Positions 1 through 35,767 of a stretch of DNA of 35,767 bases are shown here, in pieces (position 1 is the first letter of the stretch; each line of letters opens with the position of its first letter). The DNA comes from Bryobacterales bacterium. Lineage in GTDB: Bacteria > Acidobacteriota > Terriglobia > Bryobacterales > Bryobacteraceae. The position numbers were made by a program, and so were the translations under genes. Under the pieces are notes generated by a model. That model worked only from the letters and a program-made list of their open reading frames with translations. It did not search any database and was not told the DNA's origin. The stretch is taken from assembly GCA_030693045.1 (NCBI GenBank), contig JAUYBU010000398.1, positions 1-35,767 of the forward strand. The letters run 5' to 3'.

Positions 1-141
1 GGTGCGGCCTTGACAGGACCCGGCCGCGATGCGATGAGACGCTCTCCTGACAAGAGGGAATGGCGGGATTTGCTCTGGCACGCGCGCGCAACCGGAACTT
101 TCTACTTTGCTGCAACCGGAACTTTCTATTTTGCTCCGACA
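1..141. mobile_element. Probable terminus of an IS21-type insertion sequence (body off the left edge)
   Basis: Two head-to-tail copies of a 24-base unit (88-111 and 112-135, differing at one base) run up to a terminal CCGACA. Read outward on the minus strand the end begins TGTCGGAGC and carries repeated AGAAAGTTCCGGTTG blocks. Multiple internal copies of the terminal repeat and a TG/CA end are typical of IS21-family elements, but no istA/istB coding sequence is in view, so the family call is an inference from end structure. Bases 1-87 hold no recognisable gene. Confidence 0.4.
88..135. repeat. Tandem 24-bp direct repeat (2 copies)
   Basis: Units 88-111 and 112-135 share 23 of 24 bases (core CAACCGGAACTTTCTA). 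They are interpreted as transposase-binding repeats inside the insertion-sequence end. There are only two copies with no spacer, so this is not a CRISPR array. Confidence 0.8.
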
Positions 142-299
142 GCGCGCCATGTCTCTCTTGCCTGCGAGACGCCAATGTGATAGGTTACGCCCAAGGGTTT
201 GGTTGAGGATCGGCGCCCCTCACGTGAGTGGGAGCTAAAACCGTATCCAACCGATCCGCTCGACCGCGGCGAGGGTCGTGATTTGGAAAGAAGGAGTCC
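142..299 (+). promoter_or_regulatory. Leader region of the first TonB-dependent receptor
   Basis: This is the non-coding stretch between the insertion-sequence end and the receptor start. It holds a 10-bp perfect palindrome CTCACGTGAG (219-228), flanked by imperfectly symmetric C/G runs, which could be a regulator site. A purine-rich Shine-Dalgarno AAGAAGGAG lies just before the ATG at 300. No convincing -35/-10 pair was picked out, so the promoter position is unknown. Confidence 0.35.
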
Positions 300-3200
300 A
301 TGAAACAATTTTGGCGAGTCGCATTGTGCTTGGTCGTTTTTGTGATGTCCGCCCTGGGACAGGCCGCCCGGACGGGGACGCTGGTCGGAACCGTGACCGA
401 TCCCGCGGGAGCGCTGGTTCCCGGCGCCAGGGTGACGGTCACCAACGTCGAGACCGCATTTGTCTCCAACGCCGTGACCAATGAAGAGGGCGCTTACTAC
501 GTTCCGTTCCTCAACGTCGGAATGTACGAGCTGAGAGTGGAAGCCGCGGGGTTCAAGGCTTTTGTCCAGAAGGGCCTTCAACTCCGCGCCGCGGAAGTGC
601 CGCGCATCGACGTGAAGCTCGAAGTCGGCGCAACCAGCGAGTCCGTCCAGGTTACCGGCGCGGTGCCGTTGCTGGAGACCGAAACCTCACAGGTGAGCCA
701 GACCGTCGAGTTCCAGGCCATCCAGCGGCTTCCCATTATGCAGATGAAGGCCCAGCGCATCCTCTACTATGTCGAGGGCCTGCAAATCCGAGGCGCCGAC
801 GCCAGCGTGGTGGGTCAGGCCTCCAGCGCGATCGGATTCACCCTGGACGGCGTCAGCGCCAAGACTTCCGTCCGCGACGCGATCGGCGACACCAACACCA
901 GCGTCCAGCCGGCCCTGGACGCGCTGGCCGAAGCCAAGGTTTACACCACCGGGGCCCCGGCCGAACTCGGTCACGCTTCCGGGGGCATCCTGGCGTTCAC
1001 CTACAAGAGCGGAACCAACGATCTGCACGGCTCGATGGAAGACCGCTGGACCAACAAAGACATGACCCACCGCGGCTACCTCGAGCAAGGCACCCGCAAG
1101 AACCCGATCACCTTCCACCAAGGGGTAGCAACGATCTCCGGCCCGCTGGTTCTGCCCAAGATCTACAACGGCCGGAACAAGACGTTCTTCCTGTTCGCCT
1201 ACGGCCGGCACCACGAGAAGACCGACGAGCCACAGGTGGCAACCGTGCCGGATCCGGGAATGCTGAGCGGAGACTTCAGCTTCCAGCAGGCCGCCGGCGG
1301 CGGCTATCCGATTTACGACCCCAAGTCGATTCGTCAGTCCGGCGCCACCTGGACCGCGGATCTGTTCCCGAACATGCGCGTTCCCATCAGCCGGTTCGAT
1401 CCCGTGGTCGTGAAATTCCTGGATCTGAAGCCTTGGGCGGAAGCAAATAATGCGGTGGGAACCACCTATACCCGCACGGGCCCCGTCAATAACTTCCTCG
1501 GCACGACGATCTATCGTTCTTATCGCAGCCGGTACGATACCAAGTTCGACCACCAGATCAGCCCGAAGAACAAGTTCTTTGTTCGTAACTCCTGGAACCG
1601 GCACCGCCAGTTGGGCCGCATCAACGTCTACGTCAACAATCGCGTGCTGGACAGCGCCGCCAACGGCTTCGGGCGGCCGAATCCGATCGACCAGCGGAAC
1701 TGGGCCTTTGCCGACTACCATACCTTCGGACCGACGCTGCTGAACGAACTGCGGCTGGGCTACGGGGTGCGCGTCAGCACCATTTCCCCGCCTTCGGTTG
1801 GCGGGGACTGGGCCCAGAAGCTGGGGATCCCCAACGTAGGCGGAGAGAACTTTCCAAGCTTCGGGCAGTACGGCATCGGCCCCGGGGCCTATTCGAAGGA
1901 CGTCAACGAGGATGTGACCTTCCAGAACAACGTGACCAAGGTGATGAGCCGGCACACCATCAAGTTCGGCTATGAGCTGATCCGAACCCGCGAAAATCAC
2001 GTCGATCAGGTATTGCCATCCGGCAACTACAGCTTCACCACGGGCGGCAGCGGGCTGCCCTTCACTCCCAATACGGGCAACTCATTCGCCTCGTTTGTGC
2101 TGGGCTCGGTCAGTTCGGCCACTTACACTCAGCAGTTATGGAATCGGCTGCCCCGCTGGTGGAGCCATTCGGGTTACATCCAGACCGATTGGAAGGCCAG
2201 GCCCAACCTGACGTTCAACCTGGGAGTACGCTACAGCCTTGAGACTCCGTTCAAAGACAAGTGGAGCCATCAGTCGCAATTCAGTCCCAGCGTGGCGGAT
2301 CCGCTGATCGGTAAGATGGGCGCTATCACTCATCCCCAGGGTGCGCTCTACCGCACTGACAAGAATAACTTCCAGCCTCGTGTCGGGCTGGCCTGGACCT
2401 TCAATCCGAAGATGGTGTTCCGCGGCTCGTTTGGCGTGCTCACGCAGGACCTGATGCCCACCGCCGGCTTCCAGGAATACGCCTCCACCGCCGTCGTGCA
2501 ACAGGTGACGGGCGATCCCCGGCCCGCGTTCTACCTCTCGCAAGGGCCTCCCAGCCGCAACTTCGTTCTCAACCCCGACGGAACCTCTCAGTTCCTCGGC
2601 ACCAACTACAGCGGCCGTGGCGCCACCTTCATCGATCCCGACCTGCGGATGCCGTACATCATGAATTGGTCCGCCAGCGTTCAGACTCAGTTGGGTCCGA
2701 CCTGGCTTGGCGAACTCCTGTACCAGGGCTCGTCGGGCGTGCGCCTGACGGGAAGCCCGAATATCAATCAGTTGGCTAAGTCGTACTACGATTCGACTGA
2801 CCTGACGCTGCTCAACGCCGTGTATTCGGCTACTCAGAACTACAGGCCCTATACTCAGTTCGGTGGCATCTCCCTGGTGACCAATGCCGGACATAACACC
2901 TACCACGGGTTCACCACGCGGGTTGAGAAACGATACGGGCCGGACGGACTTACCCTGAACGCCCACTACACCTGGAGCAAGAACCTTTCGGGCGGGGCGG
3001 GCGACGGCTGGCAGTATTACAACTGGAGCCTCACCAAAGCTCCCACCAGTTTCGACACCCGGCACCGGATCATCGTGCAAGGAGTGTACGACCTGCCGGT
3101 GGGCAAGGGCCGAAAACTCTTGAGCAGTGGCGGCCCGCTAAGCCACATCGTGGGCGGTTGGAACGTGGCCGTGATCGAGACCCTTCAATCCGGGCCGGCG

Positions 3201-3659
3201 GTCACGTTCGGTTTCGCCGGTAGTCCCAACAGGTACCTGCCTGGTCCCTCGCGACCCAATCAGCTTGTGCCCAACGATCAGGTCAAGGTGCCGGACTGGA
3301 GCATGGGACCCAACCGCTTCCCGCAGAACGCGCAGGACCCGCTCTACAAGATCGGCTCCTTCGCCTATCCGGCTCAGTTCACCTATGGCTCACTCGGAGG
3401 CGGCACAACGCGCGGGCGTTGGCTGCTGTGGCCGCAGTACTCTTTGTCGAAGAACTGGGCGATTGAGCGGTTCCGGTTCACCCTGCGCGTGGACGCGAAC
3501 TCGCTCCCGACGCGGCTGATGGCCACCACGCCGGATACGACCGTGAACCTCAGCAGTTCGGCGACCTTCGGGAAGTTCGGTCCGCAGACCAGCTCCAGCT
3601 ACTCCACTATGGGAGGGCTTAACGGCCAGATCATTATCAGCGGCCGCTTCGAATTCTGA
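300..3659 (+). CDS. Oar-like TonB-dependent outer-membrane receptor
   Basis: This 1119-residue protein begins with a signal peptide (hydrophobic stretch at about residues 5-20, ending near ALGQA). A carboxypeptidase-regulatory-like domain follows (about 24-110; motif GTLVGTVTDPAGALVPGA), then a plug-like region (VQVTGAVPLLETETSQVSQ onward) and a very long beta-barrel rich in aromatic/Asn-Tyr strands. It ends in the aromatic outer-membrane signature GRFEF. This architecture is that of the Oar-like receptors that are numerous in Acidobacteriota. These are presumed TonB/ExbB-energised importers or adhesins, but the ligand cannot be told from sequence. The ATG at 300 is supported by AAGGAG immediately upstream. 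No partner such as a SusD-like protein is adjacent. The gene lies just downstream of a putative IS21-type end, so its native promoter or regulator may have been displaced. Confidence 0.9.
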   Translation: MKQFWRVALCLVVFVMSALGQAARTGTLVGTVTDPAGALVPGARVTVTNVETAFVSNAVTNEEGAYYVPFLNVGMYELRVEAAGFKAFVQKGLQLRAAEVPRIDVKLEVGATSESVQVTGAVPLLETETSQVSQTVEFQAIQRLPIMQMKAQRILYYVEGLQIRGADASVVGQASSAIGFTLDGVSAKTSVRDAIGDTNTSVQPALDALAEAKVYTTGAPAELGHASGGILAFTYKSGTNDLHGSMEDRWTNKDMTHRGYLEQGTRKNPITFHQGVATISGPLVLPKIYNGRNKTFFLFAYGRHHEKTDEPQVATVPDPGMLSGDFSFQQAAGGGYPIYDPKSIRQSGATWTADLFPNMRVPISRFDPVVVKFLDLKPWAEANNAVGTTYTRTGPVNNFLGTTIYRSYRSRYDTKFDHQISPKNKFFVRNSWNRHRQLGRINVYVNNRVLDSAANGFGRPNPIDQRNWAFADYHTFGPTLLNELRLGYGVRVSTISPPSVGGDWAQKLGIPNVGGENFPSFGQYGIGPGAYSKDVNEDVTFQNNVTKVMSRHTIKFGYELIRTRENHVDQVLPSGNYSFTTGGSGLPFTPNTGNSFASFVLGSVSSATYTQQLWNRLPRWWSHSGYIQTDWKARPNLTFNLGVRYSLETPFKDKWSHQSQFSPSVADPLIGKMGAITHPQGALYRTDKNNFQPRVGLAWTFNPKMVFRGSFGVLTQDLMPTAGFQEYASTAVVQQVTGDPRPAFYLSQGPPSRNFVLNPDGTSQFLGTNYSGRGATFIDPDLRMPYIMNWSASVQTQLGPTWLGELLYQGSSGVRLTGSPNINQLAKSYYDSTDLTLLNAVYSATQNYRPYTQFGGISLVTNAGHNTYHGFTTRVEKRYGPDGLTLNAHYTWSKNLSGGAGDGWQYYNWSLTKAPTSFDTRHRIIVQGVYDLPVGKGRKLLSSGGPLSHIVGGWNVAVIETLQSGPAVTFGFAGSPNRYLPGPSRPNQLVPNDQVKVPDWSMGPNRFPQNAQDPLYKIGSFAYPAQFTYGSLGGGTTRGRWLLWPQYSLSKNWAIERFRFTLRVDANSLPTRLMATTPDTTVNLSSSATFGKFGPQTSSSYSTMGGLNGQIIISGRFEF

Positions 3660-3714
3660 GTGACCGGCCGCGGGCTGGCGGAATTGCGACAGAGAGGAAC
3701 CACTAACTCCACCC

Positions 3715-4386
3715 ATGTTTATAGGCCACTTTGCCGTGGGGTTCGCCGCCAAGCGGGCGGCGCCCAGGACGTCACTGGCGATCCTGCTGGGCTCGGCGTC
3801 CCTGATCGACCTTCTGTTCCCCCTCTTCTTGCTGCTGGGCTGGGAGCGGGTCTGGTTCGAATCCGGATCCAATCCTTTCACCCGAGCGAGTTTCTTCTAC
3901 CCGTTCTCGCACAGCTTGGCGGCTACGGTTGTCTGGGCGATCACGGCTGCCTCGATCTACTGGGCAGTTACTCGGTACCGGGCTGGCGCGGTTGTGGCGG
4001 GACTTGCGGTCCTGAGTCACTGGGTGCTGGATGCCATCAGTCACAAGCCGGACATGCCGCTGTATCCAGGCGCGTCGCCCCTGGTGGGCCTCGGCTTGTG
4101 GTATTCGGTGACGGGCACCGTGATCGTCGAGGGATTGATGTTCGCGGCGGGAGTCTGGATCTACGCCGCCATCACGCGCCCCCGGAACCGCAAGGGCGCT
4201 TACGGCCTCTGGTCGTTCGTCGCGCTGATGGTCCTTTTGTACGTGGCCAATATCTTAGGCCCGCCGCCGCCGGACTCGTCGGCGGTGGGATGGGTCGGCC
4301 TCGCGTTTGGCTTGCTCCTCCCCTATGTCGCCTGGTTCGACCGGAATCGCGAGGTCACCTTGCGCGGTCCGGATCCTATAAAGTAG
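3715..4386 (+). CDS. YdjM/DUF457-like membrane protein (putative metal-dependent hydrolase)
   Basis: A 223-residue polytopic membrane protein with about six hydrophobic segments. The N-terminus MFIGHFAVGFAAK, an Asp in the first helix region (ASLIDLLFP), the FSHSL motif and the SHWVLDAISHKPDMP motif match the DUF457/YdjM family. That family is annotated as membrane-bound metal-dependent hydrolase because of its conserved His/Asp pattern. The biochemical activity is not established. It follows the receptor by 55 bp on the same strand, with only a weak distant Shine-Dalgarno (AGAGGAAC). Its 3' end overlaps the convergent flavin reductase by 11 bp. An overlapping 266-residue frame (3660-4460) is low-complexity and is treated as a shadow. 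Confidence 0.75.
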   Translation: MFIGHFAVGFAAKRAAPRTSLAILLGSASLIDLLFPLFLLLGWERVWFESGSNPFTRASFFYPFSHSLAATVVWAITAASIYWAVTRYRAGAVVAGLAVLSHWVLDAISHKPDMPLYPGASPLVGLGLWYSVTGTVIVEGLMFAAGVWIYAAITRPRNRKGAYGLWSFVALMVLLYVANILGPPPPDSSAVGWVGLAFGLLLPYVAWFDRNREVTLRGPDPIK

Positions 4387-4933
4387 TCAGGCCGCTCGGC
4401 GGCGCCAGGAGGCGCGCGGCGTTCTCGTCGGCGTATGCGGCGACGATCTCGCCAAAGTAGACGCGGTGAAAATCTCCCCGCGGATAGAACTGGTCGACGA
4501 TGGCCTGTGTGATGGCCGCGGGCACAAGGTCGTTGCGGTGCACCGCGCGGCACTCGTAATGGACGACGCACTGCTCGATGATGGGCGCCCGCACGTGGCG
4601 CGACGGCGCGGCCTTCAGACCGCTGTCGGCGAACTTGTCGCGGTCGCGGCCCGAGACTTTGCCGCAATACGCCACCGCCTCCGCCAACTCGCGCGGCGGC
4701 ACGTTAACGGTGAAGTCCGGGATCTCCTCCAAACGTGAATAGCTGTGCCGCGACGGCCGTACCAACACTATCATGATGGGCCGCGCCCAGATGGAGCCGA
4801 TAGTGGCCCAGCCAATAGTCATGACGTTCGGCTTACCGGAGGCATCGGCCGTTGCCAGCAGCAGGCCATCCTCGTGCAGCCGGCGCATCACGTCGGGAAA
4901 GTAGTCGGTGTAGCGAATGGTGAGTTTCGGCAT
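4376..4933 (-). CDS. Flavin reductase family protein (flavoredoxin-like)
   Basis: A 185-residue cytoplasmic protein of the FMN-binding split-barrel flavin reductase family. The N-terminal half shows the flavin-binding signature (residues about 25-60: LLATADASGKPNVMTIGWA, then RPIMIVLVRPSRHSY), followed by FTVNVPP and a YCGKVSGRDRDKF segment typical of flavoredoxin-like members. It would bind FMN and pass electrons from NAD(P)H or another donor to a partner; the partner is unknown. The ORF is open to 5248, but the family starts at MPKLTIRYTD, so I place the start at the ATG at 4933. The upstream 105 residues have no family character. It is convergent with the DUF457 gene, overlapping it by 11 bp. 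Confidence 0.82.
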   Translation of the reverse strand: MPKLTIRYTDYFPDVMRRLHEDGLLLATADASGKPNVMTIGWATIGSIWARPIMIVLVRPSRHSYSRLEEIPDFTVNVPPRELAEAVAYCGKVSGRDRDKFADSGLKAAPSRHVRAPIIEQCVVHYECRAVHRNDLVPAAITQAIVDQFYPRGDFHRVYFGEIVAAYADENAARLLAPPSGLTTL

Positions 4934-5061
4934 GGAGTGCAGTCTCCGGCTGAAGAAAAGCCTACCACGACTCGCCTCCCACCGTGCTGCCACCCCGCGG
5001 AATCCCGGCGCGGCGCGACCCTGAAGACCGGGCACAAGACGCCGCGGCGGATCGAAGCGCT

Positions 5062-5112
5062 GGTATAACATTGTAAAAAAGTAATACTTGATGGCCAGTG
5101 GTATACTATTGT
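5062..5112 (+). promoter_or_regulatory. Promoter/operator region of the vapBC-type operon 1
   Basis: An AT-rich island in otherwise GC-rich DNA. Two direct copies of GGTATA[AC][CT]ATTGT lie at 5062-5074 and 5100-5112 (11 of 13 identical). Each contains an extended -10 (TGG-TATAAC at 5061-5069; TGG-TATACT at 5099-5107). Between them is a perfect odd palindrome AAGTA-A-TACTT (5079-5089). This arrangement fits autoregulation by the AbrB-type antitoxin encoded immediately downstream, but binding is inferred. Confidence 0.5.
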
Positions 5113-5126
5113 CGGGAGGTACCCAT

Positions 5127-5360
5127 ATGAACCTTATGCACACCCGGGCGACAGTCAAGGGACAGGTTCTCATCCCGGTGGCACTTCGCCGCAAGTACGG
5201 CATCACGAAGGGCACCCGGATATCCATAACTGAAGAGAAGGGCCGCATTGTTCTTCAACCGATTACGCGGGACTTCATCCACAGTCTGATGGGAAGCCTG
5301 AAAGGCACCGGCGCGCTTGAAGAACTGATGGCGGACCGCCGGCGCGAAAGGGATCTCTGA
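5127..5360 (+). CDS. vapB: AbrB/MazE-type antitoxin of a VapBC pair
   Basis: A 77-residue protein with an AbrB/SpoVT swapped-hairpin DNA-binding domain at residues about 5-48 (TVKGQVLIPVALRRKYGI, then GTRISITEEKGRIVLQP), followed by a short acidic/basic tail that would wrap the toxin. The ORF track opens at 5088, but the ATG at 5127 is chosen because GGGAGGT sits six bases upstream and the domain begins there. The toxin gene follows with no gap (TGA directly followed by GTG), so the two are co-transcribed and probably translationally coupled. It should bind its own promoter repeats and neutralise the PIN ribonuclease. Confidence 0.85.
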   Translation: MNLMHTRATVKGQVLIPVALRRKYGITKGTRISITEEKGRIVLQPITRDFIHSLMGSLKGTGALEELMADRRRERDL

Positions 5361-5765
5361 GTGTCGCCTCCGTTGTTGGTGCTCGATAGCTGGGCCGTGG
5401 TGGCTCTGTTGGAGCAACAAACTGCGGCAGCCACGGTGGCAGAACTATTCGCGGACGCACACGCGAACCGCCGTGTTCTATGGATGACGACAGTCAACCT
5501 CGGCGAAGTCTGGTACATCCTGGCCCGCAGGAAGTCCGAGGAAGTCGCTGATCGAGAGCTAGCCAAGTTGATTGAAATCGGCATTCGCGTCGCCGACGTG
5601 GATTGGGAATTGACGCGGCGGGCCGTGCGCCTGAAGACGAAATACCGTCTCGCTTACGCCGATTGCTTCGCCGCCGCGCTGGCTCAGCAACTGCGGTGCA
5701 AGGTGGTCACGGGCGATCCGGAGTTCCGGCAGTTGGAAAAGGAAGTGAAGGTTCAGTGGCTCTGA
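5361..5765 (+). CDS. vapC: PIN-domain ribonuclease toxin (VapC family)
   Basis: A 134-residue PIN-domain protein. The expected acidic metal-binding residues are visible: Asp9 (VLDSWA), Glu49 (NLGEVW), Asp101 (AYADCFA) and Asp119 (VTGDPEF). VapC toxins are Mg/Mn-dependent endoribonucleases that usually cut tRNA or rRNA; the target here is unknown. The start is a GTG directly after the antitoxin stop codon. All four catalytic positions are intact, so the toxin is probably functional. Its stop lies four bases from the convergent mqnC stop, with a hairpin spanning the junction. Confidence 0.88.
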   Translation: MSPPLLVLDSWAVVALLEQQTAAATVAELFADAHANRRVLWMTTVNLGEVWYILARRKSEEVADRELAKLIEIGIRVADVDWELTRRAVRLKTKYRLAYADCFAAALAQQLRCKVVTGDPEFRQLEKEVKVQWL

Positions 5766-5779
5766 GCCTTCAGCTCAGA
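5761..5779. terminator. Hairpin between convergent vapC and mqnC
   Basis: Perfect 7-bp stem TCTGAGC/GCTCAGA with a 5-base loop, overlapping both stop codons. No T tract follows on either strand, so it may act as a weak bidirectional terminator or 3'-end stabiliser rather than a classical intrinsic terminator. Confidence 0.4.
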
Positions 5780-6804
5780 AAGTAGGTGCGGTAGAGCGTG
5801 TCGCGCTGCTTGGGGACGAAGCCGGCGTCGCGGATGATGCGCCGCAGTTCTTCCTCCGAGGCCCGGTGGTGCACGCCGGCGGCCGACACCACGTTCTCTT
5901 CGATCATGATGCTGCCCACATCGTTGGCGCCGAAGCGCAGGGCAAGTTGGCAGGTCTTCAACCCCTGCGTCACCCAGGAGGCCTGAAGGTTCACGATTTC
6001 CTCCAGATACAGCCGCGAAATCGCCAGCGTCTTCAGGTATTCCACCGCCGTCGCCTCTTCGCGGACCAGGCGGCCGAGCGCCGTATTCTCGCGCTGGAAG
6101 GTCCACGGGATGAAGGCCGTGAACCCGCCGGTCTCTTCCTGAAGCCGGCGGACCGCTTCCAGGTGATTCATCCGCTGCTGGATGGTTTCGCCGCAGCCGA
6201 ACATCATGGTCGCCGTGGTTCGCATGCCCAGTGCGTGAGCGACGCGATGCACTTCAATCCACTCGGCGGCCGTGCATTTCAGCCGGCTGATGCGACGCCG
6301 CACGTCGTCGTCCAGGATCTCGGCGCCGCCGCCCGGAATGGAATCCAGGCCCGCGTCGCGCAACCGCGCGATAGTGTCGCGCAGGCTCACGCCGCTCACT
6401 TCGGCGATGTTCAGGATCTCGGGCGACGAGAAGCAGTGCAGCCAGATCCGCGGAAAGCGTTCCTTGATCGACCGCAGAAGATCCTCGTACCACTCGATCT
6501 TCAATTCCGGGTGCAAACCGCCCTGCATGAGCACGCCCGTGCCGCCCAGTTCGATGGTTTCCCGGATCTTCCGGAAGATGACTTCCTTCTCCAGAACGTA
6601 GCCTTCCTCGTGGCCCAGCGGGCGGTAGAAGGCGCAGAAGGTGCAGTACTCCGAGCAGAAATTCGTGTAGTTGATGTTGCGGTCGATGATGTAGGTGACC
6701 ACGCCTTCCGGATGCAGCCGGCGTCTAACGGCGTCCGCCGCCATGCCGATGCCGATCAGATCCGGGTCGGCGAACAGATCCAGCGCTTGTTCCCTGGTCA
6801 TCAT
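5770..6804 (-). CDS. mqnC: Cyclic dehypoxanthinyl futalosine synthase (radical SAM)
   Basis: A 344-residue radical SAM enzyme. The [4Fe-4S] motif CxxxCxxC is at Cys50, Cys54 and Cys57 (NFCSEYCTFCAFYRP), followed by the GGxGVLMQGGLHPEL segment and GGGAEIL characteristic of MqnC/MqnE/CofH-like enzymes. MqnC cyclises dehypoxanthine futalosine in the futalosine pathway of menaquinone synthesis, forming the bicyclic precursor. The start ATG at 6804 overlaps the mqnA stop codon (ATGATGA), indicating coupled translation. Pairing with mqnA separates it from the related F420 enzyme CofH. The length is normal for the family. Confidence 0.9.
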   Translation of the reverse strand: MMTREQALDLFADPDLIGIGMAADAVRRRLHPEGVVTYIIDRNINYTNFCSEYCTFCAFYRPLGHEEGYVLEKEVIFRKIRETIELGGTGVLMQGGLHPELKIEWYEDLLRSIKERFPRIWLHCFSSPEILNIAEVSGVSLRDTIARLRDAGLDSIPGGGAEILDDDVRRRISRLKCTAAEWIEVHRVAHALGMRTTATMMFGCGETIQQRMNHLEAVRRLQEETGGFTAFIPWTFQRENTALGRLVREEATAVEYLKTLAISRLYLEEIVNLQASWVTQGLKTCQLALRFGANDVGSIMIEENVVSAAGVHHRASEEELRRIIRDAGFVPKQRDTLYRTYFLS

Positions 6805-7655
6805 GCGGACCTCGCTCCGGACGTCTCAAGCATTCCATATTCGCGCGCATAGCCGAGGAAACGATCGAGACCTTTCCGTTCGCCGTCGCCGAACTCCAGC
6901 ACGACGTTGCGGGCGAAGTACTCACGAACCAGCGATTCCTCAAAGCCGCGGCTGGCGGCCTCGCTCGAGATGATCTGGTCCAGGCGCTCCATGCCGAAGC
7001 GAAGCGAGTCCAGGAAGGCTTCGGCGAGTTCCGGCGAAGCATAGCCCGGGCGGGCGGCCCAAACGGCGAAAACCATCGGCAGGCCGGTCATTTCCCACCA
7101 CTCGGCGCCGAGGTCGAGCGTGCGGTGCGGCAAGGCGCCGGGGTCGATGCGGAGCGCCGAGTCGCCGATCAGCAGGGCGGCGTCGGCCCGGGCCAGCATT
7201 TGGTCGAGATCCGGGGAGTGGCTCAGGAACTCCGGTTCGACGCCGTAGCGGCGCGCCAGGATGATGCGAGCCAGCGCGACCGAGGTCCGGGAACTGGAAT
7301 CCGTCGCCAGCGTGCGGATCATCCCGGGCGGGAGCTTCGAAACCAGCAGAATGCTGCGGACGGCGCCGCGCGAGGCAATTCCACAGCCCGGCAGAGGGTC
7401 CAGGCCAAGCCGCGCGGCTTCTATCGCCGGCACGATCCCGACATCGGCCGTCCCGGCGGCTAGGCGGTCGGCGCATTCCGACGGCACACAGAAGCTCAGA
7501 TCGAACTGGTCGCGCTGGCGGCCGTGGAGCAGGCCCCAGACCAGGGGAACCGTGTTCAGAAAGCTCACCGCGCACACACGCAGCGGCGGAATGAGAGGCG
7601 TCAGGGTGCTCAACGCCCAGTGTAACCCGGAAACGTAGGTGCAGACCGGATCCAC
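6801..7655 (-). CDS. mqnA: Chorismate dehydratase of the futalosine menaquinone pathway
   Basis: Up to 284 residues. The family N-terminus VCAVSFLNTVPLVWGLL is at about residues 27-43, followed by VPSECADRLAAGTADVGIVPA and later ADAALLIGDSAL. These are hallmarks of the periplasmic-binding-protein-like MqnA/MqnD fold. MqnA dehydrates chorismate to 3-enolpyruvyl-benzoate, the first step of the futalosine route. The given GTG start at 7655 leaves about 26 residues before the conserved region. A shorter start nearer LRVCAVSF (via an alternative TTG/CTG) is quite possible, so the 5' end is uncertain. It is the first gene of a two-gene unit with mqnC; mqnB and mqnD are not in this window. Confidence 0.88.
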   Translation of the reverse strand: MDPVCTYVSGLHWALSTLTPLIPPLRVCAVSFLNTVPLVWGLLHGRQRDQFDLSFCVPSECADRLAAGTADVGIVPAIEAARLGLDPLPGCGIASRGAVRSILLVSKLPPGMIRTLATDSSSRTSVALARIILARRYGVEPEFLSHSPDLDQMLARADAALLIGDSALRIDPGALPHRTLDLGAEWWEMTGLPMVFAVWAARPGYASPELAEAFLDSLRFGMERLDQIISSEAASRGFEESLVREYFARNVVLEFGDGERKGLDRFLGYAREYGMLETSGARSA

Positions 7656-7868
7656 CTACACCCCACCCCTACCACACCCGCCGGGAAGCAGACTTCTTCC
7701 CTCAATGCCATCCGCCACGGCCTTCTCGCCAAGTGCGTCGTCCTGTCCAACGAGTCCCGCGAGAACGGCGACAATTAGAATTCGAGCCGGCGGCCCCGCC
7801 GAACGGCTTGCCGCCGTCGCCCTCCTCCGCCAAAACCTCTATCCTTGTGATATTCATCCGCGAGGGTC
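7656..7868. other. Intergenic region between divergent mqnA and the efflux regulator
   Basis: About 210 bp with no convincing gene. It holds a 6-bp stem hairpin, GGGAAG...CTTCCC (about 7681-7699). A 77-residue frame (7639-7872) is proline/serine-rich with no domain character, and I regard it as chance. The mqnA promoter must lie here but was not resolved. Confidence 0.4.
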
Positions 7869-7897
7869 TTGACAATACCTGAAGTCGAACGTATGAT
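7869..7897 (+). promoter_or_regulatory. Near-consensus sigma70 promoter of the efflux operon
   Basis: A perfect -35 TTGACA (7869-7874) is separated by exactly 17 bp from TATGAT (7892-7897), five of six matches to the -10 consensus. The predicted transcription start near 7904 gives a leader of about 23 bases to the ATG at 7927. It also shows that the TTG at 7897, listed as the ORF start, lies inside the -10 box and cannot be the translation start. Confidence 0.75.
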
Positions 7898-7917
7898 TGA
7901 ATGGTACGAGTGATTCA
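7898..7917 (+). promoter_or_regulatory. Candidate operator for the TetR-family regulator
   Basis: Inverted repeat TGAAT-N10-ATTCA, directly downstream of the -10 box and covering the predicted start of transcription, where a repressor would block initiation. A direct repeat AACGTATGA flanks it (7888-7896 and 7922-7930). Autorepression is inferred from position and the usual behaviour of TetR-family proteins. Confidence 0.45.
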
Positions 7918-7926
7918 GGCAAACGT

Positions 7927-8556
7927 ATGAACCAAGTTGACACGAAGACTAGAATCCTTGATGCCGCCGAGCGGTTGTTCGCCGAAAACGGCATTGCAGC
8001 CACCTCGCTGCGGGCAATCACGGCGGCGGCGGGAGCGAACCTGGCAGCCGTCAACTACCATTTCCAGTCCAAAGAGGCCCTGATCCATGCGTGCTACTCG
8101 CGGCGTCTGGGACCGGCGAACCAGGAACGTCTGGAGATGCTCGACGTCTGCCAGGCGCGAGCGGGCGACGGTGCGCCGGCGCTCGACGAAATCATGGACG
8201 CCTTCGTCGCGCCGGTCCTGCTCGGATTTATGGGGACTCCGTTCACGGCGCTGATGGGGCGGATGTATGCGGAGCCCGGGGACTTCGCGCGGCGAGTTGT
8301 CGGCGTGCACATAGGTGAGATCGCCCGGCGGTTCAGCGCGGCGCTCCGGCGCGCGCTGCCTGGATTGACGGAAGAGGATTTGTTCTGGAGAATGCATTTC
8401 TCGGTCGGCGCCCTGGCGCACACGCTGGCCGGGGGAAAGCTGCTGGAAATCTTGTCGCAAGGCAGGTGTACGATGGGCGACGTCCAGGCGATCCGAAAAC
8501 GGATGGTGGCGTTTTTGTGCGCTGGACTGCGGGCTCAGGCATCGGAGAACTTATGA
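7927..8556 (+). CDS. TetR/AcrR-family regulator, CecR (YbiH)-like
   Basis: A 209-residue regulator with an N-terminal TetR helix-turn-helix domain (residues about 5-52: TRILDAAERLFAENG, then SLRAITAAAGANLAAVNYHF). A helical ligand-binding domain beginning RRLGPANQERLEMLD resembles CecR/YbiH-type regulators. It probably represses the efflux operon it heads and is relieved by a toxic compound. The start is set at the ATG at 7927 because the upstream TTG overlaps the promoter -10 box. Its stop overlaps the tolC-like ATG (ATGA), so regulator and pump are one transcription unit. In E. coli, cecR likewise precedes ybhG-ybhF-ybhS-ybhR, which supports the assignment. Confidence 0.85.
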   Translation: MNQVDTKTRILDAAERLFAENGIAATSLRAITAAAGANLAAVNYHFQSKEALIHACYSRRLGPANQERLEMLDVCQARAGDGAPALDEIMDAFVAPVLLGFMGTPFTALMGRMYAEPGDFARRVVGVHIGEIARRFSAALRRALPGLTEEDLFWRMHFSVGALAHTLAGGKLLEILSQGRCTMGDVQAIRKRMVAFLCAGLRAQASENL

Positions 8557-9878
8557 GACCGGTATTACTTGTGTTCGTCGCGGCCGGCTTAGCGGTGGCC
8601 CAGCCGGCCGTGATGCGGCTGGGGTTGAAGGAAGCCGTCGATCTGGCGCTGGCGCCGGACGGCAACGCGCGCGCCCGCATCGCGGCCGAGATGGTGCGGC
8701 AGGCCCAGGCGCGCTCGGCGCAGGCCCGGGCAGCGCTGCTGCCGAATGTCGATGCCTCGATGGTCACGCAGAATCAAACTCGCAACCTGGCGGCCTTCGG
8801 CATCCAGATCCAATTGCCCATCCCGGGTTTTCATTTTCCCGAGCTGGTCGGCCCGTTCAGCACCCTGGACCTGCGCGCCTCGGCCACTCAGAGCGTTTTC
8901 GACATCAGCGCCATTCGCCGGTATCAGGCCTCGCGCGCCGGCCTGACCGCGGCCAGGGCGGAAAGTGACGCCGCGCGCAACCAGGTGACCGACGCCGTGG
9001 CGCGCGCCTACCTGGCGGCGCTGCGGGCGCGCGCGGCGCTGGAATCGGTGAAGGCCAATCTCACCGTGGCGGAGTCGCTGCTCAAGCTGGTGCGGTCGCA
9101 AAAGGCCGCGGGTACGGGCACCGGCATCGAGGTGACGCGCGCCGAGGTGCAGTTGGCCAACGAACGGCAACGGTTGCTGGTGACGGAAAATGAGGTCGCG
9201 CGCGCGGACCTGCAACTGCTGAGGCTGATCGGGTTGAACCTGGGCACGAAGATCGCGCTGACCGACACGCTGGGCTACGCGCCGATGGATCCGATTACCA
9301 TCGACGCCGCCCGGGAACTGGCCCGCCGGTCGCGTCCGGAGCTGAAGGCGCAGCAGGGGCGCGAAGAGTCGGCGCGGCTGAGCTATAGCGCGGCCAGGCT
9401 CGAACGCGTCCCGACGCTGGCGGCCTTCGGCGATTACGGGACCATCGGCGGCGGAATCGACCGCCTGCTGCCGACGCGCAGCTATGGCCTGGCGTTGCGC
9501 GTCCCGCTGTACGACGGCGGGCGGCGCGATGCGCGGCGCGCCGAGGCGGCCAGCACTTTGCGCCAGGAGCAGATCCGCACGAAGGATATGGAAGCGCAGG
9601 TCGAACTCGAAGCCCGCCTGGCGCTGGAGGCCATAGAATCGGCCGGCGGCCAGGTGCAGACCGCGGCCGAGGGCCTGAAGCTGGCCGAGAACGAGCTGGC
9701 GCAGGCGCGGCGGCGCTACGAGGCCGGCGTCACGACCAGCCTCGAGACCACCGACGCCCAGGCGCGGCTGGAGCGGGCGCGAGAGAACCGGATCGCGGCG
9801 CTGGTGTCCTACAACGCGGCGCAAATCGACTTGAACACGGCCCTGGGCCGGGCCCAGGAGTTCCAGGGCGGCCGGTAG
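8553..9878 (+). CDS. TolC-family outer-membrane efflux channel
   Basis: A 441-residue outer-membrane factor. A signal peptide (MRPVLLVFVAAGLAVAQ) is followed by two homologous long-helix repeats rich in Ala/Arg/Glu heptads, as in TolC-like proteins. The C-terminal repeat contains YEAGVTTSLETTDAQARLERA and SYNAAQIDLNTALG, close to the classical end-of-family motif. It would form the trimeric channel through the outer membrane for the adaptor and ABC components encoded next. The ORF opens at 8466, but the ATG at 8553, overlapping the regulator stop as ATGA, starts exactly at the signal peptide. Having its own channel gene differs from the E. coli ybh operon, which relies on TolC encoded elsewhere. 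Confidence 0.9.
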   Translation: MRPVLLVFVAAGLAVAQPAVMRLGLKEAVDLALAPDGNARARIAAEMVRQAQARSAQARAALLPNVDASMVTQNQTRNLAAFGIQIQLPIPGFHFPELVGPFSTLDLRASATQSVFDISAIRRYQASRAGLTAARAESDAARNQVTDAVARAYLAALRARAALESVKANLTVAESLLKLVRSQKAAGTGTGIEVTRAEVQLANERQRLLVTENEVARADLQLLRLIGLNLGTKIALTDTLGYAPMDPITIDAARELARRSRPELKAQQGREESARLSYSAARLERVPTLAAFGDYGTIGGGIDRLLPTRSYGLALRVPLYDGGRRDARRAEAASTLRQEQIRTKDMEAQVELEARLALEAIESAGGQVQTAAEGLKLAENELAQARRRYEAGVTTSLETTDAQARLERARENRIAALVSYNAAQIDLNTALGRAQEFQGGR

Positions 9879-9896
9879 CCGCCAAAGGTGAGTCGC

Positions 9897-11078
9897 ATGA
9901 GAAAGAAAATCATCCCCGTGGTTCTGATTGTCGCGGCCGTGGTGGCGGCCGCCCTGTGGCGGTCCGGCGCTTTCCGCGGCGTTCCGACGGACCGCATCCT
10001 GCTATCCGGCAACATCGAACTCACCGAGGTCGACGTGGCCTTCAAGACGCCTGGCAAGATCGTCGATCTGCGCGCGGTGGAGGGCGACGCTGTGAAGAAG
10101 GGCCAGTTACTGGCGCGGATCGATCCGGATCAGTTGCAGAAGACGCGCGGCGCGAACGAGGCGGCGGTTACTGCCGCCAGCTCGGGACTGACGCAGCTTC
10201 GCACCGCGATCCTATACCAGAAGGAAGCCATCGGCGGCGATCTCGACTTGCGCCAGGCCGAGTTGCGGCAGGCCGAGGCGCGGCTGGGGGAGATGCTGGC
10301 CGGCAGCCGGCCGCAAGAGATCCAGCAGTCGCGCGCCATGGCCGCCGAGGCGCGCACGGCGCACGAGCAGGCGTCGCGGGATTGGGAGCGCGCGCAGACG
10401 CTGTATAAGAACGAGGACATCTCGACCGCGCAGCGCGACCAGTTTCGCGCGCGCTTCGACCAGACCGCGGCCGCGCTGCGCCAGGTGGAACAGCGGCTGG
10501 CGCTGGTGGTAGAAGGGCCGCGCAAAGAGGAAATCGAGATCGCCCGCGCGCAGGTGGATCGGGCCAAGGCGGCGCTGCGGCTTTCGCGCGCCGCGGGTCT
10601 GGACCTGCGGCGTCGCGAAGAGGAGGTCGAAGCGCGCCGCGCCGACGTCGACCGGGCGCGGGCGCAGTTGGCGGTTCTCGACTCGCAACTCGGCGACACC
10701 TCGGCCGTTTCGCCCATCGACGGCGTCGTGCTGGTGCGCTCGTCCGACCCGGGCGAAGTGGTCGCCGCCGGCGCCTCGGTGCTTAAACTCGGCGACATGG
10801 ACCGGCCGTGGTTGCGCGGCTACATCAGCGAGCGCGACCTGGGGCGCGTGAAACTGGGCCAGAAAGTTCGCCTGCGGACGGACTCCTATCCGGGCAAGGA
10901 CTACTGGGGCCGCGTCTCGTTCATCGCCTCCGAGGCGGAGTTCACGCCCAAGCAGATCCAGACGCCCGAAGAGCGCGTGAAGCTGGTCTATCGCATCAAG
11001 ATCGACGCCGACAACCTGCACCGCGAGCTGAAATCCAACATGCCGGTGGACGCCGAGATCCTCCTCGAGAGCAGGTGA
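9897..11078 (+). CDS. HlyD/MFP-family periplasmic adaptor (YbhG-like)
   Basis: A 393-residue adaptor with one N-terminal membrane anchor (IIPVVLIVAAVVAAALW). A biotinyl-lipoyl-like half (ELTEVDVAFKTPGKIVDL) is followed by a long alpha-helical hairpin, the second lipoyl half (VSPIDGVVLVRSSDPGEVV) and a beta-barrel. The C-terminal stretch SEAEFTPKQIQTPEERVKLV is characteristic of the YbhG/YhiI branch. It bridges the ABC permeases to the TolC-like channel. The ATG at 9897 is preferred over the GTG at 9888 because AAAGGTGAG lies just before it. Its stop is two bases from the first ATPase start. Confidence 0.9.
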   Translation: MRKKIIPVVLIVAAVVAAALWRSGAFRGVPTDRILLSGNIELTEVDVAFKTPGKIVDLRAVEGDAVKKGQLLARIDPDQLQKTRGANEAAVTAASSGLTQLRTAILYQKEAIGGDLDLRQAELRQAEARLGEMLAGSRPQEIQQSRAMAAEARTAHEQASRDWERAQTLYKNEDISTAQRDQFRARFDQTAAALRQVEQRLALVVEGPRKEEIEIARAQVDRAKAALRLSRAAGLDLRRREEEVEARRADVDRARAQLAVLDSQLGDTSAVSPIDGVVLVRSSDPGEVVAAGASVLKLGDMDRPWLRGYISERDLGRVKLGQKVRLRTDSYPGKDYWGRVSFIASEAEFTPKQIQTPEERVKLVYRIKIDADNLHRELKSNMPVDAEILLESR

Positions 11079-11080
11079 CC

Positions 11081-11821
11081 ATGATCCGCGCCGAAAATCT
11101 CACGCGCCGCTTCGGCAACCTCGCAGCGGTCGAAGGTCTGAACCTGGAGATCGCGCGCGGCGAGGTATTCGGCCTGGTCGGCCCCGACGGCGCGGGCAAG
11201 ACCACCACGCTGCGCATGTTCACCGGACTGCTCGACCCGACCGAGGGCCGCGCCTGGGTGGCGGGCCACGACGTGGCGCTTGAGACGCAGGCCGTGAAAG
11301 ATCGCATGGGCTACATGGCGCAGCGCTTCGGCCTGTATGGCGACCTGACCGTGGAAGAGAACATGGTCTTCTACGCCGACCTGTTCGGCGTCACCGGCAG
11401 CGAGCGCGACCAATTGATGGCCCAGCTTCTTCGCATGACCCGCATGGAGCCGTTCCGCGGCCGGCCGGCGGCGAAACTGTCCGGCGGCATGAAGCAGAAA
11501 TTGGCGCTCATGTGTACGCTGCTCCATCATCCGGAGGTTCTGTTTCTCGACGAGCCGACCAACGGCGTGGACCCGGTTTCGCGCCGCGACTTCTGGGTGA
11601 TTCTCCACGATCTGGTCGCGCGCGGTCTCACCGTTTTCATCACCACCGCGTATCTGGACGAGGCCGAGCGCTGCGACCGGGTGGGATTGATGCACCGCGG
11701 ACGCCTGATCCGCTGCGACACGCCGGCCGCGCTCAAGCAGTTGGCCGGCGGAGATTCGCCCACGCTCGAAGAAGCGTTTATCGCCGAGATTCGCAAACAG
11801 GAGGCCGCCGCGCGTGTCTGA
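11081..11821 (+). CDS. ABC transporter ATPase A (YbhF N-half-like, degenerate H-loop)
   Basis: A 246-residue nucleotide-binding subunit. Walker A is GPDGAGKT (residues 34-41; Asp replaces the usual Asn), the signature is LSGGMKQK and Walker B is VLFLDEPTNGVD. The switch region reads TAYLDEAE, so the H-loop histidine found in most ABC ATPases is absent. This resembles the N-terminal half of E. coli YbhF, here encoded as a free subunit. The ORF extends upstream to 10808 in frame, but family alignment and the GCAGGTGACC leader put the start at 11081. Its end overlaps the next ATPase gene by 8 bp. It probably forms a heterodimer with that subunit. Confidence 0.88.
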   Translation: MIRAENLTRRFGNLAAVEGLNLEIARGEVFGLVGPDGAGKTTTLRMFTGLLDPTEGRAWVAGHDVALETQAVKDRMGYMAQRFGLYGDLTVEENMVFYADLFGVTGSERDQLMAQLLRMTRMEPFRGRPAAKLSGGMKQKLALMCTLLHHPEVLFLDEPTNGVDPVSRRDFWVILHDLVARGLTVFITTAYLDEAERCDRVGLMHRGRLIRCDTPAALKQLAGGDSPTLEEAFIAEIRKQEAAARV

Positions 11822-12554
11822 GCCAACTGTCGTTACCGACGGCCTGGTGAAGCGCTTCGGAGATTTCGTGGCGGTGGACCACGTGTCGCTCAAGGTCGCC
11901 GGCGGCGAGATCTTCGGTTTTCTGGGACCCAACGGGGCCGGGAAGTCCACCACCATCCGAATCCTTTGCGGACTGCTGGCGCCCACCGGGGGGCGCGCTA
12001 CGGTCAGCGGCTTTGATGTCGCGCGCGATCCGGAATCGGTGAAGAAGAACATCGGCTACATGTCGCAGAAGTTCTCGCTTTACGACGATCTGACGGTGGA
12101 GGAGAACATCGAGTTCTTCAGCGGCGTCTACGGCGTTCCTCGCGAGCGCCGCGCCGAGCGCCGCGACTACGCGCTGCGCATGGCGGGTCTGGAAGAGAAG
12201 CGCGAGAGCATGACGCGCCTGCTGGCCGGCGGCTGGAAACAGCGGCTGGCGCTGGGTTGCGCGATCCTTCACGAACCGCCGATCCTGTTTCTGGACGAGC
12301 CGACTTCGGGCGTCGACCCCATCGCGCGGCGCATGTTCTGGGACCTGATCTACCAGCTTTCCGCCCAGGGCCACACCGTCTTCGTGAGCACCCACTACAT
12401 GGACGAGGCCGAGTACTGCCATCGGCTGGCGCTAATGTACCGCGGCAAAGTGGTTGCCCTCGGTTCGCCCGCCGAACTCAAACAGTCCGCCGGCCTGGCG
12501 ACGATGGAGGAAGTTTTCGTGTCGGTCATCGAGCGGGAGGAGGCGCGGCAATGA
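11814..12554 (+). CDS. ABC transporter ATPase B (YbhF C-half-like)
   Basis: A 246-residue nucleotide-binding subunit with canonical Walker A GPNGAGKS, Walker B ILFLDEPTSGVD and an intact switch histidine (THYMDEAEYC). Its signature motif is altered to LAGGWKQR instead of LSGGQ. It starts with a GTG that overlaps the preceding ATPase stop by 8 bp and ends in an ATGA overlap with the first permease, so the four ABC genes are tightly coupled. In E. coli the two ATPase domains are fused as YbhF; here they are separate polypeptides whose noncanonical positions are complementary. Confidence 0.88.
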   Translation: MSEPTVVTDGLVKRFGDFVAVDHVSLKVAGGEIFGFLGPNGAGKSTTIRILCGLLAPTGGRATVSGFDVARDPESVKKNIGYMSQKFSLYDDLTVEENIEFFSGVYGVPRERRAERRDYALRMAGLEEKRESMTRLLAGGWKQRLALGCAILHEPPILFLDEPTSGVDPIARRMFWDLIYQLSAQGHTVFVSTHYMDEAEYCHRLALMYRGKVVALGSPAELKQSAGLATMEEVFVSVIEREEARQ

Positions 12555-13687
12555 TCAGCTTCCGCCGCACGCGCGCCGTCGCCCGCAAGGAGTTTCTGCA
12601 CATTCTCCGCGACCGGCGCAGCCTGATCGCCGCGCTGGCGATGCCGCTGCTGCTGCTGATGCTGTTCGGCTACGCGCTGACGCTCGACGTCGACCGCATT
12701 CCGACCTACGTCTACGATCAGGATGGCAGTCCCGAAAGCCGCGACTTGATCGAGCGGTTCCGCGGCTCGCACTACTTCGACGTCCGCGCCCTGGCCGGCA
12801 GCCGCGCGGTAATCGAGCGGGCCATCGACCGTAACGAGGTTTTGCTGGGCGTGGTCATCGCACCCGATTTCGGCAAACACCTGGCGGCCGGGCAGGAAGC
12901 CGGCGTCCAGTTGCTGGTCGACGGCAGCGACTCGAACACGGCGTCGATCGCGCTCAACTACGCCGAAGCGCTGGCGCTGGCCTACTCGGGAGAACTGCGC
13001 TCGAGGGCCATGAACCGGCGCGGCGGCGGCGAACTCAAGGCCCCCGTCGAGCCGCGCGTCCGGGTCTGGTACAACAGCGAGCTCAAATCGCGCAACTTCA
13101 TCGTGCCCGGGCTGATCGCCGTGATCCTCATGATCATCGCGGCGTTGCTGACGTCGCTGACCATCGCGCGGGAATGGGAATCGGGCACCATGGAGCAGCT
13201 TCTTTCGACGCCCGTGCGCCCGGTCGAGCTGCTCTTCGGCAAGCTCTCGGCCCACTTCGCGCTGGGCATGCTGGACATGGCGATCGCGCTCGGCGCGGGC
13301 ATCGGGATCTTCGACGTTCCGATGCGCGGCAATGTGCTCATGCTATTTGCCGCCAGCGCCATCTTCCTGTTCGGCGGGCTGTGCTGGGGTGTTTTCCTGT
13401 CCGCCGTGGCGCGCACGCAATTGCTGGCTTACCAGGCGGCGGTCATCACTACCTTCCTCCCCGCCTTTCTGCTGTCGGGCTTTGTATTCGCCATCGAAAA
13501 CATGCCCTGGGTGGTGCAACTGGTGACCTACATCGTGCCGGCGCGATACTTTGTGACCATTCTGAAAGGCATCTTCCTCAAGGGCGTGGGGCTGCACGTT
13601 CTCTGGCCGGAGATGTTGTTCCTGGTGGCGTATGCCGTGGTGTTGTTTGTGATCGCCGCGAAAAAATTGCGGCAGAAGGTGGCGTAG
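12551..13687 (+). CDS. ABC-2 type permease (YbhS-like)
   Basis: A 378-residue inner-membrane permease. One N-terminal transmembrane helix (SLIAALAMPLLLLMLFGYAL) is followed by a periplasmic domain of about 150 residues, then five further helices from about residue 180. The ABC-2 signature REWESGTMEQLLSTPVRP sits between helices. It belongs to the YhhJ/YbhS/YbhR group and pairs with the next gene to form the transmembrane path. The ATG at 12551 overlaps the ATPase stop; the longer ORF from 12257 is a frame extension through the ATPase gene and is rejected. Confidence 0.9.
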   Translation: MISFRRTRAVARKEFLHILRDRRSLIAALAMPLLLLMLFGYALTLDVDRIPTYVYDQDGSPESRDLIERFRGSHYFDVRALAGSRAVIERAIDRNEVLLGVVIAPDFGKHLAAGQEAGVQLLVDGSDSNTASIALNYAEALALAYSGELRSRAMNRRGGGELKAPVEPRVRVWYNSELKSRNFIVPGLIAVILMIIAALLTSLTIAREWESGTMEQLLSTPVRPVELLFGKLSAHFALGMLDMAIALGAGIGIFDVPMRGNVLMLFAASAIFLFGGLCWGVFLSAVARTQLLAYQAAVITTFLPAFLLSGFVFAIENMPWVVQLVTYIVPARYFVTILKGIFLKGVGLHVLWPEMLFLVAYAVVLFVIAAKKLRQKVA

Positions 13688-13690
13688 GCG

Positions 13691-14848
13691 ATGTGGGAGA
13701 GAATCTGGGAGATCGTGCGGAAGGAGTTGCGGCAGACTCTGCGCGAGCCGCGCATGCGCGCGCTGCTGATCGGGCCGCCGCTCATTCAGTTGATCGTTTT
13801 CGGCTTCGCCGTGAACCTGGACGTCGAAAACAGCGCCATCGCCTGGATGGACCAGGACGCGACCCCGGCCAGCCGCGAGCTGCGGTCGCGCTTCACCGCC
13901 TCGCGTTATTTCCAGGTGGTCAAGGAGCCGGCCAGCGACCTGGAAACGCAGGAGGCGCTGGATCACGGGCGCGCGCAAGCCGTGGTCCGGATTCTGCCGG
14001 GCTTCGCGCGCGATATCGCCCGGGGCCGCGCGACATCCGTGCAGATCCTGATTGACGGCACCAACTCGAATACCGCTGCCATCGTCGCCGGCCAGGCCAG
14101 CGCGATCGTCAACGGTTACTCCGCCGACCTGCTGCGCGGCCGGATGCGCGAGAAACTCGTGGCCGCCACCACCGCCTCCGGCGGTCCGGTCACGTTCGCG
14201 ATTCCCACCGTCAACGTGCGCAGCCGCGTCTGGTTCAACCCGGAATTGAAGAGCCGCGTCTACTTCGTTCCCGGGGTGATCGTCAACATCATCATGCTGG
14301 TGACGGTGATGCTGACGGCCATGGCCATCGTGCGCGAAAAGGAAATCGGCACCATGGAGCAGTTGATGGTGACCCCCATACGCCCGTTCGAGCTGATCAT
14401 CGGCAAGACGCTGCCGTTCGCCGGCGTCGGCCTGATGAACATGCTCATGATCACCGTGGCGGCGCTCTTGGTTTTCAACGTTCCCCTCCGCGGGAGCGCA
14501 CCGGCGCTGCTGGTTTCGACCATCCTGTTCCTGATGACCACGCTAGGCACCGGGCTGTTCATCTCCACGATTTCGCAGACCCAGCAGCAGGCCATGATGT
14601 CGTCGTTCTTCTTCTTCCAGCCGGCCTTCATGCTGAACGGCTTCGCGTTTCCCATCCGCAACATGCCCGAGCCGGTGCAATGGCTGACCTGCTTGAACCC
14701 GGCGCGCTACTTCATGGACATCGTGCGCGGTGTCTTTTTGAAGGGGACCGGTTTCACGATCCTGTGGCCGCAGATGTTGGCGCTGGCGGCCCTCGGCGTG
14801 ACCATCCTGCTGCTGGCCGCGCTGCGCTTCCACAAGCGCCTGGATTGA
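13691..14848 (+). CDS. ABC-2 type permease (YbhR-like)
   Basis: A 385-residue permease homologous to the preceding one. It has an N-terminal helix (ALLIGPPLIQLIVFGFAV), a periplasmic domain and five C-terminal helices containing REKEIGTMEQLMVTPIRP. It is the last gene of the efflux operon, beginning three bases after the previous stop. Together the two permeases, two ATPases, adaptor and channel make a complete tripartite ABC exporter. Homologous E. coli Ybh components have been linked to drug and cation tolerance, but the substrate here is unknown. It converges on the PPC-module gene with a 9-bp gap and no clear terminator. Confidence 0.9.
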   Translation: MWERIWEIVRKELRQTLREPRMRALLIGPPLIQLIVFGFAVNLDVENSAIAWMDQDATPASRELRSRFTASRYFQVVKEPASDLETQEALDHGRAQAVVRILPGFARDIARGRATSVQILIDGTNSNTAAIVAGQASAIVNGYSADLLRGRMREKLVAATTASGGPVTFAIPTVNVRSRVWFNPELKSRVYFVPGVIVNIIMLVTVMLTAMAIVREKEIGTMEQLMVTPIRPFELIIGKTLPFAGVGLMNMLMITVAALLVFNVPLRGSAPALLVSTILFLMTTLGTGLFISTISQTQQQAMMSSFFFFQPAFMLNGFAFPIRNMPEPVQWLTCLNPARYFMDIVRGVFLKGTGFTILWPQMLALAALGVTILLLAALRFHKRLD

Positions 14849-14857
14849 GGCGGGACG

Positions 14858-17800
14858 CTACCGCCGGCGTGTGGTTCCGGCCGCGGGGTCGCCTTCGGCC
14901 GGCTGGAAGGCGGTTTTGACGGTGTAGCGCCCGCTGGCCGGACGGGCGGAGGTGACGAAGATCACGAAACTTCCGGGCGTCACGCCCACGCTGAGGCGGG
15001 CGATGGCGTCCTCACCCGCGATGGCCGCTTCGGCCACCGGCTGGCCCTCGGCGTCGCGCAAGGAAACCACGGGAACGAACTCCGCCGAGGACAGCTCGAT
15101 CCGGAGCGTGCCGGCGGCGGTGACGGCGACCTGGTAGCGGTGAACGAACGCATCCGACGCGCTACCCGGCAGGAGGTCGCTCAGCGCGCAGTCTCCGGAC
15201 GCCAGCGTCCCCTCCACCGTCTCCTCCAGCCCGATCTCCCTAACCGGGCAGGAGAGCGGCGCCACGGTTTGGAAGCTGGTCTTCAGGTTGAACGCTCCGG
15301 TGGTCAGGCCCGACGAACGCGCGACCAGGATGTACTCTCCCGGGCTTACAGTTGCGTTGAGGAGGCTTCTGCCCGACACGCCGGCGGCGGCGCTGAAGGC
15401 GACGGAGCTGAAGTTCGACCGATACAAAGCGACCTGCGGCGTGAACGCGGAAGCGCTCATCTCGGCCCCCAGCGTTCCGCGCTCCCCGACCACCACCTTG
15501 TACTGCGCCGCGTAAGAATGGTCCGTGCTGTTCGGAACGATGTCCTTACCGCGGCAGCCGCCGTGGTCGAAGGTTCCGGCCGCCGTGTCGCCCAGCCCGA
15601 GCGCGCGCGCCGCGCAGTCGGGCGCCGGCGCGTCCTGAATCCGGCTGCGGAAGGTGAACGCTCCGGCGCCGGCTGAACTGGCGTAGACAATGTACGGGGC
15701 CGGGTCCACGGTTGCAACAATGCGCGCCACCGAACCGCGTTGAGTCTTATTCGAGGCGATCATTCTCGACTCGGCGTCGTTCAGCCCGAGGGCCGGATCG
15801 AGAGTCGGGGACTCCATCTCGAGCGTCAGAACGCTTCGCCGGGGCGCGGTGATGCGATATAGGCTCACCGACGACGCGTCGGAACTGGGCGCCACCAGGT
15901 CGAGCATGAGGCAGTTCATGTCGCTGAGGGAACCCTGTGCGGTGGCGCCCGGGGCGATGTCGACAACCGGACACCCGGCTCCAACCATGGCCCGGAACAG
16001 GCTTTTCAGCGTGTAAGTGCCGGTTTGCGCTCCCGCCGAACTGGCCCAGACCGTGTACTCGCCTGGATTGAGACTGACGTTCAACTTGGCGCTGCCGCGA
16101 GTGGAACCGGACGCGGAGGCCAACTGCGAGGACCGCGAGTCGTAAACCGTGATCCGGGGCGTGAAGTCCGAGGAGGCGAGGTCCAGCGACAGCACCCCGC
16201 GCTGCGGCAGGGTGACGCGATAGCGGTCGACGTAGGCGGTGTCCGAACTGGGCCGCACCAGGTCCACCATCCGGCAGTCCGAGGCGGAAAGCGTCCCAGC
16301 CGCGGAGCCGACCAGAGCCAGATCCGCCGCCGGACAGGCCGGAGCGGATGCCGGGCGGAAGGAGACCGTCAGGTTGTACGTCCCGGTCTTCGCATCGGCC
16401 GCCGAGGCATGGATGAAATACGTGCCGGGGTTCAGGCTGATCATGAGCCGGGCGCTCTTGCCGCCGCCGCTGTTGTTGTCGCTGCCGATGAGAGAGAGGT
16501 TCTTGTCGTAAAAGGAAACGAAGGCGTCGAGATCGGCCGAGACCATTTCGACGGTGAGGGCGCCGGCCTCGGCGAGGGTGATCCGATAGGAATCCAGAAG
16601 CGCCGTGCTGGAACTCGCCGGAAAGACGTCCAACTGGCGGCAGCCGGCCGCGCCGAGGCTGGCCGATACCGTGTCGTTCAAGGCCAAGTCCCGCACCGGG
16701 CAAGACCGCGGCACAAGATCCTGGATGGCAGTCGTCAGGATGTACGACCCAGTCCGTGCATAGGACTGGGTGGTTCCGAGGCCGCGCACCTCGATAGCAT
16801 AGACGCCCGGGCTGACTCCGGCCTCGATGCGCGCGCTGTTGGCGCCGCCCTTCGCCTGCCCGGTGGAAACAACCGCGCCGGCCGGGTTGAGCAGCCGCAA
16901 GGCAGCCTCGAGAGGGAACGTGGCTTTCAGTTCGAGCGTCAACAGGCCGCTCCGCTCCACTTTCAAGGTATAGTTTAACTGCGGCGAGTCGTCTACCGAC
17001 GGGATGGTCCGGTCCGCCACGCGACAGCCGGTCGCGAGCAGCTCGCCGCTCGCGGCCTGGCCCGGGATCAGGGCGCGCGCCGTGCAGTCGCGCGGCGCCT
17101 CGAAGGTCGCGCCCAGGCTATACTCTCCCACGTACTCGCCGTGGGCGCGGATGTAAATGTAGTAGTTGCCCGGCTCGACACTGGCGAGGATCTTCGCTGC
17201 CGGTTGGCCGCCCCAGTGCTGTTTTGAGGCAAGCTGACGCCCCTGCCGATCGAACAGCTCGAGATAGGCCACAAACCAGGTGGAACGCGAGCTGAGGGTG
17301 AACTCCATCACTCCGCGAGTGGTCGGCGAGACCATGAAGGAATCGGTCACCGAACGGTCCGTACTGCCGGTCACGATGTCCATATAGCGACAGCCCGTCG
17401 GATTCAGGACATAGTCGAGCGGGGGGACGTTGAAGCGCAAGGTACGAACACTGCACTGTCCCTGGTTGCTGGTTTCGAAGGTGGCCGTCAACGTAAAGGC
17501 GCCCGTCCCAAACGACGACTGGGCGCGGAGATCCAGAACGTAAGCGCCCGCAGCGAGGCTCACTGTGAGCGTCAGCTTGATGCCTTCGAACTCCTGTCTC
17601 ACGCCGGCGACCTCGCGGTTGGCGGAATCGTAGAGGCGGGCGGACACATAGCCCGAGTCGATGAGCGCCGACGTAACGTTCACGGTCACGGTTCCGCGTT
17701 CCTGGACGGTGATGCGGAAACGCTCGGCCCCGGCCGCGTTGGTGGAGAACATCTGTAGATCGAGTACGCGGCAGGCGGACTTGGAAAAGTCGCCACTTAC

Positions 17801-18274
17801 GGCGCCGCCGAACTTCAGGTCGGGAATGGGACATGCCCCGAGCGGTCCTAACTTCGCGGTGAGCCGGAACGCCCCGGTTGCCGAACCCCAGGATGTTGCC
17901 GCGATAATGTAAGTCCCGGCCGAGAGGCTCACGGAGCTTCTGGCGAAGTTGATGTGCGCGTAGTCGGCCTGATACATGATCCGGTTGCCCCGCGAGCCGA
18001 GTACGAAGAATGCCGGCGAATAAGACGACGAATAGAGTTCGACCGAGAGAACGCCGGGTTGCGTCAGCGTGAAACGGTACTGGCGGATCAGGGTATCGGG
18101 ACTTTCCGAGACCATGTCGCCGGTGGTGAAGCAGCCAGGCCGGGATAACTCGCCCTCCACGGTCTGCCCGGTCGCGGTGGGCTGGATGTCCACGACCGGA
18201 CAGTTGGTTCCGGACTGCGCTCCGGCCACGGAGGTAAGCGCAAGAAGGAGAACGATGAGGCGGAGACGGGTCAT
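14858..18274 (-). CDS. Secreted nine-module PPC-like domain protein with paired cysteines
   Basis: An 1138-residue exported protein. A signal peptide (hydrophobic LRLIVLLLALTSVAGA, probable cleavage before Gln20) is followed by nine tandem modules of 119-128 residues starting at about residues 25, 148, 274, 397, 525, 647, 768, 887 and 1009. Each begins with C[PASTV]xx[DAET][LI] and has a second cysteine 19-22 residues later. It then continues with a Y[RK][IV]T..RG.L.[LV]E pattern and ends in G.Y.[IVL].A.S.......Y.L, resembling the bacterial pre-peptidase C-terminal (PPC) beta-sandwich fold. The mature chain has exactly 18 cysteines, all in these pairs, so nine disulfides are expected. No catalytic, anchoring or sorting domain is visible. 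A role in surface binding or matrix is a guess. No operon partner. Confidence 0.8.
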   Translation of the reverse strand: MTRLRLIVLLLALTSVAGAQSGTNCPVVDIQPTATGQTVEGELSRPGCFTTGDMVSESPDTLIRQYRFTLTQPGVLSVELYSSSYSPAFFVLGSRGNRIMYQADYAHINFARSSVSLSAGTYIIAATSWGSATGAFRLTAKLGPLGACPIPDLKFGGAVSGDFSKSACRVLDLQMFSTNAAGAERFRITVQERGTVTVNVTSALIDSGYVSARLYDSANREVAGVRQEFEGIKLTLTVSLAAGAYVLDLRAQSSFGTGAFTLTATFETSNQGQCSVRTLRFNVPPLDYVLNPTGCRYMDIVTGSTDRSVTDSFMVSPTTRGVMEFTLSSRSTWFVAYLELFDRQGRQLASKQHWGGQPAAKILASVEPGNYYIYIRAHGEYVGEYSLGATFEAPRDCTARALIPGQAASGELLATGCRVADRTIPSVDDSPQLNYTLKVERSGLLTLELKATFPLEAALRLLNPAGAVVSTGQAKGGANSARIEAGVSPGVYAIEVRGLGTTQSYARTGSYILTTAIQDLVPRSCPVRDLALNDTVSASLGAAGCRQLDVFPASSSTALLDSYRITLAEAGALTVEMVSADLDAFVSFYDKNLSLIGSDNNSGGGKSARLMISLNPGTYFIHASAADAKTGTYNLTVSFRPASAPACPAADLALVGSAAGTLSASDCRMVDLVRPSSDTAYVDRYRVTLPQRGVLSLDLASSDFTPRITVYDSRSSQLASASGSTRGSAKLNVSLNPGEYTVWASSAGAQTGTYTLKSLFRAMVGAGCPVVDIAPGATAQGSLSDMNCLMLDLVAPSSDASSVSLYRITAPRRSVLTLEMESPTLDPALGLNDAESRMIASNKTQRGSVARIVATVDPAPYIVYASSAGAGAFTFRSRIQDAPAPDCAARALGLGDTAAGTFDHGGCRGKDIVPNSTDHSYAAQYKVVVGERGTLGAEMSASAFTPQVALYRSNFSSVAFSAAAGVSGRSLLNATVSPGEYILVARSSGLTTGAFNLKTSFQTVAPLSCPVREIGLEETVEGTLASGDCALSDLLPGSASDAFVHRYQVAVTAAGTLRIELSSAEFVPVVSLRDAEGQPVAEAAIAGEDAIARLSVGVTPGSFVIFVTSARPASGRYTVKTAFQPAEGDPAAGTTRRR

Positions 18275-18335
18275 ATGCGCACGCTACGTTGGCATGAGTG
18301 TATCACAGCCGGTTTCGGCCCGCTACACCGCTGGC

Positions 18336-19766
18336 CTAACTGTCGCCGGCTTGGCGTTTGGCTTCGCGCGCCTGCTTCATGATGGGGCCGTAAACGTCCT
18401 TGTCGAAGGGCGGGCAGCCGGTGGGGAACTGGCCCAGCGGATGATTCTTCCCCCGCATCAAGTAAGTGCAGTAAGTGAGTGTCTTGCAGACCCGCAGTTC
18501 GTCGAGTTCGCCTTTCTCAAGCGCGTCGGCGGCATAGTCCGGGTAGGCCAGCACGCCGCGTCCCAGGCCCATGATGCGGATGTTGCCGTCGGCGACGTTG
18601 CGCGCGCCGGCGTTGATGGCATACTTCTGCAACCAGCTATAGCCGGTCCCGACCATGGGCAGATCGGGGAACGCGCGCTGCAACTCGCCCGCGATGCGGA
18701 AGTGCCGGTCCACGCCCAACAGCGGATGCTCGGGCGGTTCGTAGTTGCCCTCGTCGGGCTTTTCGAACGGCCGGCCGATGTGCGGGTTGTAGTAGGGCGA
18801 GCCGGCCGAGACGTTCAGCAATTGGATGCCCCACTGTTGGAACCACGCGACGGCTTGCTTAACCTCACTCAGGTCCTCGCGCAGTGGATCGTTCGGATCG
18901 ACGCCGAAGCCCCACGGGTAAGGTATTGGATGGCCCACCGGCCTGCCGATGCCGGTTTCCGGGTCGCGCTCGTACGGGATGGAGTCGAAGCAGCCCAGGC
19001 GCATGCACAAAATCAGCCGGCCGCCAAAGCTGGCGCGGATCTTGCCGAGCACGTTGCGCATGAACCGCGTGCGGTTGGCGAGCGAGTCCCCGTAGCGCCC
19101 CTCCCGCGTCTTGGCGCCCATCAACTCGCTCAGCAGATAGCCGTGCGTGACTTTGAGGTCGATGGCCCGGAAGCCGGCTTCCAACGCCAGGCCCGCGGCC
19201 TCGACGTATTGGTCCTCCAGCCGCTCGAGTTCGTCGTCGGTGATGACGGGGTAATCCGCCGGCGTCGCGGTCTTCCGGTCGATCAACGGGTTGTGATAGG
19301 CGATGATGCGGCGCGGATGGCTGTAGCGGCCGGAGTGCGTGAGTTGCAGCGGGATGAGCAGATCGTCGGCCCCGCCCCAACGCTCCAGATGTACGGCCAG
19401 CATCCGGTCGTGGAGCCGCGCGAAGTCGGAAACGGTGTCCCTGTTGATCCACACCTGGCGCGGGTTGACCCGGCCTTCCTGGCAGATGGCGGTGGCCTCG
19501 AACCAGATCAGCTTGACGCCGCCGGCGGCGAAGCGCTCGTAGCGCCGCCAGGTCAGCTCGTCCGGACGCCCGTCGAGCGTGGCGTCGCAGCCCTCCATCG
19601 GATGTGTGGCGAGCGAATTCCCGAGGGTGAAGGAGCGCAGAGCAACCTTGCGGGCCAGCGCCTGCTTCACTTCCTCCCGGCCGGGCTCGAGCCGTACGTG
19701 CGTCGCGCCGAGCCGCTCAGCGCTTTGCCGCAGATCCTCCAGCGTCTTGTACGTGAAGTTCCGCAT
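18336..19766 (-). CDS. NADH:flavin oxidoreductase / old yellow enzyme-like protein
   Basis: A 476-residue TIM-barrel flavoprotein. Recognisable OYE-family segments are LRSFTLGNSLATHPMEGCD (first strand/loop), RYERFAAGGVKLIWFEATAI, the DLKVTHGYLLSELMG loop, REGRYGDSLANRTRF and, near the C-terminus, NADGNIRIMGLGR-like phosphate-binding sequence (actual VADGNIRIMGLGR). It would use FMN to reduce an activated alkene or similar substrate. The canonical HGAH pair is replaced by VTHGY. The late cysteines (CKTLTYCTYL) do not make the usual four-cysteine cluster of 2,4-dienoyl-CoA reductases, and no NAD-binding domain follows. I choose the ATG at 19766 (preceded by GGGAAAAAGAAG) rather than 19796. It overlaps the MFS gene by 50 bp, implying a shared transcript and related substrate. 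Confidence 0.8.
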   Translation of the reverse strand: MRNFTYKTLEDLRQSAERLGATHVRLEPGREEVKQALARKVALRSFTLGNSLATHPMEGCDATLDGRPDELTWRRYERFAAGGVKLIWFEATAICQEGRVNPRQVWINRDTVSDFARLHDRMLAVHLERWGGADDLLIPLQLTHSGRYSHPRRIIAYHNPLIDRKTATPADYPVITDDELERLEDQYVEAAGLALEAGFRAIDLKVTHGYLLSELMGAKTREGRYGDSLANRTRFMRNVLGKIRASFGGRLILCMRLGCFDSIPYERDPETGIGRPVGHPIPYPWGFGVDPNDPLREDLSEVKQAVAWFQQWGIQLLNVSAGSPYYNPHIGRPFEKPDEGNYEPPEHPLLGVDRHFRIAGELQRAFPDLPMVGTGYSWLQKYAINAGARNVADGNIRIMGLGRGVLAYPDYAADALEKGELDELRVCKTLTYCTYLMRGKNHPLGQFPTGCPPFDKDVYGPIMKQAREAKRQAGDS

Positions 19767-21231
19767 CTTCTTTTTCCCGCTTCGGCAGCAGCGCAATCGA
19801 GACCGCGCTCAGCAACGCCACCACGAACACAACGCCCATGGCGATGGCGTAGCTGCCGAAGTTCTCCCGCAGCAGCGAAACGAAGTACGGGAACCAGGTC
19901 TGCGCGATGGTGTTCACCGGCAGGATGATGGCCATGCAGCGGGCCAGCGAGTTGACGCCGAACTGCTCGGCGGCCATCAGCGGGATCAGCATGTAGTCGG
20001 CGCCCATGGCGAAGCCGAACAGCAGGGCGAAGATCCATGGCGTGGCGGGCGGGGTGACCGTCATCAGCAACAGCGGAATGGTCAGCGCCGACAGGAAGTA
20101 GCTTATGGTCATGACCCACTTCTTGTTGAACTTGTCGGAGAAGGCGCCGATCAACAGCCGGCCGCCGATGCTGGACGCCAGAATGATCATCGACGCCGCG
20201 CGCCAGGTGGAGTTGAGCAGCTTCTGGAGCCAGGCCAGCAACTGCTCGAGCGCCTTGCGCACGCCGTCCTGTTCGGGCTCGGCCACGCCCTGCCGCTGCG
20301 CCAGGGAGCGGAACTCCTCGGGGTTCTTGGCGGCCTTGGCCAGCTCGGCCTGACGAATGCCGGTGGAGGCGATGTAAGGGCCGAGTTGCTTCAGGTCCTC
20401 GACGGTCTTGTCGGTGGCCGGGTCGGTAAGGCCGTCCCGCGCCGCGAAGGTCCGGGCCCGCTCGGGAGTTCTTACGTTGGCGTCGAGCTGGTCCTGGAAC
20501 ACGAACTTCATGTGGAAGTTCACCGCGCCGATGGAGCCGATGGAACAGGCGCTGCCCGCCACCAGCAGCCAGAAGGAGTAGCGATGCACCAGATACTTGT
20601 AGCTGTGCGAGGCGACCGAAATCTCGGCCGGCGGCGTTTCGGCGCCGTCGGGATATTGCCCCTTCTCGGCCGGTTTGTCGCGCAGCACCAGGATGGCCAG
20701 CGGCCAGGCCAGCAGCAGCAGCGCGCCCATCACCATCAGGGCCTGCCCAGGGGTCAGGTTCTCGGTCAGCGGCTTCACCATGAAGGAGCCCGTGAACCCG
20801 ATCAGGCCCACGCCTACGTACACCACGCCCATGGCCTTGCCGCGGTTCTTGCGAAACCACTGCGCGATGATGATCTGGTGCGGAATGGGCCCGGACAGGA
20901 TGTAGCCCACGGTGTAGACGAACCACAGCCCCCAGTAAACATAGATGCTGCCGTTCATGTTGCCGAAGCCCAGGAACGCCAGGCAGGTCAACCCCGTTCC
21001 GACCAGGATCAGCTTGCGCGGGCTGAAGCGGGGGATGATGATGGGCCCGATCCACAGTGTCAGGATCGCAGCCAGAGGGAAGCCGAAGGTGATCTGGGCC
21101 TTAGACCAGCCATAGGTCTTCTCAAAATAGTCGTAGAAAAACGAAATGTTGTAATACGGCAGGCCCACCGACAGCCCGAAGGTGATGAACGCGGCTGCCG
21201 TAACCCACCAGCCGTAGAAGGACTTTTTCAT
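19717..21231 (-). CDS. Major facilitator superfamily transporter, OFA-like, with a large inserted loop
   Basis: A 504-residue transporter with twelve predicted helices. The N-terminus KKSFYGWWVTAAAFITFG, the QWFRKNRGKAMGVVYVGVGL region (helix 4-5 loop) and GADYMLIPLMAAEQFG are typical of the oxalate/formate antiporter-type MFS family (monocarboxylate-like substrates). Unusually, about 95 residues (247-341) of charged, helix-prone sequence are inserted between helices 7 and 8, a loop normally of 10-20 residues and predicted periplasmic. The downstream OYE-like gene overlaps its 3' end, suggesting uptake of a compound that is then reduced. An AAAGGAG lies 11 bases before the ATG. Confidence 0.85.
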   Translation of the reverse strand: MKKSFYGWWVTAAAFITFGLSVGLPYYNISFFYDYFEKTYGWSKAQITFGFPLAAILTLWIGPIIIPRFSPRKLILVGTGLTCLAFLGFGNMNGSIYVYWGLWFVYTVGYILSGPIPHQIIIAQWFRKNRGKAMGVVYVGVGLIGFTGSFMVKPLTENLTPGQALMVMGALLLLAWPLAILVLRDKPAEKGQYPDGAETPPAEISVASHSYKYLVHRYSFWLLVAGSACSIGSIGAVNFHMKFVFQDQLDANVRTPERARTFAARDGLTDPATDKTVEDLKQLGPYIASTGIRQAELAKAAKNPEEFRSLAQRQGVAEPEQDGVRKALEQLLAWLQKLLNSTWRAASMIILASSIGGRLLIGAFSDKFNKKWVMTISYFLSALTIPLLLMTVTPPATPWIFALLFGFAMGADYMLIPLMAAEQFGVNSLARCMAIILPVNTIAQTWFPYFVSLLRENFGSYAIAMGVVFVVALLSAVSIALLPKREKEDAELHVQDAGGSAAKR

Positions 21232-21267
21232 TCCGTAGCGGTCTCCTTTGGGAGTGTTGACTCTTCC

Positions 21268-21276
21268 CTTATATCA
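21268..21276 (-). promoter_or_regulatory. Possible extended -10 promoter of the MFS-OYE operon
   Basis: On the minus strand the sequence reads TG-A-TATAAG (+ strand CTTATATCA), about 37 bases upstream of the MFS start codon. No good -35 box is present at the expected distance, which is acceptable for an extended -10 promoter. Tentative. Confidence 0.35.
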
Positions 21277-21328
21277 CAGCGCGCACACGGCCCTGGGTCC
21301 CCGGCTGCTAGAATGGAACGAGCAATCG

Positions 21329-22108
21329 ATGTCTTCGCCCACCGACCCCAGCCGCTTGTCCTTGCGGGAATTCGCCGAGAAGTTCGCGGACCAGATGGTT
21401 CCGCTGACCAATACGTTCTCCTACTTCTCGCTGGCCGTGCGGCTGAGCGAGGATGATACGCGGGAGTATCTTAACGAGCCGATCGCGGCGCTGCCTCCGG
21501 GAGTGGCGGCGGCCATGCCCAAGGTGTCGATTCTGCTGGCTCCGCACCTGGAGCGGTCTAACGGCAAGGAGAAGCAGGTTCAGGATTACCTGTCGGTGGA
21601 GAAACCCGCGGAGGGCCGCTCGCGGCTGTCGAGTTCGATGGAGCTGGCCGGGGGCGCGGCGCTGCTCGCCTTTGCCCTCAAAGACCAGGATGTGGCCGAC
21701 TACCACTACGCCTTCTATCGGGAGATCGCCGCGCTGCTGGCCGGCCGCTGGAATCAGGAACACCAGACCCAGTATTTCAGCCTGCTGCGCGAGGAACTGG
21801 GCGCCAACGTCCACGGCGAGGTGGATGAGGCGAGCTGGCATTTGAAGCAGGGGCTGCTGCGCCGCCAGACCAACCTGCGGCGCGAGACCAAGGCGTTCTG
21901 CGAGTACGCGCAGCAGTCGTTTGTCGACACCCTGACACTGTATCTGCACGGCATTTGCTGCGACATCGACGTCGACACCGGGCCGCGGCAGCTTCCCAGC
22001 CGCTTTCTGCGCCGGCGCCTGGTGCTGCTGGAATCGCTCTATCCGCCCCCCGAAGGATACGCGGTGTTTCCCGAAGAACTGGGCGCCGCGCCCGAACCGC
22101 GCCAGTAA
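21329..22108 (+). CDS. Conserved-looking protein of unknown function
   Basis: I do not recognise this 259-residue protein. It is soluble (no signal peptide or membrane helix), mostly helical by composition and charged. It has a Leu/Glu-rich middle (about 95-190) and a cysteine-containing segment LYLHGICCDIDVDTG near residue 210, followed by SRFLRRRLVLLESLYPPP. The ORF opens at 21248, but the ATG at 21329 (MSSPTDPSRLSLREFAEKF) is chosen because the upstream 27 residues cover intergenic-like DNA that includes the MFS promoter. An extended -10-like TGCTAGAAT lies at 21306-21314. Codon use is normal for the window, so it is likely a real gene. It is divergent from the MFS gene. Confidence 0.65.
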   Translation: MSSPTDPSRLSLREFAEKFADQMVPLTNTFSYFSLAVRLSEDDTREYLNEPIAALPPGVAAAMPKVSILLAPHLERSNGKEKQVQDYLSVEKPAEGRSRLSSSMELAGGAALLAFALKDQDVADYHYAFYREIAALLAGRWNQEHQTQYFSLLREELGANVHGEVDEASWHLKQGLLRRQTNLRRETKAFCEYAQQSFVDTLTLYLHGICCDIDVDTGPRQLPSRFLRRRLVLLESLYPPPEGYAVFPEELGAAPEPRQ

Positions 22109-22214
22109 CGGCTGGCCGGTCCCGGCTGTCGGATCTGTCGATCTTTCGGCGGGGGCGCCAATTTATCCGCATTTTCCGTGATATCCGGCCGATAAGTCCA
22201 TCATAGGAGCCACA

Positions 22215-23993
22215 ATGAAACGGTCGGTGAAGTTCTGCGCCGCTTGGGCGGCGTTCGGGTTGTGCACGGCGGGAATGGCGCAGACAGTGCCTGCGATCAC
22301 CGCGACTCCGGTGGCGCTGTCGTTCAGCTACCAGATCGGAGCGCTCACGCTGCCGGTGGCGCAGGCGCTGGCGATCAAGCGCAGCCCGGCCGGAACGGCG
22401 CTGGACTTCACGGTCTCGGTGCCGGGCACGGCGCCCTGGCTCATCGTGACCCCTTCCACGGGCAAGACCGGGACTTCGGTCAGCGTCCGGGTCAACCCGA
22501 CGTCGCTGCCGGTCGGGGCTTACGCGGCGGATGTGACGATAAGTTCCGGCACCTCGGATCCGGCGGTAATCCCGGTGTCGCTGGCCATCAAGAACCCGCC
22601 TCCCAAGATGACCCTGGCGCCGACCTCGCTCCCGTTCACCTACGTGACCGACCAAAGCCTGCCGGTGGACCCGCAGACCATGACCGTGGCGACCGACGGC
22701 GAGCCCCTGTCGTTCACGTCCGCCGTAAGCGGCGGCACATGGCTTGCCGCCACGCCGGCGCTGGGCATCGCCGTGGCGGGCAGTCCGGTAACGCTTACAG
22801 TTTCGGTGACCACCACCGGGCTGCTGCCGGGTTCCTATAGCGGAAAGATTACGCTGACTTCGGCCAACGCGTCCAATAAGTCGGCTTTTGTCACCGTGTT
22901 GCTGACCGTGGCGCCGGGGGAGGCCGTGGTCACTTCCATCTGGCCGAGCGCCGCGCCGATCGGTTCCAACGATCAGACCATCACGATTCGCGGCAACCAC
23001 CTCTTCAAGGCCAGCCTCGTGCAGGCCGGCACGACGACGCTGACCATCACCTGGATCTCGACGGATACGATGCTGGCGGTGATTCCCAAGGCGTCGTTGC
23101 TGTCGGCAACCGGGCTCGGCGTGAGCGTCACCAACACCGGGCAGTCGGCTTCCGTCCCGGACGTCAACAGCACCTTCACCGTGACGCCGCTAGGCCCTCT
23201 GATCCAGACCGTGGGCGCGAGCGTGGGCGTGGTCAACGCCGCCAGTTTCAAGATCGACAGTCCGAAGCCCCTGATCGCGCCCGGAGAGATCCTGTCCATT
23301 TTCGGCTCCGGGCTCGGCCCCACCGTGCTGGTATCCTCCGTTCCGACCAGCGGCGTCTTTCCAACCACGGTCGGAACGCCCGCCGCCAAAGTCGAGTTTG
23401 GAACGGCTTCCGGCTCTCCTCCCGTTTGCGGTACGTGGCTCGCGGCGCCGATTATTTTCGCGCAAGCCAACCAGATCAACGCCGTCGCTCCCTTTGCGCT
23501 GACATCGGCGGCGGGCCAGTGCCTGCGCGTCACCTACAACAGCATCGCGTCGGCGGCGGTGACGTTTAACGGCGTTACCGCCAACCCGGGACTGTTCACC
23601 GTCGATTCGTCCGGGCGCGGGCAAATCGCGGCCTTCAACTACGACGCCGTAAAGGGCTATTCGCTGAACTCGGCTGCTAATCCGGCGCCCAAGGATTCAA
23701 TTGTCGTGCTCTACGGCACCGGCGGCGGCGTCACCAGCCCGCTGCCGACGTCCGAAGGCCAGGTCATCCCCACCACCGGCACCGTGCCGACGGTCGTGGG
23801 AGTGCCTACCCTCACCATCGGCGGCGAGGCCGCCAGCGTGCTGTCGATTACGGCCGTCCCAGGCTCGATTGCGGGCCTGATGCAGTTGAACGTCACGGTG
23901 CCCTCGACGGTCAAGACGGCCAAGGACGCGGCCGTGGTGCTGTCGATCGGCGGACAATCTTCCAGCGCCTTCGGGACGCTGGCCGTGAAGTGA
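22215..23993 (+). CDS. Secreted BACON/IPT protein with Solibacter C-terminal domain
   Basis: A 592-residue exported protein. A signal peptide (FCAAWAAFGLCTAGMAQ) is followed by two BACON-like Ig modules (about 25-125 with APWLIVTPSTGKTG and 128-230 with GGTWLAATPALG), then an IPT/TIG domain (about 238-325, WPSAAPIGSNDQTITIRG). A C-terminal block of about 250 residues opens GVVNAASFKIDSPKPLIAPG and ends VVLSIGGQSSSAF, matching the TIGR03437 'Solibacter uncharacterized C-terminal domain'. These modules suggest binding to carbohydrate, mucin or another surface ligand; no enzymatic domain is visible. The start has a good Shine-Dalgarno (TAGGAG). It converges with the second receptor gene. Confidence 0.85.
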   Translation: MKRSVKFCAAWAAFGLCTAGMAQTVPAITATPVALSFSYQIGALTLPVAQALAIKRSPAGTALDFTVSVPGTAPWLIVTPSTGKTGTSVSVRVNPTSLPVGAYAADVTISSGTSDPAVIPVSLAIKNPPPKMTLAPTSLPFTYVTDQSLPVDPQTMTVATDGEPLSFTSAVSGGTWLAATPALGIAVAGSPVTLTVSVTTTGLLPGSYSGKITLTSANASNKSAFVTVLLTVAPGEAVVTSIWPSAAPIGSNDQTITIRGNHLFKASLVQAGTTTLTITWISTDTMLAVIPKASLLSATGLGVSVTNTGQSASVPDVNSTFTVTPLGPLIQTVGASVGVVNAASFKIDSPKPLIAPGEILSIFGSGLGPTVLVSSVPTSGVFPTTVGTPAAKVEFGTASGSPPVCGTWLAAPIIFAQANQINAVAPFALTSAAGQCLRVTYNSIASAAVTFNGVTANPGLFTVDSSGRGQIAAFNYDAVKGYSLNSAANPAPKDSIVVLYGTGGGVTSPLPTSEGQVIPTTGTVPTVVGVPTLTIGGEAASVLSITAVPGSIAGLMQLNVTVPSTVKTAKDAAVVLSIGGQSSSAFGTLAVK

Positions 23994-24013
23994 CAATGTG
24001 ATGTAAATGGGTT

Positions 24014-24031
24014 CACGGCCTGAAGGCCGTG
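24014..24031. terminator. Perfect hairpin between convergent genes
   Basis: CACGGCCT-GA-AGGCCGTG, an 8-bp perfect stem with a 2-base nominal loop, lies in the 49-bp gap between the BACON/IPT gene and the convergent receptor gene. It has no clear T tract. It probably acts as a bidirectional transcript end, or is one copy of a dispersed repeat. Confidence 0.5.
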
Positions 24032-24042
24032 GCACTCACTGG

Positions 24043-27000
24043 TTACCAGTTCAGGCGGATCGCCAGTTGCACCCGGCGCGGGCTGCGCGCGCCGGTCGGC
24101 TCCAAAAACAGCGGGTCGACCTGCTCACCCTGCGCGCTGAATCGCGCCGCGGTGGACAGCGCGGAGAACTGGGTGTGGTTGAACGTGTTGTAGGTCTCCA
24201 GCCGCAGTTGCGCCGTCAGCCGCTCGTACATCTTGAAAAGTTTGTACATCGAAATGTCCCAGTTGTGGATGCCGTGGTTGCGCAACACGCCCACTCCCAG
24301 GTTTCCCCAGGTTCCGCGCGCGGGCCTGCCGAATCGTTCCTTCGGCGCGGCGTTCGGGTCGAGCACGTCCATGCGCGCGCTTTCCGACGGTGTCCCGGTG
24401 ATGTCCTGGCCATCGACGGTCGAAAAGCCCGGCGTGAACGGACTGCCCGTCGAGAACCGGCTGATGCCGGCCAGTTCCCAGCCGTCGGCGACCAGGCCCA
24501 GTGCCTTCAACCCGTACCGCTTGCCGGGTTTCGGAAGCGTCCAGGTGTAACGCAGCGACGCCACGTGGGTCAGATCGTAGGACAGCGGCCCGTAATTTCG
24601 CCGGCGCGCCGGGTGAAAGGCGCTGACCGTCGTCGTGTTCGTGCTGGCCGTGCCGAGCGCCTTCGAAAAGCTGTACGAGAAACCCAACATAACGCCGCGC
24701 GTCATGCGGCGGTTGAAGCTCGCCAGCAGCCCGTTGTAACTTGAGGTCGAGCCGAATTCGACCAGGTTGATATCGGCGTAACCCTGATACGGCCGCAGGA
24801 AGTTGATGGGCAACGCGCGCCTGGTGGTCGGGTCCATGTTCTCCGGATGCTCATCCATGAATCGCGCGCCCGCGGGCACCGGATTGATGTTGCGTTCCCA
24901 GAGCAGGTGCCGCGAGATCGAGCCGGCGTAGGAAACATCCAAAATCATGCCGCGCGACAGTTGCTGCTGAGTGCCGAAGCTGAAGTTGTAGGTGACGGAG
25001 CTGGGCTGATGGCCGTGCATCGACACCATGGTGCCGCCTGGCGCCAGCAGCGCCTGTCCTTCGGTCGCCAGCAACGTGTCGAACGTGCCGAAGTAGACGG
25101 TGGGCGTATACTGCCCCGGCGGGTTCGGCAGCGAGCGGATGATGGCGTTGGCCGGGATGCGGTCGTAGAAGACGCCTCCACCGCCGCGGACAGCCGTGCG
25201 CCCGCGTCCGAACGGGTCCCACGCAAAACCGAATCGCGGCGCCACGCTCAGCCAGTTCTGTGTGTAGAGCGAACGCGCCGCGCCGTTGACGCCGCCTACA
25301 ATCATGCCGATAGCCGGGTCTCCCACGCCGGGAACATAGGTGCCGATCAGCGCCTGGTTGTAAATGGCGCCGGTGCCCGGATCGACCGCGACTTTCGCGC
25401 CTGTGGCGTCGAAGGCCGGCCGCAGGAGCACCGGCGCCCCGGCCGGATCGTAGAGTGATGGAAGGAAGGCGGAGACGAGCTTGCGCACGTCGTAGTGCGG
25501 ACCGTGGTGGTAGAAGCGAAGCCCGTAGTCCAGAAGCAGCCGCGGCCGCGCGCGCCAGGCGTCCTGCACGTACCACTCCAGGTTGGTGAACCGGAACTGG
25601 CCTTCCGGCCGCGAAGTCGGCTCGGCGTAGCTGTAATAGATCCCCATCAGCGCGTTGGAGTAGGGGTGGTAGGAGTCGATCGGATTGTTCGTGTCGCGGT
25701 CGAAGCGCAACGTGCCCCGCACCGGAATGGGCGTGTTGCGCTCCACCTTGCGCGTGCGCTCGACGTAGAGGCCGAACTTCCAGGAGTGCGTGCCGGCGAT
25801 TTTGCTCACGTTGTCGACGAAACTGAAAATGGCGTTGGCGTTGTAGTAGGGCAGACCCGTAGCCAGCGACGGATTCGCGTAGTTGCTGACGCCCGAAAAA
25901 CTCATGTTCGGAATGAGGCCCTCGGGGTTGTTCCGCGGATACCATTGAGGAACGTCGATACCGGTGCCCTTGCGGCTCACGCGCTCGGAAGACTCGGGGT
26001 AGTAGTCGCGCGTGTTTTCGCTTGCGCCGAAGATGAATTCGTTGAAGACGGTCGGCGACACCGTGGTGGTGGTGTGCAGCGCGGCGCCGCGCCCCGGCTG
26101 GTGAAACACGATCGGCACCAGGGGGAAGTTGACGCTGCCGTTGGCCGTCGACCCGAACACGGGTCTCTGTTCGTCGCCGTTGCGGCTCACCCGCACGTAC
26201 AGTTGAATGTTCTGCCGCGGCGAGTAATCGACGCGCGCGGTCTCGGAGCTGCGCGGATACGGCGCGCTCATCTGCGAGATGTAGTTCCACTGGTAGCGGC
26301 GCGATGGTGCGGGATCGACGAAGTTGGGCAGCGGGAACAGGTTCAGCACATTGACGCCGATGGGGTTGAATCGGCTCGCCGGCACGCGGTTGCCGGGAAA
26401 CGCCGTGCGGCCGGCCAGGGGGTCGTAGACGGTCATGATCCGGCTGTTGACGTCGTAGGTGGCCGAAAAGTCGCCGCCGCGCTCGGCCGCCGTCGGAACG
26501 CGCACGGTGCGCGCCGGATAGGTCACCAGTTGCCGCTGGAACTCCTGCGACCAGAAGAAGAAAAGCTTGGAGCGGTCCGAATTGAACCTGCCGGGAATCC
26601 AGATCGGGCCGCTGAGAGTGTAGCTGGCGATGTTGTAGCGATAGCGCGGCCGTTGGAGGCCGTTGCGGTTGTTGAAGAAGTCGTTCGCCGAAAAACTCTC
26701 GTGGCGGTAATACCAACCGGCCGAGGCGCGGAACTGCCTGGCGCCCCCGCGCGTGATGATGCTGATGGTTCCGCCCGAGTTGCGCCCGTGTTCGGCGGCG
26801 TAATTGGACATCAGCACCTTCACTTCGCCCAGCGAATCCATCGACGGCATGTAATGGACCGTGCCGTTGGCGCCGGTGTCGAGGTTGGTCACGCCATCGA
26901 CGGTCATGTTCTTCGAACTCGACCGGCCGCCCAGGATGAAGATGTTCTGGATCGAGTTCGGCGCCGGCGCATCACGGCTGTCGGCCATGTCCACCACCCC

Positions 27001-27477
27001 GGCCACCAATCCGACGGCGTCCATGAAATCGCGCCCGCGTAGCGCCATGCTCTCGATCACTTCGCCGGTCAGCACGCCGGCCTTTTCCGAAGAACCCAAC
27101 TGCACCGGAGCGGCCTCGGCGGTCACGGTCACGCTCTCGGTCACTTCGCCCACCGTCATCACGATCGCGCCGAGCGAGCGCTGGTCGCCCGAGTTGAGCG
27201 CAATGCCATTCTGCTGGTAGCGCTTGAAGCCGGGCGCGGCGACGCTCAAGGTGTAGGTGGCGGCCGTGAGGTCGGGGAACGAGAAGAAGCCGGAGGCGTT
27301 GCTACGGGTGGTCCGCAGGAATCCGGTCTGCTCGTCCGTCAGCAGGACCGGGACCCCCGGCAGCACGGCCTGGAGCGTATCTTGCACCGTGCCCGAGAGC
27401 GAGCCGGAAACGTTCTGCCCGAACCCGGCGGACGCCGCCAGCACGAACAATACTGCTTTCGCAACAGTCTGTTTCAC
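24043..27477 (-). CDS. Oar-like TonB-dependent outer-membrane receptor
   Basis: A 1144-residue receptor with a signal peptide (KQTVAKAVLFVLAASAGFGQ). A carboxypeptidase-regulatory-like domain (about 22-110, SGSLSGTVQDTLQAVLPGVP) precedes a plug-like domain containing VTVTAEAAPVQLGSSEKAG and LRGRDFMDAVGLV. A long barrel follows, ending RRVQLAIRLNW with a C-terminal aromatic residue. It is related in architecture to the receptor at 300 but clearly diverged. The ORF opens at 27636; I prefer the GTG at 27477 because the signal peptide begins there and the upstream 53 residues overlap the divergent hydrolase gene and its promoter. The ligand is unknown. The divergent secreted hydrolase could prepare its substrate. 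Confidence 0.87.
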   Translation of the reverse strand: MKQTVAKAVLFVLAASAGFGQNVSGSLSGTVQDTLQAVLPGVPVLLTDEQTGFLRTTRSNASGFFSFPDLTAATYTLSVAAPGFKRYQQNGIALNSGDQRSLGAIVMTVGEVTESVTVTAEAAPVQLGSSEKAGVLTGEVIESMALRGRDFMDAVGLVAGVVDMADSRDAPAPNSIQNIFILGGRSSSKNMTVDGVTNLDTGANGTVHYMPSMDSLGEVKVLMSNYAAEHGRNSGGTISIITRGGARQFRASAGWYYRHESFSANDFFNNRNGLQRPRYRYNIASYTLSGPIWIPGRFNSDRSKLFFFWSQEFQRQLVTYPARTVRVPTAAERGGDFSATYDVNSRIMTVYDPLAGRTAFPGNRVPASRFNPIGVNVLNLFPLPNFVDPAPSRRYQWNYISQMSAPYPRSSETARVDYSPRQNIQLYVRVSRNGDEQRPVFGSTANGSVNFPLVPIVFHQPGRGAALHTTTTVSPTVFNEFIFGASENTRDYYPESSERVSRKGTGIDVPQWYPRNNPEGLIPNMSFSGVSNYANPSLATGLPYYNANAIFSFVDNVSKIAGTHSWKFGLYVERTRKVERNTPIPVRGTLRFDRDTNNPIDSYHPYSNALMGIYYSYAEPTSRPEGQFRFTNLEWYVQDAWRARPRLLLDYGLRFYHHGPHYDVRKLVSAFLPSLYDPAGAPVLLRPAFDATGAKVAVDPGTGAIYNQALIGTYVPGVGDPAIGMIVGGVNGAARSLYTQNWLSVAPRFGFAWDPFGRGRTAVRGGGGVFYDRIPANAIIRSLPNPPGQYTPTVYFGTFDTLLATEGQALLAPGGTMVSMHGHQPSSVTYNFSFGTQQQLSRGMILDVSYAGSISRHLLWERNINPVPAGARFMDEHPENMDPTTRRALPINFLRPYQGYADINLVEFGSTSSYNGLLASFNRRMTRGVMLGFSYSFSKALGTASTNTTTVSAFHPARRRNYGPLSYDLTHVASLRYTWTLPKPGKRYGLKALGLVADGWELAGISRFSTGSPFTPGFSTVDGQDITGTPSESARMDVLDPNAAPKERFGRPARGTWGNLGVGVLRNHGIHNWDISMYKLFKMYERLTAQLRLETYNTFNHTQFSALSTAARFSAQGEQVDPLFLEPTGARSPRRVQLAIRLNW

Positions 27478-27484
27478 TACTCTA

Positions 27485-27512
27485 TTTAACCACCTTCGCG
27501 CTGGCCTATAAT
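27485..27512 (+). promoter_or_regulatory. Promoter of the secreted hydrolase gene
   Basis: A perfect -10 TATAAT (27507-27512) with a weak -35 TTTAAC (27485-27490) at 16 bp; the start codon is about 20 bases downstream. The near-symmetric core also gives CATTAT on the minus strand (27515-27510), upstream of the divergent receptor, so it may fire both ways. Confidence 0.5.
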
Positions 27513-27532
27513 GGGCTTTCGCGAGGCCCGCC

Positions 27533-28552
27533 ATGCGCGCTCTGCTACTGCTGACCACGACCGCAATCTGCTGCGCCGCCGAATCCTGCCGCACGGCGAC
27601 GGATGCTTGTCTGGAGTTGATTCCGATTGCCAACAACCTGAAGATCGCGGCCTATCGTTCGCATTCGCTCTCGACGGCGCAGCCGAATCTGGAGCGCGCC
27701 GTGATTGTGATTCACGGAACCAATCGCGACGCCGACCGCTATTACACGGGCCTGGTCGCGGCCGCTGAAAAGGCCGGCGCCATCGAAAAGACGCTACTGA
27801 TTTCGCCCTACTTCCGAGGCAAGGACCGCGGCTGCGATGACAAGGTGGCGGCCGGCGAGCTGTACTTCACCTGCAACGGATGGAAATACGGCGATTCGGC
27901 GGTCAACGCGAAGGACATTTACTCGTTCACGGTCACCGACCGCCTGGTCCGGATGCTCGCCGATCGCGCGAAGTTTCCGAAGCTCCGCGCGATTGTGGTG
28001 GTGGGGCACTCGGCGGGCGGCCAGTTCCTCCAGCGCTACGCCGCCGGGACCCGGATCGACACGCAAGTGCGCGTGAGCGTCCGTTTCGTCGTGATGAATC
28101 CGTCCTCCTACATGTATCTGGACGCGAAGCGGCTGGCCAAAGGCGCGACCTGTTCCGAAAACGGAACCTGCACCGGGCCGTTCCAGGTGGAGGGCGCCGC
28201 CGACGGCTGCCCCTCTTTCAACCAATACCGCTACGGCATCGAGAACCTCGCCGGCTACTTGGGCCGGACGACCGGCGGAGAGATCCGGAAGCGCTTCCCG
28301 AAGAAGGATGTGGTCTACCTGGTTGGCGAGAAGGACGTCGATCGGAACGATCCGAGCCTGGACAAGAGCTGCGAATCGATGAAGCAGGGCGCCTTTCGCC
28401 GCGAGCGCGGCACCATTTTCTGGAACTACATGAAGTCGCTCTACAAAGCCGGGCACGGCTTTGGAATTGCGCCGGGCTGCGCGCACAACGGCGGCTGCAT
28501 GCTGGCCTCCGAGCCGGGATTGCGGGCGTTGTTCGACAGGAAACAGCAGTAG
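27533..28552 (+). CDS. Secreted, cysteine-rich alpha/beta hydrolase
   Basis: A 339-residue protein with an N-terminal signal peptide (MRALLLLTTTAICCAAES). The alpha/beta-hydrolase features are the oxyanion strand VIVIHGTNRDADRYY (residues 57-71), the nucleophile elbow GHSAGGQ with Ser160, a candidate acid in VGEKDVDRNDP and a candidate His in KAGHGFGIAPG. Many cysteines (for example CSENGTC, PGCAHNGGCM, DKSCES) suggest several disulfides in an exported enzyme. The exact ester or peptide substrate is not evident. CGAGG lies before the ATG. It is transcribed divergently from a TonB-dependent receptor, a context compatible with extracellular degradation followed by uptake, but this is inference. 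Confidence 0.8.
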   Translation: MRALLLLTTTAICCAAESCRTATDACLELIPIANNLKIAAYRSHSLSTAQPNLERAVIVIHGTNRDADRYYTGLVAAAEKAGAIEKTLLISPYFRGKDRGCDDKVAAGELYFTCNGWKYGDSAVNAKDIYSFTVTDRLVRMLADRAKFPKLRAIVVVGHSAGGQFLQRYAAGTRIDTQVRVSVRFVVMNPSSYMYLDAKRLAKGATCSENGTCTGPFQVEGAADGCPSFNQYRYGIENLAGYLGRTTGGEIRKRFPKKDVVYLVGEKDVDRNDPSLDKSCESMKQGAFRRERGTIFWNYMKSLYKAGHGFGIAPGCAHNGGCMLASEPGLRALFDRKQQ

Positions 28553-28586
28553 CACGCGGGCAATGTGGCGCGACGGAGACCTGGTT

Positions 28587-28618
28587 CCATTGTGGTGCCA
28601 ATAATGGTACCATTGTGG
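28587..28618 (+). promoter_or_regulatory. Operator array of toxin-antitoxin operon 2
   Basis: Two direct copies of CCATTGTGG (28587-28595 and 28610-28618) are combined with a perfect 12-bp palindrome AATGGTACCATT (28603-28614), so CCATT/AATGG half-sites occur three times in 32 bp. A further near-match CAATGTGGCG lies at 28561-28570. The array sits directly before the antitoxin start and is the expected kind of site for a ribbon-helix-helix antitoxin. Confidence 0.6.
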
Positions 28619-28629
28619 CGAGGCATGCC

Positions 28630-28878
28630 GTGGCGAACCTGACGATCAAGGAAGTCCCTCCAGCCGTGCACGACGATCTGCGACAGTTGGCGCGGGCACA
28701 GGGCAAGAGCCTGAACGCCTACATTTTGTCGGTGCTGGAGGATGACGTGGCGGAGCGCGCCCGGCGTCGCCGCATGCGCGAAACAAGGGAGGAGTTCGAG
28801 AAATTCCTGGTGACTCTTCCGCGGATGAGCGACAGCACGCGACTGATCCGCGAGGATCGCGACCGCCTGAGCCGATGA
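28630..28878 (+). CDS. FitA/VapB-like ribbon-helix-helix antitoxin
   Basis: An 82-residue antitoxin. The N-terminal ribbon-helix-helix motif (residues about 2-40: ANLTIKEVPPAVHDDLRQLA followed by GKSLNAYILSVL) closely resembles FitA-type antitoxins. The basic, charged tail (RARRRRMRETREEFEKF and onward) would dock into the toxin. It is hidden in the ORF track inside a long frame from 27880; the GTG at 28630 (GAGG upstream) is the start that fits the domain. It ends in an ATGA overlap with the toxin gene. The promoter repeats directly upstream are its likely binding sites. Confidence 0.82.
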   Translation: MANLTIKEVPPAVHDDLRQLARAQGKSLNAYILSVLEDDVAERARRRRMRETREEFEKFLVTLPRMSDSTRLIREDRDRLSR

Positions 28879-29297
28879 GCCGGCCATCGTTTGTCGTCGA
28901 CGCGAGCGTGGCCGCGAAATGGGTACTCCCCGAACCGAGGAGCCAGCAGGCGCGGCGGCTTCTGCGACGGTATCAGGAGGAAGAGATCGATCTGGTGGCC
29001 CCGCACCTGCTCCTGGCGGAGGTGGGCAACGTCCTCTGGAAGAGGGTGCGGAGGCAGGAACTGACGGCCGCGGACGCCCGGATCTGCTACCGCAGGCTAC
29101 TCGACGACAGTCCGATTTTGCTCGACGACCCGAATACGCACACCGCCGCGCTGGAACTGGCATTGGTGCACGGTCGAACCGTGTATGACAGTCTCTACGT
29201 AGCGCTGGCGCTGGAACGGCGCTGCGGCCTGGTCACCGCCGACGAGCGGCTCTACGCCGCGCTTCACCCGGCCTATTCGTGGATTGAACTGCTCTGA
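28875..29297 (+). CDS. vapC: PIN-domain ribonuclease toxin (VapC/FitB-like)
   Basis: A 140-residue PIN-domain toxin. The acidic residues are all present: Asp9 (VVDASVAAKW), Glu49 (LLAEVGNVLW), Asp105 (TVYDSLYVALA) and Asp123 (VTADERLY). It is presumably an Mg-dependent endoribonuclease inhibited by the ribbon-helix-helix antitoxin whose stop codon it overlaps. The pairing of a FitA-like antitoxin with this PIN subgroup is common. It is a different lineage from the PIN toxin at 5361, which is paired with an AbrB-type antitoxin. The gene appears intact. Confidence 0.88.
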   Translation: MSRPSFVVDASVAAKWVLPEPRSQQARRLLRRYQEEEIDLVAPHLLLAEVGNVLWKRVRRQELTAADARICYRRLLDDSPILLDDPNTHTAALELALVHGRTVYDSLYVALALERRCGLVTADERLYAALHPAYSWIELL

Positions 29298-29370
29298 CCG
29301 GCATCAGACAAGGTCCAGGACTTCACGGACCGCGGCCGGAATAAATGGACCATACCAGGCTGACGCATTT

Positions 29371-30600
29371 TTAGAGGGAAAACGTGTGGAACACGTAGAG
29401 GTAGGTTGGCCGGAGCGCCGGCATGGTGTGGTTGATGAATCCACCTTTGAATAGGTGGCCGTAGCCGGCGCCGAATTGGAAGTGGCTGTACTTGTAGGTG
29501 GCGAATACATCGGCCTCCTGGCCCACGTGGCGGCCCGCCGCGCCCGCGGCCGAGTGCGCGATGGAGCGGCCCGAGCCGTTGTAGAGCGAGTCGCGCGCGC
29601 TGGCCAGCCAGAAACTGTTGTACATGAAGTTAAGCGCCAGGCTCCTGGTCAGACCCCAGGCGCCCAGGGAGCGCGTGTTGTGGATGTTGCGCCAGCCGAA
29701 CAGGTCCTGATGGCCGAACTTATCGTGATTGGCGGGATAGAGTTGGTCGAATGTCCCGCTGCGCGAAGAGTTGCGGGGATCATCCGTGCCCGAGGCGAAC
29801 TTGTATTCGCCCGAGAGATCCAGTGTCCGCCTGCCGAGGGTCCAGCGGCGGCTGAGCGAGCCGAACCACGCGCCGGCTCGATGTTTGGCCGGGCCCACCT
29901 TGCCCGTCTGTAGCGCCGCCTCGACGCTGAACCTGGACCCGGCGGCAAACGGCCCGGCCAGCCGGAAGCCGAACGTGTTCACGCCCAGTTTGACCGCCCC
30001 CGGTTGGTTCAGGTCGTGGCGCAGCAGGTACACATCGAGCAGGTTCTTCCGGTGGAAATTCGGGAACGCATTGTAAGTTCCCCAGATGCGGTCGCCCAGC
30101 ACGGGACGGTTGAACTCGCCGATACGGACCTTCACCGGCGACACCATCAGCGCTTCCAGCCGCGCCTTGGGCAGCCGGTAGTAGAAGCGCGCGTGATCCC
30201 AGGTGCGCGACAGGTTGTTCCATTGCGGCGATCCGATCAGACGCGCCTCGCCGTAGTTGAGCATCATTCGCCCGGCCGTCATGCCGAACCCCGACTTGCG
30301 TTCGCCGAACATCTCGACGGAGGCTTCCTGCAAATCGATTGGATCCCGAACCGTGTTCGGCGCGCCGTGCCCGTACCAGGGGGCGCGGGAGTCCTGCGCC
30401 ATCGCCGACAGTCTCAGCCACTCCGCCGCCCGCAGGCTTACGCCCACGCGCGTGCGCGCAAGGCCATAGCTCCTGCCGTCGCGCGATTCGTAGCGGACGC
30501 GCTGCTCGAAGGTCAGCTTCACTGGGCCGAGGTCCGGAAACTGAGAGAAGGCGGCAGATGGGCCGATGGCCGCCAGCAGGAGGGCATTCGCCAGCCGCAT
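29371..30600 (-). CDS. Alginate-export-type outer-membrane beta-barrel protein
   Basis: A 409-residue outer-membrane protein. A signal peptide (MRLANALLLAAIGPSAAFSQ) precedes a single barrel domain with alternating amphipathic strands and the segments LTFEQRVRYESRDG, FGMTAGRMMLNYGEARLIGS and SLALNFMYNSFWLASARDSLY, which fit the alginate-export (AlgE-like) porin family. It ends FHTFSL. Members include alginate exporters and general porins of unknown specificity, and no alginate genes are nearby, so the substrate is open. It begins three bases after the methyltransferase stop and is the last gene of the operon led by the phosphofructokinase. Confidence 0.78.
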   Translation of the reverse strand: MRLANALLLAAIGPSAAFSQFPDLGPVKLTFEQRVRYESRDGRSYGLARTRVGVSLRAAEWLRLSAMAQDSRAPWYGHGAPNTVRDPIDLQEASVEMFGERKSGFGMTAGRMMLNYGEARLIGSPQWNNLSRTWDHARFYYRLPKARLEALMVSPVKVRIGEFNRPVLGDRIWGTYNAFPNFHRKNLLDVYLLRHDLNQPGAVKLGVNTFGFRLAGPFAAGSRFSVEAALQTGKVGPAKHRAGAWFGSLSRRWTLGRRTLDLSGEYKFASGTDDPRNSSRSGTFDQLYPANHDKFGHQDLFGWRNIHNTRSLGAWGLTRSLALNFMYNSFWLASARDSLYNGSGRSIAHSAAGAAGRHVGQEADVFATYKYSHFQFGAGYGHLFKGGFINHTMPALRPTYLYVFHTFSL

Positions 30601-30603
30601 GGC

Positions 30604-31251
30604 TTATTTTCTCGCCAGCCAGGCCAGGAACAGCCCGTCGGGCTCGACGTCTTCCCAGTAGGAGATGAAGCGGCTGGAGACCTCGCCGCAGTGACGCGCC
30701 AGCAGCCGTTCGAGTTCCTCGCGCCGGAACCAGCGCTCCCATTCCGGGGTCTTCAGACGGCCCCAATGTTCGGCGTTCTTGTCGATGATCGCGATGCGGC
30801 CGCCGGGGCGGACCACGCGGCACATCTCGGCGACGGCGACATCGACTTCGACGGCATGCTCGAGCGATTCGGTCGCGTAGGCGGCGTCGAACGACGCGGA
30901 AGCGAACGGCAGCGCGGTCATCGAGCCAAGGACCGGCTCGACGCCCGGGGGAACCGAGCGCAGCATCGCCTCGGCCAGATCGAGCGCGACGACCTGGACG
31001 CCGGGGTGACGTTCTTTCACCACGCGCGCAAACCGCCCCTTGCCGCAGCCGACGTCGACGACGCGCCCGCCGGCCAGCGGACCCAGGTGTTCGAGAATCA
31101 GTTGAACGTGATAAATGCGAGGATCGATGGTGGAGGGGAAATGCTCCTCGTCGCGCGCGGCTTCCTCGAACGAACCGCGGATCCGCCGGCGCAGATCCGC
31201 GGTCAGCTCAAGTGGTTTCGGGCGCCCGAAGAAGCGGGAAAACAAGCTCAC
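30604..31251 (-). CDS. Class I SAM-dependent methyltransferase
   Basis: A 215-residue Rossmann methyltransferase of the Methyltransf_11 type. Motif I is VVDVGCGKGRF (residues 64-74), followed by VVALDLAEAML (motif II), an ATESLEHAVEVD segment and RPGGRIAIIDKN. The acceptor substrate is not evident. The ORF opens at 31392 inside the phosphofructokinase gene; I choose the GTG at 31251 because it lies two bases after that gene's stop codon and the upstream residues are out-of-frame kinase sequence. It is co-transcribed with the kinase upstream and the outer-membrane barrel downstream. Confidence 0.83.
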   Translation of the reverse strand: MSLFSRFFGRPKPLELTADLRRRIRGSFEEAARDEEHFPSTIDPRIYHVQLILEHLGPLAGGRVVDVGCGKGRFARVVKERHPGVQVVALDLAEAMLRSVPPGVEPVLGSMTALPFASASFDAAYATESLEHAVEVDVAVAEMCRVVRPGGRIAIIDKNAEHWGRLKTPEWERWFRREELERLLARHCGEVSSRFISYWEDVEPDGLFLAWLARK

Positions 31252-31253
31252 GC

Positions 31254-32435
31254 CTAAGCCTTGGTGAGGAAGATGGGCAGGCCGAGCTTGCCGGTGAACT
31301 TGGGCCGGTAGCGTTCGGTGCAGTAAGCCTCCCCGATGTCCACCTTGCGTGGCCCCAGCTTCGGGTCGGGAATCTCCGACAGCTTGAAGCAACCCTTAAC
31401 GATCGCCGTCATGAAGCCGCTCTTGCCCTCGGCCAGCGCGTCGAGCGCCATGTTGCCAAAGGTGGTGGCCACCATCTTATCGACGAAGTCCGGCTCGCCG
31501 CCGCGCAGGTCGTAGGTCAGGTCGCTGATGACGGTCTCCTGCTTGGATCTCTTCTTGATTTCCTCGCTGAACGATTCGGCGACGCTCATCTTCTTGCGGT
31601 GGCCGAAGGCGTCCGGGTCGCCGTATTCCTGGACCACGTAGCCTTCCCAGGAAGCGCCTTCGCTCAGCACCACCATCGAGTAATTGCTCGGGTTCTTCTT
31701 CTTGTCCTTGAGCAGCAGTTCGACCATTCGGTCGAGGTCGAAGGCGTATTCGGGAATGCCGCAGCGCACGTCGGTGACGTAGGCCGTATAGAGCGACGTA
31801 TAGCCGGCGTCGCGCCCGAAGACACGGAAGACGCCGATGCGCTCGTGCGAGCCGACGGTGGAACGCTGCCGATTGATGGCCGAGGTCGCGCGGGAAATGG
31901 CCGTCGAGAAGCCGATGCAGTATTCGGTATTGCGGACGTCGTTGTCCATGGTCTTCGGAATGGCGATGACCTTGACGCCTTCTTTGTGCAGCCGCTCGGC
32001 GTAACTCAGCGTGTCGTCGCCGCCGATGGCAATCAGGTACTCGATGCCGAGCTTTTCCAGATTCTTAAGGACGGCCTGGGTGATATCGAAGACCGTGGAA
32101 GTGACGTTCTTCTTGGTGAACTCGCTCTTCGGGTAGTCGTCCGCGATCAGGAACGAGGGAACCGTCTTCATCTTGGCCGGGTTGGTGCGGCTGGAGTGCA
32201 GGAACGTGCCGCCGGTGCGGTCGATGGTGCGGGTGTTCACGCGATTCAGCGGCAGGACGTAGGTCGCTTCGCTGGCCGGATCGTCCAGGTTGAGGTGCGT
32301 CAGACCTTCCCACCCCTTGCGGATGCCGGTGACCTCGAAGCCCAGGTCGCTGCCGCCATAGACCACGCTCTTAATCACGGAATTCAGGCCCGGCACGTCG
32401 CCGCCGCCCGTCAAGATGCCAATGCGCTTTACCAT
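31254..32435 (-). CDS. 6-phosphofructokinase, probably pyrophosphate-dependent
   Basis: A 393-residue phosphofructokinase. Nucleotide/pyrophosphate-binding motifs are LTGGGDVPGLN (residues 8-18) and IAIGGDDTLSYAERL (136-149). The catalytic loop PKTMDND is at 160-166. In ATP-dependent enzymes the corresponding motifs read GGDGS and PGTIDND. Asp141 and Lys161 are the two replacements known to mark pyrophosphate-dependent PFKs, so I infer PPi as phosphoryl donor, which would make the step reversible. It phosphorylates fructose 6-phosphate in central carbon metabolism. CAGGAG precedes the ATG, and a TATAAT promoter lies about 35 bases upstream. It heads an operon with a methyltransferase and an outer-membrane barrel. 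Confidence 0.88.
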   Translation of the reverse strand: MVKRIGILTGGGDVPGLNSVIKSVVYGGSDLGFEVTGIRKGWEGLTHLNLDDPASEATYVLPLNRVNTRTIDRTGGTFLHSSRTNPAKMKTVPSFLIADDYPKSEFTKKNVTSTVFDITQAVLKNLEKLGIEYLIAIGGDDTLSYAERLHKEGVKVIAIPKTMDNDVRNTEYCIGFSTAISRATSAINRQRSTVGSHERIGVFRVFGRDAGYTSLYTAYVTDVRCGIPEYAFDLDRMVELLLKDKKKNPSNYSMVVLSEGASWEGYVVQEYGDPDAFGHRKKMSVAESFSEEIKKRSKQETVISDLTYDLRGGEPDFVDKMVATTFGNMALDALAEGKSGFMTAIVKGCFKLSEIPDPKLGPRKVDIGEAYCTERYRPKFTGKLGLPIFLTKA

Positions 32436-32468
32436 GAATACTCCTGAGGAAAATTGGGGCTCGACTGT

Positions 32469-32498
32469 ATTATATCGTCTGGAGGCGACGCCTTTCAG
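32469..32498 (-). promoter_or_regulatory. Promoter of the phosphofructokinase operon
   Basis: On the minus strand a perfect -10 TATAAT (32474-32469) is preceded at 18 bp by CTGAAA (32498-32493), a four-of-six -35 match. The predicted transcript starts near 32462, giving a leader of about 27 bases with CAGGAG ahead of the ATG at 32435. Confidence 0.6.
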
Positions 32499-32655
32499 CC
32501 GCTCCGGGTTTCGGAAGGCAAGCGAGCCGCGGAATGGCCCGGATGGGGTGGGGCGGCGCGGCGCCGGCGATTGCAGGAGCGGCCTGTCGAGCCGTGCCCC
32601 GGGCGCGGATACGCGTTCCGTTTCGTGTCACCATAGTCATAGCGAGGAGCGCATC

Positions 32656-32922
32656 GTGATCGATGCCAAAAACGCCGTACAGATCGCAAAGCAGCAGGCA
32701 GCCGGCATGCTCGACCAAGGCTCCACCAAGCTGGAGGAGATCGAGAGGGATGTCTATAAGACTCGCGACATCTGGAGCATAACGCTCAGTTTTCCACGAG
32801 ATCTGAATCAGGTGTCGGCAATAGCACGCCTCGGAATGGACCCGCTGCAGTACAAGCGTTTTCTGATTGATGTCGAGACCGGCGACCTGGTTGCAATCAG
32901 GCTGCGTGAAGTAGCCTTCTAA
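32656..32922 (+). CDS. Small PepSY-like protein
   Basis: An 88-residue protein with an N-terminal helix (VIDAKNAVQIAKQQAAGML) and a C-terminal strand region (DIWSITLSFPRDL and PLQYKRFLIDVETGDLVAIRL) that resembles a PepSY-like fold. This assignment is by pattern only. The GTG at 32656 is chosen because GAGGAG lies six bases upstream; the ORF-track start at 32416 runs through the phosphofructokinase promoter. Its stop overlaps the ATG of the next gene (TAATG), so it is translationally coupled to a PIN-like fragment. It could be a partner or antitoxin for that protein, but nothing in its sequence proves DNA or toxin binding. Confidence 0.6.
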   Translation: MIDAKNAVQIAKQQAAGMLDQGSTKLEEIERDVYKTRDIWSITLSFPRDLNQVSAIARLGMDPLQYKRFLIDVETGDLVAIRLREVAF

Positions 32923-33236
32923 TGAGTTCCGTTGACCCCTGGCTTGGCCCGGACAGCCGGGCAGGGCTGCTGATAGACACGAATCTTCTCGTGCTGTTTA
33001 CTGTCGGCACGGTCAACCGCCGGCGCATCGAGAACTTCAAGAGAACGCGTCAATACATTGGACACGATCAAAACGATTGCCATCCTGCAAGAGCCGGAGA
33101 TGCCGAGTGCTCGTCAGGAAATAGCCGTTCCATGCGGAAAGTACCGCTTGCTGACGCGCGCGGCTCAGTAGGAGTTTCCGAGCCGCGACCGTCAGGAAGC
33201 GGGTGCCCGCACTTGCGAGCACGTGAATTGGAATGA
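32922..33236 (+). pseudogene. Truncated PIN-domain-like gene
   Basis: The frame is open for 104 residues, but only the first 45 or so look like protein. LLIDTNLLVLFTVGTVNRR (about 16-34) matches the N-terminal strand of a PIN domain with its first acidic residue, followed by FKRTRQYI. After about nucleotide 33065 the translation becomes low-complexity (ADARGSVGVSEPRPSGSG) and is the read-through of a REP-like hairpin. The remaining PIN acidic residues are missing, so the protein should be inactive. The start overlaps the upstream stop (TAATG). It probably represents a toxin or nuclease gene whose 3' part was lost by recombination or insertion of the repeat. Confidence 0.6.
33144..33202. repeat. 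REP-like long imperfect hairpin
   Basis: Arms of 23 bases (33144-33166 and 33180-33202) pair at 20 positions around a 13-base loop. The inner part CGCGGCTC/GAGCCGCG is perfect. Translated on either strand it gives the ADARGS/PDGRGS-type artefact that I recall from hypothetical proteins of Solibacter-like genomes, suggesting a dispersed repeat. Copy number cannot be judged from one window. Confidence 0.5.
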
Positions 33237-33311
33237 ACGGCACTTGGCCGGACAAGGCGCATGGCGGCACACGCGGGTCTGTCCTGGACCTGAATGCCGC
33301 GGGCAACACAC

Positions 33312-33755
33312 TCAGCCGCCCAGCCCGTCGACCTTGACCTCGACCGGGATGCCGTCGCGGATGCTGGCCGTGACGGTGCAGAAGTCCTCGAACAGATCCA
33401 GGCATTCTTTCGCTTTTTCGCGAGTGGCGGCGTCGATCTCCGGGCTGAGCCGGACGTGGATGCCGGCGACGCGCAGCCGCTTGTTCTGGTTGCGCGCGAT
33501 CCGCACCTTGACATCGGCGTGGACCTTGCCGAGCGCCACGCCTTTACGGGTGGCGCAAAACACAAGGCTCGCCGCCAGACAATTGCCCACGGCGGCGGCC
33601 AGGATTCGCGACGGGTTCGGCGCCTGGTCCTGGCCCAGCGGGGGCGGTTCGTCCATCACCAGCTCGGGGTAGTGCGGCTTGTCGAACCGCGTTCGAAAGA
33701 CGTAACCCTGTTCGCGATCAATCGAAATCGAGAATTCGTGAACGGTTTCGCTCAT
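33312..33755 (-). CDS. OsmC-family protein
   Basis: A 147-residue OsmC/Ohr-fold protein. Two cysteines are in the family positions: Cys59 (AVGNCLAASLVF) and Cys126 (FEDFCTVTASI). The first is the peroxidatic and the second the resolving residue in thiol peroxidases of this family. The N-terminal strands (FSISIDREQGYVFRTRFD) and the PNPSRILAAAVG helix also fit. It probably reduces organic hydroperoxides, although several OsmC branches have no proven activity. It lies 55 bp downstream of the TssK gene on the same strand and may share its transcript. Bases 33237-33311 between it and the PIN remnant show no gene. Confidence 0.85.
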   Translation of the reverse strand: MSETVHEFSISIDREQGYVFRTRFDKPHYPELVMDEPPPLGQDQAPNPSRILAAAVGNCLAASLVFCATRKGVALGKVHADVKVRIARNQNKRLRVAGIHVRLSPEIDAATREKAKECLDLFEDFCTVTASIRDGIPVEVKVDGLGG

Positions 33756-33810
33756 TTGCCTCCAGCATAGCCGACAACGGAAAGAGGGGTTGGGCGGCCG
33801 AACCCGTTTC

Positions 33811-35166
33811 CTACATTATCTCGGGGAGCAGGATCACCAGCTCCAGTTGCGGGTTCGGGAAATCGCCGGGGACGTAGGCGGCCAGATTGCGGGCGCGGCC
33901 GATGGCTTCCCAGGCCACACCGGATTGGCTCAGGCTGAAGTACTGGCTGTTCAGTTTCACCGGTATGGAGCTGGGCGGCTTGGGCGTATGGACCATCTGC
34001 ACGCCGGGCAGGGCGTGGTTCACCAGGTGCTCGATATGATCGGCCGAGCACACCTTGACCAGGAACGGCGCCTTGCTGATGAGATCCGCCTCGCTGAGGT
34101 CGGCGCTCATGGCCAGGTACAGCCTGGTGTTCTTGAGGTACTTCTCCTCGGCCAGCGAGGTGCCGAAAATGTGGGGCTGCACGTACTTCAGCGGCAGGGA
34201 AACGAAGTTGCTGGGCACCACCGTATCGAGCAGGGTCCGGACCTTTTCATCGAGATCGGTGAAACACGGCGACAGGTCGTCGTGGTCGTACGTGGGCAGG
34301 TCGCGCGGATGGACTTTCAGAGCGAAAGTCGTCAGCGCCCCGGCCAGCGAGAGCATGCTCTCGTAGAGCGCTACCGGGTGCCCGCGCCGCGTATCGAACA
34401 GGTGCTGGAACATGGGGAAATGCGTGTTGATGGTGTAGAGCAGCCAGAAATTCGCGATATCCGAGGTGCCGAATTCGGCCAGGCTCAAGTTCTTCTGCCG
34501 CCTGGTGCCGGCCAGTTGGCTGCTCTTGGCGGCCAGGATCTCGACCAACCGGCGGGCGATGGCCACCAGGTAGTCGCTCGCGCTGAAGTCCAGCAGCGGC
34601 GGAACGAAGGTGGGATCGAGTTCGAAAAGTCCGGCGGCGGTCTTGTTGACGCGCGCCACGCGCAGCGCCGAGCAGGTCTGGCGCGATTCGCCCTCCACCA
34701 GAAAGCGGAAGTTCTTGCGCGCCACTTGCACCGGCTTTTCGGTCTTGCCCGTGTTCTCGTCACGCAGCATCGCCACGTCGGTGAGATAGCGCGTGTCGGC
34801 ATCGCTGGCGGGCAGGGAAACATTGAGCCCCCGGTCCCGGTAGTGGGGAACCGCCAGGTAGATATCCATTGTCTCCTGATCGGGTTCGAGGAACTCGGCG
34901 AGCGGCTTGGGAGCGGGCCCGGGATCGGAATTCGGGATGTCGAAAAGCAATCCGTCGGAGAAGATCCCCGACGCCTGCGCGAGCGAAAAATACCCGGCCG
35001 CAAGCGCTTCGTGGTCCACCCGCAACTCGCGGAATCCCCAGGGCGCGTAAGACAGCGACCCCAGGTGGAACTGAAGCGTATTCTCCAGGTACAGGTCCTG
35101 ACTCTGGAGATACTGCGGATTCAGGAACGTGCCTTTCATCCAGATGACCGGCTGCAAGCGCCTCAT
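33811..35166 (-). CDS. tssK: Type VI secretion baseplate protein TssK
   Basis: A 451-residue protein with the TssK family pattern. The N-terminus PVIWMKGTFLNPQYLQSQDLY corresponds to the family's W-x-x-G-x-x-L-x-P-Q-x-x-Q start, followed by WGFREL, then LYTINTHFPMFQHLFD and RGHPVALYESMLSLAGALTTF in the middle domain. The C-terminal receptor-like domain ends LVILLPEIM. TssK trimers link the T6SS baseplate wedge (TssEFG) to the membrane complex (TssJLM). Here no other tss gene is adjacent: an OsmC gene lies downstream and about 250 bp of non-coding sequence plus a transposase fragment lie upstream. GTGAGGACCC precedes the ATG. The sequence appears intact. Confidence 0.85.
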   Translation of the reverse strand: MRRLQPVIWMKGTFLNPQYLQSQDLYLENTLQFHLGSLSYAPWGFRELRVDHEALAAGYFSLAQASGIFSDGLLFDIPNSDPGPAPKPLAEFLEPDQETMDIYLAVPHYRDRGLNVSLPASDADTRYLTDVAMLRDENTGKTEKPVQVARKNFRFLVEGESRQTCSALRVARVNKTAAGLFELDPTFVPPLLDFSASDYLVAIARRLVEILAAKSSQLAGTRRQKNLSLAEFGTSDIANFWLLYTINTHFPMFQHLFDTRRGHPVALYESMLSLAGALTTFALKVHPRDLPTYDHDDLSPCFTDLDEKVRTLLDTVVPSNFVSLPLKYVQPHIFGTSLAEEKYLKNTRLYLAMSADLSEADLISKAPFLVKVCSADHIEHLVNHALPGVQMVHTPKPPSSIPVKLNSQYFSLSQSGVAWEAIGRARNLAAYVPGDFPNPQLELVILLPEIM

Positions 35167-35414
35167 GGGTCCTCACTTATCGCGATCTCTACGTTAGCAA
35201 ATACGGGGCGGTAACGCCAGACACTCGCCCGCTTCAGGTCGGACCGCCGCGGGGGCGCCCTTTGGGCCAAGTGCCGACCCTGTGGCGGGCGCCCACCCTG
35301 TGGGCAGTGGCTCAGACGGATCTTCCCCCGGCGAATGAGCGAGCTGTTGCCTGTATGTATTTGGGCGGATGGGAGTTACTCGCTCGGGGCGACGAATTGC
35401 TCCTGCCTACGGCG
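35167..35414. other. Non-coding region between tssK and the transposase remnant
   Basis: This stretch of about 250 bp has no gene I can support. It contains two direct copies of ACCCTGTGG (35277-35285 and 35295-35303) within a C/G-rich, self-complementary stretch. It also holds an inverted repeat GAGCGAG/CTCGCTC (35337-35343 and 35379-35385) separated by 35 bases, close to the transposase 3' end. One of these could be part of the insertion-sequence terminus, and the tssK promoter must also lie here. Confidence 0.4.
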
Positions 35415-35767
35415 TCACTTCTTGGGCAGGCTGACCCCGAGCGCCGCAAGAATCTCTTTCTGGCGTGCATCGGGATTTGGCAGGCGAGTCAGCTTGGTCT
35501 TCTCGTCAATCTGATATTCCAGCAGGCACAGCCGGCTGAGCGCCGCCAGCGCATCGCCGACCGTCAAGGCGTACGGATCGGCGTCGGTGGTCCCGACGGC
35601 CGCTTGCAGCCGCCGCTCTATTTCGCGGCTGAGTTTCAGGGCCAGCATGCAGCAGAACACATGGCCCCGTGTCCTGCTCTCTTTACGCACAAACACCGGC
35701 CGCACTTCCAGCAGCCCGGTCTTCAGTTGCCGGAAGTCGCGCTCCACTTTCTGCAAGCTCACGTAGT
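35415..35767 (-). CDS. C-terminal part of an IS1634/IS4-type transposase (runs off the right edge)
   Basis: At least 117 codons remain, and the frame continues beyond the window (upstream reading ...YVSLQKVERDF). The segment VERDFRQLKTGLLEVRPVF contains the C-terminal catalytic Glu context (Y-x-x-x-x-x-V-E-x-x-F-R) of DDE transposases, here of the IS1634-like branch. RGHVFCCMLALKL then matches the final helix region. The ORF track's Met at 35762 is an internal GTG, not the true start. Whether the element is complete cannot be seen. It lies upstream of tssK and may have separated that gene from former neighbours. Confidence 0.75.
   Translation of the reverse strand, partial: YVSLQKVERDFRQLKTGLLEVRPVFVRKESRTRGHVFCCMLALKLSREIERRLQAAVGTTDADPYALTVGDALAALSRLCLLEYQIDEKTKLTRLPNPDARQKEILAALGVSLPKK

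Follow-up and report, generated by a model that had tools for sequence, protein, structure and literature searches.

Nine cysteine-paired PPC modules in one exported Bryobacterales protein, and an apparently undescribed family of enzyme-less PPC arrays in Acidobacteriota

The window analysed here is the whole stretch of 35,767 nucleotides of contig JAUYBU010000398.1 from a Bryobacterales bacterium (GCA_030693045.1), and it contains a gene for an exported protein made of nine tandem PPC modules (Table 1). The ORF starts with ATG, and its translation, read directly, opens with the signal peptide MTRLRLIVLLLALTSVAGA, followed by QSG with module 1 immediately behind; the same reading found no lipobox, no second hydrophobic segment and no sorting tail. 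The whole protein matches PF04151 (PPC) in Pfam with E = 6e-16 and 59.5 bits (curated cut-off 25.9 bits). Besides PPC, the Pfam search of the 1138 residues found no enzymatic domain, and an NCBIfam search of the protein gave no match. The original prediction that the protein has neither an enzyme nor an anchor is therefore borne out by both domain libraries and by the direct reading. A scan for promoters and terminators gave no signal clearly above shuffled sequences.

An OYE-type flavoenzyme gene precedes the array gene by 61 bases, with an MFS transporter gene beyond it; all three are on the same strand, and the array gene converges with two ABC-2 permease genes. In an all-against-all BLAST comparison of array neighbourhoods no neighbour was stable across genera, so the function of the array protein is probably independent of the adjacent genes. 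Elsewhere in the window, positions 22215-23993 encode a protein that combines a CoaZ PGGG repeat and a BACON-like stretch with the Solibacter C-terminal domain TIGR03437 (E 2.9e-44). Two large outer-membrane beta-barrel proteins of the OMP_b-brl_4 type, with CarboxypepD_reg domains, are encoded at positions 300-3659 and 24043-27636.

Table 1. Position of the PPC array gene and of its parts in the window
Feature	Position	Strand	Remark
Nine-module PPC array gene, 1138 aa	14858..18274	minus	ORF call, translation, Pfam
Signal peptide, type I, residues 1-19	18218..18274	minus	cleavage expected after AGA; read from translation
PPC module 1, Cys 25/48	17834..18202	minus	
PPC module 2, Cys 148/168	17456..17833	minus	
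PPC module 3, Cys 274/295	17087..17455	minus	
PPC module 4, Cys 397/417	16703..17086	minus	
PPC module 5, Cys 525/545	16337..16702	minus	modelled alone and in triplet
PPC module 6, Cys 647/667	15974..16336	minus	
PPC module 7, Cys 768/788	15617..15973	minus	
PPC module 8, Cys 887/907	15251..15616	minus	
PPC module 9, Cys 1009/1029	14861..15250	minus	with short tail ending RRR

From the first to the ninth, the modules are 123, 126, 123, 128, 122, 121, 119, 122 and 130 residues long, the last including an 11-residue tail. Each module opens with a Cys, and the 18 Cys of the protein form nine pairs with none outside, at offsets of 23, 20, 21, 20, 20, 20, 20, 20 and 20 (19-22 residues between). When 18 Cys were placed at random 200,000 times, at most six of the nine consecutive pairs fell at an offset of 19-24. 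The Cys positions thus agree with what had been predicted of the array: nine tandem modules, all 18 Cys paired, and this spacing. The window modules share 18-31% identity with module 1 and at most 41% with module 5; invariant among the nine are the two Cys and one Gly, the core Tyr/Phe positions are kept in 9/9, and the acidic D/N-rich loop typical of PPC (SDNNSGGG) is retained in module 5 only. Identities of only 18-41% indicate an old divergent repeat rather than a recent tandem duplication.

An AlphaFold2 model of module 5, built from an alignment of 42 modules, has a mean pLDDT of 96.0 and a pTM of 0.88 and shows an all-beta sandwich whose single short helix directly follows Cys21. Its best Foldseek match is the PPC domain of the B. 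anthracis collagenase (5sv5, E 3e-09, TM 0.70/0.80), and further top matches are the collagen-binding domains (CBDs) of ColG and ColH. Although phmmer with the whole array protein found no match among solved structures, a sequence-profile search did, hitting the ColG tandem CBD (E 6e-05) in agreement with Foldseek. The closest solved folds are accordingly 5sv5 and the Hathewaya histolytica CBDs (5iku, 1nqd, 3jqw), with TM 0.6-0.7 by query. The window module is thus predicted to be a PPC beta-sandwich; modelling a single module bore out the proposed sandwich (pLDDT 96), and its assignment to PPC is upheld by the Pfam profile and the predicted fold together. Foldseek also matched the g-type lysozyme inhibitor PliG (4dzg, E 9.5e-05, TM 0.63/0.67), by analogy with which the protein might be a periplasmic or surface inhibitor. 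We regard this as very improbable, because PliG ranks under the PPC matches with 13% identity, which reflects the shared sandwich fold, is a single-domain protein, and is absent from the sequence-profile matches to solved structures.

A model of modules 5 to 7, built from 24 triplets, has a pLDDT of 93.8, a pTM of 0.85 and linkers at about 90, so that adjacent modules are predicted to be held in a defined mutual arrangement. The best PDB match of the triplet is again the ColG tandem CBD, but with a TM of 0.25 over the query; as the match fails over the whole triplet, the packing of the modules need not be that of ColG. Of the rod that had been proposed for the full chain, the defined arrangement stands, and the support extends as far as this arrangement in a three-module model.

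Arrays of this kind are found well beyond the window. The source genome itself encodes a five-module enzyme-less paralog with paired Cys (G000:C579:5234-7117, or L006:5234-7117), next to which lies a gene that looks by eye like a deoC-like aldolase. Strong module matches occur in 51 of 237 genomes of the same Acidobacteriota family, some of which are not pure arrays: the loci examined there comprise some modular enzymes besides clean arrays, which have 4, 5 or 6 modules. The genus is represented in the set by one further genome, which has no module match. In the window protein and in most of 26 other arrays, with N-termini judged by eye, an export signal is followed by PPC modules alone. When the alignment of six-module orthologs was used to scan a genome collection, relatives were found in Candidatus Solibacter, Bryobacterales and Solibacteraceae MAGs, while scans of the collection with the module alignment and with the window protein itself gave no matches. 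In another Acidobacteriota family, L137:1373-4681 encodes a protein of 1102 aa with a signal peptide, nine Cys-paired PPC modules and no enzyme, and nine modules are therefore not unique to the window protein. The two differ in that sequence similarity is low, L137 has a few extra Cys, and its modules match the profile weakly except for the last one; a full-length L137 ortholog is absent from the 9 other genomes searched in that family. The profile search thus agrees with the expectation that enzyme-less arrays recur in Acidobacteriota with variable copy number (4, 5, 6 and 9 modules).

The six-module orthologs are 40-76% identical over several genera. Among orthologous arrays, the closer pairs, whose dS can be used, give a dN/dS of about 0.2-0.4, which indicates purifying selection rather than decay. 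In a module tree with few columns and weak deep forks, modules cluster partly by first, last or inner position and not by protein, and within ortholog groups the modules keep their number and order. The positional grouping in the tree suggests that the array is old and ordered. Recent expansion of the array was considered and is rejected on the 18-41% module identity together with this grouping.

PPC domains usually accompany peptidases (Pfam family description; PMC3327674). The window protein resembles PF04151 proteins in profile match, beta-sandwich fold and export, and differs from the usual PPC in having nine copies and no peptidase N-terminal to them; in each module the Cys pair lies in about 30 N-terminal residues ahead of the 70-position Pfam PPC model. 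The usual association would fit a decaying tail of a protease that has lost its catalytic domain, an origin that is largely refuted and scarcely credible here: the signal peptide abuts module 1, the nine modules are intact with no stops and all 18 Cys kept, and the enzyme-less design recurs across numerous species and is under purifying selection there. A literature search of open-access papers turned up no account of PPC arrays that stand alone. The Cys-paired enzyme-less PPC arrays are thus a real family and apparently an undescribed one.

The Cys pair is present in 146/146 modules of 27 enzyme-less arrays, a count favoured by the search, since the pair is part of the profile that detected the arrays, and the offset is 20 or 21 in 133 of the 152 pairs counted. 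The module profile also detects PPC modules without Cys (L033), none of them inside an array. The invariance of the pair and the export of the protein strongly imply one disulfide per module, which would link Cys1, in the N-terminal segment, with Cys21, where the first short helix begins. It would form after Sec export, by periplasmic oxidation through DsbA-like proteins. Two exported DsbA-like proteins (CPYC and CPDC) are encoded in the source genome; searches of this genome (G000, 92% complete) for DsbB and VKOR found neither, and a search for VKOR in relatives found it absent in 38 of 41.

Clostridial CBDs require calcium for collagen binding (PMC6168687). Our hypothesis is that the disulfide performs the role of the calcium clamp, which holds the N-terminal linker in the clostridial collagen-binding PPC domains, and would replace it. 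The only ColG ligand that can be mapped onto the modules, the core calcium ligand D930, corresponds to a position that is acidic in 4/9 window modules, the linker ligands not being alignable. Vibrio-type collagenase PPC domains also bind collagen (PMC8799719, PMC6168687), and the Grimontia collagenase PPC, with two disulfides, does so without calcium (PMC6168687). The M9A collagenase PPC of Grimontia hollisae and Vibrio resembles the window modules in possessing conserved Cys, with disulfides supported by mass, and is independent of calcium, as is proposed for the window modules; it differs in that the Grimontia PPC has four Cys and two disulfides and is a single domain on a collagenase.

The same module is also found behind proteases. 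Within the same bacterial family, Cys-paired modules lie C-terminal to trypsin-like (L126), M12B (L118, L120, L122) and S8 (L117) domains, and they have the Cys pair offset of about 20 and the profile in common with the window modules. Whereas the window array has nine modules and no enzyme, these proteins carry one or two copies, often with BACON domains. The module thus represents a PPC subtype with paired Cys, and the arrays form its branch without enzymes. Two further proteins look anchored (L129:1728-4580 and L029:8078-9559), in that a cytoplasmic-looking N-terminal region and a hydrophobic segment are followed by Cys-paired PPC modules; L129 ends, by eye, in a PEGA-like tail. The suggestion of a distinct protein type, putatively of the surface or matrix, therefore holds for the enzyme-less architecture, which is real and conserved, but not for the Cys-paired module, which also occurs behind proteases and in anchored versions. 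The arrays might also serve in trans as partners of the cell's own PPC-bearing secreted proteases, presenting substrates to them, restraining them or stabilising them. The protease-linked modules of the same family would fit this, as would the cis effect of PPC domains on the stability and efficiency of proteases (PMC3327674), but no protease gene recurs beside the array in the window or in other genomes, the window neighbours being the flavoenzyme, the transporter and the permeases, and we consider such a partnership distinctly unlikely.

Binding by PPC domains has precedents in collagenases and in protease E495, whose PPC domains bind proteins via D26, D28, Y30 and Y/W65 (PMC3327674). The position that we equate with E495 D28 is acidic in only 4/9 window modules. 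ColG has tandem PPC, as the window array does, but attached to an M9 collagenase. Its collagen-binding aromatic residues, which we take to be Y970, Y994 and Y996, fall at positions that are aromatic in 1, 16 and 19 of the 146 array modules and in 0/9, 0/9 and 1/9 of the window modules. As the aromatics are mostly absent, the known collagen-binding surface is not conserved, and collagen binding via the ColG surface is rejected on these residues.

The reading that we prefer, at a probability of roughly 0.4, is that the window protein is a secreted, non-enzymatic, multivalent binding protein. Its nine PPC beta-sandwich modules with short linkers would form one semi-rigid chain, which, presumably located outside the cell, would bind an extracellular protein or another polymer by the avidity of many weak sites and so serve as an adhesive or a scaffold in the envelope or its surroundings. 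Counted against this reading are the absence of the ColG aromatics, the E495 D28 position acidic in 4/9 modules, the negative DsbB and VKOR searches and the lack of a conserved neighbour. Instead of binding a particular partner, the modules could be there for stiffness and length alone, so that the array would be a structural spacer or a rod of the envelope, comparable to the Ig or Fn3 stalks of a surface layer, a sheath or a matrix. The defined arrangement in the triplet model (pTM 0.85), the module number and order kept within ortholog groups, the 40-76% identity of the six-module orthologs, and the retention of the core (Cys pair, Tyr/Phe and Gly) while the modules diverge would all suit a spacer. 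However, the window protein has no anchor or terminal functional head and hence nothing to space, the length of the array differs among lineages from 4 to 9, and the PPC domains that have been tested functionally are binders or regulators. A spacer is thus possible though rather unlikely, and we place the binding protein above it on account of the PPC binding precedents.

The array family is conserved and apparently undescribed, although it is built from the already known PPC domain. Acidobacteriota are abundant in soil, and their cell surface is poorly understood. In a broader and doubtful proposal, the arrays would be a widespread Acidobacteriota class of scaffolds or adhesins in which a covalent staple replaces the calcium clamp, and calcium-independent multivalent rods would suit acidic, low-calcium soils. 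The invariant Cys pair makes it simple to test if the calcium clamp found in the collagen-binding relatives can be replaced by a disulfide. PPC is known as an accessory of secreted proteases, and a conserved family consisting of PPC only would mean that the module also has an independent function, which would probably be binding or scaffolding.
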